Shown piece after piece: positions 1 through 56,539 of a stretch of DNA of 56,539 nucleotides. Location of the stretch: NCBI RefSeq assembly GCF_001879715.1, contig NZ_MNBW01000019.1:1-56539 (forward strand), written 5' to 3'. The stretch's first letter is position 1; each line of letters begins with the position of its first letter. The DNA is from Nioella nitratireducens. Its GTDB lineage: Bacteria; Pseudomonadota; Alphaproteobacteria; Rhodobacterales; Rhodobacteraceae. A model generated the notes under the pieces. That model saw nothing but the letters and a program-made list of their open reading frames with translations. It was not told the DNA's origin and did not search any database. The position numbers and the translations under genes were made by a program.

Positions 1-683
1 CTTCCTGTGCCCATAGCTCGTCTCCTTTGCTGCACATTATGCTATCAAAGGAGCGGCACCAAACCGCGACAGGTCCAATACGGTGCGGCAGAGCGCATGA
101 GTTTTGACATTGGACTTTGCTAAAAAGGTGCAACCCATGCAACTCTGTGCGCCCGCGCGCAGATAGAAGGGCCGCAGGGGCCTTCCACGCCCCCCCACCT
201 CCTCGATCTGTGACCCCTGACACAGTGTCACCCCGGCCACACCGTCGCCCCGGCCCTTGCGCTCAAAGCAGGGGTATTTTTCGCCCATTTCTGAGGTGCG
301 AACGCGCCTTTGAAAGCAGTTATTCATTAAAAACAAAGACTTATGGGTTACATGGTTACAAAACAAAATTTCTATTTGTAACCCAACGGGAGCAGAAAAG
401 TTACTATATATCAGATAGTTACAAGAGAGGTTACAAAGTTACAAAGGTTACATGAAAAACAAGAGTTTCCAGATGATCCCAACCGATTTCCGCTATGCTC
501 ATTCGCCGCCGCTTCGCTCAGATCGACAGCCGGTTCCGAGCTTCATGGAAAGGTGCAGAGGGTGAAAATTTTGCGCGACAGGAACCCCTGCGCTACCCCG
601 GCGCGGGGGTGATGGATAGTCCCCTACCGCGTGACCCGCCCAGCGCCCCGAAATGGCAATCCGTGGTAGCCCGGTGGTAGCCA
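1..683. other. Gene-poor region beside tRNA-Lys, no supported gene
   Basis: No reading frame here looks like a real protein; the short ORFs are low-complexity and lack family motifs. Visible structure: an inverted repeat at 22-53 (CTCCTTTG, 16-base gap, CAAAGGAG), a 13-base palindrome at 218-230 (TGACACAGTGTCA), the GTTACA repeat array at 347-452, and a 12-base direct repeat (catgaaaaacaa) at 451-462 and 682-693. The part from about 310 to 470 is clearly AT-richer than the chromosome to the right. Its position next to the 3' end of a tRNA gene fits the edge of an integrated element, but no integrase is in view. Confidence 0.5.
347..452 (+). repeat. GTTACA iteron-like repeat array
   Basis: GTTACA occurs in direct orientation starting at 347, 355, 418, 430, 438 and 447, with a degenerate copy (GTTACT) at 400 and one inverted copy at 377-382, all within 106 bases. 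Several copies are 8-12 bases apart, close to one helical turn. Such a cluster looks like binding sites for a replication or regulatory protein (iterons). Function is inferred only; no replication gene is in view to the right, and the left neighbour lies outside the window. Confidence 0.6.
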
Positions 684-722
684 TGAAAAACAAAAGGCTC
701 AGCCGATACCGGCTAAGCCTTT
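684..722 (-). terminator. Rho-independent terminator of tRNA-Lys
   Basis: An inverted repeat at 693-722 (arms AAAGGCTCAGCCG and CGGCTAAGCCTTT, one mismatch) lies just past the 3' end of the minus-strand tRNA-Lys. In minus-strand reading it is followed by a T-rich run (complement of 684-695). Stem plus T-run and position fit a factor-independent terminator for the tRNA transcript. Confidence 0.75.
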
Positions 723-730
723 GATTTTAG

Positions 731-806
731 TGGTGAGCCGTGCAGGATTCGAACCTGCGACCCACTGATTAAAAGTCAGTTGCTCTACCAACTGAGCTAA
801 CGGCCC
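731..806 (-). tRNA. tRNA-Lys (anticodon TTT)
   Basis: A 76-base cloverleaf on the minus strand with CCA encoded in the gene. The acceptor stem pairs GGGCCGT with ACGGCTC with one G-T wobble. The anticodon stem ACTGA/TCAGT encloses the loop CTTTTAA, giving anticodon TTT. The T-arm carries GGTTCGAATCC. It reads AAA/AAG lysine codons. Its 3' end faces the gene-poor region, the usual side for integration of mobile elements. Confidence 0.97.
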
Positions 807-855
807 ACTCTGAGATGTGAAAGGCGCCCTGCGGCGCCCCCTCACAGGCGGGTTC

Positions 856-882
856 TCTATAAACACCACCGGGGGGCGTCAA
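856..882 (-). promoter_or_regulatory. Candidate promoter of tRNA-Lys
   Basis: On the minus strand TTGACG (882-877) and TATAGA (861-856) resemble sigma70 -35 and -10 boxes about 50 bases upstream of the tRNA. The spacer is 15 bases, shorter than the ideal 17. A GGCGCC hairpin (823-838) sits between promoter and tRNA in the leader. Inferred by eye. Confidence 0.45.
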
Positions 883-939
883 GGGAAAAACTGCCCTTTG
901 GGATTTCAAATCGACATCCGAAGGCGTATATCCCCGGCC

Positions 940-1779
940 ATGGCGGAAAACATGCTTCATACCGGCCTGCCCTTCATGAAAATGCACGGGCTTGGCAATG
1001 ACTTCGTGGTCCTCGACTCGCGGCAGACCCCCGTCGTGATGACGCCCGCATTGGCGACGGCGCTGGCGGATCGGCATCGCGGGGTGGGGTTCGACCAGCT
1101 CGCGGTGATCCATGACGACGCCGAGGCCGACCTGCGCCTCGTGTTCTACAATTCCGACGGCTCGCTCTCTGCGGCCTGTGGCAACGCAACCCGCTGTATC
1201 GCGCGCTACGAGATGGCGCGCACGGGCAAGGCGGCGCTGAGCCTGCGGACCGAGCGGGGGCTGCTTTCGGCGCTGGATACGGGCGATGGGCTGACCTCTG
1301 TCAACATGGGGCCACCACAGCTTGCGTGGGACGCCATTCCATTGGCGCGCGAGATGGACACGCTGAGGCTGCCGCTGGACGGCGCGCCCACCGCGACCGG
1401 CATGGGCAACCCGCATTGCACCTACTTCGTCGAGGATGCAGAGGCGGTGGACCTTGCGGCGCACGGGCCCGTCATTGAGCACGATCCGCTCTTTCCCCAG
1501 CGCACCAATGTGCAATTCGCCCATGTCATCGGCCCCGACCACCTGCGCATGAGGGTGTGGGAGCGGGGCACGGGGATCACCCTCGCCTCTGGCTCGTCCA
1601 GTTGTGCCACGGCGGTGGCGGCGGCGCGGCGGGGCCTGACCGGACGCACGGTGCGAATCGAGCTTGACGGCGGCACCATCCACATCGACTGGCGCGAGGA
1701 TGGCGTCTGGATGACCGGCCCCACCGCCCATGTCTTCGACGCCGTCCTGACGCCTGATTTCCTGGCGGGGCTGGCATGA
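940..1779 (+). CDS. dapF: Diaminopimelate epimerase DapF
   Basis: Converts LL-2,6-diaminopimelate to the meso form in the cytoplasm, for lysine and peptidoglycan synthesis. The N-terminus carries the family signature [13 protein letters not shown]. The two catalytic cysteines are visible in AACGNATRC and [11 protein letters not shown]; the second motif is a variant of the usual GSGSCA form. Length (279 residues) is normal. The frame is open further upstream, but the start at 940 was chosen because homologs have only a short leader before the signature; 952 and 976 are alternatives. The stop overlaps the mtaB start in an ATGA, so the two genes are co-translated. Confidence 0.93.
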
Positions 1780-3032
1780 CGACCCCGCCTGTGTTCCACA
1801 CGCTCGGCTGCCGCCTGAACGCCTATGAGACCGAGGCGATGAAGGCCCTGACCCAAGAGGCCGGGGTCGGCAATGCCGTGGTGGTCAACACCTGCGCGGT
1901 GACGGCCGAGGCGGTGCGCAAGGCCCGGCAAGAGATCCGCAAACTCCGCCGCGACAATCCCGGCGCGCGCATCATCGTCACGGGATGCGCGGCACAGACA
2001 GAACCCGAGACCTTCCGCGCGATGGACGAGGTGGATGTCGTCATGGGCAACACCGAAAAGATGCAACCCGAGACATGGGCGGGCCTTGCGGGCGATTTCA
2101 TCGGCGAGACCCAGAAACTCATGGTCGACGACATCATGAGCGTGACGGAAACCGCCGGCCACCTGATTGACGGTTTCGGCACGCGCAGCCGCGCCTACGT
2201 GCAGGTCCAGAACGGCTGCGACCACCGCTGCACTTTCTGCATCATCCCCTATGGTCGGGGCAATTCGCGTTCGGTCCCTGCTGGCGTCGTGGTGGACCAG
2301 ATCAAGCGGCTGGTGGATCGCGGCTATAACGAGGTGGTGCTGACCGGCGTCGACCTGACCTCTTGGGGCGCCGACCTTCCGTCAGAACCCAAGCTTGGCG
2401 ATCTGGTCATGCGCATCCTGAAACTGGTGCCCGACCTGCCGCGCCTGCGTATCTCCTCCATCGATTCGATCGAGGTGGATGACAACCTGATGCAGGCCAT
2501 CGCCACCGAGCCGCGCCTGATGCCGCACCTGCACCTGTCCTTGCAGGCGGGCGACAACATGATCCTCAAGCGCATGAAGCGCCGTCATTCCCGCGAAGAC
2601 GCCATTGCCTTTGCCGAGCAGGCCCGCCGCCTGCGCCCCGACATGACCTTTGGCGCCGATATCATCGCGGGTTTCCCGACCGAGACCGAGGCGATGTTCG
2701 CCAATTCGCTGGCGCTGGTCGAGGAGTGCGGGCTGACATGGCTGCATGTCTTCCCCTACTCGCCCCGCCCCGGCACCCCGGCGGCGCGGATGCCGCAGGT
2801 GAACGGCAAGGCGATCAAGGCGCGCGCGGCGCGTCTGCGCGCGGCGGGGGCGGCACAGGTTGCCCGCCATCTGGACGCGCAGGTGGGGCGGGCGCACAAG
2901 GTGCTGCTGGAAAATCCCCATATGGGCCGGACCGAGCAATTCACCGAAGTCACCTTCGCCGACCCGCAGCCCGAGGGCCAGATCGTCGACGTCGTCATCG
3001 CCGGGGTCGCGGGCACCCAACTTCACGCCTGA
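1776..3032 (+). CDS. mtaB: tRNA t6A37 methylthiotransferase MtaB
   Basis: Radical-SAM enzyme of the MiaB/MtaB family that adds a methylthio group to N6-threonylcarbamoyladenosine at position 37 of ANN-reading tRNAs. The N-terminal methylthiotransferase domain begins at [10 protein letters not shown] and has further cysteines in NTCAVTAEA and [10 protein letters not shown], ligands of the auxiliary 4Fe-4S cluster. The radical-SAM triad is CDHRCTFC near residue 150. A TRAM-like C-terminal part follows residue 350. It has 418 residues, as usual for MtaB and shorter than MiaB. It overlaps dapF by four bases. Confidence 0.92.
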
Positions 3033-3130
3033 GACCACCACCTCGCAGGATGGGCATCCTGCCCACCACCCGCGCGCCGGAGTGCGGTGGTCGGGTCGTC
3101 CCCCTGCCCTGAACAGCGCCCCGTTATACC

Positions 3131-3290
3131 GAGCTACCCCCCAAATTCGGACACTGACGTAGGCTATGATTTGCTGTCTGCTGGTCTTCGACGAGAAGGA
3201 GATCAGAGATGTCGAAGCGGAAGCAGCATTCGCCTGAGTTCAAGGTGAAGGTGGCGCTGGACGCGCTGAAGGGTGAGCAGACGGCGGCCC
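3131..3290 (+). mobile_element. IS3-family element fragment (left end plus truncated orfA)
   Basis: Bases 3131-3208 carry an IS end (GAGCTACCCCCC, then TTCGGACACTGAC) followed by the leader of a transposase orfA whose ATG is at 3209. The peptide starts MSKRKQHSPEFKVKVALD, the N-terminus of an IS3-type OrfA (helix-turn-helix). Homology stops after about 27 residues where an unrelated dehydrogenase fragment joins. A close relative of the same end lies at 56421-56539 in the same orientation. orfB and the right end are absent, so this copy is dead. Confidence 0.85.
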
Positions 3291-3303
3291 GGCGGCAGAG
3301 GGT

Positions 3304-3538
3304 GACCCCGATGCCTGGAACAAGATGCTGAACCTCAACATCAACGCCGCCTTCCGCTGCGTGAACGCGGTTCTGCCGCGCATGATCGAGCGCCAGACCG
3401 GCGACATCCTGTTCACCAGTTCCGTCGCGGGCGTGGTGCCCGTGGTGTGGGAACCCATCTACACCGCGTCGAAATTCGCGGTGCAGGCCTTCCTGCACAC
3501 GACCCGCCGGCAGGTGTCCGAACACGGCATCCGCATGC
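3304..3538 (+). pseudogene. Short-chain dehydrogenase fragment
   Basis: An in-frame stretch beginning [17 protein letters not shown] and containing [12 protein letters not shown] and [11 protein letters not shown] matches the middle of a classical short-chain dehydrogenase/reductase, including the catalytic Ser and the Tyr-x3-Lys pair. The NAD-binding N-terminus is missing because the IS fragment abuts it. The C-terminal part is lost after HGIRM, where the frame passes into unrelated sequence. This is a remnant, not a working gene. Confidence 0.8.
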
Positions 3539-3880
3539 CTTCGCTACGATCTCGGATGCAATGGCCGCGATGTCGTCGGCTGACGACATATGTGTTCCAC
3601 GAGCCGCCTTGGAACGATTTCACGCGCATAGATTTGAGCTCTACGCGCAAATGCAGGAGCTTGCGAGACGTCTGGCCAAAGGCGCATAGTCCCTCAACAC
3701 AGCCACGACCAAGGCGATCGCCGGGGGGTATGAAGACGGCTTTCTGGCGACAGAAGCCCTCGACAAGGCGACCTCGTAGCAGCGACAGTCACGGGTGGCG
3801 GGCCTGATAGGATCGGGCCTTCAAGGGGCCTTCTGTAAACGGGCAGGGCTTGCCCCATTGCTTGGCGGAAAGGGCCTCAC
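3539..3880 (+). other. Scrambled remnants before the transglutaminase gene
   Basis: 3539-3689 keeps an open frame ending RRLAKGA with a protein-like helical stretch ([20 protein letters not shown]), but its start belongs to the dehydrogenase frame. A further 30-codon open stretch follows to about 3778. I recognise neither. They look like 3' fragments of genes left after deletions around the IS element. The last 100 bases hold the ribosome-binding region (GGAAAGGG) of the next gene. Confidence 0.5.
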
Positions 3881-4657
3881 ATGCGGATCTCGATCGACGT
3901 CCAGATGCACTATCGCTTCTCCCGTCCCAACACGGTGTTTCTAGCGTTGGAGACGGCGCGGACCGACGGGCAGCAGGTCTTGGACTCCACGATGCAGCTT
4001 GGCGATGCGCGCGTTGATCGGATCATTGGGGATGACGCGATCGGTGAGCGGATCTGGGCGCGGGTGCCAGGGTTGGAGATGCGGTTGACCTATCGCGCCA
4101 TGCTCGACATCTCGCGGCCTGTCACGTCGCTTGACGGGCTGCGGGCCATGCCGCTGCACATGATCCCGGGCGCTGTCGCCCCCTACCTGCGCCCGTCGCG
4201 TTATTGCCAGTCCGACAAGTTCATGGCCTTTGTCGAAAAACGGTTCGGGCATCTGGTTGGCGGACAAAAAGTGGCGGCGATGCGCGATTGGGTTGAGGCG
4301 GAAATGTCCTATGTGCCGGGCAGTTCCCACGCCGATACCGATGTTCTGGATACATTTGCCGCCCGACAAGGAGTGTGCCGCGATTATGTGCACCTGTTCT
4401 GCGCGCTGGTTCGCGCAGCCCAGATCCCGGCGCGGGCGGTGGCGGCCTATGGTGCGGATGTCTGGCCGCAGGATTTTCATGCCGTGGCCGAGGTGTGGCT
4501 GGACAATGGCTGGCATCTGGTCGATCCCACGGGAATGTGCGCACAGGATGCGATCGCGGTGGTCGGGGTCGGGCGCGATGCCTATGACATCGCCTTCATG
4601 GATTCCGAGGCGCCGGCGGAAATGCTGTTTCAGCAGGTTCAGGTGTCGCGGGTCTGA
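3881..4657 (+). CDS. Transglutaminase-like cysteine protease family protein
   Basis: A 258-residue protein of the bacterial transglutaminase-like superfamily. The catalytic triad is visible: Cys in RQGVCRDYVHL (near residue 167), His in QDFHAVAEVWL (near 200) and Asp in HLVDPTGM (near 215). The N-terminal 100 residues match the beta-rich N-terminal domain that usually precedes this fold. There is no signal peptide, so it is probably cytoplasmic. Substrate is unknown; members act as proteases or amide-bond transferases. It stands alone between the degraded IS region and the convergent transporter operon, with GGAAAGGG upstream of the ATG. Confidence 0.82.
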   Translation: MRISIDVQMHYRFSRPNTVFLALETARTDGQQVLDSTMQLGDARVDRIIGDDAIGERIWARVPGLEMRLTYRAMLDISRPVTSLDGLRAMPLHMIPGAVAPYLRPSRYCQSDKFMAFVEKRFGHLVGGQKVAAMRDWVEAEMSYVPGSSHADTDVLDTFAARQGVCRDYVHLFCALVRAAQIPARAVAAYGADVWPQDFHAVAEVWLDNGWHLVDPTGMCAQDAIAVVGVGRDAYDIAFMDSEAPAEMLFQQVQVSRV

Positions 4658-4676
4658 TCGGCGAAGCCCATGCATG

Positions 4677-4702
4677 AAAACGGCCCGCGCAGGGGCGGGC
4701 CG
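4677..4702 (-). terminator. Terminator of the Liv-type transporter operon
   Basis: A perfect 8-base stem (CGGCCCGC at 4681-4688, GCGGGCCG at 4695-4702) with a 6-base loop. On the minus strand it is followed by TTTT (4680-4677). It lies 28 bases past the last gene of the minus-strand operon. Confidence 0.8.
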
Positions 4703-4729
4703 TCAGCGTTGAGCTATCTGGAAACGCCC

Positions 4730-5485
4730 TCAGACGGCGAGGTATTCCTCGCGCAGTTCCTTGTTCTGGAGCACTTCCTTGGCGTCGCCGTCGAACACGA
4801 CCGAGCCAGTGTCTAGGATCACGGCGCGGTCAGCCAGATCCAGTGCCGCCAAAGCGTTTTGTTCCACGATGATCGTGGTGATGCCCTGGTCGCGGATCAC
4901 GTTCAGCGTCTTGGCGATTTCCTGCACGATCACAGGGGCCAGCCCTTCGTAGGGTTCGTCGAGCAACAGCACCTTGATGTCGCGGGCCAATGCGCGGGCA
5001 ATGGCCAGCATTTGCTGTTCGCCCCCCGACAACGTCACGCCCTCTTGCTTGCGGCGTTCGCCAAGGCGCGGGAACAGTTCGTAGAGACGGTCCAGCGACC
5101 AGCCAACAGGCGGCGTGATCTGCGCCAGCTTAAGGTTTTCCTCGACGGTCAGGCCGGGGATGATCCGCCGGTCTTCGGGCACAAGCGCGAGGCCCGCGAC
5201 AGCGGCCTGGTGGCTTTTCATGGTGTGCAGTGGCTGGTGATCCAGCCAGATCTCGCCATGGCGCAGCTCGGGGTTGTCGACCCGGGCGATGGCGCGCAGG
5301 GTCGAAGTCTTTCCCGCCCCGTTGCGCCCCAAAAGGGCGAGGATTTCGCCTTCATGGACGTTGAAGCTGACATTCTGGACGATGTAGCTTTCGTCGTAAT
5401 AAGCGTCCAGCTCCCAGACCGACAGGAAGGCCGGGGCGTGCGAGGCATGGTTGGCGTTCGGGTCGAACTCCGGTTTGACGTTCAT
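4730..5485 (-). CDS. LivF-type ABC transporter ATP-binding protein
   Basis: Cytoplasmic ATPase of a branched-chain amino acid / amide type (HAAT) importer. Walker A is GRNGAGKTST, the ABC signature is LSGGEQQ and Walker B is VLLLDEPYEGL, with the H-loop histidine replaced by the IIVEQN motif usual for LivF. It has 251 residues; the first 20 precede the ABC fold and are poorly conserved, so the start may be later. It is the last gene of the operon and follows the second ATPase by 41 bases. Substrate cannot be told from sequence; the family carries branched-chain amino acids, amides, urea and small acids. Confidence 0.92.
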   Translation of the reverse strand: MNVKPEFDPNANHASHAPAFLSVWELDAYYDESYIVQNVSFNVHEGEILALLGRNGAGKTSTLRAIARVDNPELRHGEIWLDHQPLHTMKSHQAAVAGLALVPEDRRIIPGLTVEENLKLAQITPPVGWSLDRLYELFPRLGERRKQEGVTLSGGEQQMLAIARALARDIKVLLLDEPYEGLAPVIVQEIAKTLNVIRDQGITTIIVEQNALAALDLADRAVILDTGSVVFDGDAKEVLQNKELREEYLAV

Positions 5486-5526
5486 GCGTTAGTTCCTCCA
5501 TTGGCCCGAACCGGGCGCGGCTCCGG

Positions 5527-6285
5527 TCAGACCTGGGCTTCGCCAAGATAGGCTTCGCGGACCTTGGGATTGCCCTTGATGTTTTCCGGCAGGTCTTCGA
5601 CCAGCGGCGTGCCCTGCGCCAGCACGGTGATCCTGTCGGACAGGCTGAACACAACGTGCATGTCATGCTCGATGATCGCCATGGTGATGTTGCGCATTTC
5701 CTTGATCTGTTTCAGCAGGTCGATCGTGTTGTTGGTATCGGCCCGCGCCATCCCTGCGGTGGGTTCGTCCAGCAGCAGCAGGCGCGGGTTCTGCACAAGG
5801 CTCATCGCCATTTCCAGCCGTCGCTTGTCACCGCGAGAGAGCGAGGCAGCGTGCATGTTTCGCTTGTCGATCATGCCCAGCTCTTCCAGCATCCCCTCGG
5901 CCTGCGCCAGAAGGTCCGCTTCGTGGGCGATGCTTTCGATGGCGTGCATCCGAAAAACCCCGTCCCGTTTGGCAAAACAAGGGATCAGCGTATTTTCCAG
6001 CACCGTGAGATCCCCGAAGATCTCGGGCGTCTGGAACACCCGGCTGATCCCCATCTGATTGATCTCGAAGGGCTTCTTTCCCAGAACGCTTTGCCCGTCG
6101 AAGGTTACGGTGCCCGAGTCGGGGATCAGCTTGCCGACAAGGCAGTTCAGCAGCGTGGACTTGCCCGCCCCGTTGGGCCCGATGATCGCGTGGCAGGATC
6201 CTTCCGCCACGCTGAGGTTGACATCACCGAGGGCTTGCAGGCCCCCGAAGCGCTTGTTGACGCCAGATACTTCAAGAATTCCCAT
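5527..6285 (-). CDS. LivG-type ABC transporter ATP-binding protein
   Basis: Second ATPase of the HAAT importer, pairing with the LivF-type subunit. Walker A is GPNGAGKSTL and Walker B is LLLLDEPTAGM, followed by the long helix and IEHDMHVVFSL with the H-loop histidine. The signature is LSRGDKRRLEM rather than LSGGQ, a variant found in this subfamily. It has 252 residues, a normal length. It starts 12 bases after the permease gene, indicating one transcript. Confidence 0.92.
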   Translation of the reverse strand: MGILEVSGVNKRFGGLQALGDVNLSVAEGSCHAIIGPNGAGKSTLLNCLVGKLIPDSGTVTFDGQSVLGKKPFEINQMGISRVFQTPEIFGDLTVLENTLIPCFAKRDGVFRMHAIESIAHEADLLAQAEGMLEELGMIDKRNMHAASLSRGDKRRLEMAMSLVQNPRLLLLDEPTAGMARADTNNTIDLLKQIKEMRNITMAIIEHDMHVVFSLSDRITVLAQGTPLVEDLPENIKGNPKVREAYLGEAQV

Positions 6286-6297
6286 CGACGTCTCTCC

Positions 6298-7518
6298 TCA
6301 CTCGCCCGGCTGTTCGGCCGTGGTGGACCCGGTGCCCGGGGTTGGCGCGTCGCCGTTGCTGCGCTTGCGGCGAAACAGGTTGCCCAGCTTCTTGCCGCCT
6401 TCCACGATGCCGCCGGGCAAGAAGCACACGACCAGCACGAAGACGAGGCCGAGGGTCAGGTGCCACCCCTTGCCGATGAAGGGGTGCAACACGGTGACGA
6501 GCGTGTTTTCCAGCCAATCGGGCAAGGGGGCGAACCAGCCATGCACGACCGAGTCGTTGATCGTCGAAACGATCGACTCGAGATACTTGATCAGGCCGGC
6601 CCCGAGGATTGGGCCGATCAGGGTGCCCGCGCCGCCGAGGATGGTCATCAGAACCACCTCGCCCGAGGCGGTCCAAAGCATCCGCTCGGCGCCTGCCAGC
6701 GGGTCCATGGCCACCATTAGGCCACCGGCCAGGCCAGCATACATGCCCGAGATCACGAAGGCCGCCAGCGTGTAGGGGCGCGGGTTCAGGCCGGTGTAGT
6801 TCATCCGGTTCTGGTTTGATTTCACGGCGCGCAGCATCAGCCCGAAGGGCGAGCGGAAGATGCGCACAGCGAGGTAGAAGGCAAGCGCCATGATGATTGC
6901 CGCGAAGTAGTAACCGGTGCTGATCGTGAAGGACCATGCGCCGAAATCCAGCGTGACGGCGTGCGACATGTCGAGGCCGAAGACGGTCGGCACCGGGATG
7001 TTGCCCCCGTCGGTGGCCTGAACCCCGAAGATGCGCGGATCGTCGGTCGACAGCGACAGGCCAGACTCACCGCCCGTGATCGGCGTCAGCACCGAGTAGG
7101 CGAGGCTGTAGAACATCTGCGCGAAAGCCAGAGTCAGGATCGAGAAGTAGATCCCCGAGCGGCGCAGCGAGACGTATCCGATCAGAAGCGACACGGCCCC
7201 GGCGACCACGACCGATGCGATCAGCGCCGGGATCACGTTCATCGTCAAGAGCTTCATCATCCAGACACCGGTGTAAGACCCGATGCCCAGAAAGGCTGCG
7301 TGACCGAAGGACAGATAGCCGGTGAGGCCGAAGAGGATGTTGAAACCGATGGCGAAGATGCCGAAGATCACCAACTTTTGCATCAGGTCCGGGTAGCCCG
7401 CGTTGAACTGGGCCATGCCGGAGGTGTCGGGAAACGGGTTCAGCAGGATGGGCGCGAATACCAGCATCGCGATCACGATGAGGAAGAGCCGCAGATCCGC
7501 CTTGTTCAATCCAAGCAT
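6298..7518 (-). CDS. LivM-type ABC transporter permease
   Basis: Inner-membrane permease of the HAAT importer with about ten hydrophobic segments. The loop [24 protein letters not shown] is the conserved contact region for the ATPase in LivM proteins (motif quoted in part: residues [16 protein letters not shown]). At 406 residues it is longer than LivM of E. coli mainly through a charged C-terminal tail (FRRKRSNGD onward) predicted to be cytoplasmic. It is separated from the preceding permease by 3 bases. Confidence 0.92.
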
Positions 7519-7521
7519 GGA

Positions 7522-8553
7522 TCAGTCCTCCATAACGCCCTTGCGGCCCATCAGGCCACGGGGGCGGGTCAATAGCACGACGACAGCAACGAGGTAGATG
7601 ATCACCTGGTTGATGCCGGGAATGAATTCGATGATTTGCGACATCGAGGCAAAGCTTTGCAGAATGCCGAGCAGGAAGCCCGCGGCAACCGCGCCTTCGA
7701 GGCTGCCCATGCCGCCGACAACCACCACAACGAAGCTGAGCACGAGGAAATCCATCCCCATGTGATAGTTCGGCGACAGGATCGGTGTATACATCACGCC
7801 CGCAAGGCCCGCGACGATCGAGGCGATGGCGAACATGGCCACGAAGCGCTTGTCGATGTCGATGCCCAAAAGCCCCACGGTCTCGCGGTCGGCCATCCCG
7901 GCGCGCACGACCATCCCGAAGGTGGTGTAGCGCAGGAAGGCGAAGACCGCGCCAATCACGACGGCGGCGAAGCCGAAATAGACGAGGCGCCAGTAGGGAT
8001 ACATGATGGCGTAGGCGTCGAAGCCGATCCACCGGCCAAAGTCGAAGCTGCCGGTAAAGGCCTCGGGCGCGGGCATCGGGATCGGGTTGGCGCCGTAGAA
8101 GGCCTTGACGATCTCTTGCAGCACGATGGCCAGACCGAAGGTCACGAGGATCTGGTCTGCATGGGGCCGCTTGTAGAAATAGCGGATCAGGCCGCGTTCC
8201 ATCGCCACGCCGATAAAGGCCATGATCGGGATCGCGAACAGGATCGACAGCGGCACCGACCAGTCGATGATCGAATGGCCCATTTCTGGGCCGAACCACG
8301 CCTCGACATATGGTGTATTGACTACCATCGGATTGCCGAGAAAGTCGGTGCGGGTCGGATCAATCGCCTCGAACGACAGGTTGAAGATCTTGTTGAGCGT
8401 CACCGCACAGAACGCGCCCAGCATGAACAGCGCGCCATGGGCGAAGTTGACGACCCCGAGCGTGCCGAAAATCAGCGTCAGGCCAAGCGCGATCAGCGCA
8501 TAGGCCGAGCCTTTGTCGAGGCCGTTGAGAATTTGCAGGATGATGGTTTCCAT
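7522..8553 (-). CDS. LivH-type ABC transporter permease
   Basis: Inner-membrane permease of the HAAT importer, 343 residues. It begins METIILQILNGLDKG, the typical LivH start, and carries GLTLIFGTLGVVNFAHGA, the hallmark of the subfamily. The open frame runs upstream to 8634, but that part crosses the intergenic hairpin, so the ATG at 8553 was chosen. It is the first gene after the terminator-like hairpin separating it from the binding-protein gene. Confidence 0.93.
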   Translation of the reverse strand: METIILQILNGLDKGSAYALIALGLTLIFGTLGVVNFAHGALFMLGAFCAVTLNKIFNLSFEAIDPTRTDFLGNPMVVNTPYVEAWFGPEMGHSIIDWSVPLSILFAIPIMAFIGVAMERGLIRYFYKRPHADQILVTFGLAIVLQEIVKAFYGANPIPMPAPEAFTGSFDFGRWIGFDAYAIMYPYWRLVYFGFAAVVIGAVFAFLRYTTFGMVVRAGMADRETVGLLGIDIDKRFVAMFAIASIVAGLAGVMYTPILSPNYHMGMDFLVLSFVVVVVGGMGSLEGAVAAGFLLGILQSFASMSQIIEFIPGINQVIIYLVAVVVLLTRPRGLMGRKGVMED

Positions 8554-8632
8554 GGCTGCACGGGATCCTTTGCCGATGTGCCGATATACGCGGCTCTCAG
8601 TCCGGGGGGGCGTGTGGGCCCCGGACGGTGCC

Positions 8633-8668
8633 AAAAAGACCCGGGCGCTGGTGAGGCGCGCCCGGGTC
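8633..8668 (-). terminator. Intra-operon terminator after the binding-protein gene
   Basis: A perfect 10-base stem (8638-8647 GACCCGGGCG, 8659-8668 CGCCCGGGTC) followed on the minus strand by TTTTT (8637-8633). It lies between the substrate-binding gene and the permease genes. A partial terminator here would give more binding protein than membrane components, a common arrangement in ABC operons. Confidence 0.8.
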
Positions 8669-8684
8669 CGAACTGTGCCCTGGC

Positions 8685-10028
8685 TTATGCGCCGGGGTTA
8701 CAGGAGCCGAGCGATCCGCCCTGGAAGTCAGGGTGGTCGATCGGATAGGTGACGGTCTCACGCGGGGTGATCTCGACAACTTCCAGAAGGTCGTAATCGT
8801 TCTCGGGGTTCTCTTTCCCGCGCACGACCAGCACGTCCTTGAAGCACTGGTGATCTTCGGCGCGATAGAGGGTCGGACCGTTGCCCAGACCGTCGAACTC
8901 GTAGCCTTCCAGCGCTTCCACGACCGAACAGGGGTTGAAGCTGCCGCCACGCTGCACGGCGTCTGCATAGAGCAGGGTCTGCACGTAGCAGGTATGCGCG
9001 GCCTGCGACGGCGGGAAGCCGTACTTGGTGCCGAAGGAACGGGTAAAGGCTTGCGACCCTTCGTCCTGCAACGACCAGTGCCAGTTGGTGGAGCCGTAGA
9101 TGCCTTCGATCGCCGATCCCGCACCACGGGCCATCAGGCGCGAGAAGAGCGGAACGATGATTTCGAACGTCTTGCCGTTGGCCATCATGTCGCGGAGACC
9201 GAACTGCACGGCTTGCGTCAGCGAGTTGACCATGTCGCCACCGTAGTGGTTCAGGATCAGCACGTCGGCGCCAGAGTTCGCCACCGGGGTCAGGTAGGAC
9301 GAGAAGTCGCCCGCGCCCACCGGGGTGCGCACCGTGTTGATGGTCTCCCATCCGAGTGCCTCGGTGTAGGTGCGCATGGAGTTTTCCTGCGACCAGCCCC
9401 AAGTATAGTCTGCGGTCAGGTGATAGGCCTTGCGGTCGTTGCCATAGGCATTCGACAGGATCGGCGCCAGCGCGTGACCGGACATCTCGGTGTTGAAGAA
9501 GTGGCGGAAGCCGTTTGCGCGGCGGTCCTTGCCGGTGGTGTCGTTCGAGTGGGTCAGACCGGCCATGAAGATGACGCCTGCGTCTTGACAGAGGCCCTGC
9601 ACGGCAATGGCCACACCCGAGGACGAGCCGCCGGTGATCATGATGGCGCCGTCACGCTCGATCATCGAGCGGGCCGAGGAGCGGGCCGCGTCGGACGATG
9701 TTTGCGTGTCGCCGGTCACGTACTCGACGCGGCGGCCAAGGATGCCGGTTCCGTCCAGTGCCTGGCTGGAGAAGGTGCTCAGCATGCCGCCGTCGCCTTC
9801 GCCGTTCAGGTGCTCGACCGCCAGCATGTAGGCGCGCAGTTCGTCGGCACCCTCATCGGCATAGGCGCCGGTCTGGGGCACGTTGAAGCCGAGCGTCACG
9901 GACGACGCACCGGGTTCGTTGGTGAACGCGCGGGCCGAGCCGGTGAAGATCGTCGGCAGCGCCAGGCCAACACCGGTTGCGGCACCAGCTTTCAGCACGC
10001 CGCGACGCGAGAAACTCTTGGTAGACAT
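8685..10028 (-). CDS. Periplasmic substrate-binding protein of Liv-type ABC transporter
   Basis: Type I periplasmic binding protein (Peripla_BP_6-like), 447 residues, that captures the substrate for the downstream permeases. The N-terminus has a twin-arginine signal (SRRGVLKAG) with a hydrophobic stretch ending TGSARA, so it is probably exported folded by Tat. The mature part has the family pattern LGFNVPQTGAYADEG and MITGGSSSGVAIAVQ. A strong ribosome site GGGAGGA precedes the ATG. It is the first gene of the transporter operon. The bound ligand is unknown; the adjacent CoA-ligase/thiolase operon suggests a carboxylic acid rather than an amino acid, which is inference. Confidence 0.9.
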   Translation of the reverse strand: MSTKSFSRRGVLKAGAATGVGLALPTIFTGSARAFTNEPGASSVTLGFNVPQTGAYADEGADELRAYMLAVEHLNGEGDGGMLSTFSSQALDGTGILGRRVEYVTGDTQTSSDAARSSARSMIERDGAIMITGGSSSGVAIAVQGLCQDAGVIFMAGLTHSNDTTGKDRRANGFRHFFNTEMSGHALAPILSNAYGNDRKAYHLTADYTWGWSQENSMRTYTEALGWETINTVRTPVGAGDFSSYLTPVANSGADVLILNHYGGDMVNSLTQAVQFGLRDMMANGKTFEIIVPLFSRLMARGAGSAIEGIYGSTNWHWSLQDEGSQAFTRSFGTKYGFPPSQAAHTCYVQTLLYADAVQRGGSFNPCSVVEALEGYEFDGLGNGPTLYRAEDHQCFKDVLVVRGKENPENDYDLLEVVEITPRETVTYPIDHPDFQGGSLGSCNPGA

Positions 10029-10427
10029 ATATTCCTCCCATGGATTTTTCCGCCTGGACCTCCCAATCCGGGCAGGGGCAACGATGGCCCTCCTTTACAG
10101 TCTGGAAGAAGCCATTTGTTATCCAGTCGGGCGAACTGGCGAAATTAAGTTTTGCAAAGTTCTTTACAATTTTGGCGGGGGTGTTGAAAATTATGATATA
10201 AATCAGCCGTCTGCGTGTAGGGCTATTTGGACGAACCCTCGTCCCACGGCAGATACCGCCAAACCGGGCACCCTGCTTGCCCAAAAACCCGGCAGACAAC
10301 CCGGCCCGGATCGCGACGCAAGGTTACGAACATGGGGTGGCCCGGTCGGTCAAGGCCCCCGTTACACGCACAATGCGAATCCTGTCCGGCCCAAAGGGGC
10401 GTGAGTGCACCGCGTCTTGGCCCCGTC
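10029..10427. promoter_or_regulatory. Intergenic region upstream of the transporter operon
   Basis: No gene is supported in these 399 bases. The part from about 10140 to 10205 is AT-rich against its surroundings (runs such as TTGTAAAG, TTTATATCATAA on the minus strand) and is the likely promoter of the binding-protein gene. The ribosome site TCCTCCC (plus-strand view, 10033-10039) lies just before that gene. No exact -35/-10 pair could be fixed. Confidence 0.4.
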
Positions 10428-10970
10428 TCAGAACGGCATTCCCGAGACGCGCGCCACCAGTTCGGCCAGATTCCGCGCCTCGAATTTCTGCAACAACCGC
10501 GCGCGGTGCTGCTCGACCGTGCGATAAGACAGGTCCAGTGCGCGCCCGATCTCTTTCGAGGTCAGGCCCTTGCCGGTCATCATCGCCACCTCGCGTTCGC
10601 GCGGGGTCAGGTGCACCACGGGGCGCGCCTCCGACAGGTCCGAGAACGACCAGACGCTGCGCGCAAACGGATCGTCGGGGGTCAGTGACCGGCCCCGGCC
10701 GCGCGCCCAGAACTGCTGTCCATCCAGCCGCTGCATGATCCGCTCGTCATCATAGCTTGGGCTTTCCCGCAGCACCGCCAGCCCGCGTTCCCCGATCCTC
10801 TGGTAATCCTCCACAGATGGGTAAAGCCGCGCCATCTGCATACCTTCGAAGGCCCCGACCGGCCCACGGAACATCTCGGCAAAGCGCTGGTTGGCGGCCC
10901 GGATCACCCGGTGTTCCAGCAGGACAAGGCCGATCGGCGCATGTGTAAAGGCAAGTGTTTGCGGGTCCAT
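10428..10970 (-). CDS. PAS-LuxR family transcriptional regulator
   Basis: A 180-residue DNA-binding regulator. The first 115 residues read as a PAS-like sensor domain (APIGLVLLEHRVIRAANQRF). The last 60 are a LuxR/NarL helix-turn-helix (LTPREREVAMMTGKGLTSKE then SYRTVEQHRARLL). There is no receiver domain, so it probably senses a small molecule or redox state through PAS. The frame is open upstream across the divergent thiolase gene; the ATG at 10970 was chosen because the protein-like sequence begins there. It sits between the transporter operon and the divergent thiolase operon and is a good candidate to control both. Confidence 0.87.
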   Translation of the reverse strand: MDPQTLAFTHAPIGLVLLEHRVIRAANQRFAEMFRGPVGAFEGMQMARLYPSVEDYQRIGERGLAVLRESPSYDDERIMQRLDGQQFWARGRGRSLTPDDPFARSVWSFSDLSEARPVVHLTPREREVAMMTGKGLTSKEIGRALDLSYRTVEQHRARLLQKFEARNLAELVARVSGMPF

Positions 10971-11123
10971 GGCCACGGGTGTAGCGGGTTTGCCCTGGCT
11001 TTGGGACTCCCCTTGTGCCGTCCCCTTGTGCCGCCCCCTGGTCCGGCTCGCCCGTAGTTCTACGGAATTGCGGCCCCGCCTGCCCGCGCCCATGCTCTGC
11101 CCCGGAAAAAGGGAGAATGCAGC

Positions 11124-12284
11124 ATGGTCCATATCGTCGGCTGGGGGCATACGAAATTCGGCAAGCTCGAAGGGCAAGGGCTGGAAGACCTGATCGTCGA
11201 TGCAGGACGAGAGGCGCTGGCCCATGCGGGTGTTGCGCCCGGTGATGTGGATGGCATCTGGATGGGCCATTTCAACGGCGGCATGGTGCCCGATGGCTTT
11301 CCGTCCTCGATGGCATTGTCCATTGACCCAGCCCTGCGCTTCACCCCCGCGACCCGGCTGGAAAACGCCTGTGCGTCCGGGTCGGCCGCCGTCTTTGCGG
11401 CGCGCAACGCGATCCTTGCGGGCGAGGCCAAGGTGGCCCTTGTGTTGGGCGTCGAGAAGATGACGCACCTGCCCACGGCGGATGTGGCCGCCGCCCTTGG
11501 CCATGCCGCCTATCAAAAAGAAGAAGCGGGCCTGTCCTTCCCCGCCGTCTTCGCGGGCTTCGCGCGGGCCTATTTCGACAAATACGGCGACAAGACCGAG
11601 GCGCTGGCGATGATCGCCGCCAAGAACCACAAGAACGCCATGGCGAACCCATTGGCGCAGCTGCACAAGGAACTGCCCGTGTCGTTCTGCGCCTCGGAAA
11701 GTGAGCGCAACCCGATGATCGCGCCGCCGTTGAAGATGTCGGATTGTTCGCTGGTGTCCGACGGGGCCGCCGCCATCGTGCTGGTGGCCGATGACGTGGC
11801 CAAGGCCATGCCCCGCGCGGTCCGCCTGCGTGCGGCGGAACAGGTGAATGACTTCCTGCCCATGTCGCGCCGCGACCTGACCGCCTTTGAAGGCCCCAAG
11901 GAAGCCTTCCGCCGCGCTTTCCTTGCCGGGGGTGTCACGCTCGACGATCTGGACGTGGCCGAGGTGCATGACTGTTTCACCATCGCCGAGCTTATGATCT
12001 ACGAGGCCATGGGCCTCGCCGCGCCGGGGCAGGGCGAAACCGTGCTACGCAATGGCACGGTTCTGCCCGGTGGAAAACTGCCGGTGAACCTGTCGGGCGG
12101 GCTCAAGGCCAAGGGCCACCCGGTTGGGGCGACGGGGGTGTCGATGCACGTCCTTATCTCGCGGCAGGTCACGGGCACGGCTGAGGATATGCAGCACGCG
12201 GGCGCGTCTTTGGGTATGGTGTTCAACATGGGCGGCTCGGGAGTCGCCAATTATTGCACCATTCTAGAGGCGGAGCGCGCCTGA
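11124..12284 (+). CDS. Thiolase family protein (acetyl-CoA acetyltransferase type)
   Basis: A 386-residue thiolase of the SCP2/acetyl-CoA acetyltransferase branch that cleaves or forms 3-ketoacyl-CoA. The nucleophilic Cys is in ENACASGSAA (near residue 87); the C-terminal catalytic motifs are VAEVHDCFTIAE and GGLKAKGHPVGATG. Ribosome site AAAGGGAGAA lies upstream. Its stop overlaps the next start in an ATGA. With the following CoA ligase and dehydrogenase it makes a three-gene operon that could activate, oxidise and thiolytically split an acid. The real chain is unknown. Confidence 0.88.
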   Translation: MVHIVGWGHTKFGKLEGQGLEDLIVDAGREALAHAGVAPGDVDGIWMGHFNGGMVPDGFPSSMALSIDPALRFTPATRLENACASGSAAVFAARNAILAGEAKVALVLGVEKMTHLPTADVAAALGHAAYQKEEAGLSFPAVFAGFARAYFDKYGDKTEALAMIAAKNHKNAMANPLAQLHKELPVSFCASESERNPMIAPPLKMSDCSLVSDGAAAIVLVADDVAKAMPRAVRLRAAEQVNDFLPMSRRDLTAFEGPKEAFRRAFLAGGVTLDDLDVAEVHDCFTIAELMIYEAMGLAAPGQGETVLRNGTVLPGGKLPVNLSGGLKAKGHPVGATGVSMHVLISRQVTGTAEDMQHAGASLGMVFNMGGSGVANYCTILEAERA

Positions 12285-13786
12285 TGAACATCTCTTTCTG
12301 GCTTCACCGCGTGGCGCAGCCTAGCCCTGATCGCCCCGCGATGCATCTGGGCACGGATCTGGTTGAAACCTACGGCAGCTTCCACGCCAAGGCCGCTGCC
12401 GTCGCTGGTTGGCTGGACGCCAAGGGTATCGGCCCCGGCGACCGGGTGGCGCTGTTCATGCAGAACGTGCCCGATTACCTGATCGTCCAATATGGCGCGT
12501 GGTATGCGGGCGCTGCGGTGGTGCCGATCAACGCCAAGCTGCACGGGCGAGAGGCCGCGTGGATCACGCAGAATGCCGGGGCGAAGCTCAGCTTCGCATC
12601 TCCGGGAATGGCCGAAGCGCTGGCCGAGGCCGGGGCAGAGGGCGAGATCGTGAATATCGGCGCGGGCATGGACGTGATCTACGCAAGCAACCCGCTGCCC
12701 CCACAGGACCGCGCCCCGCAAGACCTTGCGTGGCTCTTCTATACCTCGGGCACCACGGGCCGTCCCAAGGGCGTGATGATCACCCACCGGATGCTGATCT
12801 CGATGGCACTCTGCTACGAGGTCGATGCCGATCCCGTCAGCGCCGAAGACGCCGCGCTCTATGCCGCACCGCTTAGCCATGGAGCGGGCATCTACAACCT
12901 GATGCATGTCCGCGCGGGTGCTCGCCATGTCTTCCCGCCTTCGGGTGGGTTTGACGAGGCCGAGATTTTCGCGTTGGCCAAACACCATGGCCGGGTTCAC
13001 ATGTTCGCCGCCCCCACCATGGTCAAACGTATGACCGAAGTGGCGAAGGCCAACGGTGAAACCGGCGCGGGGTTGCGGACCATCGTCTACGCGGGCGGGC
13101 CGATGTATGTCGCTGATATTGTCGAGGCGGTGGACCATTTTGGCCCCGTCTTCGTGCAGGTCTATGGCCAGGGCGAATGCCCCATGGGGATCACAGCGCT
13201 GAACCGCCATGACGTGACCGACCGCAGCCACCCCCGCTGGCGAGACCGGCTGGCCTCTGTCGGACGCGCGCAATCGGCGGTCGAGGTGCGGATCGGCGAT
13301 GCGCAAGGCACCCCGCTGCCCGTGGGCGAGCATGGCGAGATCATGGTCAAGGGCGACACCGTCATGCCCGGCTATTGGCAGAACCCCGAAGCCACGGAAA
13401 AGACGCTGCTGAATGGCTGGCTGATGACGGGTGACATGGGCTTCATGGATGCCGACGGCTATGTCACCCTGCAAGACCGCTCCAAGGACATGATCATTTC
13501 CGGCGGCTCCAACATCTACCCGCGCGAGGTGGAGGAAGTGCTGTTGATGCACCCGGATGTGTCCGAGGCGTCGGTTGTCGGCAAGGCCCACCCGGAATGG
13601 GGCGAGGACGTCGCCGCTTTCTATGTCGGCACCGCCCGACCGGAAGAGCTGGACCAATTGTGCCTCGACAACATCGCGCGGTTCAAACGGCCCAAGTTGT
13701 ATCGGCGGGTCAAGGCCCTGCCCAAGAACAACTATGGCAAGGTGCTGAAGACCGAGTTGCGCAAATTGCTGGAGGAAGACAGATGA
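12284..13786 (+). CDS. AMP-dependent acyl-CoA ligase
   Basis: Adenylate-forming enzyme of 500 residues that activates a carboxylic acid with ATP and CoA. The P-loop-like motif is YTSGTTGRPKGVM (near 160); the hinge region is MTGDMGFMDADGYV then DRSKDMIISGGSNIYPREVE; the C-terminal catalytic Lys is in NYGKVLKTEL. The ATG at 12284 overlaps the thiolase stop and was preferred to an ATG at 12254. Specificity (fatty, aromatic or other) cannot be read from sequence. The stop overlaps the next start by four bases. Confidence 0.9.
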   Translation: MNISFWLHRVAQPSPDRPAMHLGTDLVETYGSFHAKAAAVAGWLDAKGIGPGDRVALFMQNVPDYLIVQYGAWYAGAAVVPINAKLHGREAAWITQNAGAKLSFASPGMAEALAEAGAEGEIVNIGAGMDVIYASNPLPPQDRAPQDLAWLFYTSGTTGRPKGVMITHRMLISMALCYEVDADPVSAEDAALYAAPLSHGAGIYNLMHVRAGARHVFPPSGGFDEAEIFALAKHHGRVHMFAAPTMVKRMTEVAKANGETGAGLRTIVYAGGPMYVADIVEAVDHFGPVFVQVYGQGECPMGITALNRHDVTDRSHPRWRDRLASVGRAQSAVEVRIGDAQGTPLPVGEHGEIMVKGDTVMPGYWQNPEATEKTLLNGWLMTGDMGFMDADGYVTLQDRSKDMIISGGSNIYPREVEEVLLMHPDVSEASVVGKAHPEWGEDVAAFYVGTARPEELDQLCLDNIARFKRPKLYRRVKALPKNNYGKVLKTELRKLLEEDR

Positions 13787-14586
13787 CGGACCTTTCGGGA
13801 AAAACCGCCCTTGTAACCGGATCGGTGCAAGGCATCGGGTTGGCGATTGCCGAGGCATTGGCGGGTGCTGGCGCGCGGATCGCGGTGCATGGCATCGCGG
13901 GCGACGCGCAAATCCACGAGGTCTGCGAACACTTGCACAAACTGGGCAGCCCTCAGGCCGAGTTCTTTCCCGGTGACCTGCGCCAGCCCGACCGCATAGA
14001 CGAACTGATGGAGGCCGTCGCGGCGTGGGGCGGGGCGGATATCCTCGTGAACAACGCCGGCATTCAGCATACCGCACCGATCAGGGACATGCCGCGCGCG
14101 CAATGGGATGCGATCCTTGCCATCAACTTGTCGGCAGCATTCCACACCATGCAGCACGCGCTGCCGGTGATGGCCGAACGCGGCTTTGGCCGGGTGGTCA
14201 ATATCGCCTCCGTGCAGGGGCTGATCGGCTCGGTCGAGAAAGCGCCTTACGTGGCCGCCAAGCACGGGCTGGTCGGCCTGTCCAAGGTCGCCGCGCTGGA
14301 ATATGCGCGGGCGGGCAGCCGAGAGTCGGGCGGCGTGACCGTGAACTGCATCTGCCCCGGCTGGACCGAAACCACGCTGCTTGGCCCGCAGATCGACGCG
14401 GCGGTCGCGGCCCATGGCGGGTACCGCGAGGAAGGAATCGCGGCGATGGTTACGGGCAAGCAGCCCTCGGGCCGCATGTCCGACCCGTCCGAAATGGGGC
14501 GTCTGGCGCTGTGGCTCTGCGATCCGGCCTCTCACAACGTCACCGGCACCGCGATCCCGGTGGATGGGGGCTGGACGGCACAATAG
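13783..14586 (+). CDS. Short-chain dehydrogenase, 3-hydroxybutyrate dehydrogenase type
   Basis: NAD(P)-dependent oxidoreductase of 267 residues. Cofactor motif TGSVQGIG, structural NNAG, catalytic Ser in IASVQG and Tyr/Lys in YVAAKHG are all present. The overall pattern (CPGWTETTLLGPQI, ending IPVDGGWTAQ) is that of 3-hydroxybutyrate dehydrogenases. It may oxidise a hydroxy-acid released by, or feeding, the upstream CoA ligase and thiolase. Start overlaps the ligase stop, so the three genes are one operon. Confidence 0.87.
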   Translation: MTDLSGKTALVTGSVQGIGLAIAEALAGAGARIAVHGIAGDAQIHEVCEHLHKLGSPQAEFFPGDLRQPDRIDELMEAVAAWGGADILVNNAGIQHTAPIRDMPRAQWDAILAINLSAAFHTMQHALPVMAERGFGRVVNIASVQGLIGSVEKAPYVAAKHGLVGLSKVAALEYARAGSRESGGVTVNCICPGWTETTLLGPQIDAAVAAHGGYREEGIAAMVTGKQPSGRMSDPSEMGRLALWLCDPASHNVTGTAIPVDGGWTAQ

Positions 14587-14619
14587 GCGCCCCTTGACGC
14601 GGATCGGCAGACAGGGTGA

Positions 14620-15501
14620 TCAGCGCGGCGCAGAAGTTTGCCGGGCCCGAGCCCGCCACAGTGTGAACAGGCCTGCCGCCACGACAATCGCCGCGCCGAT
14701 GACGACGTTGGCCTCTATCCCTTCGCCGAAGACCACGATCCCCAGGGTCGAGGCAAAGACCAGTTGCAGATAGGCGAAGGGCTGCACCGCGCTCGCTTCG
14801 GCCAGTTCATAGGTCTTGATCAGGGTGAAATGCCCGGCAGCGCCGGTAACGCACAAAAGCGCCATCCACGCCCAATCGGGGGCGGTCATCGGCTCCCAAT
14901 ACCAGATTCCGACCGCGGTCATGGCGATGGCCCCCACGGTTCCGGTCCAGAAAAAGCTGGTGGCAGCGCTGTCCTTGCGGGCGGCAAAGCGCGTCAGCAG
15001 ACCATAAAGCGCAAACATCAGGGCCGAGGCCAGCGGCACCACGGCGCGCGGATCGAACACGCCGAAGCCGGGTTCAAGGATGATCACAACGCCAAGGAAC
15101 CCTACCCCGATGGCAACCCATCGGCGCCAGCCCACCTGTTCGCCCAGAACCGGGCCGGACAGGGCCGCGATCAACAGCGGGTAACAGGCAAAGACGGCGT
15201 GGCTTTCCACCAGCCCCAACAGGGTAAAGCCCAGAACCATCACGCAGATTTCCGTCACCAACAGAACCGCGCGAAAGCTTTGCAGGATCGGCTGTTGCGT
15301 GGCCGCGGCGGCCCGAAGGCCCCCGGCCTTTCGCGTGGCCACGGCCATCACGAAAGCCGCGAAGAACCAATAGCGGACCATCACCACCATCATGACGTTG
15401 TATTCCCCCGCCAGATGGCGAGAAATTCCGTCCTGCATGGCAAAAATGAAGGTGGTCAGCACCATCAGGAAGATGCCGGCCCGCGTGTTCTGTGCACTCA
15501 T
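14620..15501 (-). CDS. DMT superfamily (EamA) transporter
   Basis: Inner-membrane protein of 293 residues with ten predicted helices formed by two EamA repeats. Recognisable pieces are MQDGISRHLAG in helix 1, GLVESHAVFACYPLLIAALSGP in the first repeat (quoted: LVESHAVFACYPLL) and AEASAVQPFAYLQLVFA in the second. Family members export metabolites or amino acids; substrate unknown. The start at 15501 overlaps the stop of the preceding mnmD in an ATGA, so the two are co-translated. Confidence 0.88.
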   Translation of the reverse strand: MSAQNTRAGIFLMVLTTFIFAMQDGISRHLAGEYNVMMVVMVRYWFFAAFVMAVATRKAGGLRAAAATQQPILQSFRAVLLVTEICVMVLGFTLLGLVESHAVFACYPLLIAALSGPVLGEQVGWRRWVAIGVGFLGVVIILEPGFGVFDPRAVVPLASALMFALYGLLTRFAARKDSAATSFFWTGTVGAIAMTAVGIWYWEPMTAPDWAWMALLCVTGAAGHFTLIKTYELAEASAVQPFAYLQLVFASTLGIVVFGEGIEANVVIGAAIVVAAGLFTLWRARARQTSAPR

Positions 15502-16172
15502 GGTGTCCTGCCCGTGGTCATGTGTCTCTTGCGGCCATAGCCCGGTACGCGGGTGACGTCGAACCCGGCGGCGACAAGGGCGCGTCGCACATCGCCCGCC
15601 GCCGTGTAGGTCGCAAAGCTGCCGCCCGGTGCGGTGTGGCGTCCGACCTCGGCCAGCAGATCCGCTTGCCACAGGTCGGGGTTCTTGGCCGGTGCAAACC
15701 CGTCGAGGAACCATGCATCTGCGGCGTCGTCCCAGTTTGGCAGCGTCTGGCGCGCGTCGCCCACGATCACCTGCATCTCGATATCGTCGCGGATCAGGGG
15801 CTGCGCCGGATCGGCCAGCAACGCCGCGACATCCCCGGCATCCGCGTTTGCCTCGGGGAAAGCGGACAGGGCGCGCAGCGCATCCTCGGGGGGCATCGGG
15901 AACGCTTCGAAGCTGGTGAACCGCAAGGGGCCGTCCATGCCCGCCGCCCGCCATGCCTGCCGCGCCGCGATCAGGTTCAGCCCGGTGCCAAAGCCAAGCT
16001 CGGCGATGCGAAAGCCGGGCCGGAACCGCGCGGGCAGGTCATTACCTTGTAAAAACACATGCCGCGTTTCGGCCAGACCGTTTTCCAACGAAAAATAGGG
16101 GTCATCGAAGCGTTCCGACACGGGAACGCCGTTCTCTTTCCACAGGGTTCGGTCTGTCTGGGCATTGCTCAT
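15498..16172 (-). CDS. mnmD: tRNA mnm5s2U34 methyltransferase MnmD
   Basis: SAM-dependent methyltransferase of 224 residues that makes the last methylation of 5-methylaminomethyl-2-thiouridine at the wobble base of tRNA. It begins with the family pattern PVSERFDDPYFSLENGLAE, has the SAM site ELGFGTGLNL and the DUF752 signature WFLDGFAPAKNPDLW. It corresponds to the N-terminal half of E. coli MnmC. The matching oxidase half may be the divergent gene at 16222. The ATG at 16172 was chosen because the family begins there. Confidence 0.9.
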   Translation of the reverse strand: MSNAQTDRTLWKENGVPVSERFDDPYFSLENGLAETRHVFLQGNDLPARFRPGFRIAELGFGTGLNLIAARQAWRAAGMDGPLRFTSFEAFPMPPEDALRALSAFPEANADAGDVAALLADPAQPLIRDDIEMQVIVGDARQTLPNWDDAADAWFLDGFAPAKNPDLWQADLLAEVGRHTAPGGSFATYTAAGDVRRALVAAGFDVTRVPGYGRKRHMTTGRTP

Positions 16173-16221
16173 GGCCTGACCTATGAAGGGTTCCGCGAGG
16201 TTCGGCAAGCAGGAGCGATCC

Positions 16222-17256
16222 ATGGTGGATGTCACGGTCAGGGGGGCGGGGATTTTCGGGCTGAGCGTGGCCTGGGCTTGTCTGGTGCGGGGGGCTTCGG
16301 TTCGGGTAATCGACCCGAACGGGGTGGCTTCGGGGTCGTCCGGCGGGCTGGTCGGGGCGCTCGCGCCGCACACACCGGAACGCTGGAACGACAAGAAAGA
16401 GCTTCAATTTCAAAGCCTTGATATGGCCGAGGCGCTGTGGGCAGAGGTGGCTGAGCTGGGCGGCAAAGATCCGGGCTATGCCCGCACGGGGCGCATCCAG
16501 CCGGTGGGCGCGCTGGAATTGGCCACCGAACGCGCCCGCGCGGCGCAAGAGCTGTGGAAGGGCAAATACACATGGGAGATCCGCGATGTGCGGGAGTTCG
16601 GGGCGTTCGTGCCGGTCACGCCATCGGGCCTTGTGATCCACGATACGCTCACTGCGCGCGCCCATCCGCGCAAGGCAACGGCGGCCCTTGCGGCGGCGGT
16701 GATCGCCAAGGGTGGCGAGATCGTCGAGGATGCCGCGGAACAGGGCAAGGTTGTCCATGCGACGGGCGCGGCGGGGTTGGTGGCGTTGTCGGAAGAGCTT
16801 GGCAAGCCTGTGGGGGCGCCGATCAAGGGACAATCCGCGATCCTCGATTACGACGCCCGCGACTTGCCGCAGGTTTTCGTCGATGGTCTGCATGCCGTGC
16901 CCCATGCGGATGGGACCGTGGCTATTGGGTCAACCACGGAACGAGAGTTCGACGATTCCAGCCGCTGTGACGGCGGGCTGGACGATATCCTGGGCCGGAT
17001 CGTGCGCTTGATCCCTGTTTTAAAAAACAAAACCGTGTTGGAGCGCTGGGCCGGATTGCGCCCGCGCGCCCGATCGAGGGCGCCGATGTTGGGGGCCTAT
17101 CCGGGGCGGGACCGGGAATTCATCGCCAATGGCGGGTTCAAGATCGGCTTTGGCATGGCGCCCGTTGTCGGGCAGCTCATGGCCGACCTGGTGCTGGACG
17201 GAGAAGACCGGATTCCAGAGAGTTTCCGGGTCGAGGCGTCCTTGCCCAAGGGGTAG
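16222..17256 (+). CDS. FAD-dependent D-amino acid oxidase family protein (MnmC oxidase-like)
   Basis: A 344-residue flavoprotein of the DAO superfamily. The N-terminal FAD fold starts VRGAGIFGLSVAWACL; the glycine-rich GVASGSSGGLVGALAPHTPER and the C-terminal GLRPRARSRAP then FKIGFGMAPVVGQL match glycine oxidase and the MnmC oxidase half. Its divergent partner is mnmD, so it may complete a two-protein MnmC by removing the carboxymethyl group from cmnm5U. A catabolic amine oxidase is the alternative. Ribosome site AGGAGCG precedes the ATG. Confidence 0.83.
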   Translation: MVDVTVRGAGIFGLSVAWACLVRGASVRVIDPNGVASGSSGGLVGALAPHTPERWNDKKELQFQSLDMAEALWAEVAELGGKDPGYARTGRIQPVGALELATERARAAQELWKGKYTWEIRDVREFGAFVPVTPSGLVIHDTLTARAHPRKATAALAAAVIAKGGEIVEDAAEQGKVVHATGAAGLVALSEELGKPVGAPIKGQSAILDYDARDLPQVFVDGLHAVPHADGTVAIGSTTEREFDDSSRCDGGLDDILGRIVRLIPVLKNKTVLERWAGLRPRARSRAPMLGAYPGRDREFIANGGFKIGFGMAPVVGQLMADLVLDGEDRIPESFRVEASLPKG

Positions 17257-17287
17257 GAGAACTGGCCGGGGCGGTCCCCCGGCCAAG

Positions 17288-17333
17288 ATTTCCGACAGGT
17301 GCGTCGGTTATTTCTGACACCCCTGTCGGAAAT
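17288..17333. terminator. Inverted repeat between convergent genes
   Basis: Twelve-base perfect arms ATTTCCGACAGG (17288-17299) and CCTGTCGGAAAT (17322-17333) with a 22-base loop. It lies between the stop of the oxidase gene and the stop of the convergent FMN reductase gene and probably ends transcription from both sides. The AT pairs at the stem base give short A/T runs on either strand. Confidence 0.6.
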
Positions 17334-17344
17334 CCGTTAACCTT

Positions 17345-17890
17345 TCACCCGCGCGCGACCTCTTTGCGCAGGTCGGCCATCAGCTCGGTCAGTGTCGCCT
17401 CGTAGCGTTCGTTCACCAGCCGCCCGTCCGCATCGAACTGGTCCGAGGTGCTGCCCACCAAAACCTCTGGCCCCGGCAACAGACGCGGGCGGAAGGGCAG
17501 CAGGCAGAGGCGCAGGGTCCATTGCGTGCGTTCGCCGCCCGCGCGGCCGCCGGTTGCGGCCATGATCGCCACGGGCTTGTCGCGCCACGGGCTGCCCTTG
17601 GTGCGGCTGACCCAGTCAAGCGCGTTTTTCAGCACGCCCGACAGCCCCTTGTTGTATTCCGGGCCCGAGATCACGACCGCGTCGGCGTGCTTGATCTGGT
17701 CGGCGAGGCGCTGGACCTCGGCGGGGATGCCGTCGCTGTCTTCCAGATCGCCGTCATACAGTGGCAGGCGTAGGTCGGCCTCGATGAAGGTGGCGGGGGC
17801 ATATAGCCGAGCCGCTTCGCGCATCAGCTTGCGATTGTACGATCCCGCGCGTAGCGAGCCTGAAATCCCCAAAAGGGTTCCGCTGGACAT
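17345..17890 (-). CDS. NADPH-dependent FMN reductase family protein
   Basis: Flavodoxin-like oxidoreductase of 181 residues. The FMN phosphate loop is GSLRAGSYNRKL and the second flavin-binding region is SGPEYNKGLSGVLKNALDW, diagnostic of the NADPH-dependent FMN reductase / ArsH-like family. Such enzymes reduce flavins, quinones or azo dyes. It is divergent from the TPP-dependent enzyme with a palindromic spacer of 54 bases, so the two may share control. Confidence 0.88.
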   Translation of the reverse strand: MSSGTLLGISGSLRAGSYNRKLMREAARLYAPATFIEADLRLPLYDGDLEDSDGIPAEVQRLADQIKHADAVVISGPEYNKGLSGVLKNALDWVSRTKGSPWRDKPVAIMAATGGRAGGERTQWTLRLCLLPFRPRLLPGPEVLVGSTSDQFDADGRLVNERYEATLTELMADLRKEVARG

Positions 17891-17904
17891 TCTATCTCTA
17901 CTCC

Positions 17905-17934
17905 GATCAAACCTTGTCGGGACAATCTAAGATC
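17905..17934. promoter_or_regulatory. Palindromic operator candidate between divergent genes
   Basis: The core TTGTCGGGACAA (17914-17925) is flanked symmetrically at five bases by GATC (17905-17908 and 17931-17934). It occupies most of the 54-base gap between the FMN reductase and TPP-enzyme starts and is well placed to bind a dimeric regulator acting on both. No regulator is nearby. Confidence 0.45.
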
Positions 17935-17944
17935 GAGGTCTGGA

Positions 17945-19585
17945 ATGGCAAATGTACATGGTGGGCAAATCCTGGTGGACTGTCTGAGGGCTTTCGGAGT
18001 CCGGCGGGTTTTCTCGGTGCCGGGGGAAAGTTTCCTGGCTGCGCTGGACGGATTGCACGACAGCGGACTGGAAAACGTCGTCTGCCGTCAGGAAGGTGGC
18101 GCGGCGATGATGGCCGAGGCGCATGGCAAGATGGGGCCGATGCCCGGCGTGGTCTTCGTGACACGCGGCCCCGGTGCGACCAATGCCAGCGCGGGCCTGC
18201 ATATCGCCATGCATGATGCCACGCCTCTGGTCTGTTTCGTCGGGCAGGCCCCGCTGAAGCACCGTGACCGGGGCGTGTTCCAAGAGGTCGATTACCGCGC
18301 GTTTTTCGGGCCGTTGGTGAAATGGGTGGCCGAGGTCGAACGCACCGACCGCATCGCGGAATATGTCGCCACGGCGTTTCGGATTGCCCGGTCGGGCCGC
18401 CCCGGTCCGGTCGTGCTGGCGCTGCCGGAAGATGTGCTGTCGGCCCTTGCCGAGGAAACGCCCCACACCGACGCCGCGTCGCCGGATCTGGAGATGTCGG
18501 ACCGGCAGGCCAAACGAGTGCTGGAGGTTCTGGGCACGGCAGAGCGCCCGATGATCGTGGTTGGCGGGTCCAGTTGGGATGCCACGACCGCGCAAACCGC
18601 GGCCGAGGTCGCCCGGCGTCTGGGTGCGCCGATCGCGGCCACGTTCCGGCGGCAGGACTATATCGACAACGATCACCCCAATTATGCGGGCGATCTGGGG
18701 GTGGGCATGAACCCCGCGTTGGGCAAGCGCTTGTCGCAGGCGGATGCGATCCTGGTGGTCGGGGCCGAGTTGAACGACATCACCACGCAGGATTTTTCGT
18801 TGATCGACGCCGCCCATCCGCCCCGGATCGTGCAGGCGAGTTCCGATCCCGATGCGCTGTCGAAACACTACCCGGCAGAGCTGTCGTTTACGGTCGATCC
18901 GGCGGCGGCCTTTGGTGCGCTTGCGGCGGCCTTGCCCGATCGCGCGGGGGCCGACCGGGGGGCAAAGGCCGCGCGGGCGGAATTCGAGGCCTGGCAGACG
19001 CCCAAGGAAACCCCCGGCGAGGTGAAGCTGGAAGAGGTCATCTGCTGGCTGCGCGACAATGCCGACCCCAAGACGATCATCACCAACGGCGCGGGCAATT
19101 ACGCGGCCTTCCTGCACCGCTATTACCGCTTTCGCCAGTTCGGCACGCAATTGGCGCCGACCTCGGGGTCGATGGGCTATGGCCTGCCCGCCGCCGTGTC
19201 GGCCAAGCTGAACCACCCCGAGCGGCCGGTGATCTGCCTTGCCGGGGACGGCTGTTTGCAAATGACCATTCAAGAGCTGTCCACCGCCCGCCAATATGGT
19301 GCGGATATCATCGTGATCGTGGCCAATAACGGGCGCTACGGCACGATTCGGATGCACCAGGAAAAGAGCTATCCGCAGCGGGTGTCGGGCACCAACCTGT
19401 TCAATCCCGATTACGTGGCGCTGGCCGGGGCCTATGGCGGCACCGGGCATCTGGTGACGAAAACCGGGGAGTTCCCCGCCGCCTATCGCGCGGCTGAGGC
19501 CGGCGGGCTGCATATCATCGAGCTACGGCTTGATCCCGACATGCTGTCGACCGGCTTTTCGATCAGCGATCTGACACAGGACTGA
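17945..19585 (+). CDS. Thiamine pyrophosphate-dependent enzyme, acetolactate synthase-like
   Basis: A 546-residue member of the acetohydroxyacid synthase / benzoylformate decarboxylase superfamily. The Pyr domain has the catalytic Glu in VCRQEGGAAMMAEA (near 50). A central FAD/NAD-type domain follows. The PP domain has the TPP-magnesium motif GDGCLQMTIQEL ending in IIVIVANN. The exact reaction is unknown; no ilvH small subunit is adjacent, so biosynthetic acetolactate synthase is unlikely. It is monocistronic and convergent with the MscS gene; a CAGGAC/GTCCTG hairpin spans the stop codon. Confidence 0.85.
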   Translation: MANVHGGQILVDCLRAFGVRRVFSVPGESFLAALDGLHDSGLENVVCRQEGGAAMMAEAHGKMGPMPGVVFVTRGPGATNASAGLHIAMHDATPLVCFVGQAPLKHRDRGVFQEVDYRAFFGPLVKWVAEVERTDRIAEYVATAFRIARSGRPGPVVLALPEDVLSALAEETPHTDAASPDLEMSDRQAKRVLEVLGTAERPMIVVGGSSWDATTAQTAAEVARRLGAPIAATFRRQDYIDNDHPNYAGDLGVGMNPALGKRLSQADAILVVGAELNDITTQDFSLIDAAHPPRIVQASSDPDALSKHYPAELSFTVDPAAAFGALAAALPDRAGADRGAKAARAEFEAWQTPKETPGEVKLEEVICWLRDNADPKTIITNGAGNYAAFLHRYYRFRQFGTQLAPTSGSMGYGLPAAVSAKLNHPERPVICLAGDGCLQMTIQELSTARQYGADIIVIVANNGRYGTIRMHQEKSYPQRVSGTNLFNPDYVALAGAYGGTGHLVTKTGEFPAAYRAAEAGGLHIIELRLDPDMLSTGFSISDLTQD

Positions 19586-19629
19586 TGTGTCCTGCCAACC
19601 GCATGGCTCCCACTTTTGCGCGACATGCC

Positions 19630-21000
19630 CTAGGTCGGGCGACCAGACGCGGTCTGCGGGGCGGCGGCGTCATCCAGCAATCGCACCTCGCGTTGCGGAA
19701 ACGGGATCGAGACGCCGTTTTCGTGGAACGCGTCCCACAGCGCGAGAAAGACGTTGCCACGGATGTTGGTAAGGCCGCCGGTGGGATCTTCGATCCAGAA
19801 GCGCAGGATGTAATCCACCGAGGAGTCGCCGAAGCCGACGATATGGCAAACCGGCTGCTTGATGGAAAGGACGCGATCCACGCTTTTCGCGGCCTCGATG
19901 GCCAGCGCGCGCACTTTGTGCGGGTCGTCGCCGTAGGACGTGCCGAAATGGATGTCGAGCCGCACATAGGCGTCGGAGTGGGACCAGTTCACCACCTGGT
20001 TGGTGATCAGGTCTTCGTTCGGAATCAGGTATTCCTTGCCGTCGCGGGTGACGACGCTGGCGTAGCGCGCGCCGAGCGTGTTGATCCAGCCGAAGGTGTC
20101 GCCAAGGCTGATCACGTCACCCGGTTTGATCGACTTGTCCAACAGAATGATGATGCCCGAGACGAGGTTGGACACGACCTTTTGCAGACCGAAGCCAAGC
20201 CCGACGCCGATGGCGCCAGAGAGGACCGCCAGCCCGGTCAGGTCGACGCCGACGGCGCGCAGCCCGGCAAAGAGCGCCGCGCCGTAGAGCAGCAGTTGCA
20301 CGGCCTTGACCACAAGCACGCGCATCGAGGGGGAAATATCCTCGTTTCGCTGGATACGGGCCGAGGCGGTCTTGGACAGGAAACGCGCCCCGAAGAGCAG
20401 TGCCGAAACGAGGACGAAGGCCTGCACCAGCAACAGCAGCGACAGGCGCATGCCGCCAATCGGGAAGCCGACACTGTCGAGCACGATCGCCGCGCGGTCG
20501 GTCAGGTTCAGGATCGAGAGGGTCACATAGCTCCATGCGCCATATCGCAGGATGGTGCGCATGACGGGCGAGCGGACATAGCGGGTGACGAAGGTGACGA
20601 CCAGCCAAGCCACCGCCAACCGCGCCGCGATGCTGAGCAGGTAGGATCGGCTTGGCCATGTCACCTCGCGCATGATCCAGACCGTCAGCCAGATCAGGAC
20701 GACGAAGAAGATGCCCAGCATCCGCTTGTGCACGAAGGCCAGAATGCGCATTCGCCACATCGGCCAGCCCTGCCGCGAGGCCATCCATTTGCGGATGCGG
20801 GGGCCGAACAGGCGGCGTAGCAGCCAAGCGGCCAGCAGCAGGCCCGCGACGATGCAGATCTGGTAGAAATTCCACGGGCGCAGCAGGCTTTCGGCGAAGG
20901 TGCGCAGCTCGTCAAACAATGACAGCCCGATATCGGCCGCCTGATCCAGCGGTGTCGGTGACGGGGCCGCGTCGAGCGGGGTGGGGGTGTCTGGCTCCAT
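19630..21000 (-). CDS. Mechanosensitive ion channel family protein (MscS type)
   Basis: Inner-membrane channel of 456 residues that opens under membrane tension. Several hydrophobic segments precede the MscS core. The pore-lining helix is GAIGVGLGFGLQKVVSNLVSG (quoted: GVGLGFGLQKVVSN) and the beta domain follows with IKPGDVISLGDTFGWI and YLIPNEDLITNQVVNWS. The extra N-terminal helices make it larger than E. coli MscS. Start at 21000 has ribosome site GAAGGAGC upstream. It is a single gene between the TPP enzyme and leuC. Confidence 0.9.
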   Translation of the reverse strand: MEPDTPTPLDAAPSPTPLDQAADIGLSLFDELRTFAESLLRPWNFYQICIVAGLLLAAWLLRRLFGPRIRKWMASRQGWPMWRMRILAFVHKRMLGIFFVVLIWLTVWIMREVTWPSRSYLLSIAARLAVAWLVVTFVTRYVRSPVMRTILRYGAWSYVTLSILNLTDRAAIVLDSVGFPIGGMRLSLLLLVQAFVLVSALLFGARFLSKTASARIQRNEDISPSMRVLVVKAVQLLLYGAALFAGLRAVGVDLTGLAVLSGAIGVGLGFGLQKVVSNLVSGIIILLDKSIKPGDVISLGDTFGWINTLGARYASVVTRDGKEYLIPNEDLITNQVVNWSHSDAYVRLDIHFGTSYGDDPHKVRALAIEAAKSVDRVLSIKQPVCHIVGFGDSSVDYILRFWIEDPTGGLTNIRGNVFLALWDAFHENGVSIPFPQREVRLLDDAAAPQTASGRPT

Positions 21001-21243
21001 GATGCTCCTTCGGGGCTGGATGAATCATGGCGCGTCGCGGCCCAACGGGCAAGCGCAACCCTTGGCAAGCGCGCGGGCCGGGTGTATCTGCCGGGGGGAT
21101 GACACGAATTTTCGACATGGATGACCGGACGCGCCTGCCCTGGCGGTTTTACGGTCTCTGCGCCTCGGGGCGGGTCAGCGGGCTATCGCCCAGCTGACCT
21201 TCGCCACCCTGTTCGCAGCCACACCCCCGAGAGAGACCCAAAG

Positions 21244-22650
21244 ATGACCGGCAAGACGCTCTACGACAAGATCTGGGATGCCCACCTGGCCCACGAGGCC
21301 GAGGACGGCACCAGCCTGCTTTATATCGACCGCCACCTGGTGCACGAAGTGACCAGCCCGCAGGCCTTTGAAGGGCTGCGCATGACGGGCCGCACGGTGC
21401 ATGCGCCCGACAAGACCATCGCCGTGCCGGACCATAACGTGCCGACCACGCCGGGCCGCGACAACCCCGACCAGATGCCAGAGGACAGCCGCATTCAGGT
21501 GGCTGCGCTGGACACCAACGCCAAGGAATTCGGGATTCACTACTACCCGGTGTCGGACGTGCGTCAGGGCATCGTGCACATCGTCGGCCCCGAGCAGGGC
21601 TGGACCCTGCCGGGCATGACCGTGGTTTGCGGCGACAGCCACACCGCAACCCACGGTGCCTTTGGCGCGCTGGCGCATGGCATCGGCACCTCTGAGGTCG
21701 AGCATGTGCTGGCGACGCAGACGCTGATCCAGTCGAAATCCAAGAACATGAAGGTCGAGATCACCGGCACGTTGCAACCGGGCGTCACCGCCAAGGACAT
21801 CACCCTTGCCGTGATCGGCGAGACCGGCACCGCAGGCGGCACCGGCTACGTCATCGAGTATTGCGGCGAAGCGATCCGCGACCTGTCGATGGAAGGCCGC
21901 ATGACCGTGTGCAACATGGCGATTGAAGGTGGCGCGCGCGCGGGCCTGATCGCGCCGGACCAGAAGACCTTTGATTATGTGCAGGGTCGCCCGCACGCGC
22001 CGAAGGGCGCCCAGTGGGAAGCGGCGCTGGCATGGTGGAAGACTCTCTATTCCGATGACGACGCGCATTGGGACAAGGTCATCACGCTGAAGGGCGAGGA
22101 TATCGCCCCCGTCGTGACCTGGGGCACCAGCCCCGAGGATGTGCTGCCGATCACGGCGAGCGTTCCGGCCCCGGAAGACTTTACCGGCGGAAAGGTCGAT
22201 GCGGCCAAGCGCGCGCTCGACTACATGGGCCTGACGCCGGGCCAGAAGCTGAGCGACGTGGCCATCGACACCGTCTTTATCGGCTCCTGCACCAATGGCC
22301 GGATCGAAGACCTGCGGGCCGCCGCCGCCGTGCTGAAGGGCAAGAAGATCAAGGACGGCATCCGCGCGATGGTGGTTCCCGGTTCGGGCCTTGTGCGCGC
22401 GCAGGCCGAGGAAGAGGGGCTGGCCGATATCTTCAAGGAGGCCGGTTTTGAATGGCGTCTGGCGGGCTGTTCCATGTGCCTTGCCATGAACCCTGACCAA
22501 CTGTCCCCCGGTGAGCGTTGCGCGGCAACCTCGAACCGGAACTTCGAAGGGCGTCAGGGCCGTGGGGGGCGCACCCACCTGATGAGCCCGGCCATGGCCG
22601 CCGCCGCTGCCGTGACCGGCCACCTGACCGATGTGCGCGACCTGATGTAA
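21244..22650 (+). CDS. leuC: 3-isopropylmalate dehydratase large subunit LeuC
   Basis: With LeuD it isomerises 2- to 3-isopropylmalate in leucine synthesis. The 4Fe-4S cluster ligands are visible as Cys in [12 protein letters not shown] (near 345) and the pair in [11 protein letters not shown] (near 405). The N-terminus [10 protein letters not shown] with the later [14 protein letters not shown] is typical. It has 468 residues, a normal length. The frame is open from 21121, but 21244 has a ribosome site (GAGAGACC) and fits the family start. leuD lies 3.6 kb downstream, separated by four other genes. Confidence 0.96.
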
Positions 22651-22950
22651 AGCCACGAATCGCCTGCGCCGGTTGTCTTGCGCCCCGCGCGAAACAGCGG
22701 CCGCAGGCCGCCGCGCATCGACGGGCCGCCCCCCGACACGGCGATTTGGTCGGGCTTGGCGCACCGCTCAGAGCGTGTGCGGGTTTGGCCGACATACAGC
22801 GCTGCTGCACAAAGGTGGAATCGCAGCTCCGGGGCCCACCGACTTGGGGGACCCATACGTTGCGCGGGGAATACGAGGGACCGCCTGCAATGGCGGTTTT
22901 GCACAAATGCCCGGCGGGAAACCGTCGGGCATTCGCATTTCGGCACTGTT
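22651..22950 (+). terminator. Gene-free spacer with two terminator-like hairpins after leuC
   Basis: No gene is supported here. Two hairpins follow each other: ACCGCC/GGCGGT (22880-22885 with 22892-22897) trailed by TTTTG, and a longer extended hairpin AATGCCCG...CGGGCATT (22906-22933) closed by a GAAA tetraloop inside an inner CGG/CCG stem. Together they probably end the leuC transcript. The 230 bases before them hold nothing I recognise. Confidence 0.55.
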
Positions 22951-22987
22951 TTGACACATTTGATTGTCAACCTGTCTTAACAGACAG
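22951..22987 (+). promoter_or_regulatory. Promoter with two operator-like palindromes
   Basis: TTGACA (22951-22956) with TCTTAA (22975-22980) 18 bases on looks like a sigma70 promoter. Two inverted repeats overlap it: TTGACA-N8-TGTCAA (22951-22970) covers the -35 box and CTGTCT-TAAC-AGACAG (22972-22987) covers the -10 box and reaches the ribosome site. Both share the half-site TGTC/GACA, as expected for one repressor binding twice. Confidence 0.55.
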
Positions 22988-22999
22988 GAGACATCTGGA

Positions 23000-23698
23000 A
23001 TGAAGCAACTCGAGTTTTGGCTATCCTTGGGCAGTCCGTACACCTATCTGACGGTGATGCGGCTTCCTGAGATCGTCCAGAAAACCGGTCTGGAAGTTGA
23101 GTGGCGCGTCTTCTCGCTTCGCAAGGTCATGAGCTCGCTTGAAGGTCATCCGTTCTCGGAAAACCAGCCCAAGGCCAAATACATGTGGGATGATATCGGA
23201 CGTCGGGCCGCGAAATATGGCTTGTCCCCGCGCCTGCCTGCGCCGTTTCCGCTGGATGCCTGCGATCTGGCCAACCGGGTGGCGCTGGTCGCCGATCAGG
23301 AAGGACGGCTGAGGGATTTCGTCATTGCCAGCTTTCGCCGGTGGTTCCATGACGGCCACCCCGCCGGGGCCGAGCCCAACCTGAGCCACAGCCTGACCGA
23401 AGTGGGCCTGAACCCGGACAAGGTGATTCGCCGCGCAGAAAGCGCCGCGATTGAACGGGCCTTTGAAAAAGAGACCAGTGCCGCGCGCGAGCGGGGGATT
23501 TTCGGCGCCCCCAGTTTTGTCGTCGATGGCGAATTGTTCTGGGGCGATGACCGGCTGAATGACGCAGTGGCCTTTGCCATTCCGCAGCCCAAGGCGCGGG
23601 TGATGAAGAAATCGGCCTCGGTCGTCACGCAATTGCGGCCAAAGCCCGGTCCAGGGCGGAATTCGATCGTACCCCGCAGGCCGTTGCCGCACGGGTAA
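23000..23698 (+). CDS. 2-hydroxychromene-2-carboxylate isomerase / DsbA-like protein
   Basis: Thioredoxin-fold protein of the HCCA isomerase family, 232 residues. It starts KQLEFWLSLGSPYTYL, where the family's catalytic Ser sits in SPY, and has the conserved GIFGAPSFVVDGELFWGDDRL near the C-terminus (quoted: GAPSFVVDGELFWGDDRL). Such enzymes use glutathione and act in aromatic breakdown; the actual substrate is unknown. After the normal family end the frame continues for about 30 Arg/Pro/Lys-rich residues, overlapping the convergent gene by 74 bases, so the native stop may have been lost. Ribosome site ACAGGAGACA. Confidence 0.83.
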   Translation: MKQLEFWLSLGSPYTYLTVMRLPEIVQKTGLEVEWRVFSLRKVMSSLEGHPFSENQPKAKYMWDDIGRRAAKYGLSPRLPAPFPLDACDLANRVALVADQEGRLRDFVIASFRRWFHDGHPAGAEPNLSHSLTEVGLNPDKVIRRAESAAIERAFEKETSAARERGIFGAPSFVVDGELFWGDDRLNDAVAFAIPQPKARVMKKSASVVTQLRPKPGPGRNSIVPRRPLPHG

Positions 23699-24149
23699 CG
23701 AGGGTATCGACGGCTGTCGCCGGATCGTCGGCGCCAAGGGCCTGGCTCCGCGCGGCCAGCCTGTCGATTGCCGTGCCGCTGTTCCCCAGTTTGCCGACCA
23801 GCCAGTCGCAAAGCAGCACCATGTCGCCCGCCTGAGCTTCGCCGGTTCGGTAATGATCCATGATCGCATCGCGCAGTTCGGTCTTGCCGCCATTGGGAAA
23901 GTCACCGTCCTGTGCCAGCACAAGGGCGGCCAGCCCGACCGTGGCCATGCGCGGTTCGACGATCGACTCGACCGGGTCGGAATGCTGGCGGATCAGGCCC
24001 GACAGCCGCGTGCCGCGCCCGGCCAATTCCTGCCCAAGGTCCATCGCCATATCGACAGTGTTGCGCAGCGTGCCGATCTTGCGGCGATGGGTCAGGAAAA
24101 TGCCAACCGGGATGGCAAGGAATATGGCTATTGCGAGGATGGTTTCCAT
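23625..24149 (-). CDS. Hypothetical protein with one N-terminal membrane helix
   Basis: A 174-residue protein of unknown function. Residues 3-22 (TILAIAIFLAIPVGIFLTH) form a membrane anchor; the rest is a soluble, mostly helical, Ala- and Asp-rich domain, probably cytoplasmic given the RRK after the helix. Ribosome site AAGGAGAG fixes the ATG at 24149 rather than the upstream ATG at 24179. It overlaps the convergent isomerase gene by 74 bases at the 3' end. I do not recognise the family. Confidence 0.65.
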   Translation of the reverse strand: METILAIAIFLAIPVGIFLTHRRKIGTLRNTVDMAMDLGQELAGRGTRLSGLIRQHSDPVESIVEPRMATVGLAALVLAQDGDFPNGGKTELRDAIMDHYRTGEAQAGDMVLLCDWLVGKLGNSGTAIDRLAARSQALGADDPATAVDTLVTRAATACGVRSNSALDRALAAIA

Positions 24150-24225
24150 GAAGACTCTCCTTTGACAGGACTTTGACATGACACCCCGGTCCGGCCAGGA
24201 CCGGCCGGGGCGGATGCAAGCGCGA

Positions 24226-25404
24226 TCAGAGGAAAATGCGTTCGATCGTCCAGTAGGCGGCCACGATGCTGATCACGACCGAGCCGACCATCGACACGGC
24301 CCGATAGGTCACCTGAAGCTCGCGCACGGGCTTTTCTTCCTCGGGCAGAGGGGCCAGCGTAGACAGGCGGCAGGCCACCATGACAAGCACCAGCATCGTC
24401 ATGATGATGGCGAGCTGGCCGAATTCGACGCCGATGTTGAAGCCGATCAAGGCGGCGACAAAGCTGCTCGCGGTGATTCCGAATTCGCCAAGCACCGTTG
24501 CAAAGCCAAGCCCGTGCAGCAGGCCGAAGGCGAAGACGACGGCGGTTCGGGTTTTCACGTTGGTATGGCCCCAGATGTTTTCCAGCCCGACGAACACGAT
24601 CGACAGCGCGATGAGGGGTTCGACGATGCTGGGGGACACCGAGACGATGCCAAGACTGGCCAGGGCCAGCGCTATCGTGTGGGCCGCGGTAAAGGATGTG
24701 ACCTGAAACAGCAGGGGCCGCAGGTGCAGCGAGAAGAAGAAGAGGCCGAGCACGAAGAGGATGTGGTCGACGCCGAGGGGAACGATATGTTCAAAGCCCA
24801 CCGGGATATAGCGCAGGAAGACCGAGCCTGCGCCCTCGGTCCGGATCTCGATCCGCGACAGGGGTTCGGTCAGGTTGCCGTCTTGCAGAAAGGCGGTGTA
24901 GGCATCCTCGCCGCCGCCGACCTGCCGCACGACCAGGTCACCATAAAGCGCGGCCCAGCCGAATTGCACCGGGCTGTCGCCTTCGGGCAGGTCTGCCGTC
25001 AGGTTGATGGTCGAGGTTCGGGCAACGTCGGTGTTGCCGATCTCGGGGATCGACGCGCCCACGAGGGTGGGCACGATGCGCGCTCCATCCACCTCGATCA
25101 CGATGCGGCGGGCCATGCGCGGCCAGAACTCATCGAGCGCGGTGCGCAGGGCCATCGGGCTCATGGTGCGGTAGCGGTCGTAGGTTTCGGCTTCGGGGGC
25201 CTCGGTGGTATCGACCAGTGTCGAGAGGTCCATTTCCGCAAGGATGGATTCCAGTGACAGCTGAATGTCTACGGATACCGAGTCGGGCCTGACGGCGATG
25301 TCTGAAATGGCAGGGTCGATTTCATGGGCGCGGGCAAGGGGGGCGGCGCTCACGAGGATGAGAATTGACAGCGCAAGGAAACGCGCCAGTTTGTTTGAAA
25401 ACAT
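24226..25404 (-). CDS. HupE/UreJ family membrane protein, putative metal permease
   Basis: A 392-residue protein with a Sec signal peptide (residues 1-26, ending APLARA), a periplasmic domain of about 170 residues, and six to seven C-terminal helices matching HupE/UreJ-type nickel/cobalt/copper permeases. Metal-binding histidines are in FEHIVPLGVDHILFVL, TAAHTIALAL and GLLHGLGFATVL. After predicted cleavage the mature protein begins HEIDP. It is divergent, head-to-head, from a DUF4198-like periplasmic protein whose mature end is also HE. No hydrogenase or urease genes are in the window. An ATG at 25419 is an alternative start. Confidence 0.82.
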   Translation of the reverse strand: MFSNKLARFLALSILILVSAAPLARAHEIDPAISDIAVRPDSVSVDIQLSLESILAEMDLSTLVDTTEAPEAETYDRYRTMSPMALRTALDEFWPRMARRIVIEVDGARIVPTLVGASIPEIGNTDVARTSTINLTADLPEGDSPVQFGWAALYGDLVVRQVGGGEDAYTAFLQDGNLTEPLSRIEIRTEGAGSVFLRYIPVGFEHIVPLGVDHILFVLGLFFFSLHLRPLLFQVTSFTAAHTIALALASLGIVSVSPSIVEPLIALSIVFVGLENIWGHTNVKTRTAVVFAFGLLHGLGFATVLGEFGITASSFVAALIGFNIGVEFGQLAIIMTMLVLVMVACRLSTLAPLPEEEKPVRELQVTYRAVSMVGSVVISIVAAYWTIERIFL

Positions 25405-25417
25405 ATTGGAATCTCTC

Positions 25418-26233
25418 ATGTCCTATCTCGCTCGCGTTTTGTTTGCCGTAAATGTGGCGCTGTTGCCAGCCATTCCCAGTGCCGCGCATGAATTCTGGAT
25501 AGATCCGGTGGAGTATTCGATCTCGCCCGGGGATCAGTTGCAGGCGCATATTCGCGTCGGGTCCAACTATGACGGCACCTCTCTGGTCTATTTGCCGCGC
25601 AATTTTTCGCGGTTCGAGGTGGCGATTGGGGATGAGTTGATCGCGGTCGAGGGCCGGATGGGCGCGCGCCCGGCCTTGCAGATGGAGACCCCCGGCGAGG
25701 GGCTGGCGGTGATCCTTTACGAGGCCACCGACAATATCGTGAACTGGGACGAGTGGGACCGCTTCGTGGGCTTTTGTGAACACAAGGATTTCACCGAGGT
25801 TCTGGACCGTCATCTGGACCGTGGCTTGCCCCAGACCGGGTTTTCAGAATCCTATACCCGCCATGTGAAAAGCCTTGTCGCGATCGGCGATGGCGCGGGC
25901 GCGGATCGGGCGTTTGGCCTGCGCACCGAATTCGTGGCGCTTGCCAATCCCTATACCGACGATCTGTCGGACGGCCTGCCCGTGCGGTTGCTGCTGGAGG
26001 GTGAGCCACGCCGCGATGTGCAGGTGGAACTGTGGGACCGCGCCCCGGATGGCGAGATTTCGGTGGTGAAATACCGGACCGATCAGGACGGCGAGGCGCT
26101 GTTGCCGGTGGTGCCGGGGCATATCTACATGGCCGATTCCGTCACCATGCTCGAGCGTGAACCGGAAACCCCGGACGATCCGGTGTGGCATTCGCTTTGG
26201 GCCTCGCTCACCTTCGAGGTGCCTGCGGAATAG
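25418..26233 (+). CDS. DUF4198-like periplasmic protein, putative metal uptake component
   Basis: A 271-residue exported protein. Residues 1-23 form a Sec signal peptide (LFAVNVALLPAIPSAA), after which the mature chain starts HEFWIDPVEYSISPGDQ. That AHEFW start and the beta-rich body (two domains, second with DVQVELWDRAP) match DUF4198 proteins found with nickel/cobalt transporters. It is coded opposite the HupE-like gene with start codons at most 14 bases apart, so its promoter must lie inside that gene. Role in metal binding is inferred. Confidence 0.75.
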   Translation: MSYLARVLFAVNVALLPAIPSAAHEFWIDPVEYSISPGDQLQAHIRVGSNYDGTSLVYLPRNFSRFEVAIGDELIAVEGRMGARPALQMETPGEGLAVILYEATDNIVNWDEWDRFVGFCEHKDFTEVLDRHLDRGLPQTGFSESYTRHVKSLVAIGDGAGADRAFGLRTEFVALANPYTDDLSDGLPVRLLLEGEPRRDVQVELWDRAPDGEISVVKYRTDQDGEALLPVVPGHIYMADSVTMLEREPETPDDPVWHSLWASLTFEVPAE

Positions 26234-26299
26234 GGGCGTCTTGTGTTGGCGAGGCGAAGCGGCTATGCCCCTTTGCGGACGTGAAGGAGACCCCGTGAC

Positions 26300-26905
26300 A
26301 TGGAAAAGTTCACCAAGCTGACCGGCATCGCCGCACCGCTGCCGTTGATCAACGTCGATACCGACATGATCATTCCCAAGCAGTTCCTGAAGACGATCAA
26401 GCGCTCGGGCCTCGGGGTGAACCTGTTCGACGAAATGCGCTATGACGATGACGGCAACGAGATTGCCGATTTCGTGCTGAACAAACCCGCCTATCGCAAC
26501 GCGGAAATCCTTGTCGCCGGTGACAATTTCGGCTGTGGCTCGTCGCGGGAACACGCGCCTTGGGCGCTGCTTGACTTCGGTATCCGCTGCGTGATCGCAC
26601 CAAGCTTTGCCGACATCTTCTTCAACAACTGCTTCAAGAACGGCATCCTGCCCATCGTCCTGCCGCAAGAGCAGGTCGATCTGCTGATGGACGATGCAGA
26701 GCGTGGCGCCAATGCCGTGGTCTCGGTCGATCTGGAAAACCAGACCATCACAGGCCCCGATGGCGGGGAAATCCACTTCGAGGTCGACGCTTTCCGCAAG
26801 CATTGCCTGCTGAACGGTCTGGACGATATTGGCCTGACGCTGGAGAAAGCGGCGTCGATCGAGGCGTTCGAGACGAAGGCTGCGCAAGAGCGCCCTTGGG
26901 TCTGA
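26300..26905 (+). CDS. leuD: 3-isopropylmalate dehydratase small subunit LeuD
   Basis: Swivel-domain subunit of isopropylmalate isomerase, 201 residues, partner of LeuC. Typical motifs are [19 protein letters not shown] (near 20), [17 protein letters not shown] (near 75) and [13 protein letters not shown] (near 112). Ribosome site AAGGAGAC lies 12 bases before the ATG. A strong terminator follows. The gene is separated from leuC and leuB by unrelated genes and is probably transcribed alone. Confidence 0.96.
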
Positions 26906-26928
26906 AAACCTCGAAAACACAACATGTT

Positions 26929-26960
26929 GCCCCTCGGAATTTCCGGGGGGCTATTTTTTT
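26929..26960 (+). terminator. Rho-independent terminator of leuD
   Basis: A 9-base stem with one G-T pair (GCCCCTCGG at 26929-26937, CCGGGGGGC at 26943-26951) followed by TATTTTTTT, 24 bases after the leuD stop. Confidence 0.88.
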
Positions 26961-27048
26961 GTGACTGATGCAACAGAGAGACAGTGAATTTCTCAAAATC
27001 GCCACAGTGATTTCTTAGCCCCAGTCAAACACTTGCGAAGTTGGGCGA

Positions 27049-27996
27049 ATGTGGGCAAGATCGTGGCAAATGAGGCAATCCGGTGGCAGCCGGATAAAAA
27101 CGTGGATTAAGGGTCCGTTCAAAAAGGACCCGTCCAGGTTGAGGATTTGGGCAGTGATCGCACAGCTAACCAGCGCTGTGGTGCGGGCGATTCTTGTATT
27201 GATCGTCATTTCCACACCGTCCCTGCTGCTACCGGCGCAATCGCCGGATGGCGGGCAGGTGGTCATGCTTGTGGCCCTGTTCGCCGCTATCTTCACTTTT
27301 TCCGAATATGCCTCGACCTATCCCAGCCTGATCGAATTCCGGGATGCGCCGCCGTTCAACCGGGTGCGCCTGATCGGCATGTTCATCACGCTCTTCCTGC
27401 TAAGCCTTGTCGCCGGGTCATCGGAAGGGCCGGAAACCTTGAACCTGATCGTGAACGCGACCGGGCTGGTTCTGGCCCATGCTCTGGATTTTGCCTATAG
27501 CCCGATCTGGCTGTTGCAGGTCTACCTGCCCGAGAATGCGACCACGGCCGATCTGACGCTGTTACGCACCATGGGGGGGCTGAGCTTCCTTGTCGGCTTG
27601 GTGACGATCAGCATCTTCGCGGTCATCATGCGGCTGAAAAGCTGGCCGAACCCCAATACCAGCTTCAACGTCTGGGTGAACCTGCCGACCTTCGATCCCA
27701 CGGCGGGCGGCGACGTGGTGGCCCGGTTGACGCGGGACTCTCGTATTAACCTGATCTTAGGATGTGCTCTGCCATTCCTGATGCCGGTCTTGTCGAGCTA
27801 CGGAATCGAGAACCTTCAGATCTCGGTGTCACGCTCGCCGCAACTGATGGTCTGGCTGGTGGGTTTATGGAGCTTTTTGCCCGTTTCCATGCTGATGCGC
27901 GGCCTTGCCATGGGGCGGGTCGCCCAGATGATCACCGAGCGGCGCAAGCGCCTGGTGCGGGACATGGACGAAAACGTGGCCTTTGCGCCAGCCTGA
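27049..27996 (+). CDS. Hypothetical multi-pass membrane protein
   Basis: A 315-residue integral membrane protein with about seven hydrophobic segments: residues 35-60, 72-90, 108-125, 140-160, 175-200, 240-258 and 270-290. The N-terminus is basic (GPFKKDPSRLR) and the C-terminus charged (TERRKRLVRD), both probably cytoplasmic. I do not recognise a family. No clear ribosome site; ATG at 27070 is an alternative start. Its 3' end overlaps the start region of the nuclease-like gene, suggesting co-expression. Confidence 0.7.
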   Translation: MWARSWQMRQSGGSRIKTWIKGPFKKDPSRLRIWAVIAQLTSAVVRAILVLIVISTPSLLLPAQSPDGGQVVMLVALFAAIFTFSEYASTYPSLIEFRDAPPFNRVRLIGMFITLFLLSLVAGSSEGPETLNLIVNATGLVLAHALDFAYSPIWLLQVYLPENATTADLTLLRTMGGLSFLVGLVTISIFAVIMRLKSWPNPNTSFNVWVNLPTFDPTAGGDVVARLTRDSRINLILGCALPFLMPVLSSYGIENLQISVSRSPQLMVWLVGLWSFLPVSMLMRGLAMGRVAQMITERRKRLVRDMDENVAFAPA

Positions 27997-29045
27997 TCCT
28001 GCTGCTGCTGGCTGCGCTGCCAGCCTGTGCTGAAACCCTTCGTATCGCGACCTACCAGACCGAACTGTCGCGGGCCGGCCCCGGCCTGCTCTTGCGCGAT
28101 ATCCTGTCGGGCGAGGATGCACAGGTCGCCGCCGTGGTGGCGGTGATCGCCAATGCCGGGCCGGATCTGTTGCTGTTGCAGGGGGTGGATTACGATCTGG
28201 AGGGGCGGGCGCTTGGGGCCTTGGCGGATCGATTGCAGGCGGCGGGGGCGATCTATCCCTATCGTCTGGCGTTGCCGCCCAATACCGGGGTTCCCACGGG
28301 GTTGGATCTGGATGGCGACGGGCGGCGCGGTGGCCCAAGGGATGCGCAGGGCTGGGGGATGTTTCGCGGTCAGGGCGGGATGGCGGTGCTGTCGCGGCTG
28401 CCGATACAGCAGGACGGGGTTCTGGATTTCAGCGGCTTTTTGTGGAGTGACCTGCCCGCGGGGCAGGCAGCGCAGGTGCTGGGACCAGAGGCCCTGAGGC
28501 GGCAACGTCTGGCCAGCGTGGCGGCGTGGGAGGTGCCGGTTGTGACCCCGGCCGGGGCGATGCGGCTGCTTGCCTTGCACGCGACGCCCCCGGTTTTCGA
28601 CGGGCCCGAGGATCGGAACGGGCACCGCAACGAGGATGAGCTTTGGTTCTGGCTGCGGCGAATCGACGGCTGGTCGCCCCGGGGGGCGCCGTCGCTGCGC
28701 GCGCCCTTCGTGCTGGCCGGTATCCTGAACGCAGACCCCGAGGATGGAGAGGCCCGGCGGGGCGCGCTGACCGCCGCGCTTGGCCATCCGGCATTGCAAG
28801 ATCCCCGCCCAACGAGCGCGGGCGGGGCGGAGCTGGGCGATGCCACGGACACCGCCGACTGGCCCGACCCCGAGCCGGGAAACCTGCGGGCAAGCTATGT
28901 GTTACCCTCGGAGGATCTTGCGGTGGTGGGGGCGGGCGTGTTCTGGCCTGCACCCGGTGATCCCGCGTGGCCGATCCTCGGGGGAGAGGATGGCAACGGG
29001 GCGTCACGCGGGCGTCTTGTCTGGGTGGACATCGCTTTGCCCTGA
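27867..29045 (+). CDS. Endonuclease/exonuclease/phosphatase family protein, exported
   Basis: The body from about 28030 matches the EEP fold: LRIATYQTEL at the start, DLLLLQGVDYDLEG, RGQGGMAVLSRLPI, and a C-terminal VLAGILNADPEDG. Catalytic details look eroded; for instance the usual E of the LQE motif is G here, so activity is doubtful. A signal peptide (GLCASLILLLLAALPACA) lies just before. No ATG, GTG or TTG occurs in frame between 27869 and that signal, so the nearest standard start is 27867, inside the upstream gene by 130 bases. The start is therefore uncertain. The 3' end overlaps the convergent epimerase gene by 42 bases. Confidence 0.68.
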   Translation: MELFARFHADARPCHGAGRPDDHRAAQAPGAGHGRKRGLCASLILLLLAALPACAETLRIATYQTELSRAGPGLLLRDILSGEDAQVAAVVAVIANAGPDLLLLQGVDYDLEGRALGALADRLQAAGAIYPYRLALPPNTGVPTGLDLDGDGRRGGPRDAQGWGMFRGQGGMAVLSRLPIQQDGVLDFSGFLWSDLPAGQAAQVLGPEALRRQRLASVAAWEVPVVTPAGAMRLLALHATPPVFDGPEDRNGHRNEDELWFWLRRIDGWSPRGAPSLRAPFVLAGILNADPEDGEARRGALTAALGHPALQDPRPTSAGGAELGDATDTADWPDPEPGNLRASYVLPSEDLAVVGAGVFWPAPGDPAWPILGGEDGNGASRGRLVWVDIALP

Positions 29046-29924
29046 GCCGGTCTTTCCGTGCGTCGGCATATGCTGTGCGACCATGGATTCAAACGGGGTT
29101 TCTGTGAAATCGGGCAGCAGGCGGTGAAATTTCGCCCCATCCAGTTCGTGCGGCGTGTCGTAGAGATAGCGCATTTCCATCAATTCGCGCGCCAGTTCCC
29201 AGACCGGTGCGGCCAGCCGCATCTGCCACCAGGGAAACCGGCGTATGGTCAAGATCCGACCCATCCGGGCTTCGAGTGCGGTCTTCAGGTCGGTCATTGA
29301 GAAGGCATTGCCGGGGAAAGGCACATCCTCGAACCGGGCGAGGTTTTCGCGCCGGTCGGCCAGGGCCACGGCGGCGCGGGCCATGTCGGGCAGGTAGGCA
29401 TAGGCGCGGCGTATTTCGGGTTTGCCCATGGCGGTGATCCGGCCCTTGGCGAGGTTTTTCAGCGTCACCATGTTCAGGATCGCACCGGGACTGGCCGGGT
29501 CGATGAAGTCGCCGCCGCGCAGAATGATGGTCTGCACGCCCTCGGAGGCGGCCTTGCGATACCGGGCTTCCATGCGTGCGCGGACGTCGCCCTTGCGGGC
29601 AACCGGGCGGTGCGGCGTGTCGGCGTCCCACGGACCGGGCTGGTCGCCGAAAACGTAGACATTGCCGGGGATGATGACGGTCGCGCCGCTGGCCTTGGCC
29701 GCCGCCAGAACCTGCTCGGTAATCTGCGGAATCAATTTGTCCCAAGCGTGGTAATTGGCCGGGTTCATCGCGTTGACGATCACGTCGGCCCCTTGGGCAT
29801 CGCGGATCATGTCGCCGGTCTTGCGGTCGAAGCGGCGCACGGTCCAGCCTGCGGTTTCAAACGCCAGCGCGGCGTTGTGGCCGAAATTGCCGGACGCGCC
29901 GAGAATGAGGGCTGTTTGCGTCAT
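29004..29924 (-). CDS. NAD(P)-binding epimerase/reductase family protein
   Basis: Atypical short-chain dehydrogenase of 306 residues. It starts QTALILGASGNFGHNAALAF, with the Rossmann GxSGxxG motif, followed by RFDRKTGD and IPGNVYVFGDQPGPW, as in NAD-dependent epimerases of the extended SDR group. The usual catalytic Tyr-x3-Lys is replaced by sequence around MEARYRKAASEG, where Y and K are present but spaced differently. Substrate unknown. Ribosome site AGGAAAC lies before the ATG at 29924. It is divergent from a LysR regulator that probably controls it. Confidence 0.8.
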   Translation of the reverse strand: MTQTALILGASGNFGHNAALAFETAGWTVRRFDRKTGDMIRDAQGADVIVNAMNPANYHAWDKLIPQITEQVLAAAKASGATVIIPGNVYVFGDQPGPWDADTPHRPVARKGDVRARMEARYRKAASEGVQTIILRGGDFIDPASPGAILNMVTLKNLAKGRITAMGKPEIRRAYAYLPDMARAAVALADRRENLARFEDVPFPGNAFSMTDLKTALEARMGRILTIRRFPWWQMRLAAPVWELARELMEMRYLYDTPHELDGAKFHRLLPDFTETPFESMVAQHMPTHGKTGSGQSDVHPDKTPA

Positions 29925-30017
29925 GGGAGGTTTCCTTTTCCTGAGGTGCATCATCGTTTGATTGGACCCTAGACCTTTGCCTTGTGCATATGTATTGCCA
30001 AAATTCGGGTCTGTGCT

Positions 30018-30031
30018 ATTCATTATTGAAT
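30018..30031. promoter_or_regulatory. Inverted repeat overlapping the LysR start codon
   Basis: ATTCA-TTAT-TGAAT covers the start codon of the LysR gene at 30030. The 105-base divergent spacer also holds AT-rich promoter-like sequence on both strands. Placement fits autorepression by the LysR protein. Confidence 0.35.
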
Positions 30032-30920
30032 GACAAAGACCGTGTTCGACTGGACCCTTCTGCGTGCCTTTCTGGCGGTGTGCGACACCGGATCGCTTTC
30101 TGCGGCGGCGCGCGACATTGGCCAGAGCCAACCCACCCTCGGGCGCCATATCCGCGCGTTGGAAGAGCAGGCCGGCGGGCCGCTGTTCGAGCGTCACGCG
30201 CGAGGGCTGCGGCCAAGCGCGCTTGGGCAGGCGTTGCTGCCGGGGGCCGAGGCGATGCGCGAGGGGGCAAGGCAGGTGGCGTTTGCCGCCGTCGGCCGAG
30301 ATCAGCGCGCGGCGGGACCGGTGCGGGTTACAGCCAGCGTCGCGGTCTCGGTCTACATGTTGCCGCCGATCCTTGCCGCGATCCGGGCAGAGCACCCCGA
30401 GATCCAGATCGACCTTGTGCCGTCGGACAGGTCCGAGAACCTGCTGTTTCACGAGGCCGATATCGCCCTGCGCATGTATCGCCCCGAGCAGTTGGACATG
30501 ATCACGCGGCATCTGGGCGACGTCACCCTCGGGTTTTATGCAACACCCGACTATCTTGCACGCCGGGGCACGCCGGAGACCTTTTCCGACCTGATGGGAC
30601 ACGAAATGATCGGCTATGACCGCGACGACCGCATCCTGCGCGGCTTTCGCGCGGCGGGGCTGAACGTGTCGCGCGACTGGTTCGTGGTGCGCACCGACGA
30701 TCAAATCGCCTATTGGGAACTGGTCTGCGCCGGGGCGGGGCTCGGCTTTGGGCAGGTCGTGGTGGGGGGGCGCGACCCCCGTGTGCGGCGGATCATGCCC
30801 GACGCGCCGCTGCCAACGCTGCCGGTCTGGCTGACCGCGCACGAGCGCACCCGTCATATCCCCCGCGTCGCCCGCGTATGGGAGGCATTGGCAGAGGGGC
30901 TGCGACCCTTCCTTTCTTGA
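30030..30920 (+). CDS. LysR family transcriptional regulator
   Basis: A 296-residue regulator. The N-terminal winged helix-turn-helix reads FLAVCDTGSLSAAARDIGQS with GRHIRALEEQ; the co-inducer domain begins VRVTASVAVSVYMLP. It is divergent from the epimerase-family gene at 29924 and most likely regulates it in response to an unknown ligand. leuB follows 57 bases downstream on the same strand but has its own ribosome site and is probably independent. Confidence 0.92.
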   Translation: MTKTVFDWTLLRAFLAVCDTGSLSAAARDIGQSQPTLGRHIRALEEQAGGPLFERHARGLRPSALGQALLPGAEAMREGARQVAFAAVGRDQRAAGPVRVTASVAVSVYMLPPILAAIRAEHPEIQIDLVPSDRSENLLFHEADIALRMYRPEQLDMITRHLGDVTLGFYATPDYLARRGTPETFSDLMGHEMIGYDRDDRILRGFRAAGLNVSRDWFVVRTDDQIAYWELVCAGAGLGFGQVVVGGRDPRVRRIMPDAPLPTLPVWLTAHERTRHIPRVARVWEALAEGLRPFLS

Positions 30921-30977
30921 CCCTCCGGCCCGCAGCCGTTACCCGGTATCGACCCTAAATCAAGGACGGACTGACCC

Positions 30978-32084
30978 ATGAGCAACCCCTCGCTTCTTAT
31001 CCTGCCCGGCGACGGCATCGGCCCCGAGGTGATGGCCGAAGTGCGCAAGATCATCGACTGGTATGGCGCCAAGCGCGACGTCACTTTCGATGTGAGCGAA
31101 GGGCTTGTCGGGGGGTGCAGCTATGACGCGCATGGCACGCCGCTGACCGATGAGACGATGGACAAGGCGCAGTCGGTCGACGCGGTACTGCTGGGGGCCG
31201 TGGGTGGCCCGAAATACGACAGTCTCGATTTCAGCGTAAAGCCCGAACGCGGGTTGCTGCGCCTGCGCAAGGAAATGGACCTTTACGCCAACCTGCGCCC
31301 GGCCCAGTGCTTTGACGCGCTGGCTGATTTCTCGTCGCTGAAAAAGGACGTGGTGGCCGGGCTCGACATCATGATCGTGCGCGAACTGACATCCGGCATC
31401 TATTTCGGCGAACCGCGCGGGATCATCAAGGAAGGCAACGAGCGCGTCGGCATCAACACGCAACGCTATACCGAATCCGAGATCGCCCGCGTCGCCCGGT
31501 CTGCGTTCGAACTGGCCCGCAAGCGCGGCAACAAGGTCTGCTCGATGGAGAAGGCCAACGTGATGGAATCGGGCATCCTGTGGCGCGACGTGGTGACCGA
31601 AGTGCATCAGGCCGAATACCCGGATGTGGAATTGTCGCATATGTATGCCGACGCGGGTGCCATGCAGCTGTGCCGCTGGCCCAAGCAGTTCGACGTGATC
31701 GTGACCGACAACCTGTTTGGCGACCTGCTGTCCGATGCGGCGGCGATGCTGACCGGGTCGCTCGGGATGCTGCCATCTGCCTCGCTTGGCGCACCGATGG
31801 AAAACGGCCGCCCCAAGGCGCTGTATGAACCCGTCCACGGTTCTGCCCCCGACATCGCCGGTCAGGGCAAGGCCAACCCGATTGCCTGCGTTCTCAGCTT
31901 TGCCATGGCGTTGCGCTACAGCTTTGACATGGGCGCGGAAGCGGATCGTCTGGAAAAGGCGGTCGAGGATGTGCTGGCCGATGGTCTGCGCACTGCCGAT
32001 CTGTTGGGGGAAGAGGGCGCGACGCCCGTGTCCACCAGCGAAATGGGCGACGCTATCGTCGCCAAGCTGGACAGCAGTCTGTAA
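30978..32084 (+). CDS. leuB: 3-isopropylmalate dehydrogenase LeuB
   Basis: NAD-dependent oxidative decarboxylation of 3-isopropylmalate, third step of leucine synthesis. The chain starts [17 protein letters not shown]; substrate-binding arginines lie in [20 protein letters not shown]; metal-binding aspartates are in [17 protein letters not shown]; the NAD site is [19 protein letters not shown]. It has 368 residues, a normal length. A GGGCGCCG/CGGCGCCC hairpin (32091-32112) follows the stop and overlaps the end of the convergent gene. Confidence 0.96.
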
Positions 32085-32099
32085 TCGAAGGGGCGCCGT

Positions 32100-33707
32100 T
32101 CAGGCGGCGCCCTGACCAGCCCCGGCCAGACGCACCGACAAGGGGCGTTCGGTCGGGGATTGTGCCGCCAGCGCGGCGTAGGACAAGCTGCGATCGGCGT
32201 TATGCGCCGTCCGCTGCAGCCAGCGCATCGCATCGGTCAGGTCGAAGACCTCGGGCACGCTGACCAACCCCACATGTTCGCGCAACAGGGCTGAGCGGCG
32301 CAGTTGCTTGGCGCGCCCGGCAATCAGGGCCGCCAGCCGTGTCATCTTGGCGGGGTCTGGCGGGGTTTTCTGCGCATAACGGCGTAGGGCCGCGCCAAAG
32401 GCGAGGGCCGGACGCCTGAGGCCGGGATCGGTCAACAGCACGGGAAGCATGTCGTCGGCCATCATTTGGTGCGCCATGCGGTGCATGTGGTCGAACATGT
32501 GCAGCAGCGCCGCGTAGCGGTTGGACACCGCCTTGTCCTCCTCCGAGACGTGAATTTGCGTCAGGTAGTGCTGCAGCTCGTCCAACGCCGGTTCCAACCC
32601 CTTGGCTTGTGGCCCCGGCCCGCGCCCGCCCCGCGGGTGCAGATAAGTGCCCAAGGCCCGGAACAACGCGCGCTGAATGGCCAAGGCGCTGCTGCGTGCG
32701 GCATCCATCGCGGCGCTCGGGTCGTTCAGCAACCTCCGGTCGAGCGCATCGGTCAGGTTGCCGGTCCGGCCCGGCACAAGGCGTTGGATCATGTGCGCGA
32801 AGGGGGTGGTCAGCGGCAGCATCACGACCACGCCGATCAGGTTGAAAAGCGTGTGAAACGCAACCAGTGCCGATGGGTTCGTGGCCCCTAGGGCGTGGTC
32901 CAGCAACGGCACGACGATGGGAAGCAATCCGAACGCCGCCACGCCTGTCACCACGTTGTAGGCACTGTGCGCGACCGCCGTGCGCCGCATGTCGCGAGAG
33001 CCGCCAATCGTGGCGAGGATCGCGGTGAACGTGGTGCCGACGTCCATCCCGATCGCCAAAGCCGCGCCCTGACCCAGGGTGATCGACCCGGCGCTGAGCA
33101 GAACCAGCGTGGCCGCGATCCCGGCACTGGAGGACTGGATCACCATGGTGATCCCCACCCCGATCAGCAGCAGCAACGCCCGGTCCCCGAACGTGTCGCC
33201 CGGCAGGATCTCGGGCCTCAGCCAGGTTTCGAACCCCGACACGGCGTCTTTCATCATGTCGAGGCCGATGAAGATCAGGCTGAACCCGGTCACCGCCCGC
33301 GCGACCCGTGCAAGGCGCCCGCCCGCAAGCAGGCCCACCAGAACGCTGACCAGCAACAGCGGCAGGGCGATGATGCCCAGATGCAGCTTTAGCCCCAGCA
33401 ACGCCACGATCCAGCCGGTGACGGTTGTGCCGACATTGGCACCGAAGATCACGCCAAGTGCCTGCGGGAAGGTCATCAGCCCGGCCCCGACGAAGCCGAT
33501 CACCGTGACCATGGTGGCCGAGGAAGACTGGATGACCGCCGTGCTGGCGGCCCCGGTCAGTGCCCCGGTGACCGGGGACGTGGTGAAACGGGCAAGAAAT
33601 CTGCGCAAGTGATGGCTGGCCAGCGCCCTAAGCGCTTCGGTCATCACTTGCATGCCGACCAGAAACAGGCCTACACCGCCCGCCAATGTCAGAAGTTCCG
33701 GTGTCAT
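32100..33707 (-). CDS. Na/Pi cotransporter family protein (NptA/YjbB-like)
   Basis: A 535-residue membrane protein. Two inverted PNaS repeats each carry the QSSSA signature (AVIQSSSATM near residue 52 and MVIQSSSAGI near 195) that binds phosphate and sodium in type II cotransporters. About eight membrane helices end near residue 315. The last 180 residues form a soluble PhoU-like helical domain (LQHYLTQIHVSEEDK, HMFDHMHRMAHQ). Ribosome site GGAGGG precedes the ATG at 33707. Phosphate import or export is expected, by family. Confidence 0.9.
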   Translation of the reverse strand: MTPELLTLAGGVGLFLVGMQVMTEALRALASHHLRRFLARFTTSPVTGALTGAASTAVIQSSSATMVTVIGFVGAGLMTFPQALGVIFGANVGTTVTGWIVALLGLKLHLGIIALPLLLVSVLVGLLAGGRLARVARAVTGFSLIFIGLDMMKDAVSGFETWLRPEILPGDTFGDRALLLLIGVGITMVIQSSSAGIAATLVLLSAGSITLGQGAALAIGMDVGTTFTAILATIGGSRDMRRTAVAHSAYNVVTGVAAFGLLPIVVPLLDHALGATNPSALVAFHTLFNLIGVVVMLPLTTPFAHMIQRLVPGRTGNLTDALDRRLLNDPSAAMDAARSSALAIQRALFRALGTYLHPRGGRGPGPQAKGLEPALDELQHYLTQIHVSEEDKAVSNRYAALLHMFDHMHRMAHQMMADDMLPVLLTDPGLRRPALAFGAALRRYAQKTPPDPAKMTRLAALIAGRAKQLRRSALLREHVGLVSVPEVFDLTDAMRWLQRTAHNADRSLSYAALAAQSPTERPLSVRLAGAGQGAA

Positions 33708-33843
33708 CCGCCCTCCGTTTCGTTGCAAGAGTGTGTCTGGACTTCCCATCGGCGACAACCGATTTGGCCGGTTCCCGCGTGGGTTGTCAGCGCCGTCGAT
33801 CCGTGGTCGTGTTAGCGGAACCAGAGCCGGGATTCAGTGTGAC

Positions 33844-34788
33844 ATGAACCTCAAGGGTGCGCTCTTCGCGCTTCTCGCCTTCGCCATCTTCGCCACCCAT
33901 GACGTGGTGATCAAATATCTCGGGGCCACCTACGAGGCGCCGCAGATCATCTTTTTCTCGGTGCTGTTCAGCTTTCCGTTGATCGTGTTCATCCTGCTGC
34001 GCGATTCCGAGGGCGGGTCGCTGCGCCCGGTGCATCCGTGGTGGACCGCCGCACGCACGATCAGTTCGGCCTTTGGTGCCGGGGGCGCGTTCTACGCGTT
34101 TTCGGTTCTGCCGCTGACGCAGGTCTATCCGATCCTCTTCGCGATGCCGCTGCTGATCACCATCTTTGCCATTCCGATTCTGGGGGAACGGGTCGGGATT
34201 CACCGGGCGCTTGCGGTGATCGTCGGCCTTGTCGGTGTGATCGTGGTGCTGCAACCGCGCACGGCCACGCTCAGCCCCGGACATTTCGCGGCGCTTGGGG
34301 CGGCGGTGTTTTCGGCCTTTGCCTCGATCGTCATGCGCAAGATCGGGCGGGAAGAGCGGACGGTTGTTCTGCAACTCTACCCGCTGATCGTGAATTTTCT
34401 GGTCATGGGCGCGCTGTTGCCGTTCGTCTATGTGCCGATGCAACTGGTGGATCTGGGCGCCAGCGCGGTGGTGGCGAGCTTTGCGATGATGGCGACCGCC
34501 TGTCTGGTGATGGCCTATCGGCTGGCGCCGGCCGTGATCGTCGCGCCAATGCAATATTCACAAATCATCTGGGCCAGCATTTTCGGCGCGCTTTTCTTCG
34601 GCGAAACGCTGGATCGCCCGACGGTCATCGGAACCGGGATCATCATCGCGTCGGGGCTCTATATCGTGTTGCGGGAAGATCGGCGTTCGACAGGATCGAA
34701 ACAACCGGTCTTGCGCACGCGGACGCGTGTGGGCACACCGTCGTCACCGCGTATCGCCGCTTTCCTTCGCCGAAACCGCCCTGAATGA
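33844..34788 (+). CDS. DMT superfamily (EamA) transporter
   Basis: A 314-residue, ten-helix protein with two EamA repeats. It starts NLKGALFALLAFAIFATHD and includes PLTQVYPILFAMPLLITIF and APMQYSQIIWASIFGALFF, the conserved ends of each repeat. The C-terminal 35 residues are Arg- and Ser-rich and cytoplasmic. The stop overlaps the start of the surface-glycan gene, placing it at the head of that operon; it might move a precursor or be unrelated cargo. Confidence 0.88.
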   Translation: MNLKGALFALLAFAIFATHDVVIKYLGATYEAPQIIFFSVLFSFPLIVFILLRDSEGGSLRPVHPWWTAARTISSAFGAGGAFYAFSVLPLTQVYPILFAMPLLITIFAIPILGERVGIHRALAVIVGLVGVIVVLQPRTATLSPGHFAALGAAVFSAFASIVMRKIGREERTVVLQLYPLIVNFLVMGALLPFVYVPMQLVDLGASAVVASFAMMATACLVMAYRLAPAVIVAPMQYSQIIWASIFGALFFGETLDRPTVIGTGIIIASGLYIVLREDRRSTGSKQPVLRTRTRVGTPSSPRIAAFLRRNRPE

Positions 34789-36284
34789 CCGATCCATCAG
34801 CCCCCATTCGCCTTGCCGTCGTTGCGACCGCTGTCCACAGTGTCAAGACACTGGAAGCCCTGCGCGAGGTGGCGGGCGACCGGATCGCGCATGTCGTGCA
34901 TCTGGGCGGGCGCGAGGCCGACTACAAGGCCAATAACTTCTTTCGGATGCGCGCCGTTCAGGGCCAACGGGGCGACCTTATGGGGGACGACCGGTTTACG
35001 GGAGCGGCCCGCGCACTGGAAACCGGGCCGCAGATGGCCGAGGCGCAGATCGAGGCGATCGACACGCTGACGCGCGGGTCGGACCAGATGGCCTATGGCT
35101 TTCATGGGATACAGGATGTGCAGGATTACCAGCACATCACCCATATTGCCCATGACGTGATGGGGCGGATGCTGGAGGACGAAGGGATCAACCATGTGCT
35201 GTTCTTCGACATCCCGCACATGTTCTATGACACCTGCCTGAAACACGCCGCCGAGGCGCGGGGCGTCGAGGTGCTGATCCTGCGGCAGAGCTTTTTCCCG
35301 AGGCAGTTCTTTTCGATGCGGCGCACCGCCGAGTTGGGGCATCTTGGGTCGCGTCCCGGCGACGCGAATGCCGCGCCTGTTCCGCTGCCCGACGGGGGGG
35401 CGGACCTGTTCTATATGGAAGGGATCAAGCAGGAGAGAGAGGCGCCGGGGGGCCTTAGCCTGCGTGGAGTGGGGCAGATGATTGCCCATCACGCGGTGAA
35501 CGCGCCATGGAAACTGTTGAACCCGGTCTACATGGCGCGGCTTGTGCGGCGGATGCGGCGGATCGCGGGGCGGTTTCCCAAGTGGCGCGATCCCTTCGCC
35601 AGCTTTTTCCATACCGATCATCTGGCCTATTTCGACTACCTGGCCGGGGTCGAGGATCATGAGCCGGACCTTCAACGCCCCTACGTCTATTTTCCCCTGC
35701 AACTGCAACCGGAAATGACCACCAGCAGCCTTGGGGGCCGGTATCGGGACCAATTGCTCGCCCTCGAACGGCTGGCCGAGATCCTGCCCGAGGGGCACAA
35801 GATATACGTCAAGGAAAACCCCAAGCAGACCGGCAAAATGCGCAGCCCGCTGTTCTTTCACCGGCTGGAACGGATCGAACAGGTCGAGCTGATGCCAAGC
35901 CATGCCAACAGCCAGACCTTGCTGGCCCATGCGGTGGCCGTGGCCAACGTTTCTGGCACCGTGGGGTGGGAGGCAGTTGCCGCGGGCAAGCCGGTTCTGT
36001 GTTTCGGGGCGACATGGTGGGCCGAAGCGCCGGGGGTGACACGCTATCGGCCCGGACTGGGCTTTGACCAGCTCATCGCCAATGTGCCGGAGCGCGCCGC
36101 CGTGGAACGGTTCACTGGCGTGCTTCGGGCGCGGTCCCATGTCGGCTATGTCCAACGTCATTTCGCCCGCGCCGACGCGGATGTGCCGGATGAGGACAAC
36201 GCGCGCGACGTGGCGCGGACGATCCTTGGCCTGCTTGAGGGAGAGGTGCCCCTGACCTTTGACCCCATGGAGGCGACCCCATGA
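34785..36284 (+). CDS. Capsule/polysaccharide biosynthesis protein, putative glycosyltransferase
   Basis: A 499-residue cytoplasmic protein without membrane helices. The C-terminal half resembles capsule polysaccharide synthesis transferases of the KpsS/LipB kind (GT-B-like): HKIYVKENPKQTGKM and VSGTVGWEAVAAGKPVLCFG are the donor-binding signatures. The N-terminal half is not recognised. Directly followed by pseF and pseI in overlapping frames, so it may transfer pseudaminic acid to a glycan or protein; this is inference from context. Confidence 0.62.
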   Translation: MTDPSAPIRLAVVATAVHSVKTLEALREVAGDRIAHVVHLGGREADYKANNFFRMRAVQGQRGDLMGDDRFTGAARALETGPQMAEAQIEAIDTLTRGSDQMAYGFHGIQDVQDYQHITHIAHDVMGRMLEDEGINHVLFFDIPHMFYDTCLKHAAEARGVEVLILRQSFFPRQFFSMRRTAELGHLGSRPGDANAAPVPLPDGGADLFYMEGIKQEREAPGGLSLRGVGQMIAHHAVNAPWKLLNPVYMARLVRRMRRIAGRFPKWRDPFASFFHTDHLAYFDYLAGVEDHEPDLQRPYVYFPLQLQPEMTTSSLGGRYRDQLLALERLAEILPEGHKIYVKENPKQTGKMRSPLFFHRLERIEQVELMPSHANSQTLLAHAVAVANVSGTVGWEAVAAGKPVLCFGATWWAEAPGVTRYRPGLGFDQLIANVPERAAVERFTGVLRARSHVGYVQRHFARADADVPDEDNARDVARTILGLLEGEVPLTFDPMEATP

Positions 36285-36973
36285 GCCGTATCGCCATCAT
36301 CCCTGCGCGCGGCGGGTCCAAGCGGATTCCGCGCAAGAACATCAAGCCGTTCCTTGGGCAGCCGATGCTGCACTGGCCGATCCGGGCGGCGCGCGGCAGC
36401 GGCCTGTTCGACAGGATCGTCGTGTCGACCGATGACGCAGGCATTGCCGAGGTTGCGCGCGCCGCGGGGGTCGAGGCGCTGATGCGCCCCGCCGACCTGT
36501 CCGACGACCGGACCGGCGTCGTTCCGGTGGTGCAACACGCCCTGCGCGAAATTGGCGAGGGTGCGGAGGCCGCCTGCCTGATCTATGCGACCGCGCCGTT
36601 CCTGCGGGCTGAAGACCTGACGGCGGGGTGGCGGGCGCTGGCGGGGGCGTCCTTTAGCCTGTCGGTCACCACCTTCCCGTTTCCGATCCAGCGCGCGGTT
36701 CTGAAAACGCCCGAGGGGCGGCTTGCCATGGTCCAGCCGGAGCACGCCCAGACCCGCAGCCAGGACTTGCCCGAGGCGTTCCACGACGCCGCGCTGTTTG
36801 CATGGGGGACGCGGGCCGCTTGGCTGTCCGATCTGCCGCTCTATGGCCATGCAACAGCCCCGGTCGAAATCCCGCGCCATCTGGTGCAGGATGTGGACAC
36901 GCCCGAGGACTGGACCCGCGCGGAATACATGGGTCGCGCGTTGATCGCCGCCGGAGAGATCGCCGCACCTTGA
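36281..36973 (+). CDS. pseF: Pseudaminic acid cytidylyltransferase PseF
   Basis: Activates pseudaminic acid with CTP to CMP-pseudaminic acid. The nucleotide-binding start is IIPARGGSKRIPRKNIKPF; further family marks are VSTDDAGIAEVA, LIYATAPFLRAEDL and the closing VQDVDTPEDWTRAE. At 230 residues the size and the IPRKNIKPF variant favour PseF over NeuA. It overlaps the upstream gene by four bases and precedes pseI by 31. Confidence 0.9.
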   Translation: MSRIAIIPARGGSKRIPRKNIKPFLGQPMLHWPIRAARGSGLFDRIVVSTDDAGIAEVARAAGVEALMRPADLSDDRTGVVPVVQHALREIGEGAEAACLIYATAPFLRAEDLTAGWRALAGASFSLSVTTFPFPIQRAVLKTPEGRLAMVQPEHAQTRSQDLPEAFHDAALFAWGTRAAWLSDLPLYGHATAPVEIPRHLVQDVDTPEDWTRAEYMGRALIAAGEIAAP

Positions 36974-37004
36974 CCCGCGCGCCCTGTCAGAGGAGAACGC
37001 TCTT

Positions 37005-38060
37005 ATGATCCAGCCTTTTCAGATTGAAAACACCAAGCTTGGCGAGGGGGAAAAGTGCTTTCTGATTGCCGAGCTTTCCGCCAACCATGACCGCGACCTC
37101 GACCTTGCGTTGAGACTGGTCGATATCGCGGCCGATGCCGGGTGGGACTGCATCAAGTTCCAGACCTATAACGCCGACAGCCTGACGGTGCCGTCCTCGC
37201 ACAGTTCGATGAAGATCGACCAGGTCTGGGGGACGGACAACCTCTATGACCTCTACAACAATGCCGGGATGCCGATGGAGTTCCACGAGCCGCTGTTTGC
37301 CAAGGCGCGCGACCGTGGGCTGATCCCGTTTACCTCGATCTACGATCCCCGCGATCTGGAGTTCGTGGAAGGCCTCGATTGCGCGGTCTACAAGATTGCC
37401 AGTTTCGAGATGACCTTTGACGATCTGCTGATCGAGGTGGCCGGCACCGGTAAGCCTATCATCATGTCGACAGGCATGGCCAATCTGGGCGAGGTCGATC
37501 ACGCGATGGAGGTGTTGGAGAAATACCGCTCTGGCCCTGTCACGCTGCTGCATTGCGTCAGCAGCTATCCGGCCCCGGTCGAAGAGGTGAACCTTGCCTC
37601 GATGGAGACGCTGAAAAAGCGGTTCGGGCGGCATGTCGGGTTTTCCGACCACACCATCGGGCCGAAAGTGGCGCTGACGGCGGCGGCCATGGGGGCCGTG
37701 GCCATCGAAAAGCATTTCACCGATGACATGTCGCGTCCGGGACCGGACCATCGCTTTTCGGCAACGCCGGATGTGCTCAAGGAAATCGCGGACGGCGTGC
37801 AGTTCATCCACACCGCGCGCGGATCCGAGCTGAAGGATACGGCGGCGGCAGAGGCAGGCAACCGCGAGGCGTTTCGCCGGTCGGCCTTTGCGTTGCGCGA
37901 TCTCAGGGCGGGCGAGGTTCTGACTCCCGCCGATTATCGCTTCGTGCGCCCGAATGCCGGTGTTCCGGTGGGCGACAAGCCCGCGCTGATCAACCGGGCG
38001 CTTGGGCGGGACGTGAAGAAATACGATCCCATCACCTACGAGGATCTGGCCCCCAGATGA
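37005..38060 (+). CDS. pseI: Pseudaminic acid synthase PseI
   Basis: Condenses phosphoenolpyruvate with 2,4-diacetamido-2,4,6-trideoxy-altrose. The NeuB-type TIM barrel (residues 1-270) has FLIAELSANHDRDLDLAL, KFQTYNADSLT, YKIASFEMTFDDL and GFSDHTIGPKVA. A C-terminal SAF (antifreeze-like) domain starts at FRRSAFALRDLRAGEVL. It has 351 residues, typical for PseI. Ribosome site AGAGGAGA. Stop overlaps the acetyltransferase gene start. Confidence 0.92.
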   Translation: MIQPFQIENTKLGEGEKCFLIAELSANHDRDLDLALRLVDIAADAGWDCIKFQTYNADSLTVPSSHSSMKIDQVWGTDNLYDLYNNAGMPMEFHEPLFAKARDRGLIPFTSIYDPRDLEFVEGLDCAVYKIASFEMTFDDLLIEVAGTGKPIIMSTGMANLGEVDHAMEVLEKYRSGPVTLLHCVSSYPAPVEEVNLASMETLKKRFGRHVGFSDHTIGPKVALTAAAMGAVAIEKHFTDDMSRPGPDHRFSATPDVLKEIADGVQFIHTARGSELKDTAAAEAGNREAFRRSAFALRDLRAGEVLTPADYRFVRPNAGVPVGDKPALINRALGRDVKKYDPITYEDLAPR

Positions 38061-38473
38061 GGCTGCGCCCCGCCACGATCGAGGATGCGCGCCTGTTGTT
38101 CGACTGGCGCAACGATCCGGTCACGCGGGCGATGTCGGTTCGCCGCGACCCCGTGGCGTGGGAGGATCACCTTGCCTGGCTGGAGGCGAGCCTTGGCAGC
38201 CCCCTGCGCCGCATCCTGATCGCCGAGGACGGGGTGCCGCTTGGCACCGTCAGGCTTGACCGCGATATTCGCACCGAGGTCTCGATCACGCTGGCCCCGG
38301 CGGCGCGCGGCCATGGACGCGCTGCCCCGATCCTGCGGCTGGCGACCGAGGGGCGCGGGCCCTTCGTGGCGCGAATCCGCCCCGACAATGCCGCCAGCCG
38401 CCGCGCCTTCGAGGCGGCTGGATTTGCCTTCACCCACCATGCCGACGGTATGGACTGGTTTCTCAAGCCCTGA
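38057..38473 (+). CDS. GNAT family acetyltransferase, possible PseH
   Basis: A 138-residue acetyl-CoA-dependent N-acetyltransferase of the RimI/PseH type. It begins LRPATIEDARLLFDWRNDP and ends with RPDNAASRRAFEAAGF. The usual acetyl-CoA loop (R/QxxGxG/A) appears in AARGHGRAAP. It follows pseI with a 4-base overlap, so it probably supplies the N4-acetylation of the pseudaminic acid precursor. It is shorter than typical PseH. Confidence 0.75.
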   Translation: MRLRPATIEDARLLFDWRNDPVTRAMSVRRDPVAWEDHLAWLEASLGSPLRRILIAEDGVPLGTVRLDRDIRTEVSITLAPAARGHGRAAPILRLATEGRGPFVARIRPDNAASRRAFEAAGFAFTHHADGMDWFLKP

Positions 38474-38487
38474 CAAAGGACGATGCC

Positions 38488-38691
38488 ATGACCCCTGAAC
38501 AGATCGAAGAAAAGCTGAAGCTGATCGACGCTATCGAGCAGGTGCGCACCAAGAACAACGTGAACTGGATGAACCTTTTGCGCGTCGCGCTGAAGGCCGA
38601 CCCCGCGGGCACGCTGGAGCTGGTGCGCGAGATCAACACCAAGGACAATGAAATCTCGGAACTGTTCGCCAAACTGGGCGAGGCTGTCTGA
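38488..38691 (+). CDS. Small hypothetical protein at end of pse operon
   Basis: A 67-residue acidic protein, predicted all-helical, without membrane segment or known domain. It starts TPEQIEEKLKLIDAIEQVRT and contains NNVNWMNLLRVALKADP. Regular codon usage, an upstream ribosome site (AAAGGACG) and 14-base spacing after the acetyltransferase gene argue it is real. A strong terminator follows. Function unknown; the link to glycan synthesis is by position only. Confidence 0.7.
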   Translation: MTPEQIEEKLKLIDAIEQVRTKNNVNWMNLLRVALKADPAGTLELVREINTKDNEISELFAKLGEAV

Positions 38692-38696
38692 GGGGG

Positions 38697-38726
38697 AACC
38701 GGGCGCGCAGACCCGCGCGCCCGGTT
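38697..38726. terminator. Bidirectional terminator between pse and betaine operons
   Basis: An 11-base perfect stem (AACCGGGCGCG at 38697-38707, CGCGCCCGGTT at 38716-38726) with an 8-base loop between two convergent genes. There is a short TTTG on the plus side and no T-run on the minus side. Confidence 0.7.
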
Positions 38727-38728
38727 TG

Positions 38729-40282
38729 TCAGATCACAATGTTGAATCGTTGCCGGATGGCGGCGTCGATGTCGGGCGCAATCATGCTGCCCGCCCGGCG
38801 CAGGATCGACTCCTTGCGGGCAATGGCGGTGTCCAGCAGCTTGGGGCGGCTCGCTTCGTCCCATTCCTTGGGGCTCATCCGGTTGCCGATCTCGGGATAG
38901 ATGTATTCCGTTTGCATCAACCGCAGTGTCTGGTCCGAGCCGAGGTAGTGGCCCGGCCCGCCAAGGCAGACCTCTTTCATGGTGTCGAGCGACACGAAAT
39001 CCTCGCTCACCTCAATCCCGCGCACGCAGCGTTGGACCTGACCGAGCACGTCGTTGCCCAACACGAGGCTTTCGAGGCAGAAGCCCAAGAGAGACGCGTG
39101 CATCCCTACGGACTCGTAGACCATGTTGAGGCCGGATAACCCGGCCAACACATTGGTGATCCCCTGTTCCCACCCGGCCTGCATGTCGGGCAGCTTGCTA
39201 TCGGAAATCCCCGCCGCCGCGCCGCCGGGCAGGCCGTAGAAGTGATGCATCTGCGCGCAGCCTGCCGTCAGCAGGGCCTGCTCGGCGGACCCGCCCGACA
39301 TGGCCCCGGTGCGCAGGTCGCTGACGAAGGGCCAGGTGCCGAAGATCGCGGGATGACCCGGCGCGATGGCGTTGACATAGACCACGCCCGCCAGGCATTC
39401 GGCCACTGCCTGCACGATGGCCGTGGCAATTGGGGCGGGGGCGGTGGCCCCAGCTTGGCCTGCTGACAGCAACAGCACCGGCATCCCCGCGCGGATGCAG
39501 TTTTCCATCGCAACGCAGCTTTCCTCGGCGAATTTCATCGGCGGCACGACGAAGCAGTTGGAATTGGAGATGAAGGGGCGCGTGCGCCATGCCTCTTCTC
39601 CGCCGGCGATCAGGTGTATCAGGTCCATGCAGCCCGAGACATGAGAGGGGTCCGAGAACGACGTGCCGACATGTTTCGTCGTGCCTGCGCAACAGCCGTA
39701 GATCGTGTTCACGTCCATGTCGTAGTTGTCGGGAATGTCCCGGCAGACCATGGGCCGTTGCAGGAAGTGGATGTTGTCGAGGTTATGCACCAGCCGCGCC
39801 GCGTCATAGAGGTCGGCCGCCGTCGATTCGCGGTAGGTTTCAGTGGCCAGGTCGACGATATGCACCGCAGCGCCTGCCGTGCCGAAATGGGTGCGGGTGC
39901 CGGACAGGTGCAGGTCGTATCTGGGATCGCGCCCGCATAGGGTGATGTCGCGGGCCGCCTTGGCCAGCATGTCCTCGACCAAGGAGCGGGGGAAGCGCAG
40001 CCGCCCGTCATCGCCAAGGATCGCGCCTGCCGCCGTCATCGCCGCGACACCGGACGCCGGGGCTTGGCTCAGCCCGATTTCCTCTAGCGCTTGCAACGCC
40101 GCTTCGTGGATTCGGATCACCTGCGCCTCGGTCAGGGGTTTGAAGCGTCCGCCTTCGAGGCCGGGGCGCACAGGCCGGATATCGTCGGCCAGCGGGGCCG
40201 AGCGCAGCGCCTTGCGTGCAGCCCGTCCCCCGGCGCGGCGCGCCCGGGGCGAGGTGGGGGCAGGGTCCATCATGTCCATCAC
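38729..40282 (-). CDS. MttB family (non-pyrrolysine) methyltransferase, probable glycine betaine demethylase
   Basis: A 517-residue COG5598 protein of the trimethylamine methyltransferase superfamily. There is no in-frame amber codon, so it belongs to the non-pyrrolysine branch, which includes MtgB of Desulfitobacterium (glycine betaine:corrinoid methyltransferase). Recognisable parts are GTAGAAVHIVDLATETY, RPMVCRDIPDN and GCCAGTTKHVGTSF. GTG at 40282 overlaps the preceding stop; an ATG at 40279 is also possible. Co-transcribed with two dimethylglycine-dehydrogenase-like genes, so conversion of glycine betaine to dimethylglycine is likely. No corrinoid protein gene is in the window. Confidence 0.82.
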   Translation of the reverse strand: MMDMMDPAPTSPRARRAGGRAARKALRSAPLADDIRPVRPGLEGGRFKPLTEAQVIRIHEAALQALEEIGLSQAPASGVAAMTAAGAILGDDGRLRFPRSLVEDMLAKAARDITLCGRDPRYDLHLSGTRTHFGTAGAAVHIVDLATETYRESTAADLYDAARLVHNLDNIHFLQRPMVCRDIPDNYDMDVNTIYGCCAGTTKHVGTSFSDPSHVSGCMDLIHLIAGGEEAWRTRPFISNSNCFVVPPMKFAEESCVAMENCIRAGMPVLLLSAGQAGATAPAPIATAIVQAVAECLAGVVYVNAIAPGHPAIFGTWPFVSDLRTGAMSGGSAEQALLTAGCAQMHHFYGLPGGAAAGISDSKLPDMQAGWEQGITNVLAGLSGLNMVYESVGMHASLLGFCLESLVLGNDVLGQVQRCVRGIEVSEDFVSLDTMKEVCLGGPGHYLGSDQTLRLMQTEYIYPEIGNRMSPKEWDEASRPKLLDTAIARKESILRRAGSMIAPDIDAAIRQRFNIVI

Positions 40283-42723
40283 AGCTTTACCCTTTCGGCC
40301 TTGGGGTCATACATCGGCTTCAGGCTGGCCACGGCGGCGTGCCGGGTGCCTGCGATCTCGATTTCATAAGTGGAGGCCAACACATCGGCGGCGCTTTCGC
40401 CGGCGCAGGGCACGTAGCCAAGGCCCACGGCAGCCCCGAGGAAATGCCCGTAACTGCCCGAGGTCAGGTATCCGACCATCTGGCCATCGCGGATGATCGC
40501 CTCGTTGTGGAACAGCATCGGATCAGGGTCTTGCAGGCGGAACTGCACCAGTCGCCGGGTCAGACCCTCTGCGCGTTTTCGCAGCACGGCGTCGCGCCCG
40601 ATGAAGTCGCCCTTGTCGGTCTTGACGGCAAAGCCAAGCCCCGCCTCCAGCACGTGATCTTCGTCGGAAATGTCATGGCCGAAATGGCGGAAGGCCTTTT
40701 CCGTGCGGCAACTGTCCAGCGTGTGCAGCCCGCAAAGCTTCAGGCCTGTCGCGGCCCCGGCCTCTTCCAGCGTTTCAAAGACGTGGGCGGCCATGTCGGA
40801 GGAAACGTATAGCTCCCACCCAAGTTCGCCCACGTAGGTCACCCGATGCGCGCGGGCCAGCCCCATGCCAATCTCGATCTCGCGCGCCGTGCCGAAGGGA
40901 TGCGCGGCGTTTGAGAAGTTATCGGGGCTGACCATCTGCATCAGGTCGCGCGATTTCGGCCCCATGACGCAGAGCACCGCCTCTGCCGCCGTCACATCGG
41001 TGATGACAACGAATTCATCGCCCAGATGCCGCCTGAGCCACGATAGATCGCGTTGCAGAGTCGCCCCCGGCACGACAAGGAAGAACACGGTGTCCGACAG
41101 GCGCGTCACGGTCAGGTCGCATTCGATGCCGCCGCGACTGTTGAGCATCTGGGTATAGACGATCTTGCCCGGTGCCACGTCCATCTGGTTGGCGCAGAGC
41201 CGTTGCAGGAAGGCCAGCGCGCCCGGCCCTTCCACCCGGATCTTGCCAAAGCTGGTCATGTCGAACAGGCCCACGCCCTCGCGCACCGACAGATGTTCGG
41301 CGGCGTGGTTGGCAAACCAGTTCTGGCCCTTCCAGTCGTAGCGGTATTCGCGTTCCTGACCGTCGAAGGCGAACCAGTTGGCGCGTTCCCACCCTGCCAT
41401 TTCGCCAAATACCGCGCCGCGTGCCTTGAAGTGGTCGTGCAGCGGCGACCGCCGCACCCCGCGCGCGGTTTCTACCTGCCGGTAGGGGTAGTGGTCGGCA
41501 TAAAGCAGCCCGAGCGTTTCGCTGACCCGCTCGCGCAGATAACGCCGGTTGCGCTGGAACGGCTGCGCCCGGCGGATGTCGGATTCCCACAGGTCAAACG
41601 GCGGCTCGCCATCCTCCATCCACTGCGCCAACGCCATGCCCGCCCCGCCCGACGACACGATCCCGATAGAGTTGTAGCCCGCCGCCACCCAATACCCTTT
41701 CAGTTCCGGCGCTTCGCCAAGGTAATAGCGGTCATCGGGGGTGAAGCTTTCCGGCCCGTTGAAGAAGGTGTGAATGCCCGCCGTTTCAAACATCGGCATC
41801 CGGTTCATGGCCATGCCCAGAATGGGTTCGAAATGGTCGAAATCCTCGGGCAGGCTATCGAACTCGAAGTCTTCGGGAATGCCGGACATTCCCCACGGTT
41901 TCGCCTTGGGTTCGAACGCACCAAGCATCATTTTCCCTGCGTCTTCCTTGTAATAGGCGCATTCATCGGGCACCCGCAGCACAGGCAGGCGGGAAAGCCC
42001 CGCGATTGCTTCGGTCACAAGGTAGAAATGCTCGCAGGCATGAAGCGGCAGGGTGACGCCCGACTGGTTGGCCAGATCACGCCCCCACATGCCGCCGCAG
42101 TTCACCACCAGATCGGCAGTGATATGACCTTGGTCGCCGCCGCTTTCCCAATCGACGCCGCTCACCGCGCCGTTCGCCTGCGTCACGCCGGTGACCTTGA
42201 CGCCCTCGATCACCTTTGCGCCGTTCATCCGCGCGCCCTTGGCCAGAGCCATGGCAATGTTGGCCGGGTCGCATTGCCCATCCAGCGGCAGATGCACTGC
42301 GCCCACCACGTCGCCGACATTCAGGTGCGGATACATCGCCTTCACCTCGTCCGGCCCGATCTCGGCCACATCGACGTCGAAGGCGCGGGCCAGCGTGGCT
42401 TGCCGCAGCAGCTCCTCGTGTCGATGTTCGGTCAGTGCGACGGATATCGAGCCGTTCTGCCGCATCCCCGTGGCGACGCCGGTTTCCTCCTCCAGCCGGA
42501 CGTAAAGATCGGCGGAATACTTGGCCAGCCGCGTCGCGTTCTGGCTGCCGCGCAATTGCCCGATCAGCCCCGCCGCGTGCCATGTGGTGCCGCAGGTCAG
42601 CGTTTTGCGTTCCAGCAGGACGATGTCTGTCCAGCCGAGCTTGGCAAGGTGATAGGCCACGGAACAGCCTGAAACCCCGCCGCCGACGATGACGACGCGG
42701 GCGTGGGTTGGAACGGTGCTCAT
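40279..42723 (-). CDS. FAD-dependent oxidoreductase/GcvT fusion, dimethylglycine or sarcosine dehydrogenase-like
   Basis: An 814-residue two-part enzyme. Residues 1-400 are a DAO-type flavin domain (VVIVGGGVSGCSVAYHLAKL) with TCGTTWHAAGL, the WHAAG stretch where this family links FAD covalently to His. Residues 430-800 are a GcvT/aminomethyltransferase domain (VREGVGLFDMTSFGKIRVEG, quoted in part) that passes the released one-carbon unit to tetrahydrofolate. Soluble; electrons usually go to ETF. It overlaps both neighbours by four bases. It is about as long as, and related to, the next gene, likely with a different N-methyl substrate. Confidence 0.85.
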   Translation of the reverse strand: MSTVPTHARVVIVGGGVSGCSVAYHLAKLGWTDIVLLERKTLTCGTTWHAAGLIGQLRGSQNATRLAKYSADLYVRLEEETGVATGMRQNGSISVALTEHRHEELLRQATLARAFDVDVAEIGPDEVKAMYPHLNVGDVVGAVHLPLDGQCDPANIAMALAKGARMNGAKVIEGVKVTGVTQANGAVSGVDWESGGDQGHITADLVVNCGGMWGRDLANQSGVTLPLHACEHFYLVTEAIAGLSRLPVLRVPDECAYYKEDAGKMMLGAFEPKAKPWGMSGIPEDFEFDSLPEDFDHFEPILGMAMNRMPMFETAGIHTFFNGPESFTPDDRYYLGEAPELKGYWVAAGYNSIGIVSSGGAGMALAQWMEDGEPPFDLWESDIRRAQPFQRNRRYLRERVSETLGLLYADHYPYRQVETARGVRRSPLHDHFKARGAVFGEMAGWERANWFAFDGQEREYRYDWKGQNWFANHAAEHLSVREGVGLFDMTSFGKIRVEGPGALAFLQRLCANQMDVAPGKIVYTQMLNSRGGIECDLTVTRLSDTVFFLVVPGATLQRDLSWLRRHLGDEFVVITDVTAAEAVLCVMGPKSRDLMQMVSPDNFSNAAHPFGTAREIEIGMGLARAHRVTYVGELGWELYVSSDMAAHVFETLEEAGAATGLKLCGLHTLDSCRTEKAFRHFGHDISDEDHVLEAGLGFAVKTDKGDFIGRDAVLRKRAEGLTRRLVQFRLQDPDPMLFHNEAIIRDGQMVGYLTSGSYGHFLGAAVGLGYVPCAGESAADVLASTYEIEIAGTRHAAVASLKPMYDPKAERVKL

Positions 42724-45167
42724 GCCCGCAGCCTTTCGTTTTCCGGATCCCACAGCGGGCGGTCGTCTTGCACCACCGCGCGGAACCGTTCGCCGTAGAT
42801 TTCGACCTCCAGCGCCGTCCCCGGCACCGCCAGATCAGCCCGCACCATGCCAAGCGCGACCGAGGCCCGAACGCGGTAGCCCCATGCGCCCGAGGTTGTT
42901 TCGCCCACGATCTGTCCGTCATGCCAGAGGCAGGACATGTAAGGCGCATCGCAGTCGCCCGCCTCGACCAGCAGCGTCACGAAGCGTTTCTTCGACCCCT
43001 GCTGTTTTTCGGCCATCAGGGCAGCCTTGCCGGCAAAGTCCTGCGGCTTGTCCAGCTTCACGAACCGGTCCAACCCGCCTTCGAACAAACTGTAATCCGT
43101 GGACAGATCGCCCTTCCACGCGCGATAGCCTTTTTCGATCCGCAAGGAATTCAGCGCCCACATGCCGAAGGGCTTGGCGCCTGCGTCGATGATCGCCTGG
43201 TAGATCGCGGGCATATCCTCGTTCTGGGCATGGACCTCCCACCCCAGTTCTCCGGTAAAGGACACGCGGATCAGGAAGGCGGGCTTGCCCGCTATCGTCG
43301 TGTGCTGATGGGTCAGCCAGCCCATGGACAGGTCCGCATCGGTCAGCCCCGCCAGCACATCGCGAGAGGTCGGCCCCGCCACGATCAGACAGTCCCGGTC
43401 GCGGGTAGTCTCGGTCACCGTGACGCCCTCTGGCACCGACCGCTTGACCAACTCGCCGTCATGCCATTGGGCCGTGGCCGCCGTGATCAGAACGAAGCTG
43501 TTTTCCTCCAGCCTGATGCAGCTCATCTCGGTCAGGATGCGGCCGCGGTGGTCAGAGACATAGATCAGGCCGATGCGGCCCACCTTGGGAATGCCCCCGG
43601 TGCAGAAGCCGCGCAGCCATTCGTCCGCGCCGTCACCCTTGACCCAGAACCGAGAGAATCCGGGCAGATCCAGCACGCCACAGGCATCGCGCACTGCTTC
43701 GCATTCTTCCTTGATCCGTTGTTCCCACGGACCGGACCGGCCCCAAGTGTGAGTGCTGTCTTCGCTGGTGTCGTCGCCTGCTTTCGCGAACCAGTTGGCC
43801 CGTTCCCACCCGTTATAGTCCCCCATCACGCCGCCAAGCGCTTTCACCTTGTCATGCACCGGCGACAGCTTGCGGTCGGGTGCGGCGGGCCAGCGGTGCC
43901 AGGGGAAATGCATGGCGTATTCGTTGCCATAGACTTCCATCCCCTTTGCGACGCAATATTCATGATCGGTGTAGTCGGTGTAGCGGCGCGGGTCGCAGGC
44001 CCACATGTCCCACTCGGTCGCGCCATCGACGATCCATTCCGCCAGAACCTTACCAGCCCCGCCACCTTGCGCGATGCCGAAGGTAAAGACGCAGGCCTCA
44101 AACGCATTTGTCACGCCGGGCATCGGCCCAAGCAGCGGCATCCCGTCTGGTGCGTAGGGGATCGGCCCGTTAATGATGCGGCTGATCCCGGCCGTGGCGG
44201 CCAGCGGAACACGCTCCATCGAATCCGCGACGATATCTTCGATCCGCTCAAGGTCATCAGACCAGAGCTGGAAGCTGAAATCGTCGGGCATCACGTCGTC
44301 GGGCGTGTCCCAATGTGCGCGGCAGGTGGGCTCATACGGGCCGATATTGAAGCCGTGCTTTTCCTGCCGGAAATAGTAGGACACATCCACGTCGCGCAGC
44401 AGCGGCAGCTTGCGACCGTTTTCCTTCGACCATGCTTCGATCTCGGGGATTTCTTCTGTCAGCACGTATTGATGGCTCATCACCATCATCGGAACGGTGC
44501 GCCCGCCATAAGGCTTGAACCATTCGCCGACACGCTGCGCGTAGTAGCCTGCCGCGTTCACCACGTACTCACAAGCGATGTCGCCCTTGTCGGTGTGAAC
44601 GATCCATGTGCCGTCCGCTTTTTGCGTCACGCCGGTGGCCGGGCAGAAACGAAGGATTCTGGCCCCCATGTCGCGCGCGCCCTTGGCCAGTGCCTGTGTC
44701 AACTGCGCGGGGTCGATATCGCCATCGTTGGGGTCATAGAGCGCCCCGGCTAGGTCATGCGTTTCGATAAACGGATAGCGCTGCTTCACCTCTTCGGGCG
44801 TCAGGATCTCCAGGGTCATGCCCTGTTGCAGCCCCATCCCCTTGGCGCGTTCGAACTCTTGCATCCGTTCCTTGGAATGCGCCAGCCGGATCGACCCGGT
44901 CTGGTGATAGTTCATCGGGTAGTCCACCTCTTCGCCCAAGCGTGCGTATAGCTCGGTCGAATAGCGCTGCATGTTCATCACCGCCCACGACGTCGAGAAG
45001 GTCGGCACATTGCCCGCCGCGTGCCAAGTGGACCCGGCCGTCAATTCGTTCTTTTCCAGCAGGACGCAATCGGTCCAACCCTTCTTGGCCAGATGATACA
45101 AGCTCGACGTGCCGACCGCGCCGCCCCCGATGATGACGACCTTTGCCGATGCGGGAATCTCTGCCAT
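42720..45167 (-). CDS. FAD-dependent oxidoreductase/GcvT fusion, dimethylglycine dehydrogenase-like
   Basis: An 815-residue paralog of the previous gene with the same layout: flavin domain (VVIIGGGAVGTSSLYHLAKK, then TAGSTWHAAGNVPTFS) and C-terminal GcvT domain (VLDLPGFSRFWVKGDGADEW). It removes an N-methyl group oxidatively and forms methylene-tetrahydrofolate. It is the first gene of the operon; ribosome site AGGAGGGT fixes the ATG at 45167. The divergent LysR gene at 45297 is its probable regulator. Assigning dimethylglycine to one paralog and sarcosine to the other is not possible by eye. Confidence 0.87.
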   Translation of the reverse strand: MAEIPASAKVVIIGGGAVGTSSLYHLAKKGWTDCVLLEKNELTAGSTWHAAGNVPTFSTSWAVMNMQRYSTELYARLGEEVDYPMNYHQTGSIRLAHSKERMQEFERAKGMGLQQGMTLEILTPEEVKQRYPFIETHDLAGALYDPNDGDIDPAQLTQALAKGARDMGARILRFCPATGVTQKADGTWIVHTDKGDIACEYVVNAAGYYAQRVGEWFKPYGGRTVPMMVMSHQYVLTEEIPEIEAWSKENGRKLPLLRDVDVSYYFRQEKHGFNIGPYEPTCRAHWDTPDDVMPDDFSFQLWSDDLERIEDIVADSMERVPLAATAGISRIINGPIPYAPDGMPLLGPMPGVTNAFEACVFTFGIAQGGGAGKVLAEWIVDGATEWDMWACDPRRYTDYTDHEYCVAKGMEVYGNEYAMHFPWHRWPAAPDRKLSPVHDKVKALGGVMGDYNGWERANWFAKAGDDTSEDSTHTWGRSGPWEQRIKEECEAVRDACGVLDLPGFSRFWVKGDGADEWLRGFCTGGIPKVGRIGLIYVSDHRGRILTEMSCIRLEENSFVLITAATAQWHDGELVKRSVPEGVTVTETTRDRDCLIVAGPTSRDVLAGLTDADLSMGWLTHQHTTIAGKPAFLIRVSFTGELGWEVHAQNEDMPAIYQAIIDAGAKPFGMWALNSLRIEKGYRAWKGDLSTDYSLFEGGLDRFVKLDKPQDFAGKAALMAEKQQGSKKRFVTLLVEAGDCDAPYMSCLWHDGQIVGETTSGAWGYRVRASVALGMVRADLAVPGTALEVEIYGERFRAVVQDDRPLWDPENERLRA

Positions 45168-45233
45168 CCGACCCTCCTGTTCCGTGTTGTCTTGAACATT
45201 GGGGCAGGATCGCAGCGCTATCAATCGTCTTGT

Positions 45234-45261
45234 ATCGGGGTTATTAATCGACAAACCCGAT
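45234..45261. promoter_or_regulatory. LysR-type operator candidate
   Basis: ATCGGG (45234-45239) and CCCGAT (45256-45261) are symmetric with 16 bases between, and the inner sequence adds TT...AA. It lies in the 129-base divergent spacer, 36 bases before the LysR gene, as expected for a LysR binding site controlling both directions. Confidence 0.5.
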
Positions 45262-45296
45262 TAGGGGCGCTGCCACCGACCGTTTAGGATGCTCCG

Positions 45297-46169
45297 ATGC
45301 AGATGGAATTGATCGAAACCTTCCTTGATCTGTGCGAGACCCGCAGCTTCAACCAGACGGCGGAACGATTGGACATTACCCAATCGACGGTATCGGGCCG
45401 GGTGAAAGCGTTGGAAAAAGCGCTGGACCGGCGGTTGTTTCTGCGCAGCCGGTCGGGGACGTCGCTGACGCTGGAGGGAATGCGCTTTGAACCCCATGCC
45501 CGCGCGCTGCGGGTGAACTGGTCAGAGGCCCTGCGCGCCACCCGCGATGCGGGGCCGACGGCGACGACGCTGCGGGTCGGAATCCAGCGCGACCTGACCA
45601 GCACCAATATTGCCGACTGGGTGCGCGAGGTCAGGGCGTTCCTGCCCGAAACGGCCCTGTATGTAGAGTCGGATTTCTCGGTCCAGATGTGCAACGACCT
45701 TGTGCAGGGCGAATTGGACATTGCCGTGATCTACACGCTCAAACCGCATCCCGACCTGCATTTCGAAACCCTGAAGGAAGTGCGCTTTCGCATGGTTTCC
45801 GACGTGGCCGAGCGCCTGTCGGACGTGCCGCAGGACAGCTATATCATGGCCGAGATCTCGCCCGCCTTCGATCGGGTCCATCGCAGCCTGCTGCCAGAGC
45901 TTGGGAATGCGCCGGTTCGGTGCGGGCAGAATTCCTTGCTGGAGGCGCTGGTCACGTCGCTTGGCGGCACGGCCTATGTTCTGGAGGAAACGGCAGAAGC
46001 CCTAGTAGCATCGGGCCGCTTCGCCTTTGTCAAGAAAGCGCCGATCATTCCGCAGCCGGTCTATTCGGCGATCCATCTTCGCAATCGCCACCGGTCGTCG
46101 CACCGCAGGTTGATCCAGATGCTCGCGGCCCATTTCGCCGACCGACCGGCCCCGCCGATCAGCGTTTGA
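45297..46169 (+). CDS. LysR family transcriptional regulator
   Basis: A 290-residue regulator. The DNA-binding helix-turn-helix reads ETRSFNQTAERLDITQSTVS with GRVKALEKALDRRLF. The ligand domain (residues 90-285) lacks strong clues to the effector; glycine betaine or dimethylglycine would fit the context. It is divergent from the methyltransferase/dehydrogenase operon. The last 11 bases overlap the convergent AbrB-type gene. Confidence 0.92.
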   Translation: MQMELIETFLDLCETRSFNQTAERLDITQSTVSGRVKALEKALDRRLFLRSRSGTSLTLEGMRFEPHARALRVNWSEALRATRDAGPTATTLRVGIQRDLTSTNIADWVREVRAFLPETALYVESDFSVQMCNDLVQGELDIAVIYTLKPHPDLHFETLKEVRFRMVSDVAERLSDVPQDSYIMAEISPAFDRVHRSLLPELGNAPVRCGQNSLLEALVTSLGGTAYVLEETAEALVASGRFAFVKKAPIIPQPVYSAIHLRNRHRSSHRRLIQMLAAHFADRPAPPISV

Positions 46170-47223
46170 GCCAGCGAAAGACCAACGGGCCGGTGAAGAT
46201 AACCAGCACGATGCGCACGATATGGGTGATCGAGACATAGGCGATGTCGCCGCCCATGGCGAAGGCCAAAAGGCTCATCTCGGTCAGGCCCCCCGGCGAA
46301 TACGCAAGGAACGCCTGACTGACATGGGTGCCGGTCAGCCATGCCACGACCGAGGCAAAGCCAAGGCCGGTCGCCAACATCCCAAGGGTGGAAAAGATGC
46401 CAAGAAACAGGTCGCGCCCGACCTCTTTAGCGCTGGCACCGATGAAGCGGCACCCGATGATGGTGCCCATCACGATCTGCGCGGCAACCACCAGAACCGT
46501 CGGCGGCGGCACCGTGACGAGGTGAAAGAAATGTGCAGCGCCCGACAGCAGCATCGGCCCGAGGATCGGCGCGGCAGGCATGCGGAGCGATCGGCCAAGG
46601 AAGGCCCCTGCAACGGCACAGGCCGCGAGAATGAGGTAATCGGCCAGCCCCACATCCCATATCCCGGTCCACGCGCGGCCCTGACCGCTGGAGGTGACTC
46701 CAAGCGCCAAGCCGAAATAAAGGGCGACGAAGCCGATCACCAACAAGATGCGGCTGGCATGGGCCAACGCGATGCTCTTTTCGTTGCCCCCCTGTTCGGC
46801 CCCGAGGATCAGCATCTCGTTCAGGCCGCCGGGCATGGCGCTGAAATAGGCGGTGACCGGGTCGTATTTTCCGATCTTGCGATAGAACAGGAAGGAACTG
46901 CCAGCCGCGACCATCAGGAAGGGGGGCAGGACCAGAAAGCTCACCAGCCAGTCGCCGAGGGCCGACAGGATATCCGGCGAAATCCGGGACCCGAGCAGCA
47001 CGCCGATGACGGGAATCACGATCGGGCGCAGTTTGGCCGGGCCGGAGGTCGGGGCGTGTAGCATGGCCGCGATGGTGTTGCCGATCATCGGCCCCAGCAT
47101 CCACGGCAGCGGCAGCCCGAGCGAATAGGCAAGCAGCCCGGTCAGGATTCCGAGGGCAAGGGCGAGTCCCGCCCGCACCTGTTTTCGGTCGAGCAGGCTT
47201 GCTGTGCTCTCGGCGGTGCTCAC
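46159..47223 (-). CDS. AbrB family membrane protein (putative ammonia monooxygenase-type)
   Basis: A 354-residue membrane protein with ten or so helices arranged as an internal duplication, the AbrB/COG3180 family. Each repeat has a glycine-rich PGGLNEML or [11 protein letters not shown] motif (residues near 128 and 310) and [16 protein letters not shown] in the first helix pair. Despite old names it is neither the AbrB repressor nor a proven monooxygenase; transport is plausible. It ends opposite the LysR gene and shares a 4-base overlap with trhO upstream reading. Confidence 0.82.
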
Positions 47224-48125
47224 CCGCCAGCCATGTGGCGGTCGCCACGGGCCTTGGCCAGGTCGATCTGACGCTGGCGTTCTCGGAACCGCTCGCGGTC
47301 TGCGTCGCTATGTTCGGCCAGGCATTGGTGACAGGACACGCCGTCCTCGAATTCGGGGCGGGTGCGGTCCTGGGGTTGCAGCGGACGGCGGCAGGCGCGG
47401 CACAGGATATGCGGGCCTTCTGTCAGGCCGTGTCCGACCGAGACGCGTTCATCGAAGACGAAGCACTCGCCATGCCAGAGGCTTTCATCCTCGGGCACAT
47501 CCTCCAGATATTGCAGGATGCCGCCCTTGAGGTGATAGACCTCGTCCACCCCCTGTTCGATCAGGAAGTTCGTGGACTTTTCGCACCGGATGCCGCCAGT
47601 GCAGAACATGGCGATACGCTTGTTGTGGAAGCGATCCTTGTTTGCCGCCCACCATGCCGGAAATTCGCGGAAGCTGGCGGTTTCGGGGTCCACCGCGCCC
47701 GCGAAAGTGCCGATGGCGATTTCGTAGTCGTTGCGGGTGTCGATCACCGCCACGTCGGGCGCGGATATCAGAGCATTCCAATCCTTGGGCCGCACATAGT
47801 GGCCGACCTTGGCCTTGGGGTCGACGCCCGGCACGCCCATGGTGACGATCTCTTTCTTCAGCCGCACCTTGAGACGGGGGAAGGGCATTTCGGTCGCGGT
47901 GCTTTCCTTCCACTCCAGATCGGCGCAGCCCGGCAGGGCGCGGATATGGGCCAGTGCAGCGTCGATCCCGGCGCGCGGGCCAGCGATGGTGCCGTTGATC
48001 CCCTCTTGCGCGATCAAAACCGAGCCGCGCACGCCACCTGACTCGCATACCGCGCGCAGCGGTCCACGCAAGGCGTCGGGGTCATCGAAGCGGGTGAAAT
48101 GATAGAGCGCGGCAACTGTGAACAT
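47220..48125 (-). CDS. trhO: tRNA uridine(34) hydroxylase TrhO (rhodanese family)
   Basis: Oxygen-dependent hydroxylation of wobble uridine in tRNA. A ferredoxin-like N-terminal domain ([18 protein letters not shown]) is followed by a rhodanese domain with the essential Cys in [16 protein letters not shown] (near residue 180) and a C-terminal zinc-ribbon-like Cys pair set ([13 protein letters not shown]). It has 301 residues. The frame is open to 48242, but that part crosses two hairpins, so the ATG at 48125 was chosen. Confidence 0.9.
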
Positions 48126-48169
48126 GCCGCTGAAATACGCCCAATTGAAACAGGGAACAAGAGGCCCAA

Positions 48170-48223
48170 GCCCGGTGGATCCACCGGGCGCAAGGCGGCA
48201 CGAGTCGTTGATTTTCGTGCCGC
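48170..48223 (-). other. Tandem stable hairpins in the leader of trhO
   Basis: Two adjacent palindromes: a perfect 20-base one centred on GGATCC (48170-48189) and a 9-base stem GCGGCACGA/TCGTGCCGC (48195-48203 with 48215-48223). They lie between the amine-oxidase stop (48282) and the trhO start (48125) on the minus strand. No T-run follows, so they may be an RNA-stability element or leader structure rather than a terminator. Confidence 0.55.
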
Positions 48224-48281
48224 AACGGGGGCAGTGTGGCAAACGGAGGTTCGCTTGGCGGCTGGCTGGTGCGGTGATGGA

Positions 48282-49574
48282 TCAAAGCCCGAGCGCGTCC
48301 ATCATCCGATAGGTCGTAACCGTCGCTGCAACTCCGAGCTTGCGAAACCGATGGAAGGGGATTGGCTGAGCTTCTGTCACCGGGAATGGCAAATCGGCCT
48401 CTGCCGTGCCAGTGCCCCAATCGGCCAGCATCTTTCCCATGGCCGTGGCCAAGGCCACCCCGCGCCCGTTATAGCCGAGCGCGGCAAGCGCACCGGGGGC
48501 AACGCGTATGACCTTGGGATAATGATCGGGCGTCACCGCAACGAACCCGCCCCATGCATGGCGCCAGCCAAAAGGTGCAAGCTGTGGGAACATCTGCACG
48601 CTGGCCTTGCGCAGTGCCGCCAGTCGGGCCGCAGTGGCCCGGTCGCCATAGGCCCCGCGCCCGCCCATGACGAACCTGCCAGCGGCATCTTTCCGAAAGT
48701 AAAGCAACAGGCGCCGCAGATCCGAGGGCGCTTGCCCGCCCGGCAGGATGGTTTGCGCGATGTCGTCAGGCAGCGGGTCGGTGGCAACCTGCACCGAGCG
48801 GACAGGCACCACGGTTTTCGCAAGCCCCGGTATCAGGCCATCGGTGTAGCCGTTGGTCGCAAGGACGAGCTTGCCCGCGCGCACCGTGCCTGTCCGTGTG
48901 TGCACGACATGGTGGCCGTCCGTCATCGTCAGCGCCGTTGCACGGCTGTTTCCATGGATCACCGCGCCGGCCTTGTCGGCGGCAACGGCCAGTCCGGTAG
49001 CATAGTTCAGCGGGTGCAGGTTGCCGCCGCGCAGGTCGATCAGGCCGCCCCGATAGGCGGTGGTGCCGATCATCGCGGCGGTTTCATCGCGCGACAGCAT
49101 CCGAACCGGTTGTTCCCGCGCGGCCCATTGGTCGGCCTTGCCTTGCAGGTCGCGCAAGGTGGCGGGGCTGTGCGCGGCGCGAATCCAGCCGACGGGGCGG
49201 GGGTCGCAGGGAATGCCGTGGCGTTCGATAAGATCGAAGACCAACCGTCCGGCGCCTCCGGCGAAGGCGACCATGCGGGCCCCGACCTCTCGTCCGAACC
49301 GATCTTCTGCGTCGTCAGGGTCGACATGCAGGCCCGGATTGACTTGGCCGCCGTTGCGCCCCGAGGCGCCCCAGCCCGGCTGTTCGGCCTCCAGCAGGAC
49401 CACGCGCAGCCCGGCCTCGGCGGCATGAAGCGCGGCAGAGAGCCCGGTGAACCCGCCCCCGACGATGGCCAGATCGGCCTCGGCCTCGCCAGTCAGGGGC
49501 GGAAAGACCGGGGCCGGGGTTGCTGTCGCGGTCCAAAGGCTATCGGCGATCACGGGGCGGTCATTGGGGATCAT
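48282..49574 (-). CDS. FAD-dependent amine oxidase, gamma-glutamylputrescine oxidase-like
   Basis: DAO-superfamily flavoprotein of 430 residues. The N-terminal FAD site is LAIVGGGFTGLSAALHAAEA followed by GWGASGRNGGQV, the arrangement of PuuB/OrdL oxidases and D-amino-acid dehydrogenases. The C-terminal FAD loop is GYNGRGVALATAMGKML. The natural amine is unknown; no other puu genes are near. Soluble. It is divergent from pncA. Confidence 0.85.
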   Translation of the reverse strand: MIPNDRPVIADSLWTATATPAPVFPPLTGEAEADLAIVGGGFTGLSAALHAAEAGLRVVLLEAEQPGWGASGRNGGQVNPGLHVDPDDAEDRFGREVGARMVAFAGGAGRLVFDLIERHGIPCDPRPVGWIRAAHSPATLRDLQGKADQWAAREQPVRMLSRDETAAMIGTTAYRGGLIDLRGGNLHPLNYATGLAVAADKAGAVIHGNSRATALTMTDGHHVVHTRTGTVRAGKLVLATNGYTDGLIPGLAKTVVPVRSVQVATDPLPDDIAQTILPGGQAPSDLRRLLLYFRKDAAGRFVMGGRGAYGDRATAARLAALRKASVQMFPQLAPFGWRHAWGGFVAVTPDHYPKVIRVAPGALAALGYNGRGVALATAMGKMLADWGTGTAEADLPFPVTEAQPIPFHRFRKLGVAATVTTYRMMDALGL

Positions 49575-49688
49575 GGCGACACCTTTTTCATGCCCGAACC
49601 CTCGACCATAGGCCCCGGCCCGGTCAACCGCATTGACCCATGCCGCGCCGGGCCCTAGGCCTTGTGGTCAAGAAACAGGAGGCCGCAT

Positions 49689-50285
49689 ATGACCCATGCC
49701 TTGATCGTCATCGACGTGCAAAATGATTTCTGCCCCGGCGGTGCGTTGGCCGTGCCCGAGGGCGACGTGATCGTGCCGGGTATCAACGCCTTGATGCCAG
49801 AGGTCGACGCCGTGGTGTTGACACAGGATTGGCACCCCGCGGGGCATTCCAGTTTTGCCTCTCGGCATTCGGGGCAAGACCCCTATGCCTTGATCGAGAT
49901 GCCCTACGGTCCACAGGTGCTGTGGCCCGACCATTGCGTGCAGGGGTCCAATGGGGCCGCGTTTCACGCCGATCTCGACGTCGATCGGGCCGATCTGATC
50001 ATTCGCAAGGGCTTTCAGCCCGCAATCGACAGCTATTCGGCCTTTTTCGAGAATGACCGCACGACCCCCACGGGGCTGGAGGGTTACCTGCGCACGCGCG
50101 GGATCGACCGGTTGACGATGGTGGGCCTTGCCACGGATTTCTGCGTCAATTTCTCGGCGGTGGATGCGGCCCGACTGGGGTTCCAGATCACCGTGCGGCA
50201 GGATCTGTGCCGGGCGATCGACCTCGACGGGTCGCTTGCAGCGGCCATCGAGGGAATGGCGATGGCGGGGGTCGCGCTGCAATAG
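49689..50285 (+). CDS. pncA: Nicotinamidase PncA
   Basis: Hydrolyses nicotinamide to nicotinate in NAD recycling. The catalytic triad is visible: Asp in VIDVQNDFCPGG, Lys in IIRKGFQP and Cys in LATDFCVNF. Metal ligands are in DWHPAGHSSFAS. It has 198 residues, typical. The strong site CAGGAGG precedes the ATG at 49689. It ends opposite the glycosyltransferase-like gene with a 9-base gap. Confidence 0.94.
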   Translation: MTHALIVIDVQNDFCPGGALAVPEGDVIVPGINALMPEVDAVVLTQDWHPAGHSSFASRHSGQDPYALIEMPYGPQVLWPDHCVQGSNGAAFHADLDVDRADLIIRKGFQPAIDSYSAFFENDRTTPTGLEGYLRTRGIDRLTMVGLATDFCVNFSAVDAARLGFQITVRQDLCRAIDLDGSLAAAIEGMAMAGVALQ

Positions 50286-50294
50286 CAGGGTGGT

Positions 50295-51380
50295 TCAGGC
50301 TTTGCCGGAGCGCACTTGCGCGGCGAATGCCTCGATCTCCTCGGCCGCGTTGTCGAGGTTGGACGCAATGTCTCCAAACCGGTTTCGAAGGGCGTCGCAA
50401 GATGCCGCAGAGCTGTGCGGTGCGTCTGAAAACGCCTGAAGCGAGGCGGGATCGGTGATCTGCGGCAACCCCGTGAACTTGTCGGAATCGTTGGCGAACA
50501 CCGCTGCCGGTCGGCCTGCATACACCCCGTCCAAAAGGGCCGTGGAAGGGGTCGATACCATCAGGTCCGATACCGCCAGGATGTCGGTCATGGTCATGCC
50601 CCGCAGCGGGCCGCTGCCCTGATGGGAAAGCACCACATTCGGACAGGCGGCCAGACGGCGATCAAGCTCGGCCATCGGCGCGCGCTTCTTGCCCCGGTGG
50701 GATCGCAGGATGGTCAACACGTCGGGGTTGGCGCGGGCGAAGCCTTCGATCAAGTCATAGCAGGTGCGGATCTGCTCCTGCGAAAAGCGATCTTGCCACC
50801 GGAACGAATGGCAAAAGAGCAACCTCTGGCGATACGCCGCGACTGCTGGGGCCACGCCCGGCGGCAGGGGGCGCGGGTCAAGGACGGCGGGTTTCAGAAA
50901 ACCCACGGATGCCGCCTTGCCGATGGCCGGGCCGAAGACCGACGGGTCGGGCGGTTCATACAGCAGAACGAGGGCGGAGTCCCACGGCAGCGGCCCGCCG
51001 CTATCCGAATAGGTCCAGTCGCGTTGAATCACCCCATGCTGCACCGAGACACAGGGTTTGCCCGCCCGCGAAATCGCCGCGGTTCGTTTGCCATGGGCCG
51101 TTTCATCTGTGGCGGGATCAGAGAGGCCAAGCAATATGTCGAAGCGCTTGAGATACGGCCGGTAGAGATGCTTCAACCACCGGTTCGGCCGCACGACCGG
51201 CACCATCCCCGCACCGCGCAGAAGCGGCAGCGCCCGAGGTTCCTTGCGAGCAAGGGCCGTTGTCGCAAAGACGTTGACGTCAACCCGGCCCCGCGCCGCC
51301 AAGACCCGCAGCAGCGCAAAAAGCGCCTCGAAATCGGGCAACCCGTTCAGGAAGACACCGATCCGCGCCTTGCCGTTCAC
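50295..51380 (-). CDS. Glycosyltransferase-like protein linked to pseBC
   Basis: A 361-residue soluble protein. The C-terminal half (DVLTILRSHRGKKRAPM, then SDLMVSTPSTALLDGVYAGRPAAVFAND) looks like the nucleotide-binding half of a GT-B enzyme of the CDP-glycerol glycerophosphotransferase or capsule type. The first 30 residues (RIGVFLNGLPDFEALFALL) resemble the start of a Rossmann domain. It starts with GTG in a GTGA overlap with pseC. It lacks the PseG hydrolase signature. Transfer of a sugar in the same glycan pathway is inferred. Confidence 0.62.
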   Translation of the reverse strand: MNGKARIGVFLNGLPDFEALFALLRVLAARGRVDVNVFATTALARKEPRALPLLRGAGMVPVVRPNRWLKHLYRPYLKRFDILLGLSDPATDETAHGKRTAAISRAGKPCVSVQHGVIQRDWTYSDSGGPLPWDSALVLLYEPPDPSVFGPAIGKAASVGFLKPAVLDPRPLPPGVAPAVAAYRQRLLFCHSFRWQDRFSQEQIRTCYDLIEGFARANPDVLTILRSHRGKKRAPMAELDRRLAACPNVVLSHQGSGPLRGMTMTDILAVSDLMVSTPSTALLDGVYAGRPAAVFANDSDKFTGLPQITDPASLQAFSDAPHSSAASCDALRNRFGDIASNLDNAAEEIEAFAAQVRSGKA

Positions 51381-52540
51381 GCCAGCGCGTCTTTCAGTGC
51401 GGCAACCACCCGGTCCTGTTGTTCCTCGTCCAGTCCGAAGTAGAGCGGGATCGAGATTGCCCGGTCGTAATACCATTCCGACACCGGGAAATCGCCGGGT
51501 TTGAAGCCGAGCCGCCGGTAATCGGGCTGGGTATGCACCGGGATGTAATGCACGTTCGCGCCAATACCCGCCGCGCGCAGGGCATCGAAGACCGCGCGCC
51601 GCGTGTGGTTGGTTCGGTCGGTGTCGATCAGGATCGGGTAGAGATGCAGGGCAGAATAGCTGTCGGGGTTCTGCCACGGCAGGATCAGCGGCAGATCGGC
51701 CAGCAACGCATCATAGCGTTTCGCCATCTTCTGGCGATGCGCGACGAAATCGGCCAGCCGCCTGGCCTGGCTGACGCCAAGCGCCGCCTGCATTTCGGTC
51801 ATCCGGTAATTCAGGCCAAGCGCGACCTGATCGTATTCCCACGGTTCAGCGTTTTCGCTTTCCATCAGCGCCGGGTCGCGGGTGACCCCATGCGACCGGA
51901 AAAGGCCCATTTGCGCGGCAAGGTCGGCGTTCTGCGTTGTGGCGAGGCCACCTTCGGCTGTTGTGATGATCTTCACCGGATGGAAGCTGAAGACACAGAT
52001 GTCAGAGAAGGCACAGGCCCCGATGGGCTGGCCATCATAACTGCCGCCGATGCAGTGGCTGGCGTCTTCGATCACGCGGATGCCGTGTTTTTGCGCAATC
52101 GCACCGATGGCCTTCATATCCGCCGACTGGCCCGCGAAATGAACCGGGATCAGGATGTCGGGCTTGCGGTCCGCCGTGGCAAGCTTGGCCTCCAGCGCGA
52201 CGGGGTCCATGCAGTAATCGCTGGCGCGGATATCGACAAAATCCACATCTGCCCCGCAGAGCCGCCCGACATTGGCCGACGCCACGAAGGTATTGGGGAC
52301 GGTCCACAGCAGGCCACCGGGTTTCAGCCCAAGCGCGAGGCAGGCAATATGCAGTGCCGAGGTGGCAGAGTTCACCGCCACCGCATGGGCCGCGCCGGTG
52401 GCACCTGCAATCGCGGCCTCGAATTCCGGCACCTTGGGCCCCTGCGTCAGGAAATCCGAGCGCAGCACCTCTACCACGGCGGCGATGTCGTCTTCCGAGA
52501 TGTCCTGCCGACCGTAGGGGATGAAGCCCGTATCCGCCAT
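51377..52540 (-). CDS. pseC: UDP-4-keto-sugar aminotransferase PseC
   Basis: PLP-dependent DegT/DnrJ/EryC1 aminotransferase of 387 residues, making UDP-4-amino-4,6-dideoxy-N-acetyl-altrosamine. It starts FIPYGRQDISEDDIAAVVEV as in PseC; the PLP lysine is in FSFHPVKIITTAEGG and the Asp that holds the pyridine nitrogen is in VIEDASHCIGG. The GLNYRMTEMQAALG motif is conserved. ATGA overlap with pseB upstream. Confidence 0.92.
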   Translation of the reverse strand: MADTGFIPYGRQDISEDDIAAVVEVLRSDFLTQGPKVPEFEAAIAGATGAAHAVAVNSATSALHIACLALGLKPGGLLWTVPNTFVASANVGRLCGADVDFVDIRASDYCMDPVALEAKLATADRKPDILIPVHFAGQSADMKAIGAIAQKHGIRVIEDASHCIGGSYDGQPIGACAFSDICVFSFHPVKIITTAEGGLATTQNADLAAQMGLFRSHGVTRDPALMESENAEPWEYDQVALGLNYRMTEMQAALGVSQARRLADFVAHRQKMAKRYDALLADLPLILPWQNPDSYSALHLYPILIDTDRTNHTRRAVFDALRAAGIGANVHYIPVHTQPDYRRLGFKPGDFPVSEWYYDRAISIPLYFGLDEEQQDRVVAALKDALA

Positions 52541-53550
52541 CAGAAGTGCCCGATGGTTTCCGCGTTGGCCTGAATCCAGGCGCGCAACGTGTCGATATCC
52601 ATCCAGTCGGCATTGTTGTCCGACGTGTAGGCGAAACCGTCTGACACTTTCCGACCATCCTTGATCCGGACCGCATCCCTGGACCAGTTGTGAATCGCGG
52701 GCAGGATCTTGAAGTGCTCGTCATACTCGTAGGTATGCGGCGCGTCCTCTTCGCCGATCATCTGCTCGTGCAGTTTTTCACCGGGGCGGATGCCGACCAC
52801 CTCATGCTCGAAGCCGGGCAGGCAGGCCTCGGCGATGTCGAGGATGTTCATCGACGGGATCTTCTTGACGTAGATTTCGCCGCCAACCATGTCGTTGAAA
52901 GCGTGCCAGACCAGTTCCACGCCTTGCGGCAGGGTGATCATGAAGCGGGTCATGCGGGTGTCGGTGATCGGCAGTTTGGCACCGTCGCCCATGGATTTGA
53001 AGAACGGGATGACCGAGCCGCGCGACCCCATGACATTGCCGTAGCGCACCACCGAGAAGCGGCAGCCATCGCCACCGGCATAGGAATTGCCCGCAACGAA
53101 CAGCTTGTCCGAGGCCAGCTTGGTCGCGCCATACAGGTTGATCGGAGACGAGGCCTTGTCCGTCGAAAGCGCCACGCATTTCTTGACGCCCTTGTCGATG
53201 CAGGCGTCGATCAGGTTCATCGCGCCGTTGACGTTGGTCTTGACGCATTCGAACGGGTTGTATTCCGCGGTCGGCACGATCTTGGTCGCCGCTGCGTGAA
53301 CGACATAATCGACCCCGTCGAGCGCGCGATACAGGCGGTCCCGGTCGCGCACATCGCCGATGAAGAACCGCACGCGGGGGTCGTTGCCGAATTTCTTGGC
53401 CATATCCCACTGTTTCATCTCATCGCGGGAATAAATGATCAGCCGGGCGGGATCGTATTTTTCCAGCGTCATGGGCACGAAGTGGGACCCGAAGGACCCG
53501 GTGCCGCCGGTCAGCAGGATGGAGGCGTTTTTTTCCATGATATCGCTCAT
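52540..53550 (-). CDS. pseB: UDP-GlcNAc 4,6-dehydratase (inverting) PseB
   Basis: First enzyme of pseudaminic acid synthesis; NADP-dependent, 336 residues. Rossmann motif LLTGGTGSFGSHFV, then RDEMKQWDM and the catalytic stretch STDKASSPINLYGATKLASD (quoted: STDKASSPINLYGATK) identify FlaA1/PseB. The frame extends upstream into the tRNA-Pro region; the ATG at 53550 was chosen since the family begins there. It heads the operon pseB-pseC-glycosyltransferase. Confidence 0.93.
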   Translation of the reverse strand: MSDIMEKNASILLTGGTGSFGSHFVPMTLEKYDPARLIIYSRDEMKQWDMAKKFGNDPRVRFFIGDVRDRDRLYRALDGVDYVVHAAATKIVPTAEYNPFECVKTNVNGAMNLIDACIDKGVKKCVALSTDKASSPINLYGATKLASDKLFVAGNSYAGGDGCRFSVVRYGNVMGSRGSVIPFFKSMGDGAKLPITDTRMTRFMITLPQGVELVWHAFNDMVGGEIYVKKIPSMNILDIAEACLPGFEHEVVGIRPGEKLHEQMIGEEDAPHTYEYDEHFKILPAIHNWSRDAVRIKDGRKVSDGFAYTSDNNADWMDIDTLRAWIQANAETIGHF

Positions 53551-53616
53551 CTTGTCGGTTGCGAGCCTTCTCGCAGGGATTGCAGGCGGGATCAAGTTGA
53601 GCGGCGCATTTCCCGC

Positions 53617-53645
53617 TTGCAAAGGCATGATTCCCCCGCTATCCC
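53617..53645 (+). promoter_or_regulatory. Candidate promoter of tRNA-Pro
   Basis: TTGCAA (53617-53622) and TATCCC (53640-53645) with a 17-base spacer end 12 bases before the tRNA. The match is fair. It lies in the 107-base divergent spacer upstream of pseB. Confidence 0.45.
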
Positions 53646-53657
53646 GCCCGGCACGGT

Positions 53658-53734
53658 CGGAGTGTAGCTCAGCCTGGTAGAGCACTGTCTTCGGGAGGCA
53701 GGGGTCGGAGGTTCGAATCCTCTCACTCCGACCA
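53658..53734 (+). tRNA. tRNA-Pro (anticodon CGG)
   Basis: A 77-base cloverleaf with CCA encoded. Acceptor stem CGGAGTG/CACTCCG is perfect; the anticodon stem CTGTC/GGCAG encloses loop TTCGGGA, anticodon CGG; the T-arm has GGTTCGAATCC. It reads CCG proline codons. The AT-richer island starts right after its 3' end, so it is the likely attachment site. Confidence 0.97.
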
Positions 53735-54088
53735 ATAAAATCAAAGATTTAGATGAGAATACATGCCGCCAATTGGGTGTATTGTCTCGATTTTGTCTCA
53801 GCCATAGAAGTGCAACCATGCCCGGGATCGAAGTAGGCTTAGCATAGGTAGCCTACTAGAACCGCACCGAGGCGCGGTGCATTGCTTAAGCAAACGAGTA
53901 CTTCACCGATGTCCGCCAAGTCCCGCAGATTGCTCGCACCACGAGGAATCTTGTGCAGGATGAGCCCTGTAGTACCGGCACTCTGCTTTGATGACCTGAG
54001 CGCCCTCCAGAGGACGGGTCGCCCTTGCTAGATATGCTGTATTGCAGGCGACCATGTCGACCTTGCTGGCAACGGCGCTTCACACTGC
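53735..54088. other. Gene-free spacer between tRNA-Pro and the defence module
   Basis: No gene is supported. Two neighbouring hairpins are present: GTAGGCT/AGCCTAC (53833-53839 with 53850-53856) and GCACCG/CGGTGC (53864-53869 with 53875-53880). A minus-strand open stretch at 53886-54083 has no recognisable domain and may be a fragment. The first 90 bases after the tRNA carry two copies of TGTCTC. Confidence 0.4.
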
Positions 54089-54112
54089 TGATTTTTCGGG
54101 TAAAATCATCAT
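54079..54112 (+). promoter_or_regulatory. Promoter with overlapping operator for the AAA/HNH module
   Basis: TTCACA (54079-54084), a 16-base spacer, then TAAAAT (54101-54106) make a sigma70-like promoter. An inverted repeat TGATTTT-N6-AAAATCA (54089-54108) covers the -10 box. With the -10 ending at 54106 the expected transcript start is at the A of the ATG (54113), and there is no ribosome site, so a leaderless mRNA is predicted. Confidence 0.5.
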
Positions 54113-55414
54113 ATGGAAACTCACTTCAAATCACTATCGATCGAGTCGTGGCGACAGTATCGCAATGTCGATATTCAATTCCATCCTCGCTTGACGGTCA
54201 TTACTGGCCCGAACGGAACGGGAAAGAGCACTATCCTAAGTCTACTGAATCGCCACTTTGGCTATGGCCGAAACTATCTTTCTACCCCTAAGAAGAACAA
54301 GAAGACCGGGATAATGCAATTCAGTACCGGCGCGTATGATTGGCTGATGAATAAATTGGCCCGCCCGGAAAGCAGCAATGAGGTAGCAGTAGGTAAGATC
54401 CACTATAGCTCTGGGGAAGTCGGAGAAATCCGAGTCCCAAGCCAGAATGCGATCCAGTACGGAATAAATGTCACCCCACAACCCGCAGTTCAGGGTGTCC
54501 ACATAGATTCTCACCGCCCGCCTTCCGTGTACAAGCAAGTCCCTCACATCCCAACATCGGCAATTAATAAATCCAATATTGCACAATCTCTCAACAAAGA
54601 ACTACGCCAATTCTACCAGAGTGGAAGCTCCCGTGAAGGGACACTCTTTCATATTAAATCTGCGTTGATTGCGATGAGTTTGTTCGGCCACGGCAACGAA
54701 ACAATGGAGGCGGATTACGAACTAATTGATTTATTTAAAGGGTTCGAGGAGAAGCTCAGGATAATCTTACCGAAATCGCTTGGCTTTGAGCGATTAATCA
54801 TTCGAATGCCTGAGGTGTTGCTCTCAACAAGATCGGGTGATTTTGTGGTCGACGCAGCCTCTGGCGGCGTCATAAAGCTCTTTGAGATCACGTGGCAAAT
54901 CTACTTCTTTTCGCAACAAAAAAAGCATTTTGTGGTGACGATGGATGAACCTGAGAACCATCTTCACCCTTCTATGCAGCGAACCTTCCTTCGAAATCTC
55001 ATGGACGCTTTCCCGAAGAGTCAGTTCATAGTCGTCACGCACAGTCCCTTTATTGTTTCGTCTGTTAAGGACTCGTCGGTGTACGTCCTGAACTACGTCG
55101 ATGTCGAAGGCATCACTGAGCCGGGTTTCGATGAAGATCAGTCCGTTCGCGGCCTCATGGGCGCGAGAGTGGACAGTCAAAAGCTCGACACTGTTAATCG
55201 TGCTGGCACTGCTGCACAGATCCTTAGAGAGGCGCTCGGGGTGTCCACTACGATTCCACAGTGGGCGGACGAGCGAACTAAAGAGATCATCGAAGGCTAT
55301 AAAAATCAGCCAATCACTAGTGAAGCATTGGATCGACTGACTGCTCAGCTCGAGAGTGAGGGTTTGGTCAGTGAGATTCCAGCTGCAATCAAAGAGCTAA
55401 CCCAAAAGAAATGA
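54113..55414 (+). CDS. AAA/ABC-type ATPase, Septu PtuA-like
   Basis: A 433-residue P-loop ATPase of the OLD/Septu group. Walker A is TGPNGTGKSTILSLL near residue 30; the ABC-like signature region is AASGGVIKLFEI near 250; Walker B with catalytic Glu is FVVTMDEPENHLHP and the switch His is in VVTHSPFIVSS. There is no TOPRIM domain at the C-terminus, unlike OLD nucleases. The next gene codes an HNH nuclease, the PtuA-PtuB pairing known from Septu. AT-richer than the chromosome, so recently acquired. No ribosome site; see the promoter entry. Confidence 0.85.
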   Translation: METHFKSLSIESWRQYRNVDIQFHPRLTVITGPNGTGKSTILSLLNRHFGYGRNYLSTPKKNKKTGIMQFSTGAYDWLMNKLARPESSNEVAVGKIHYSSGEVGEIRVPSQNAIQYGINVTPQPAVQGVHIDSHRPPSVYKQVPHIPTSAINKSNIAQSLNKELRQFYQSGSSREGTLFHIKSALIAMSLFGHGNETMEADYELIDLFKGFEEKLRIILPKSLGFERLIIRMPEVLLSTRSGDFVVDAASGGVIKLFEITWQIYFFSQQKKHFVVTMDEPENHLHPSMQRTFLRNLMDAFPKSQFIVVTHSPFIVSSVKDSSVYVLNYVDVEGITEPGFDEDQSVRGLMGARVDSQKLDTVNRAGTAAQILREALGVSTTIPQWADERTKEIIEGYKNQPITSEALDRLTAQLESEGLVSEIPAAIKELTQKK

Positions 55415-56091
55415 TTGCACTCACCAAACTAGCATCCCCAAGAATCTTAACTCAGAATGCGGCTGCCTGGCGAGCTGAGCTTCTCGCGACGATCGCTGCT
55501 GGCGAAGAGCCGACCAAGGCTCAAAAAAATAGATACAATCATGTCGACATTAAGGCGCAGCTGGTTGAGGAGACACACGGTAAGTGCTCATATTGTGAGA
55601 GCAAAATGCGTCATGTGGATGATGGCGACATAGAGCACATATTGCCAAAGGCTAAGCATCCTGATCTCAGCTTCGATTGGGAAAATTTAACTCTTGCTTG
55701 CACAATCTGTAATAGAAAGAAAGGAGACCACGACGCTCCTCCTGGAGATGCGCAGAGCCTTGTTAATCCATATCAGGATGACCCGAAGGCTCATTTTCTA
55801 TTTCATAGAGAGATTCTCACGCCAACTCCGGAGAGTGTTCGCGGAAGCAATACTGAGAATATACTTGAGCTAAATAGGGCTGACCTGAGAGAGCGAAGGC
55901 GCGAGAAAATCGATGAGCTGCACCAGTATGTGACTGCCTACGCTCAGGCCGAAGACGATTATAAACCACTTGTCTCTCGTCAAATCCGCAAGCAATGCGT
56001 CGGCGCTGACAAGGAATACTCTGCGTTCTTGGAGCAATATATCTCAGAGATGATCACAAGGGGAACGTTACCAGAAGATGTACTAAGTTAA
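55411..56091 (+). CDS. HNH endonuclease, Septu PtuB-like
   Basis: A 226-residue protein with a retron/Septu-type HNH domain: zinc-binding CSYCESKM, catalytic DIEHILPKAKHPDL and a second zinc pair in LACTICNRKKGDH (residues 65-115). The C-terminal 100 residues are helical and charged and may bind the ATPase. The start overlaps the ATPase stop by four bases, so both are made together. In Septu the ATPase gates the nuclease, which cleaves nucleic acid upon infection. No reverse transcriptase is near, so this is not a retron. Confidence 0.85.
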   Translation: MIALTKLASPRILTQNAAAWRAELLATIAAGEEPTKAQKNRYNHVDIKAQLVEETHGKCSYCESKMRHVDDGDIEHILPKAKHPDLSFDWENLTLACTICNRKKGDHDAPPGDAQSLVNPYQDDPKAHFLFHREILTPTPESVRGSNTENILELNRADLRERRREKIDELHQYVTAYAQAEDDYKPLVSRQIRKQCVGADKEYSAFLEQYISEMITRGTLPEDVLS

Positions 56092-56420
56092 ATAGCTGGT
56101 TTTTGTTGATATTGAGATCTCTGTCTGTTTCAAGTCGTTCGATGGCTCTGCCCCCGCGTTCAAGGCGTTATAACTATCTCGATATAGCCGAAGTATCTTT
56201 TCAAGACTTCCTACCCCCGCGGGGACACCGGGCAAATCTGTATCTGTGTATCGCTCTGGGTCACATTCCAAGACACTTGAGGCAGATTCATGCTCTTCAA
56301 GCCAATTATACGGCTGTAGATCAACATATTTTCCGGCTACCGCGCGGTTCGAGAAGGCGTTTTCGACGATCTCACGTTTTTCCGGTGGATCTGCGATTTC
56401 ATAAAGCGAACAATGAGCTA
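56083..56420 (-). pseudogene. 3' fragment of a recombinase-like gene cut by an IS
   Basis: On the minus strand about 110 codons read as a natural protein: IADPPEKREIVENAFSNRAV, KYVDLQPYNWLEE and a charged tail. The pattern (EKREI...FSNR...G...DLQP..WL) resembles the C-terminal end of serine site-specific recombinases. The upstream part is missing because an IS3-family end starts at about 56421. The 3' end overlaps the HNH gene by 9 bases. Family call is tentative. Confidence 0.55.
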
Positions 56421-56539
56421 CCCCCCGAATTTCGGACACTGACATAAGCTACGAATTGCAGTTTGCTGATCTTCGACGAGAAGGAGATCAGAGATGTCGA
56501 AACGCAAGCAGCACGCGCCCGAGTTCAAGGCGAAGGTCG
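56421..56539 (+). mobile_element. IS3-family element, left end and start of orfA (runs off window)
   Basis: The IS end (TGAGCTACCCCCCGAATTTC) and leader are close to the copy at 3131. The orfA ATG is at 56494 and the peptide starts MSKRKQHAPEFKAKV. The window ends before the transposase is complete, so whether this copy is intact cannot be seen. It has split the recombinase-like gene. Confidence 0.88.

Follow-up and report, generated by a model that had tools for sequence, protein, structure and literature searches.

Septu systems of type I have been described as the gene pair ptuA–ptuB, and those of type II as the same pair preceded by a reverse transcriptase (RT) gene, PtuC (PMC8565338). 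For one Escherichia coli system, Septu EcB88, the Walker A lysine and Walker B aspartate of the ATPase and the histidine and asparagine of the HNH motif are reported to be required for defence (PMC13096335). Accounts of the activity differ between the published relatives, which are reported to cut either host tRNA-Tyr or DNA: the PtuAB proteins of retron-Eco7 are reported to deplete tRNA-Tyr and those of retron-Eco4 likely to spare tRNA, while the table of a review gives the degradation of phage genomes as the action of Septu and 6:2 as the PtuA–PtuB stoichiometry, and the review describes the PtuAB proteins of the Ec83 retron as degrading ssDNA after their release (PMC12948488).

The pair described here lies near one end of a contig of Nioella nitratireducens that was analysed over its whole length of 56,539 nucleotides (the window; Table 1), and it is very probably a Septu type I anti-phage system, in which a PtuA ATPase acts together with a PtuB HNH nuclease that would cut nucleic acid on infection. 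The first-pass annotation had noted two open reading frames overlapping by four bases downstream of a tRNA; its coordinates for the frames proved correct, the overlap reads ATGA, and the tRNA ends upstream of ptuA. The promoter-like site in front of ptuA has 10 of 12 consensus matches, but three such sites were found compared with a mean of 2.8 in shuffled sequences. The motifs from which a P-loop ATPase and an HNH protein with two Cys pairs had been recognized could all be located. PtuA carries a Walker A motif, GPNGTGKST, at residues 32–40, SGG at residues 250–252, a Walker B motif, MDEPE, with Asp278 and the catalytic Glu279, and a switch histidine, His310; PtuB carries Cys59/Cys62, His76, Asn92, Cys97/Cys100 and Asn101. 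The catalytic residues of both predicted proteins are thus intact, and the residues required for defence by Septu EcB88 are found here as Lys38 and Asp278 of PtuA and His76 and Asn92 of PtuB.

Table 1. Features of the ptuAB locus, in positions of the window.
Feature	Position	Strand	Remarks
tRNA-Pro(CGG)	53658..53734	+	Left border of acquired stretch; also recovered by Rfam search
Promoter-like site	54079..54106	+	Directly upstream of ptuA; weak evidence
ptuA, 433-aa P-loop ATPase	54113..55414	+	PADLOC PtuA1 match; Pfam AAA_15/AAA_21
ptuB, 226-aa HNH endonuclease	55411..56091	+	PADLOC PtuB1 match; Pfam HNH
120-aa ORF without family match	56083..56445	-	Extends into repeat start
End of IS-like multi-copy repeat	56414..56539	+	Contig stops inside repeat

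When both proteins were searched against profiles of the Septu, retron and OLD/Gabija families, the PADLOC Septu profiles gave the best matches, and over nearly the full length of each protein, in line with the Septu identity first proposed. PtuA matched PDLC00290 (PtuA1) with an E-value of 2.2e-156 (residues 4–432, profile positions 2–411 of 414) and PtuB matched PDLC00337 (PtuB1) with 1.8e-70 (residues 1–213, profile positions 1–210 of 216), values that rule out a chance match; the Pfam HNH match of PtuB had an E-value of 3.1e-9. Sequence searches of solved structures placed both proteins closest to the PtuA and PtuB of retrons and of Septu. With family profiles, the matches extended to the Septu chains of E. 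coli, 8ee4 (1.3e-22) and 8ee7 (7.1e-10), and to retron PtuA and PtuB; where PtuA itself is compared directly with its structurally solved relatives, the similarity lies mainly in the two ATPase motif regions. The AlphaFold2 model of PtuB (pLDDT 87.2) gave 40 Foldseek matches, five of them with E <= 0.001 (TM-score by query 0.60–0.63), and these five are PtuB-type chains from Septu or retron I-A, including 8eea from E. coli Septu. The predicted model of PtuA is weak (mean pLDDT 61.4), so that its Foldseek matches count as support rather than as proof: there were 395 with E <= 0.001, and the best 50 all belong to Septu or retron I-A chains (TM-score by query 0.41–0.53). The middle of the protein (about residues 52–200), which could not be aligned by sequence to solved PtuA, is, because the model is weak, not anchored to known structures.

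Because homologues of PtuA and PtuB serve as effectors of the retrons Ec78/Eco7 and Ec83, which share with this locus the homologous ATPase, the HNH protein and a CxxC pair before the HNH motif, the pair might also represent only the effectors of a retron (Septu type II/retron I-A), its RT and msr-msd RNA being either lost or encoded at another site. The NCBIfam models for retron PtuA (97 bits against a cut-off of 500) and retron PtuB (68.7 against 150, residues 37–207) do match, although below cut-off, as did TIGR02646 (49 against 52.15). However, no frame of RT size fits between the tRNA and ptuA (378 bases, 53735–54112), an Rfam search at E-values up to 1 recovered only the tRNA in 53600–56539, and neither an RT gene nor an msr-msd RNA adjoins ptuAB in the readable sequence, that is, before the repeat at 56414, whereas retron I-A has both an RT and a retron RNA. 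Nor was an RT listed within 7 kb in three plasmid records of relatives, whose gene tables are incomplete, or noticed by eye among the open reading frames of the other relative loci. The PtuA protein is about 110–120 residues shorter than the retron PtuA chains of 542–552 residues. We consider the retron reading very unlikely, and the pair fits Septu type I, which it resembles in its near full-length matches to PDLC00290 and PDLC00337, in the order ptuA–ptuB and in having no RT gene adjoining.

TOPRIM domains are a feature of OLD, GajA and Eco8-type effectors. The ATPase described here shares a related motif region with Gabija GajA and OLD (PADLOC GajA, 6.6e-19, residues 268–321), but it gave no TOPRIM match among 18 Pfam families at E <= 0.1, the PtuA profile extends over its C-terminus, and its partner is an HNH protein rather than the GajB helicase; an OLD/Gabija assignment, resting on weaker matches confined to the motif region, was rejected.

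Strong relatives of this PtuA are, as judged from sequence matches, rare in the genome samples. At 1e-3, it has matches in 69 of the 295 genomes sampled from the family, but strong ones only in its own genome and one other (G011); the remaining 67 are at motif level (best E-value 1.7e-11). The class sample yielded two matching genomes out of 385 at 1e-20, and the PADLOC PtuA profile at 1e-40 matched three of 398 genomes in the phylum sample and one of 390 in the order sample, the genome itself being included in each of these counts. A scan of named genomes with PtuA gave five loci and the plasmid collection three records. Twelve relative loci were compared (L031–L035, G011, G566, L053–L055, L059 and L061), with about 35–49% identity to the compared relatives. 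All twelve were located by way of PtuA, and in each a relative of PtuB lies 3' of it; six (L031, L032, L034, L035, L055 and L059) have the same four-base overlap. In a search from the other side, PtuB at 1e-10 matched 11 plasmid records. In eight of them the listed genes include an ATPase gene in contact with the match; a ninth has one just before it, and the other two list none. The ptuA gene is interrupted in two of the twelve loci, by an in-frame stop in L031 and a change of frame in G566, and L034, L035, L055 and G011 are truncated where a contig or record stops; with these six left out, Lys38, Gly251, Gly252, Asp278, Glu279 and His310 are invariant in all seven rows of the PtuA alignment. 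Likewise, Cys59, Cys62, His76, Asn92, Cys97, Cys100 and Asn101 are invariant in all 12 rows of the PtuB alignment, which combines the N. nitratireducens protein with those of all twelve relatives except L054.

The gene neighbours vary between the relative loci, and inspection by eye or of the record annotation revealed no extra gene common to them. On a Vibrio tubiashii plasmid (L053, 2913–13311), an integrase gene lies on one flank, and the other carries an annotated restriction endonuclease, a protein kinase and a PP2C phosphatase, possibly a defence cluster. At L061 (genome G972, 189–833), an open reading frame of 214 residues overlaps the end of ptuB, and none like it was noticed elsewhere by eye. 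A PtuB match on a Deinococcus plasmid, inspected as a possible PtuB–PtuA fusion, proved not to be one, since the ATPase there has a gene of its own that overlaps the beginning of the match. We also considered a phage-borne origin, which was not retained: the ATPase search of the phage collection at 1e-10 gave no match, although the PHROGs matches point the other way. PtuA matches phrog_9802, of function not known, at 1.4e-40 (residues 1–361) and PtuB matches phrog_16016, HNH endonucleases, at 1.8e-27 (residues 1–186), indicating that relatives are present in viral or prophage genomes.

The E. coli Septu proteins (8ee4, 8ee7, 8eea, 8sux; EcB88) resemble the present pair in both components, in the ATPase motifs and in the predicted PtuB fold, and the histidine and asparagine reported as needed for defence by Septu EcB88, His75 and Asn91 (PMC13096335), have the same 16-residue spacing as His76 and Asn92 here. 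There are also differences. PtuA is shorter, with 433 residues compared with 465 in the 8ee4 chain, and its Walker A lysine is separated from the Walker B aspartate by 240 residues, compared with 273 (Lys43–Asp316) in Septu EcB88. PtuB has two CxxC pairs, whereas in 8ee7 the second cysteine of the first pair aligns with a serine, and the second pair falls outside the 8ee7 alignment.

The first-pass annotation had raised the possibility of a distinct subtype, on the grounds that the ATPase lacks a TOPRIM domain and that the tail of the nuclease was unrecognized. Neither ground carries the claim: the PtuB1 match (residues 1–213) includes the tail, and the absence of TOPRIM, in itself borne out by Pfam, does not mark a subtype, since PtuA in general has, to our knowledge, no such domain. 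Moreover, the PADLOC profiles already defined for Septu cover almost the whole of both proteins. The Septu type I reading would nevertheless include, as a special case, a distinct branch that differs in trigger and substrate and is marked by the compact PtuA. Such a branch would accord with the PADLOC scores of PtuA (519 bits for the best model, 282 for a shorter PtuA1 model and at most 109 for the others listed), with the rarity of strong matches in the phylum sample and with the middle region that cannot be aligned to solved PtuA. It is set against a protein that is still captured by the named profile PtuA1 and has a partner of the PtuB1 kind, against neighbourhoods in which no additional common gene was seen by eye or in the annotation, and against the fact that divergence of comparable size is usual among defence genes. 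We consider it improbable, and give the same low weight to the more specific proposal that the PDLC00290 clade is a compact, rare branch whose divergent middle holds another infection sensor, or picks another target, than in the E. coli systems. Unless experiment shows otherwise, we read the compact PtuA and its unalignable middle as ordinary divergence. On the comparisons made here, the pair belongs to a known kind of defence system and is ordinary within it, with no feature found that sets it apart from Septu type I.

The proposal that the pair was acquired next to the tRNA, in DNA richer in AT than its surroundings, is supported by three lines of sequence evidence: base composition, a break in synteny and the lack of a strong match in four congeners. 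The GC content of the pair is 0.481, compared with 0.584–0.672 in 259 windows of the same length from positions 1–53734. The stretch from PseB to tRNA-Pro has a strong match in four of the five congeneric genomes searched (G186, G1166, G1200 and G1267; 85–87% identity, with tRNA-Pro(CGG) present in each), the fifth, G1304, which is 81% complete, giving only tRNA-like matches. Homology with the four stops at 53743–53752, 9–18 bases beyond the tRNA, and the sequence 3' of tRNA-Pro varies among them within the reach of their contigs. A PtuA search at 1e-40 found nothing in these four genomes, G186 having one motif-level match of 57 residues (3.9e-5). The foreign GC and the lack of a strong match in the four congeners bear, too, on the reading of the pair as an unrelated ATPase and HNH protein with a non-defence role, for which it can be said that HNH and AAA domains are widespread; as the best matches by profile and fold are, in addition, Septu and retron proteins, we regard that reading as scarcely credible, and retain Septu type I.

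To the left of the tRNA, on the minus strand (51377–53685), lie PseC and PseB genes of the pseudaminic acid route, both above the NCBIfam cut-offs, and the stretch from 52.2–52.5 kb to the tRNA is conserved in the four congeners. In G186 (L075, 191–2538), tRNA-Pro is followed, as read by eye, by a HipA/HipB-like pair and a tyrosine recombinase, a content that suggests use of the tRNA-Pro site by different mobile DNA.

On the right, the acquired stretch can be read only as far as the repeat, inside which the contig ends. Its last 126 bases also start contigs C78, C41, C39, C12 and C9 at 100% identity, and a 134-base stretch of the repeat ends contig C2 at 99%, so that the IS proposed at this position is supported as a multi-copy repeat; since the five contigs share the same repeat end, they would be other copies rather than the continuation. 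The recombinase fragment also proposed here, presumably the 120-aa open reading frame, was not borne out: searches of PADLOC, Pfam, NCBIfam and PHROGs, at the limits applied, and of the plasmid collection at 1e-3 returned no match to the frame. Only 322 bases are readable between ptuB and the repeat, and further genes of the system may therefore lie beyond it. When the assembly was searched for a duplicate of the tRNA 3' end that might mark an att site, only weak matches appeared, the next best lying in the tRNA-Lys at 713–756 (80% over 44 bases), and the search thus gave no evidence of a duplicated att site. The stretch 3' of tRNA-Pro in G1166 is found mostly on contig C84 in N. nitratireducens (80% identity), next to genes that look housekeeping-like by eye; the region thus has another arrangement here, and does not allow the island's far end to be placed.

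Of the five contigs with the repeat at their start, C41, C12 and C9 carry defence-type genes near that end. C41 (5.7 kb), which begins with the repeat end found at the end of the ptuAB contig, encodes a full-length PD-Lambda-4_A protein at 874–4722 (L079; PADLOC PDLC03991, 1868 bits), and defence-type methyltransferase genes of the type III and HmaB/DUF1156-like kinds lie near the repeat on C12 (L081, 96–1217) and C9 (L082, 682–2895).

By analogy with the E. coli homologues, PtuA and PtuB would probably be made from one coupled transcript, and the ABC/SMC-like ATPase would assemble with PtuB into a complex that stays inactive as long as the cell is healthy. Upon phage infection, the ATPase part would license the HNH nuclease to cut nucleic acid, halting phage replication and probably slowing the growth of the host. 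We hold the pair to be a nuclease-based anti-phage module on the analysis given here; tRNA-Tyr and DNA appear about equally likely as its substrate and cannot be told apart from the sequence.

The locus provides a clean annotation of a putatively acquired defence module at a tRNA-Pro border behind which the congeners differ. By itself it leaves the picture of Septu unchanged, but it adds one Septu sequence from outside the enterobacterial systems with reported activity, and may be of use in asking whether the cutting of tRNA or of DNA is the common activity of PtuAB.
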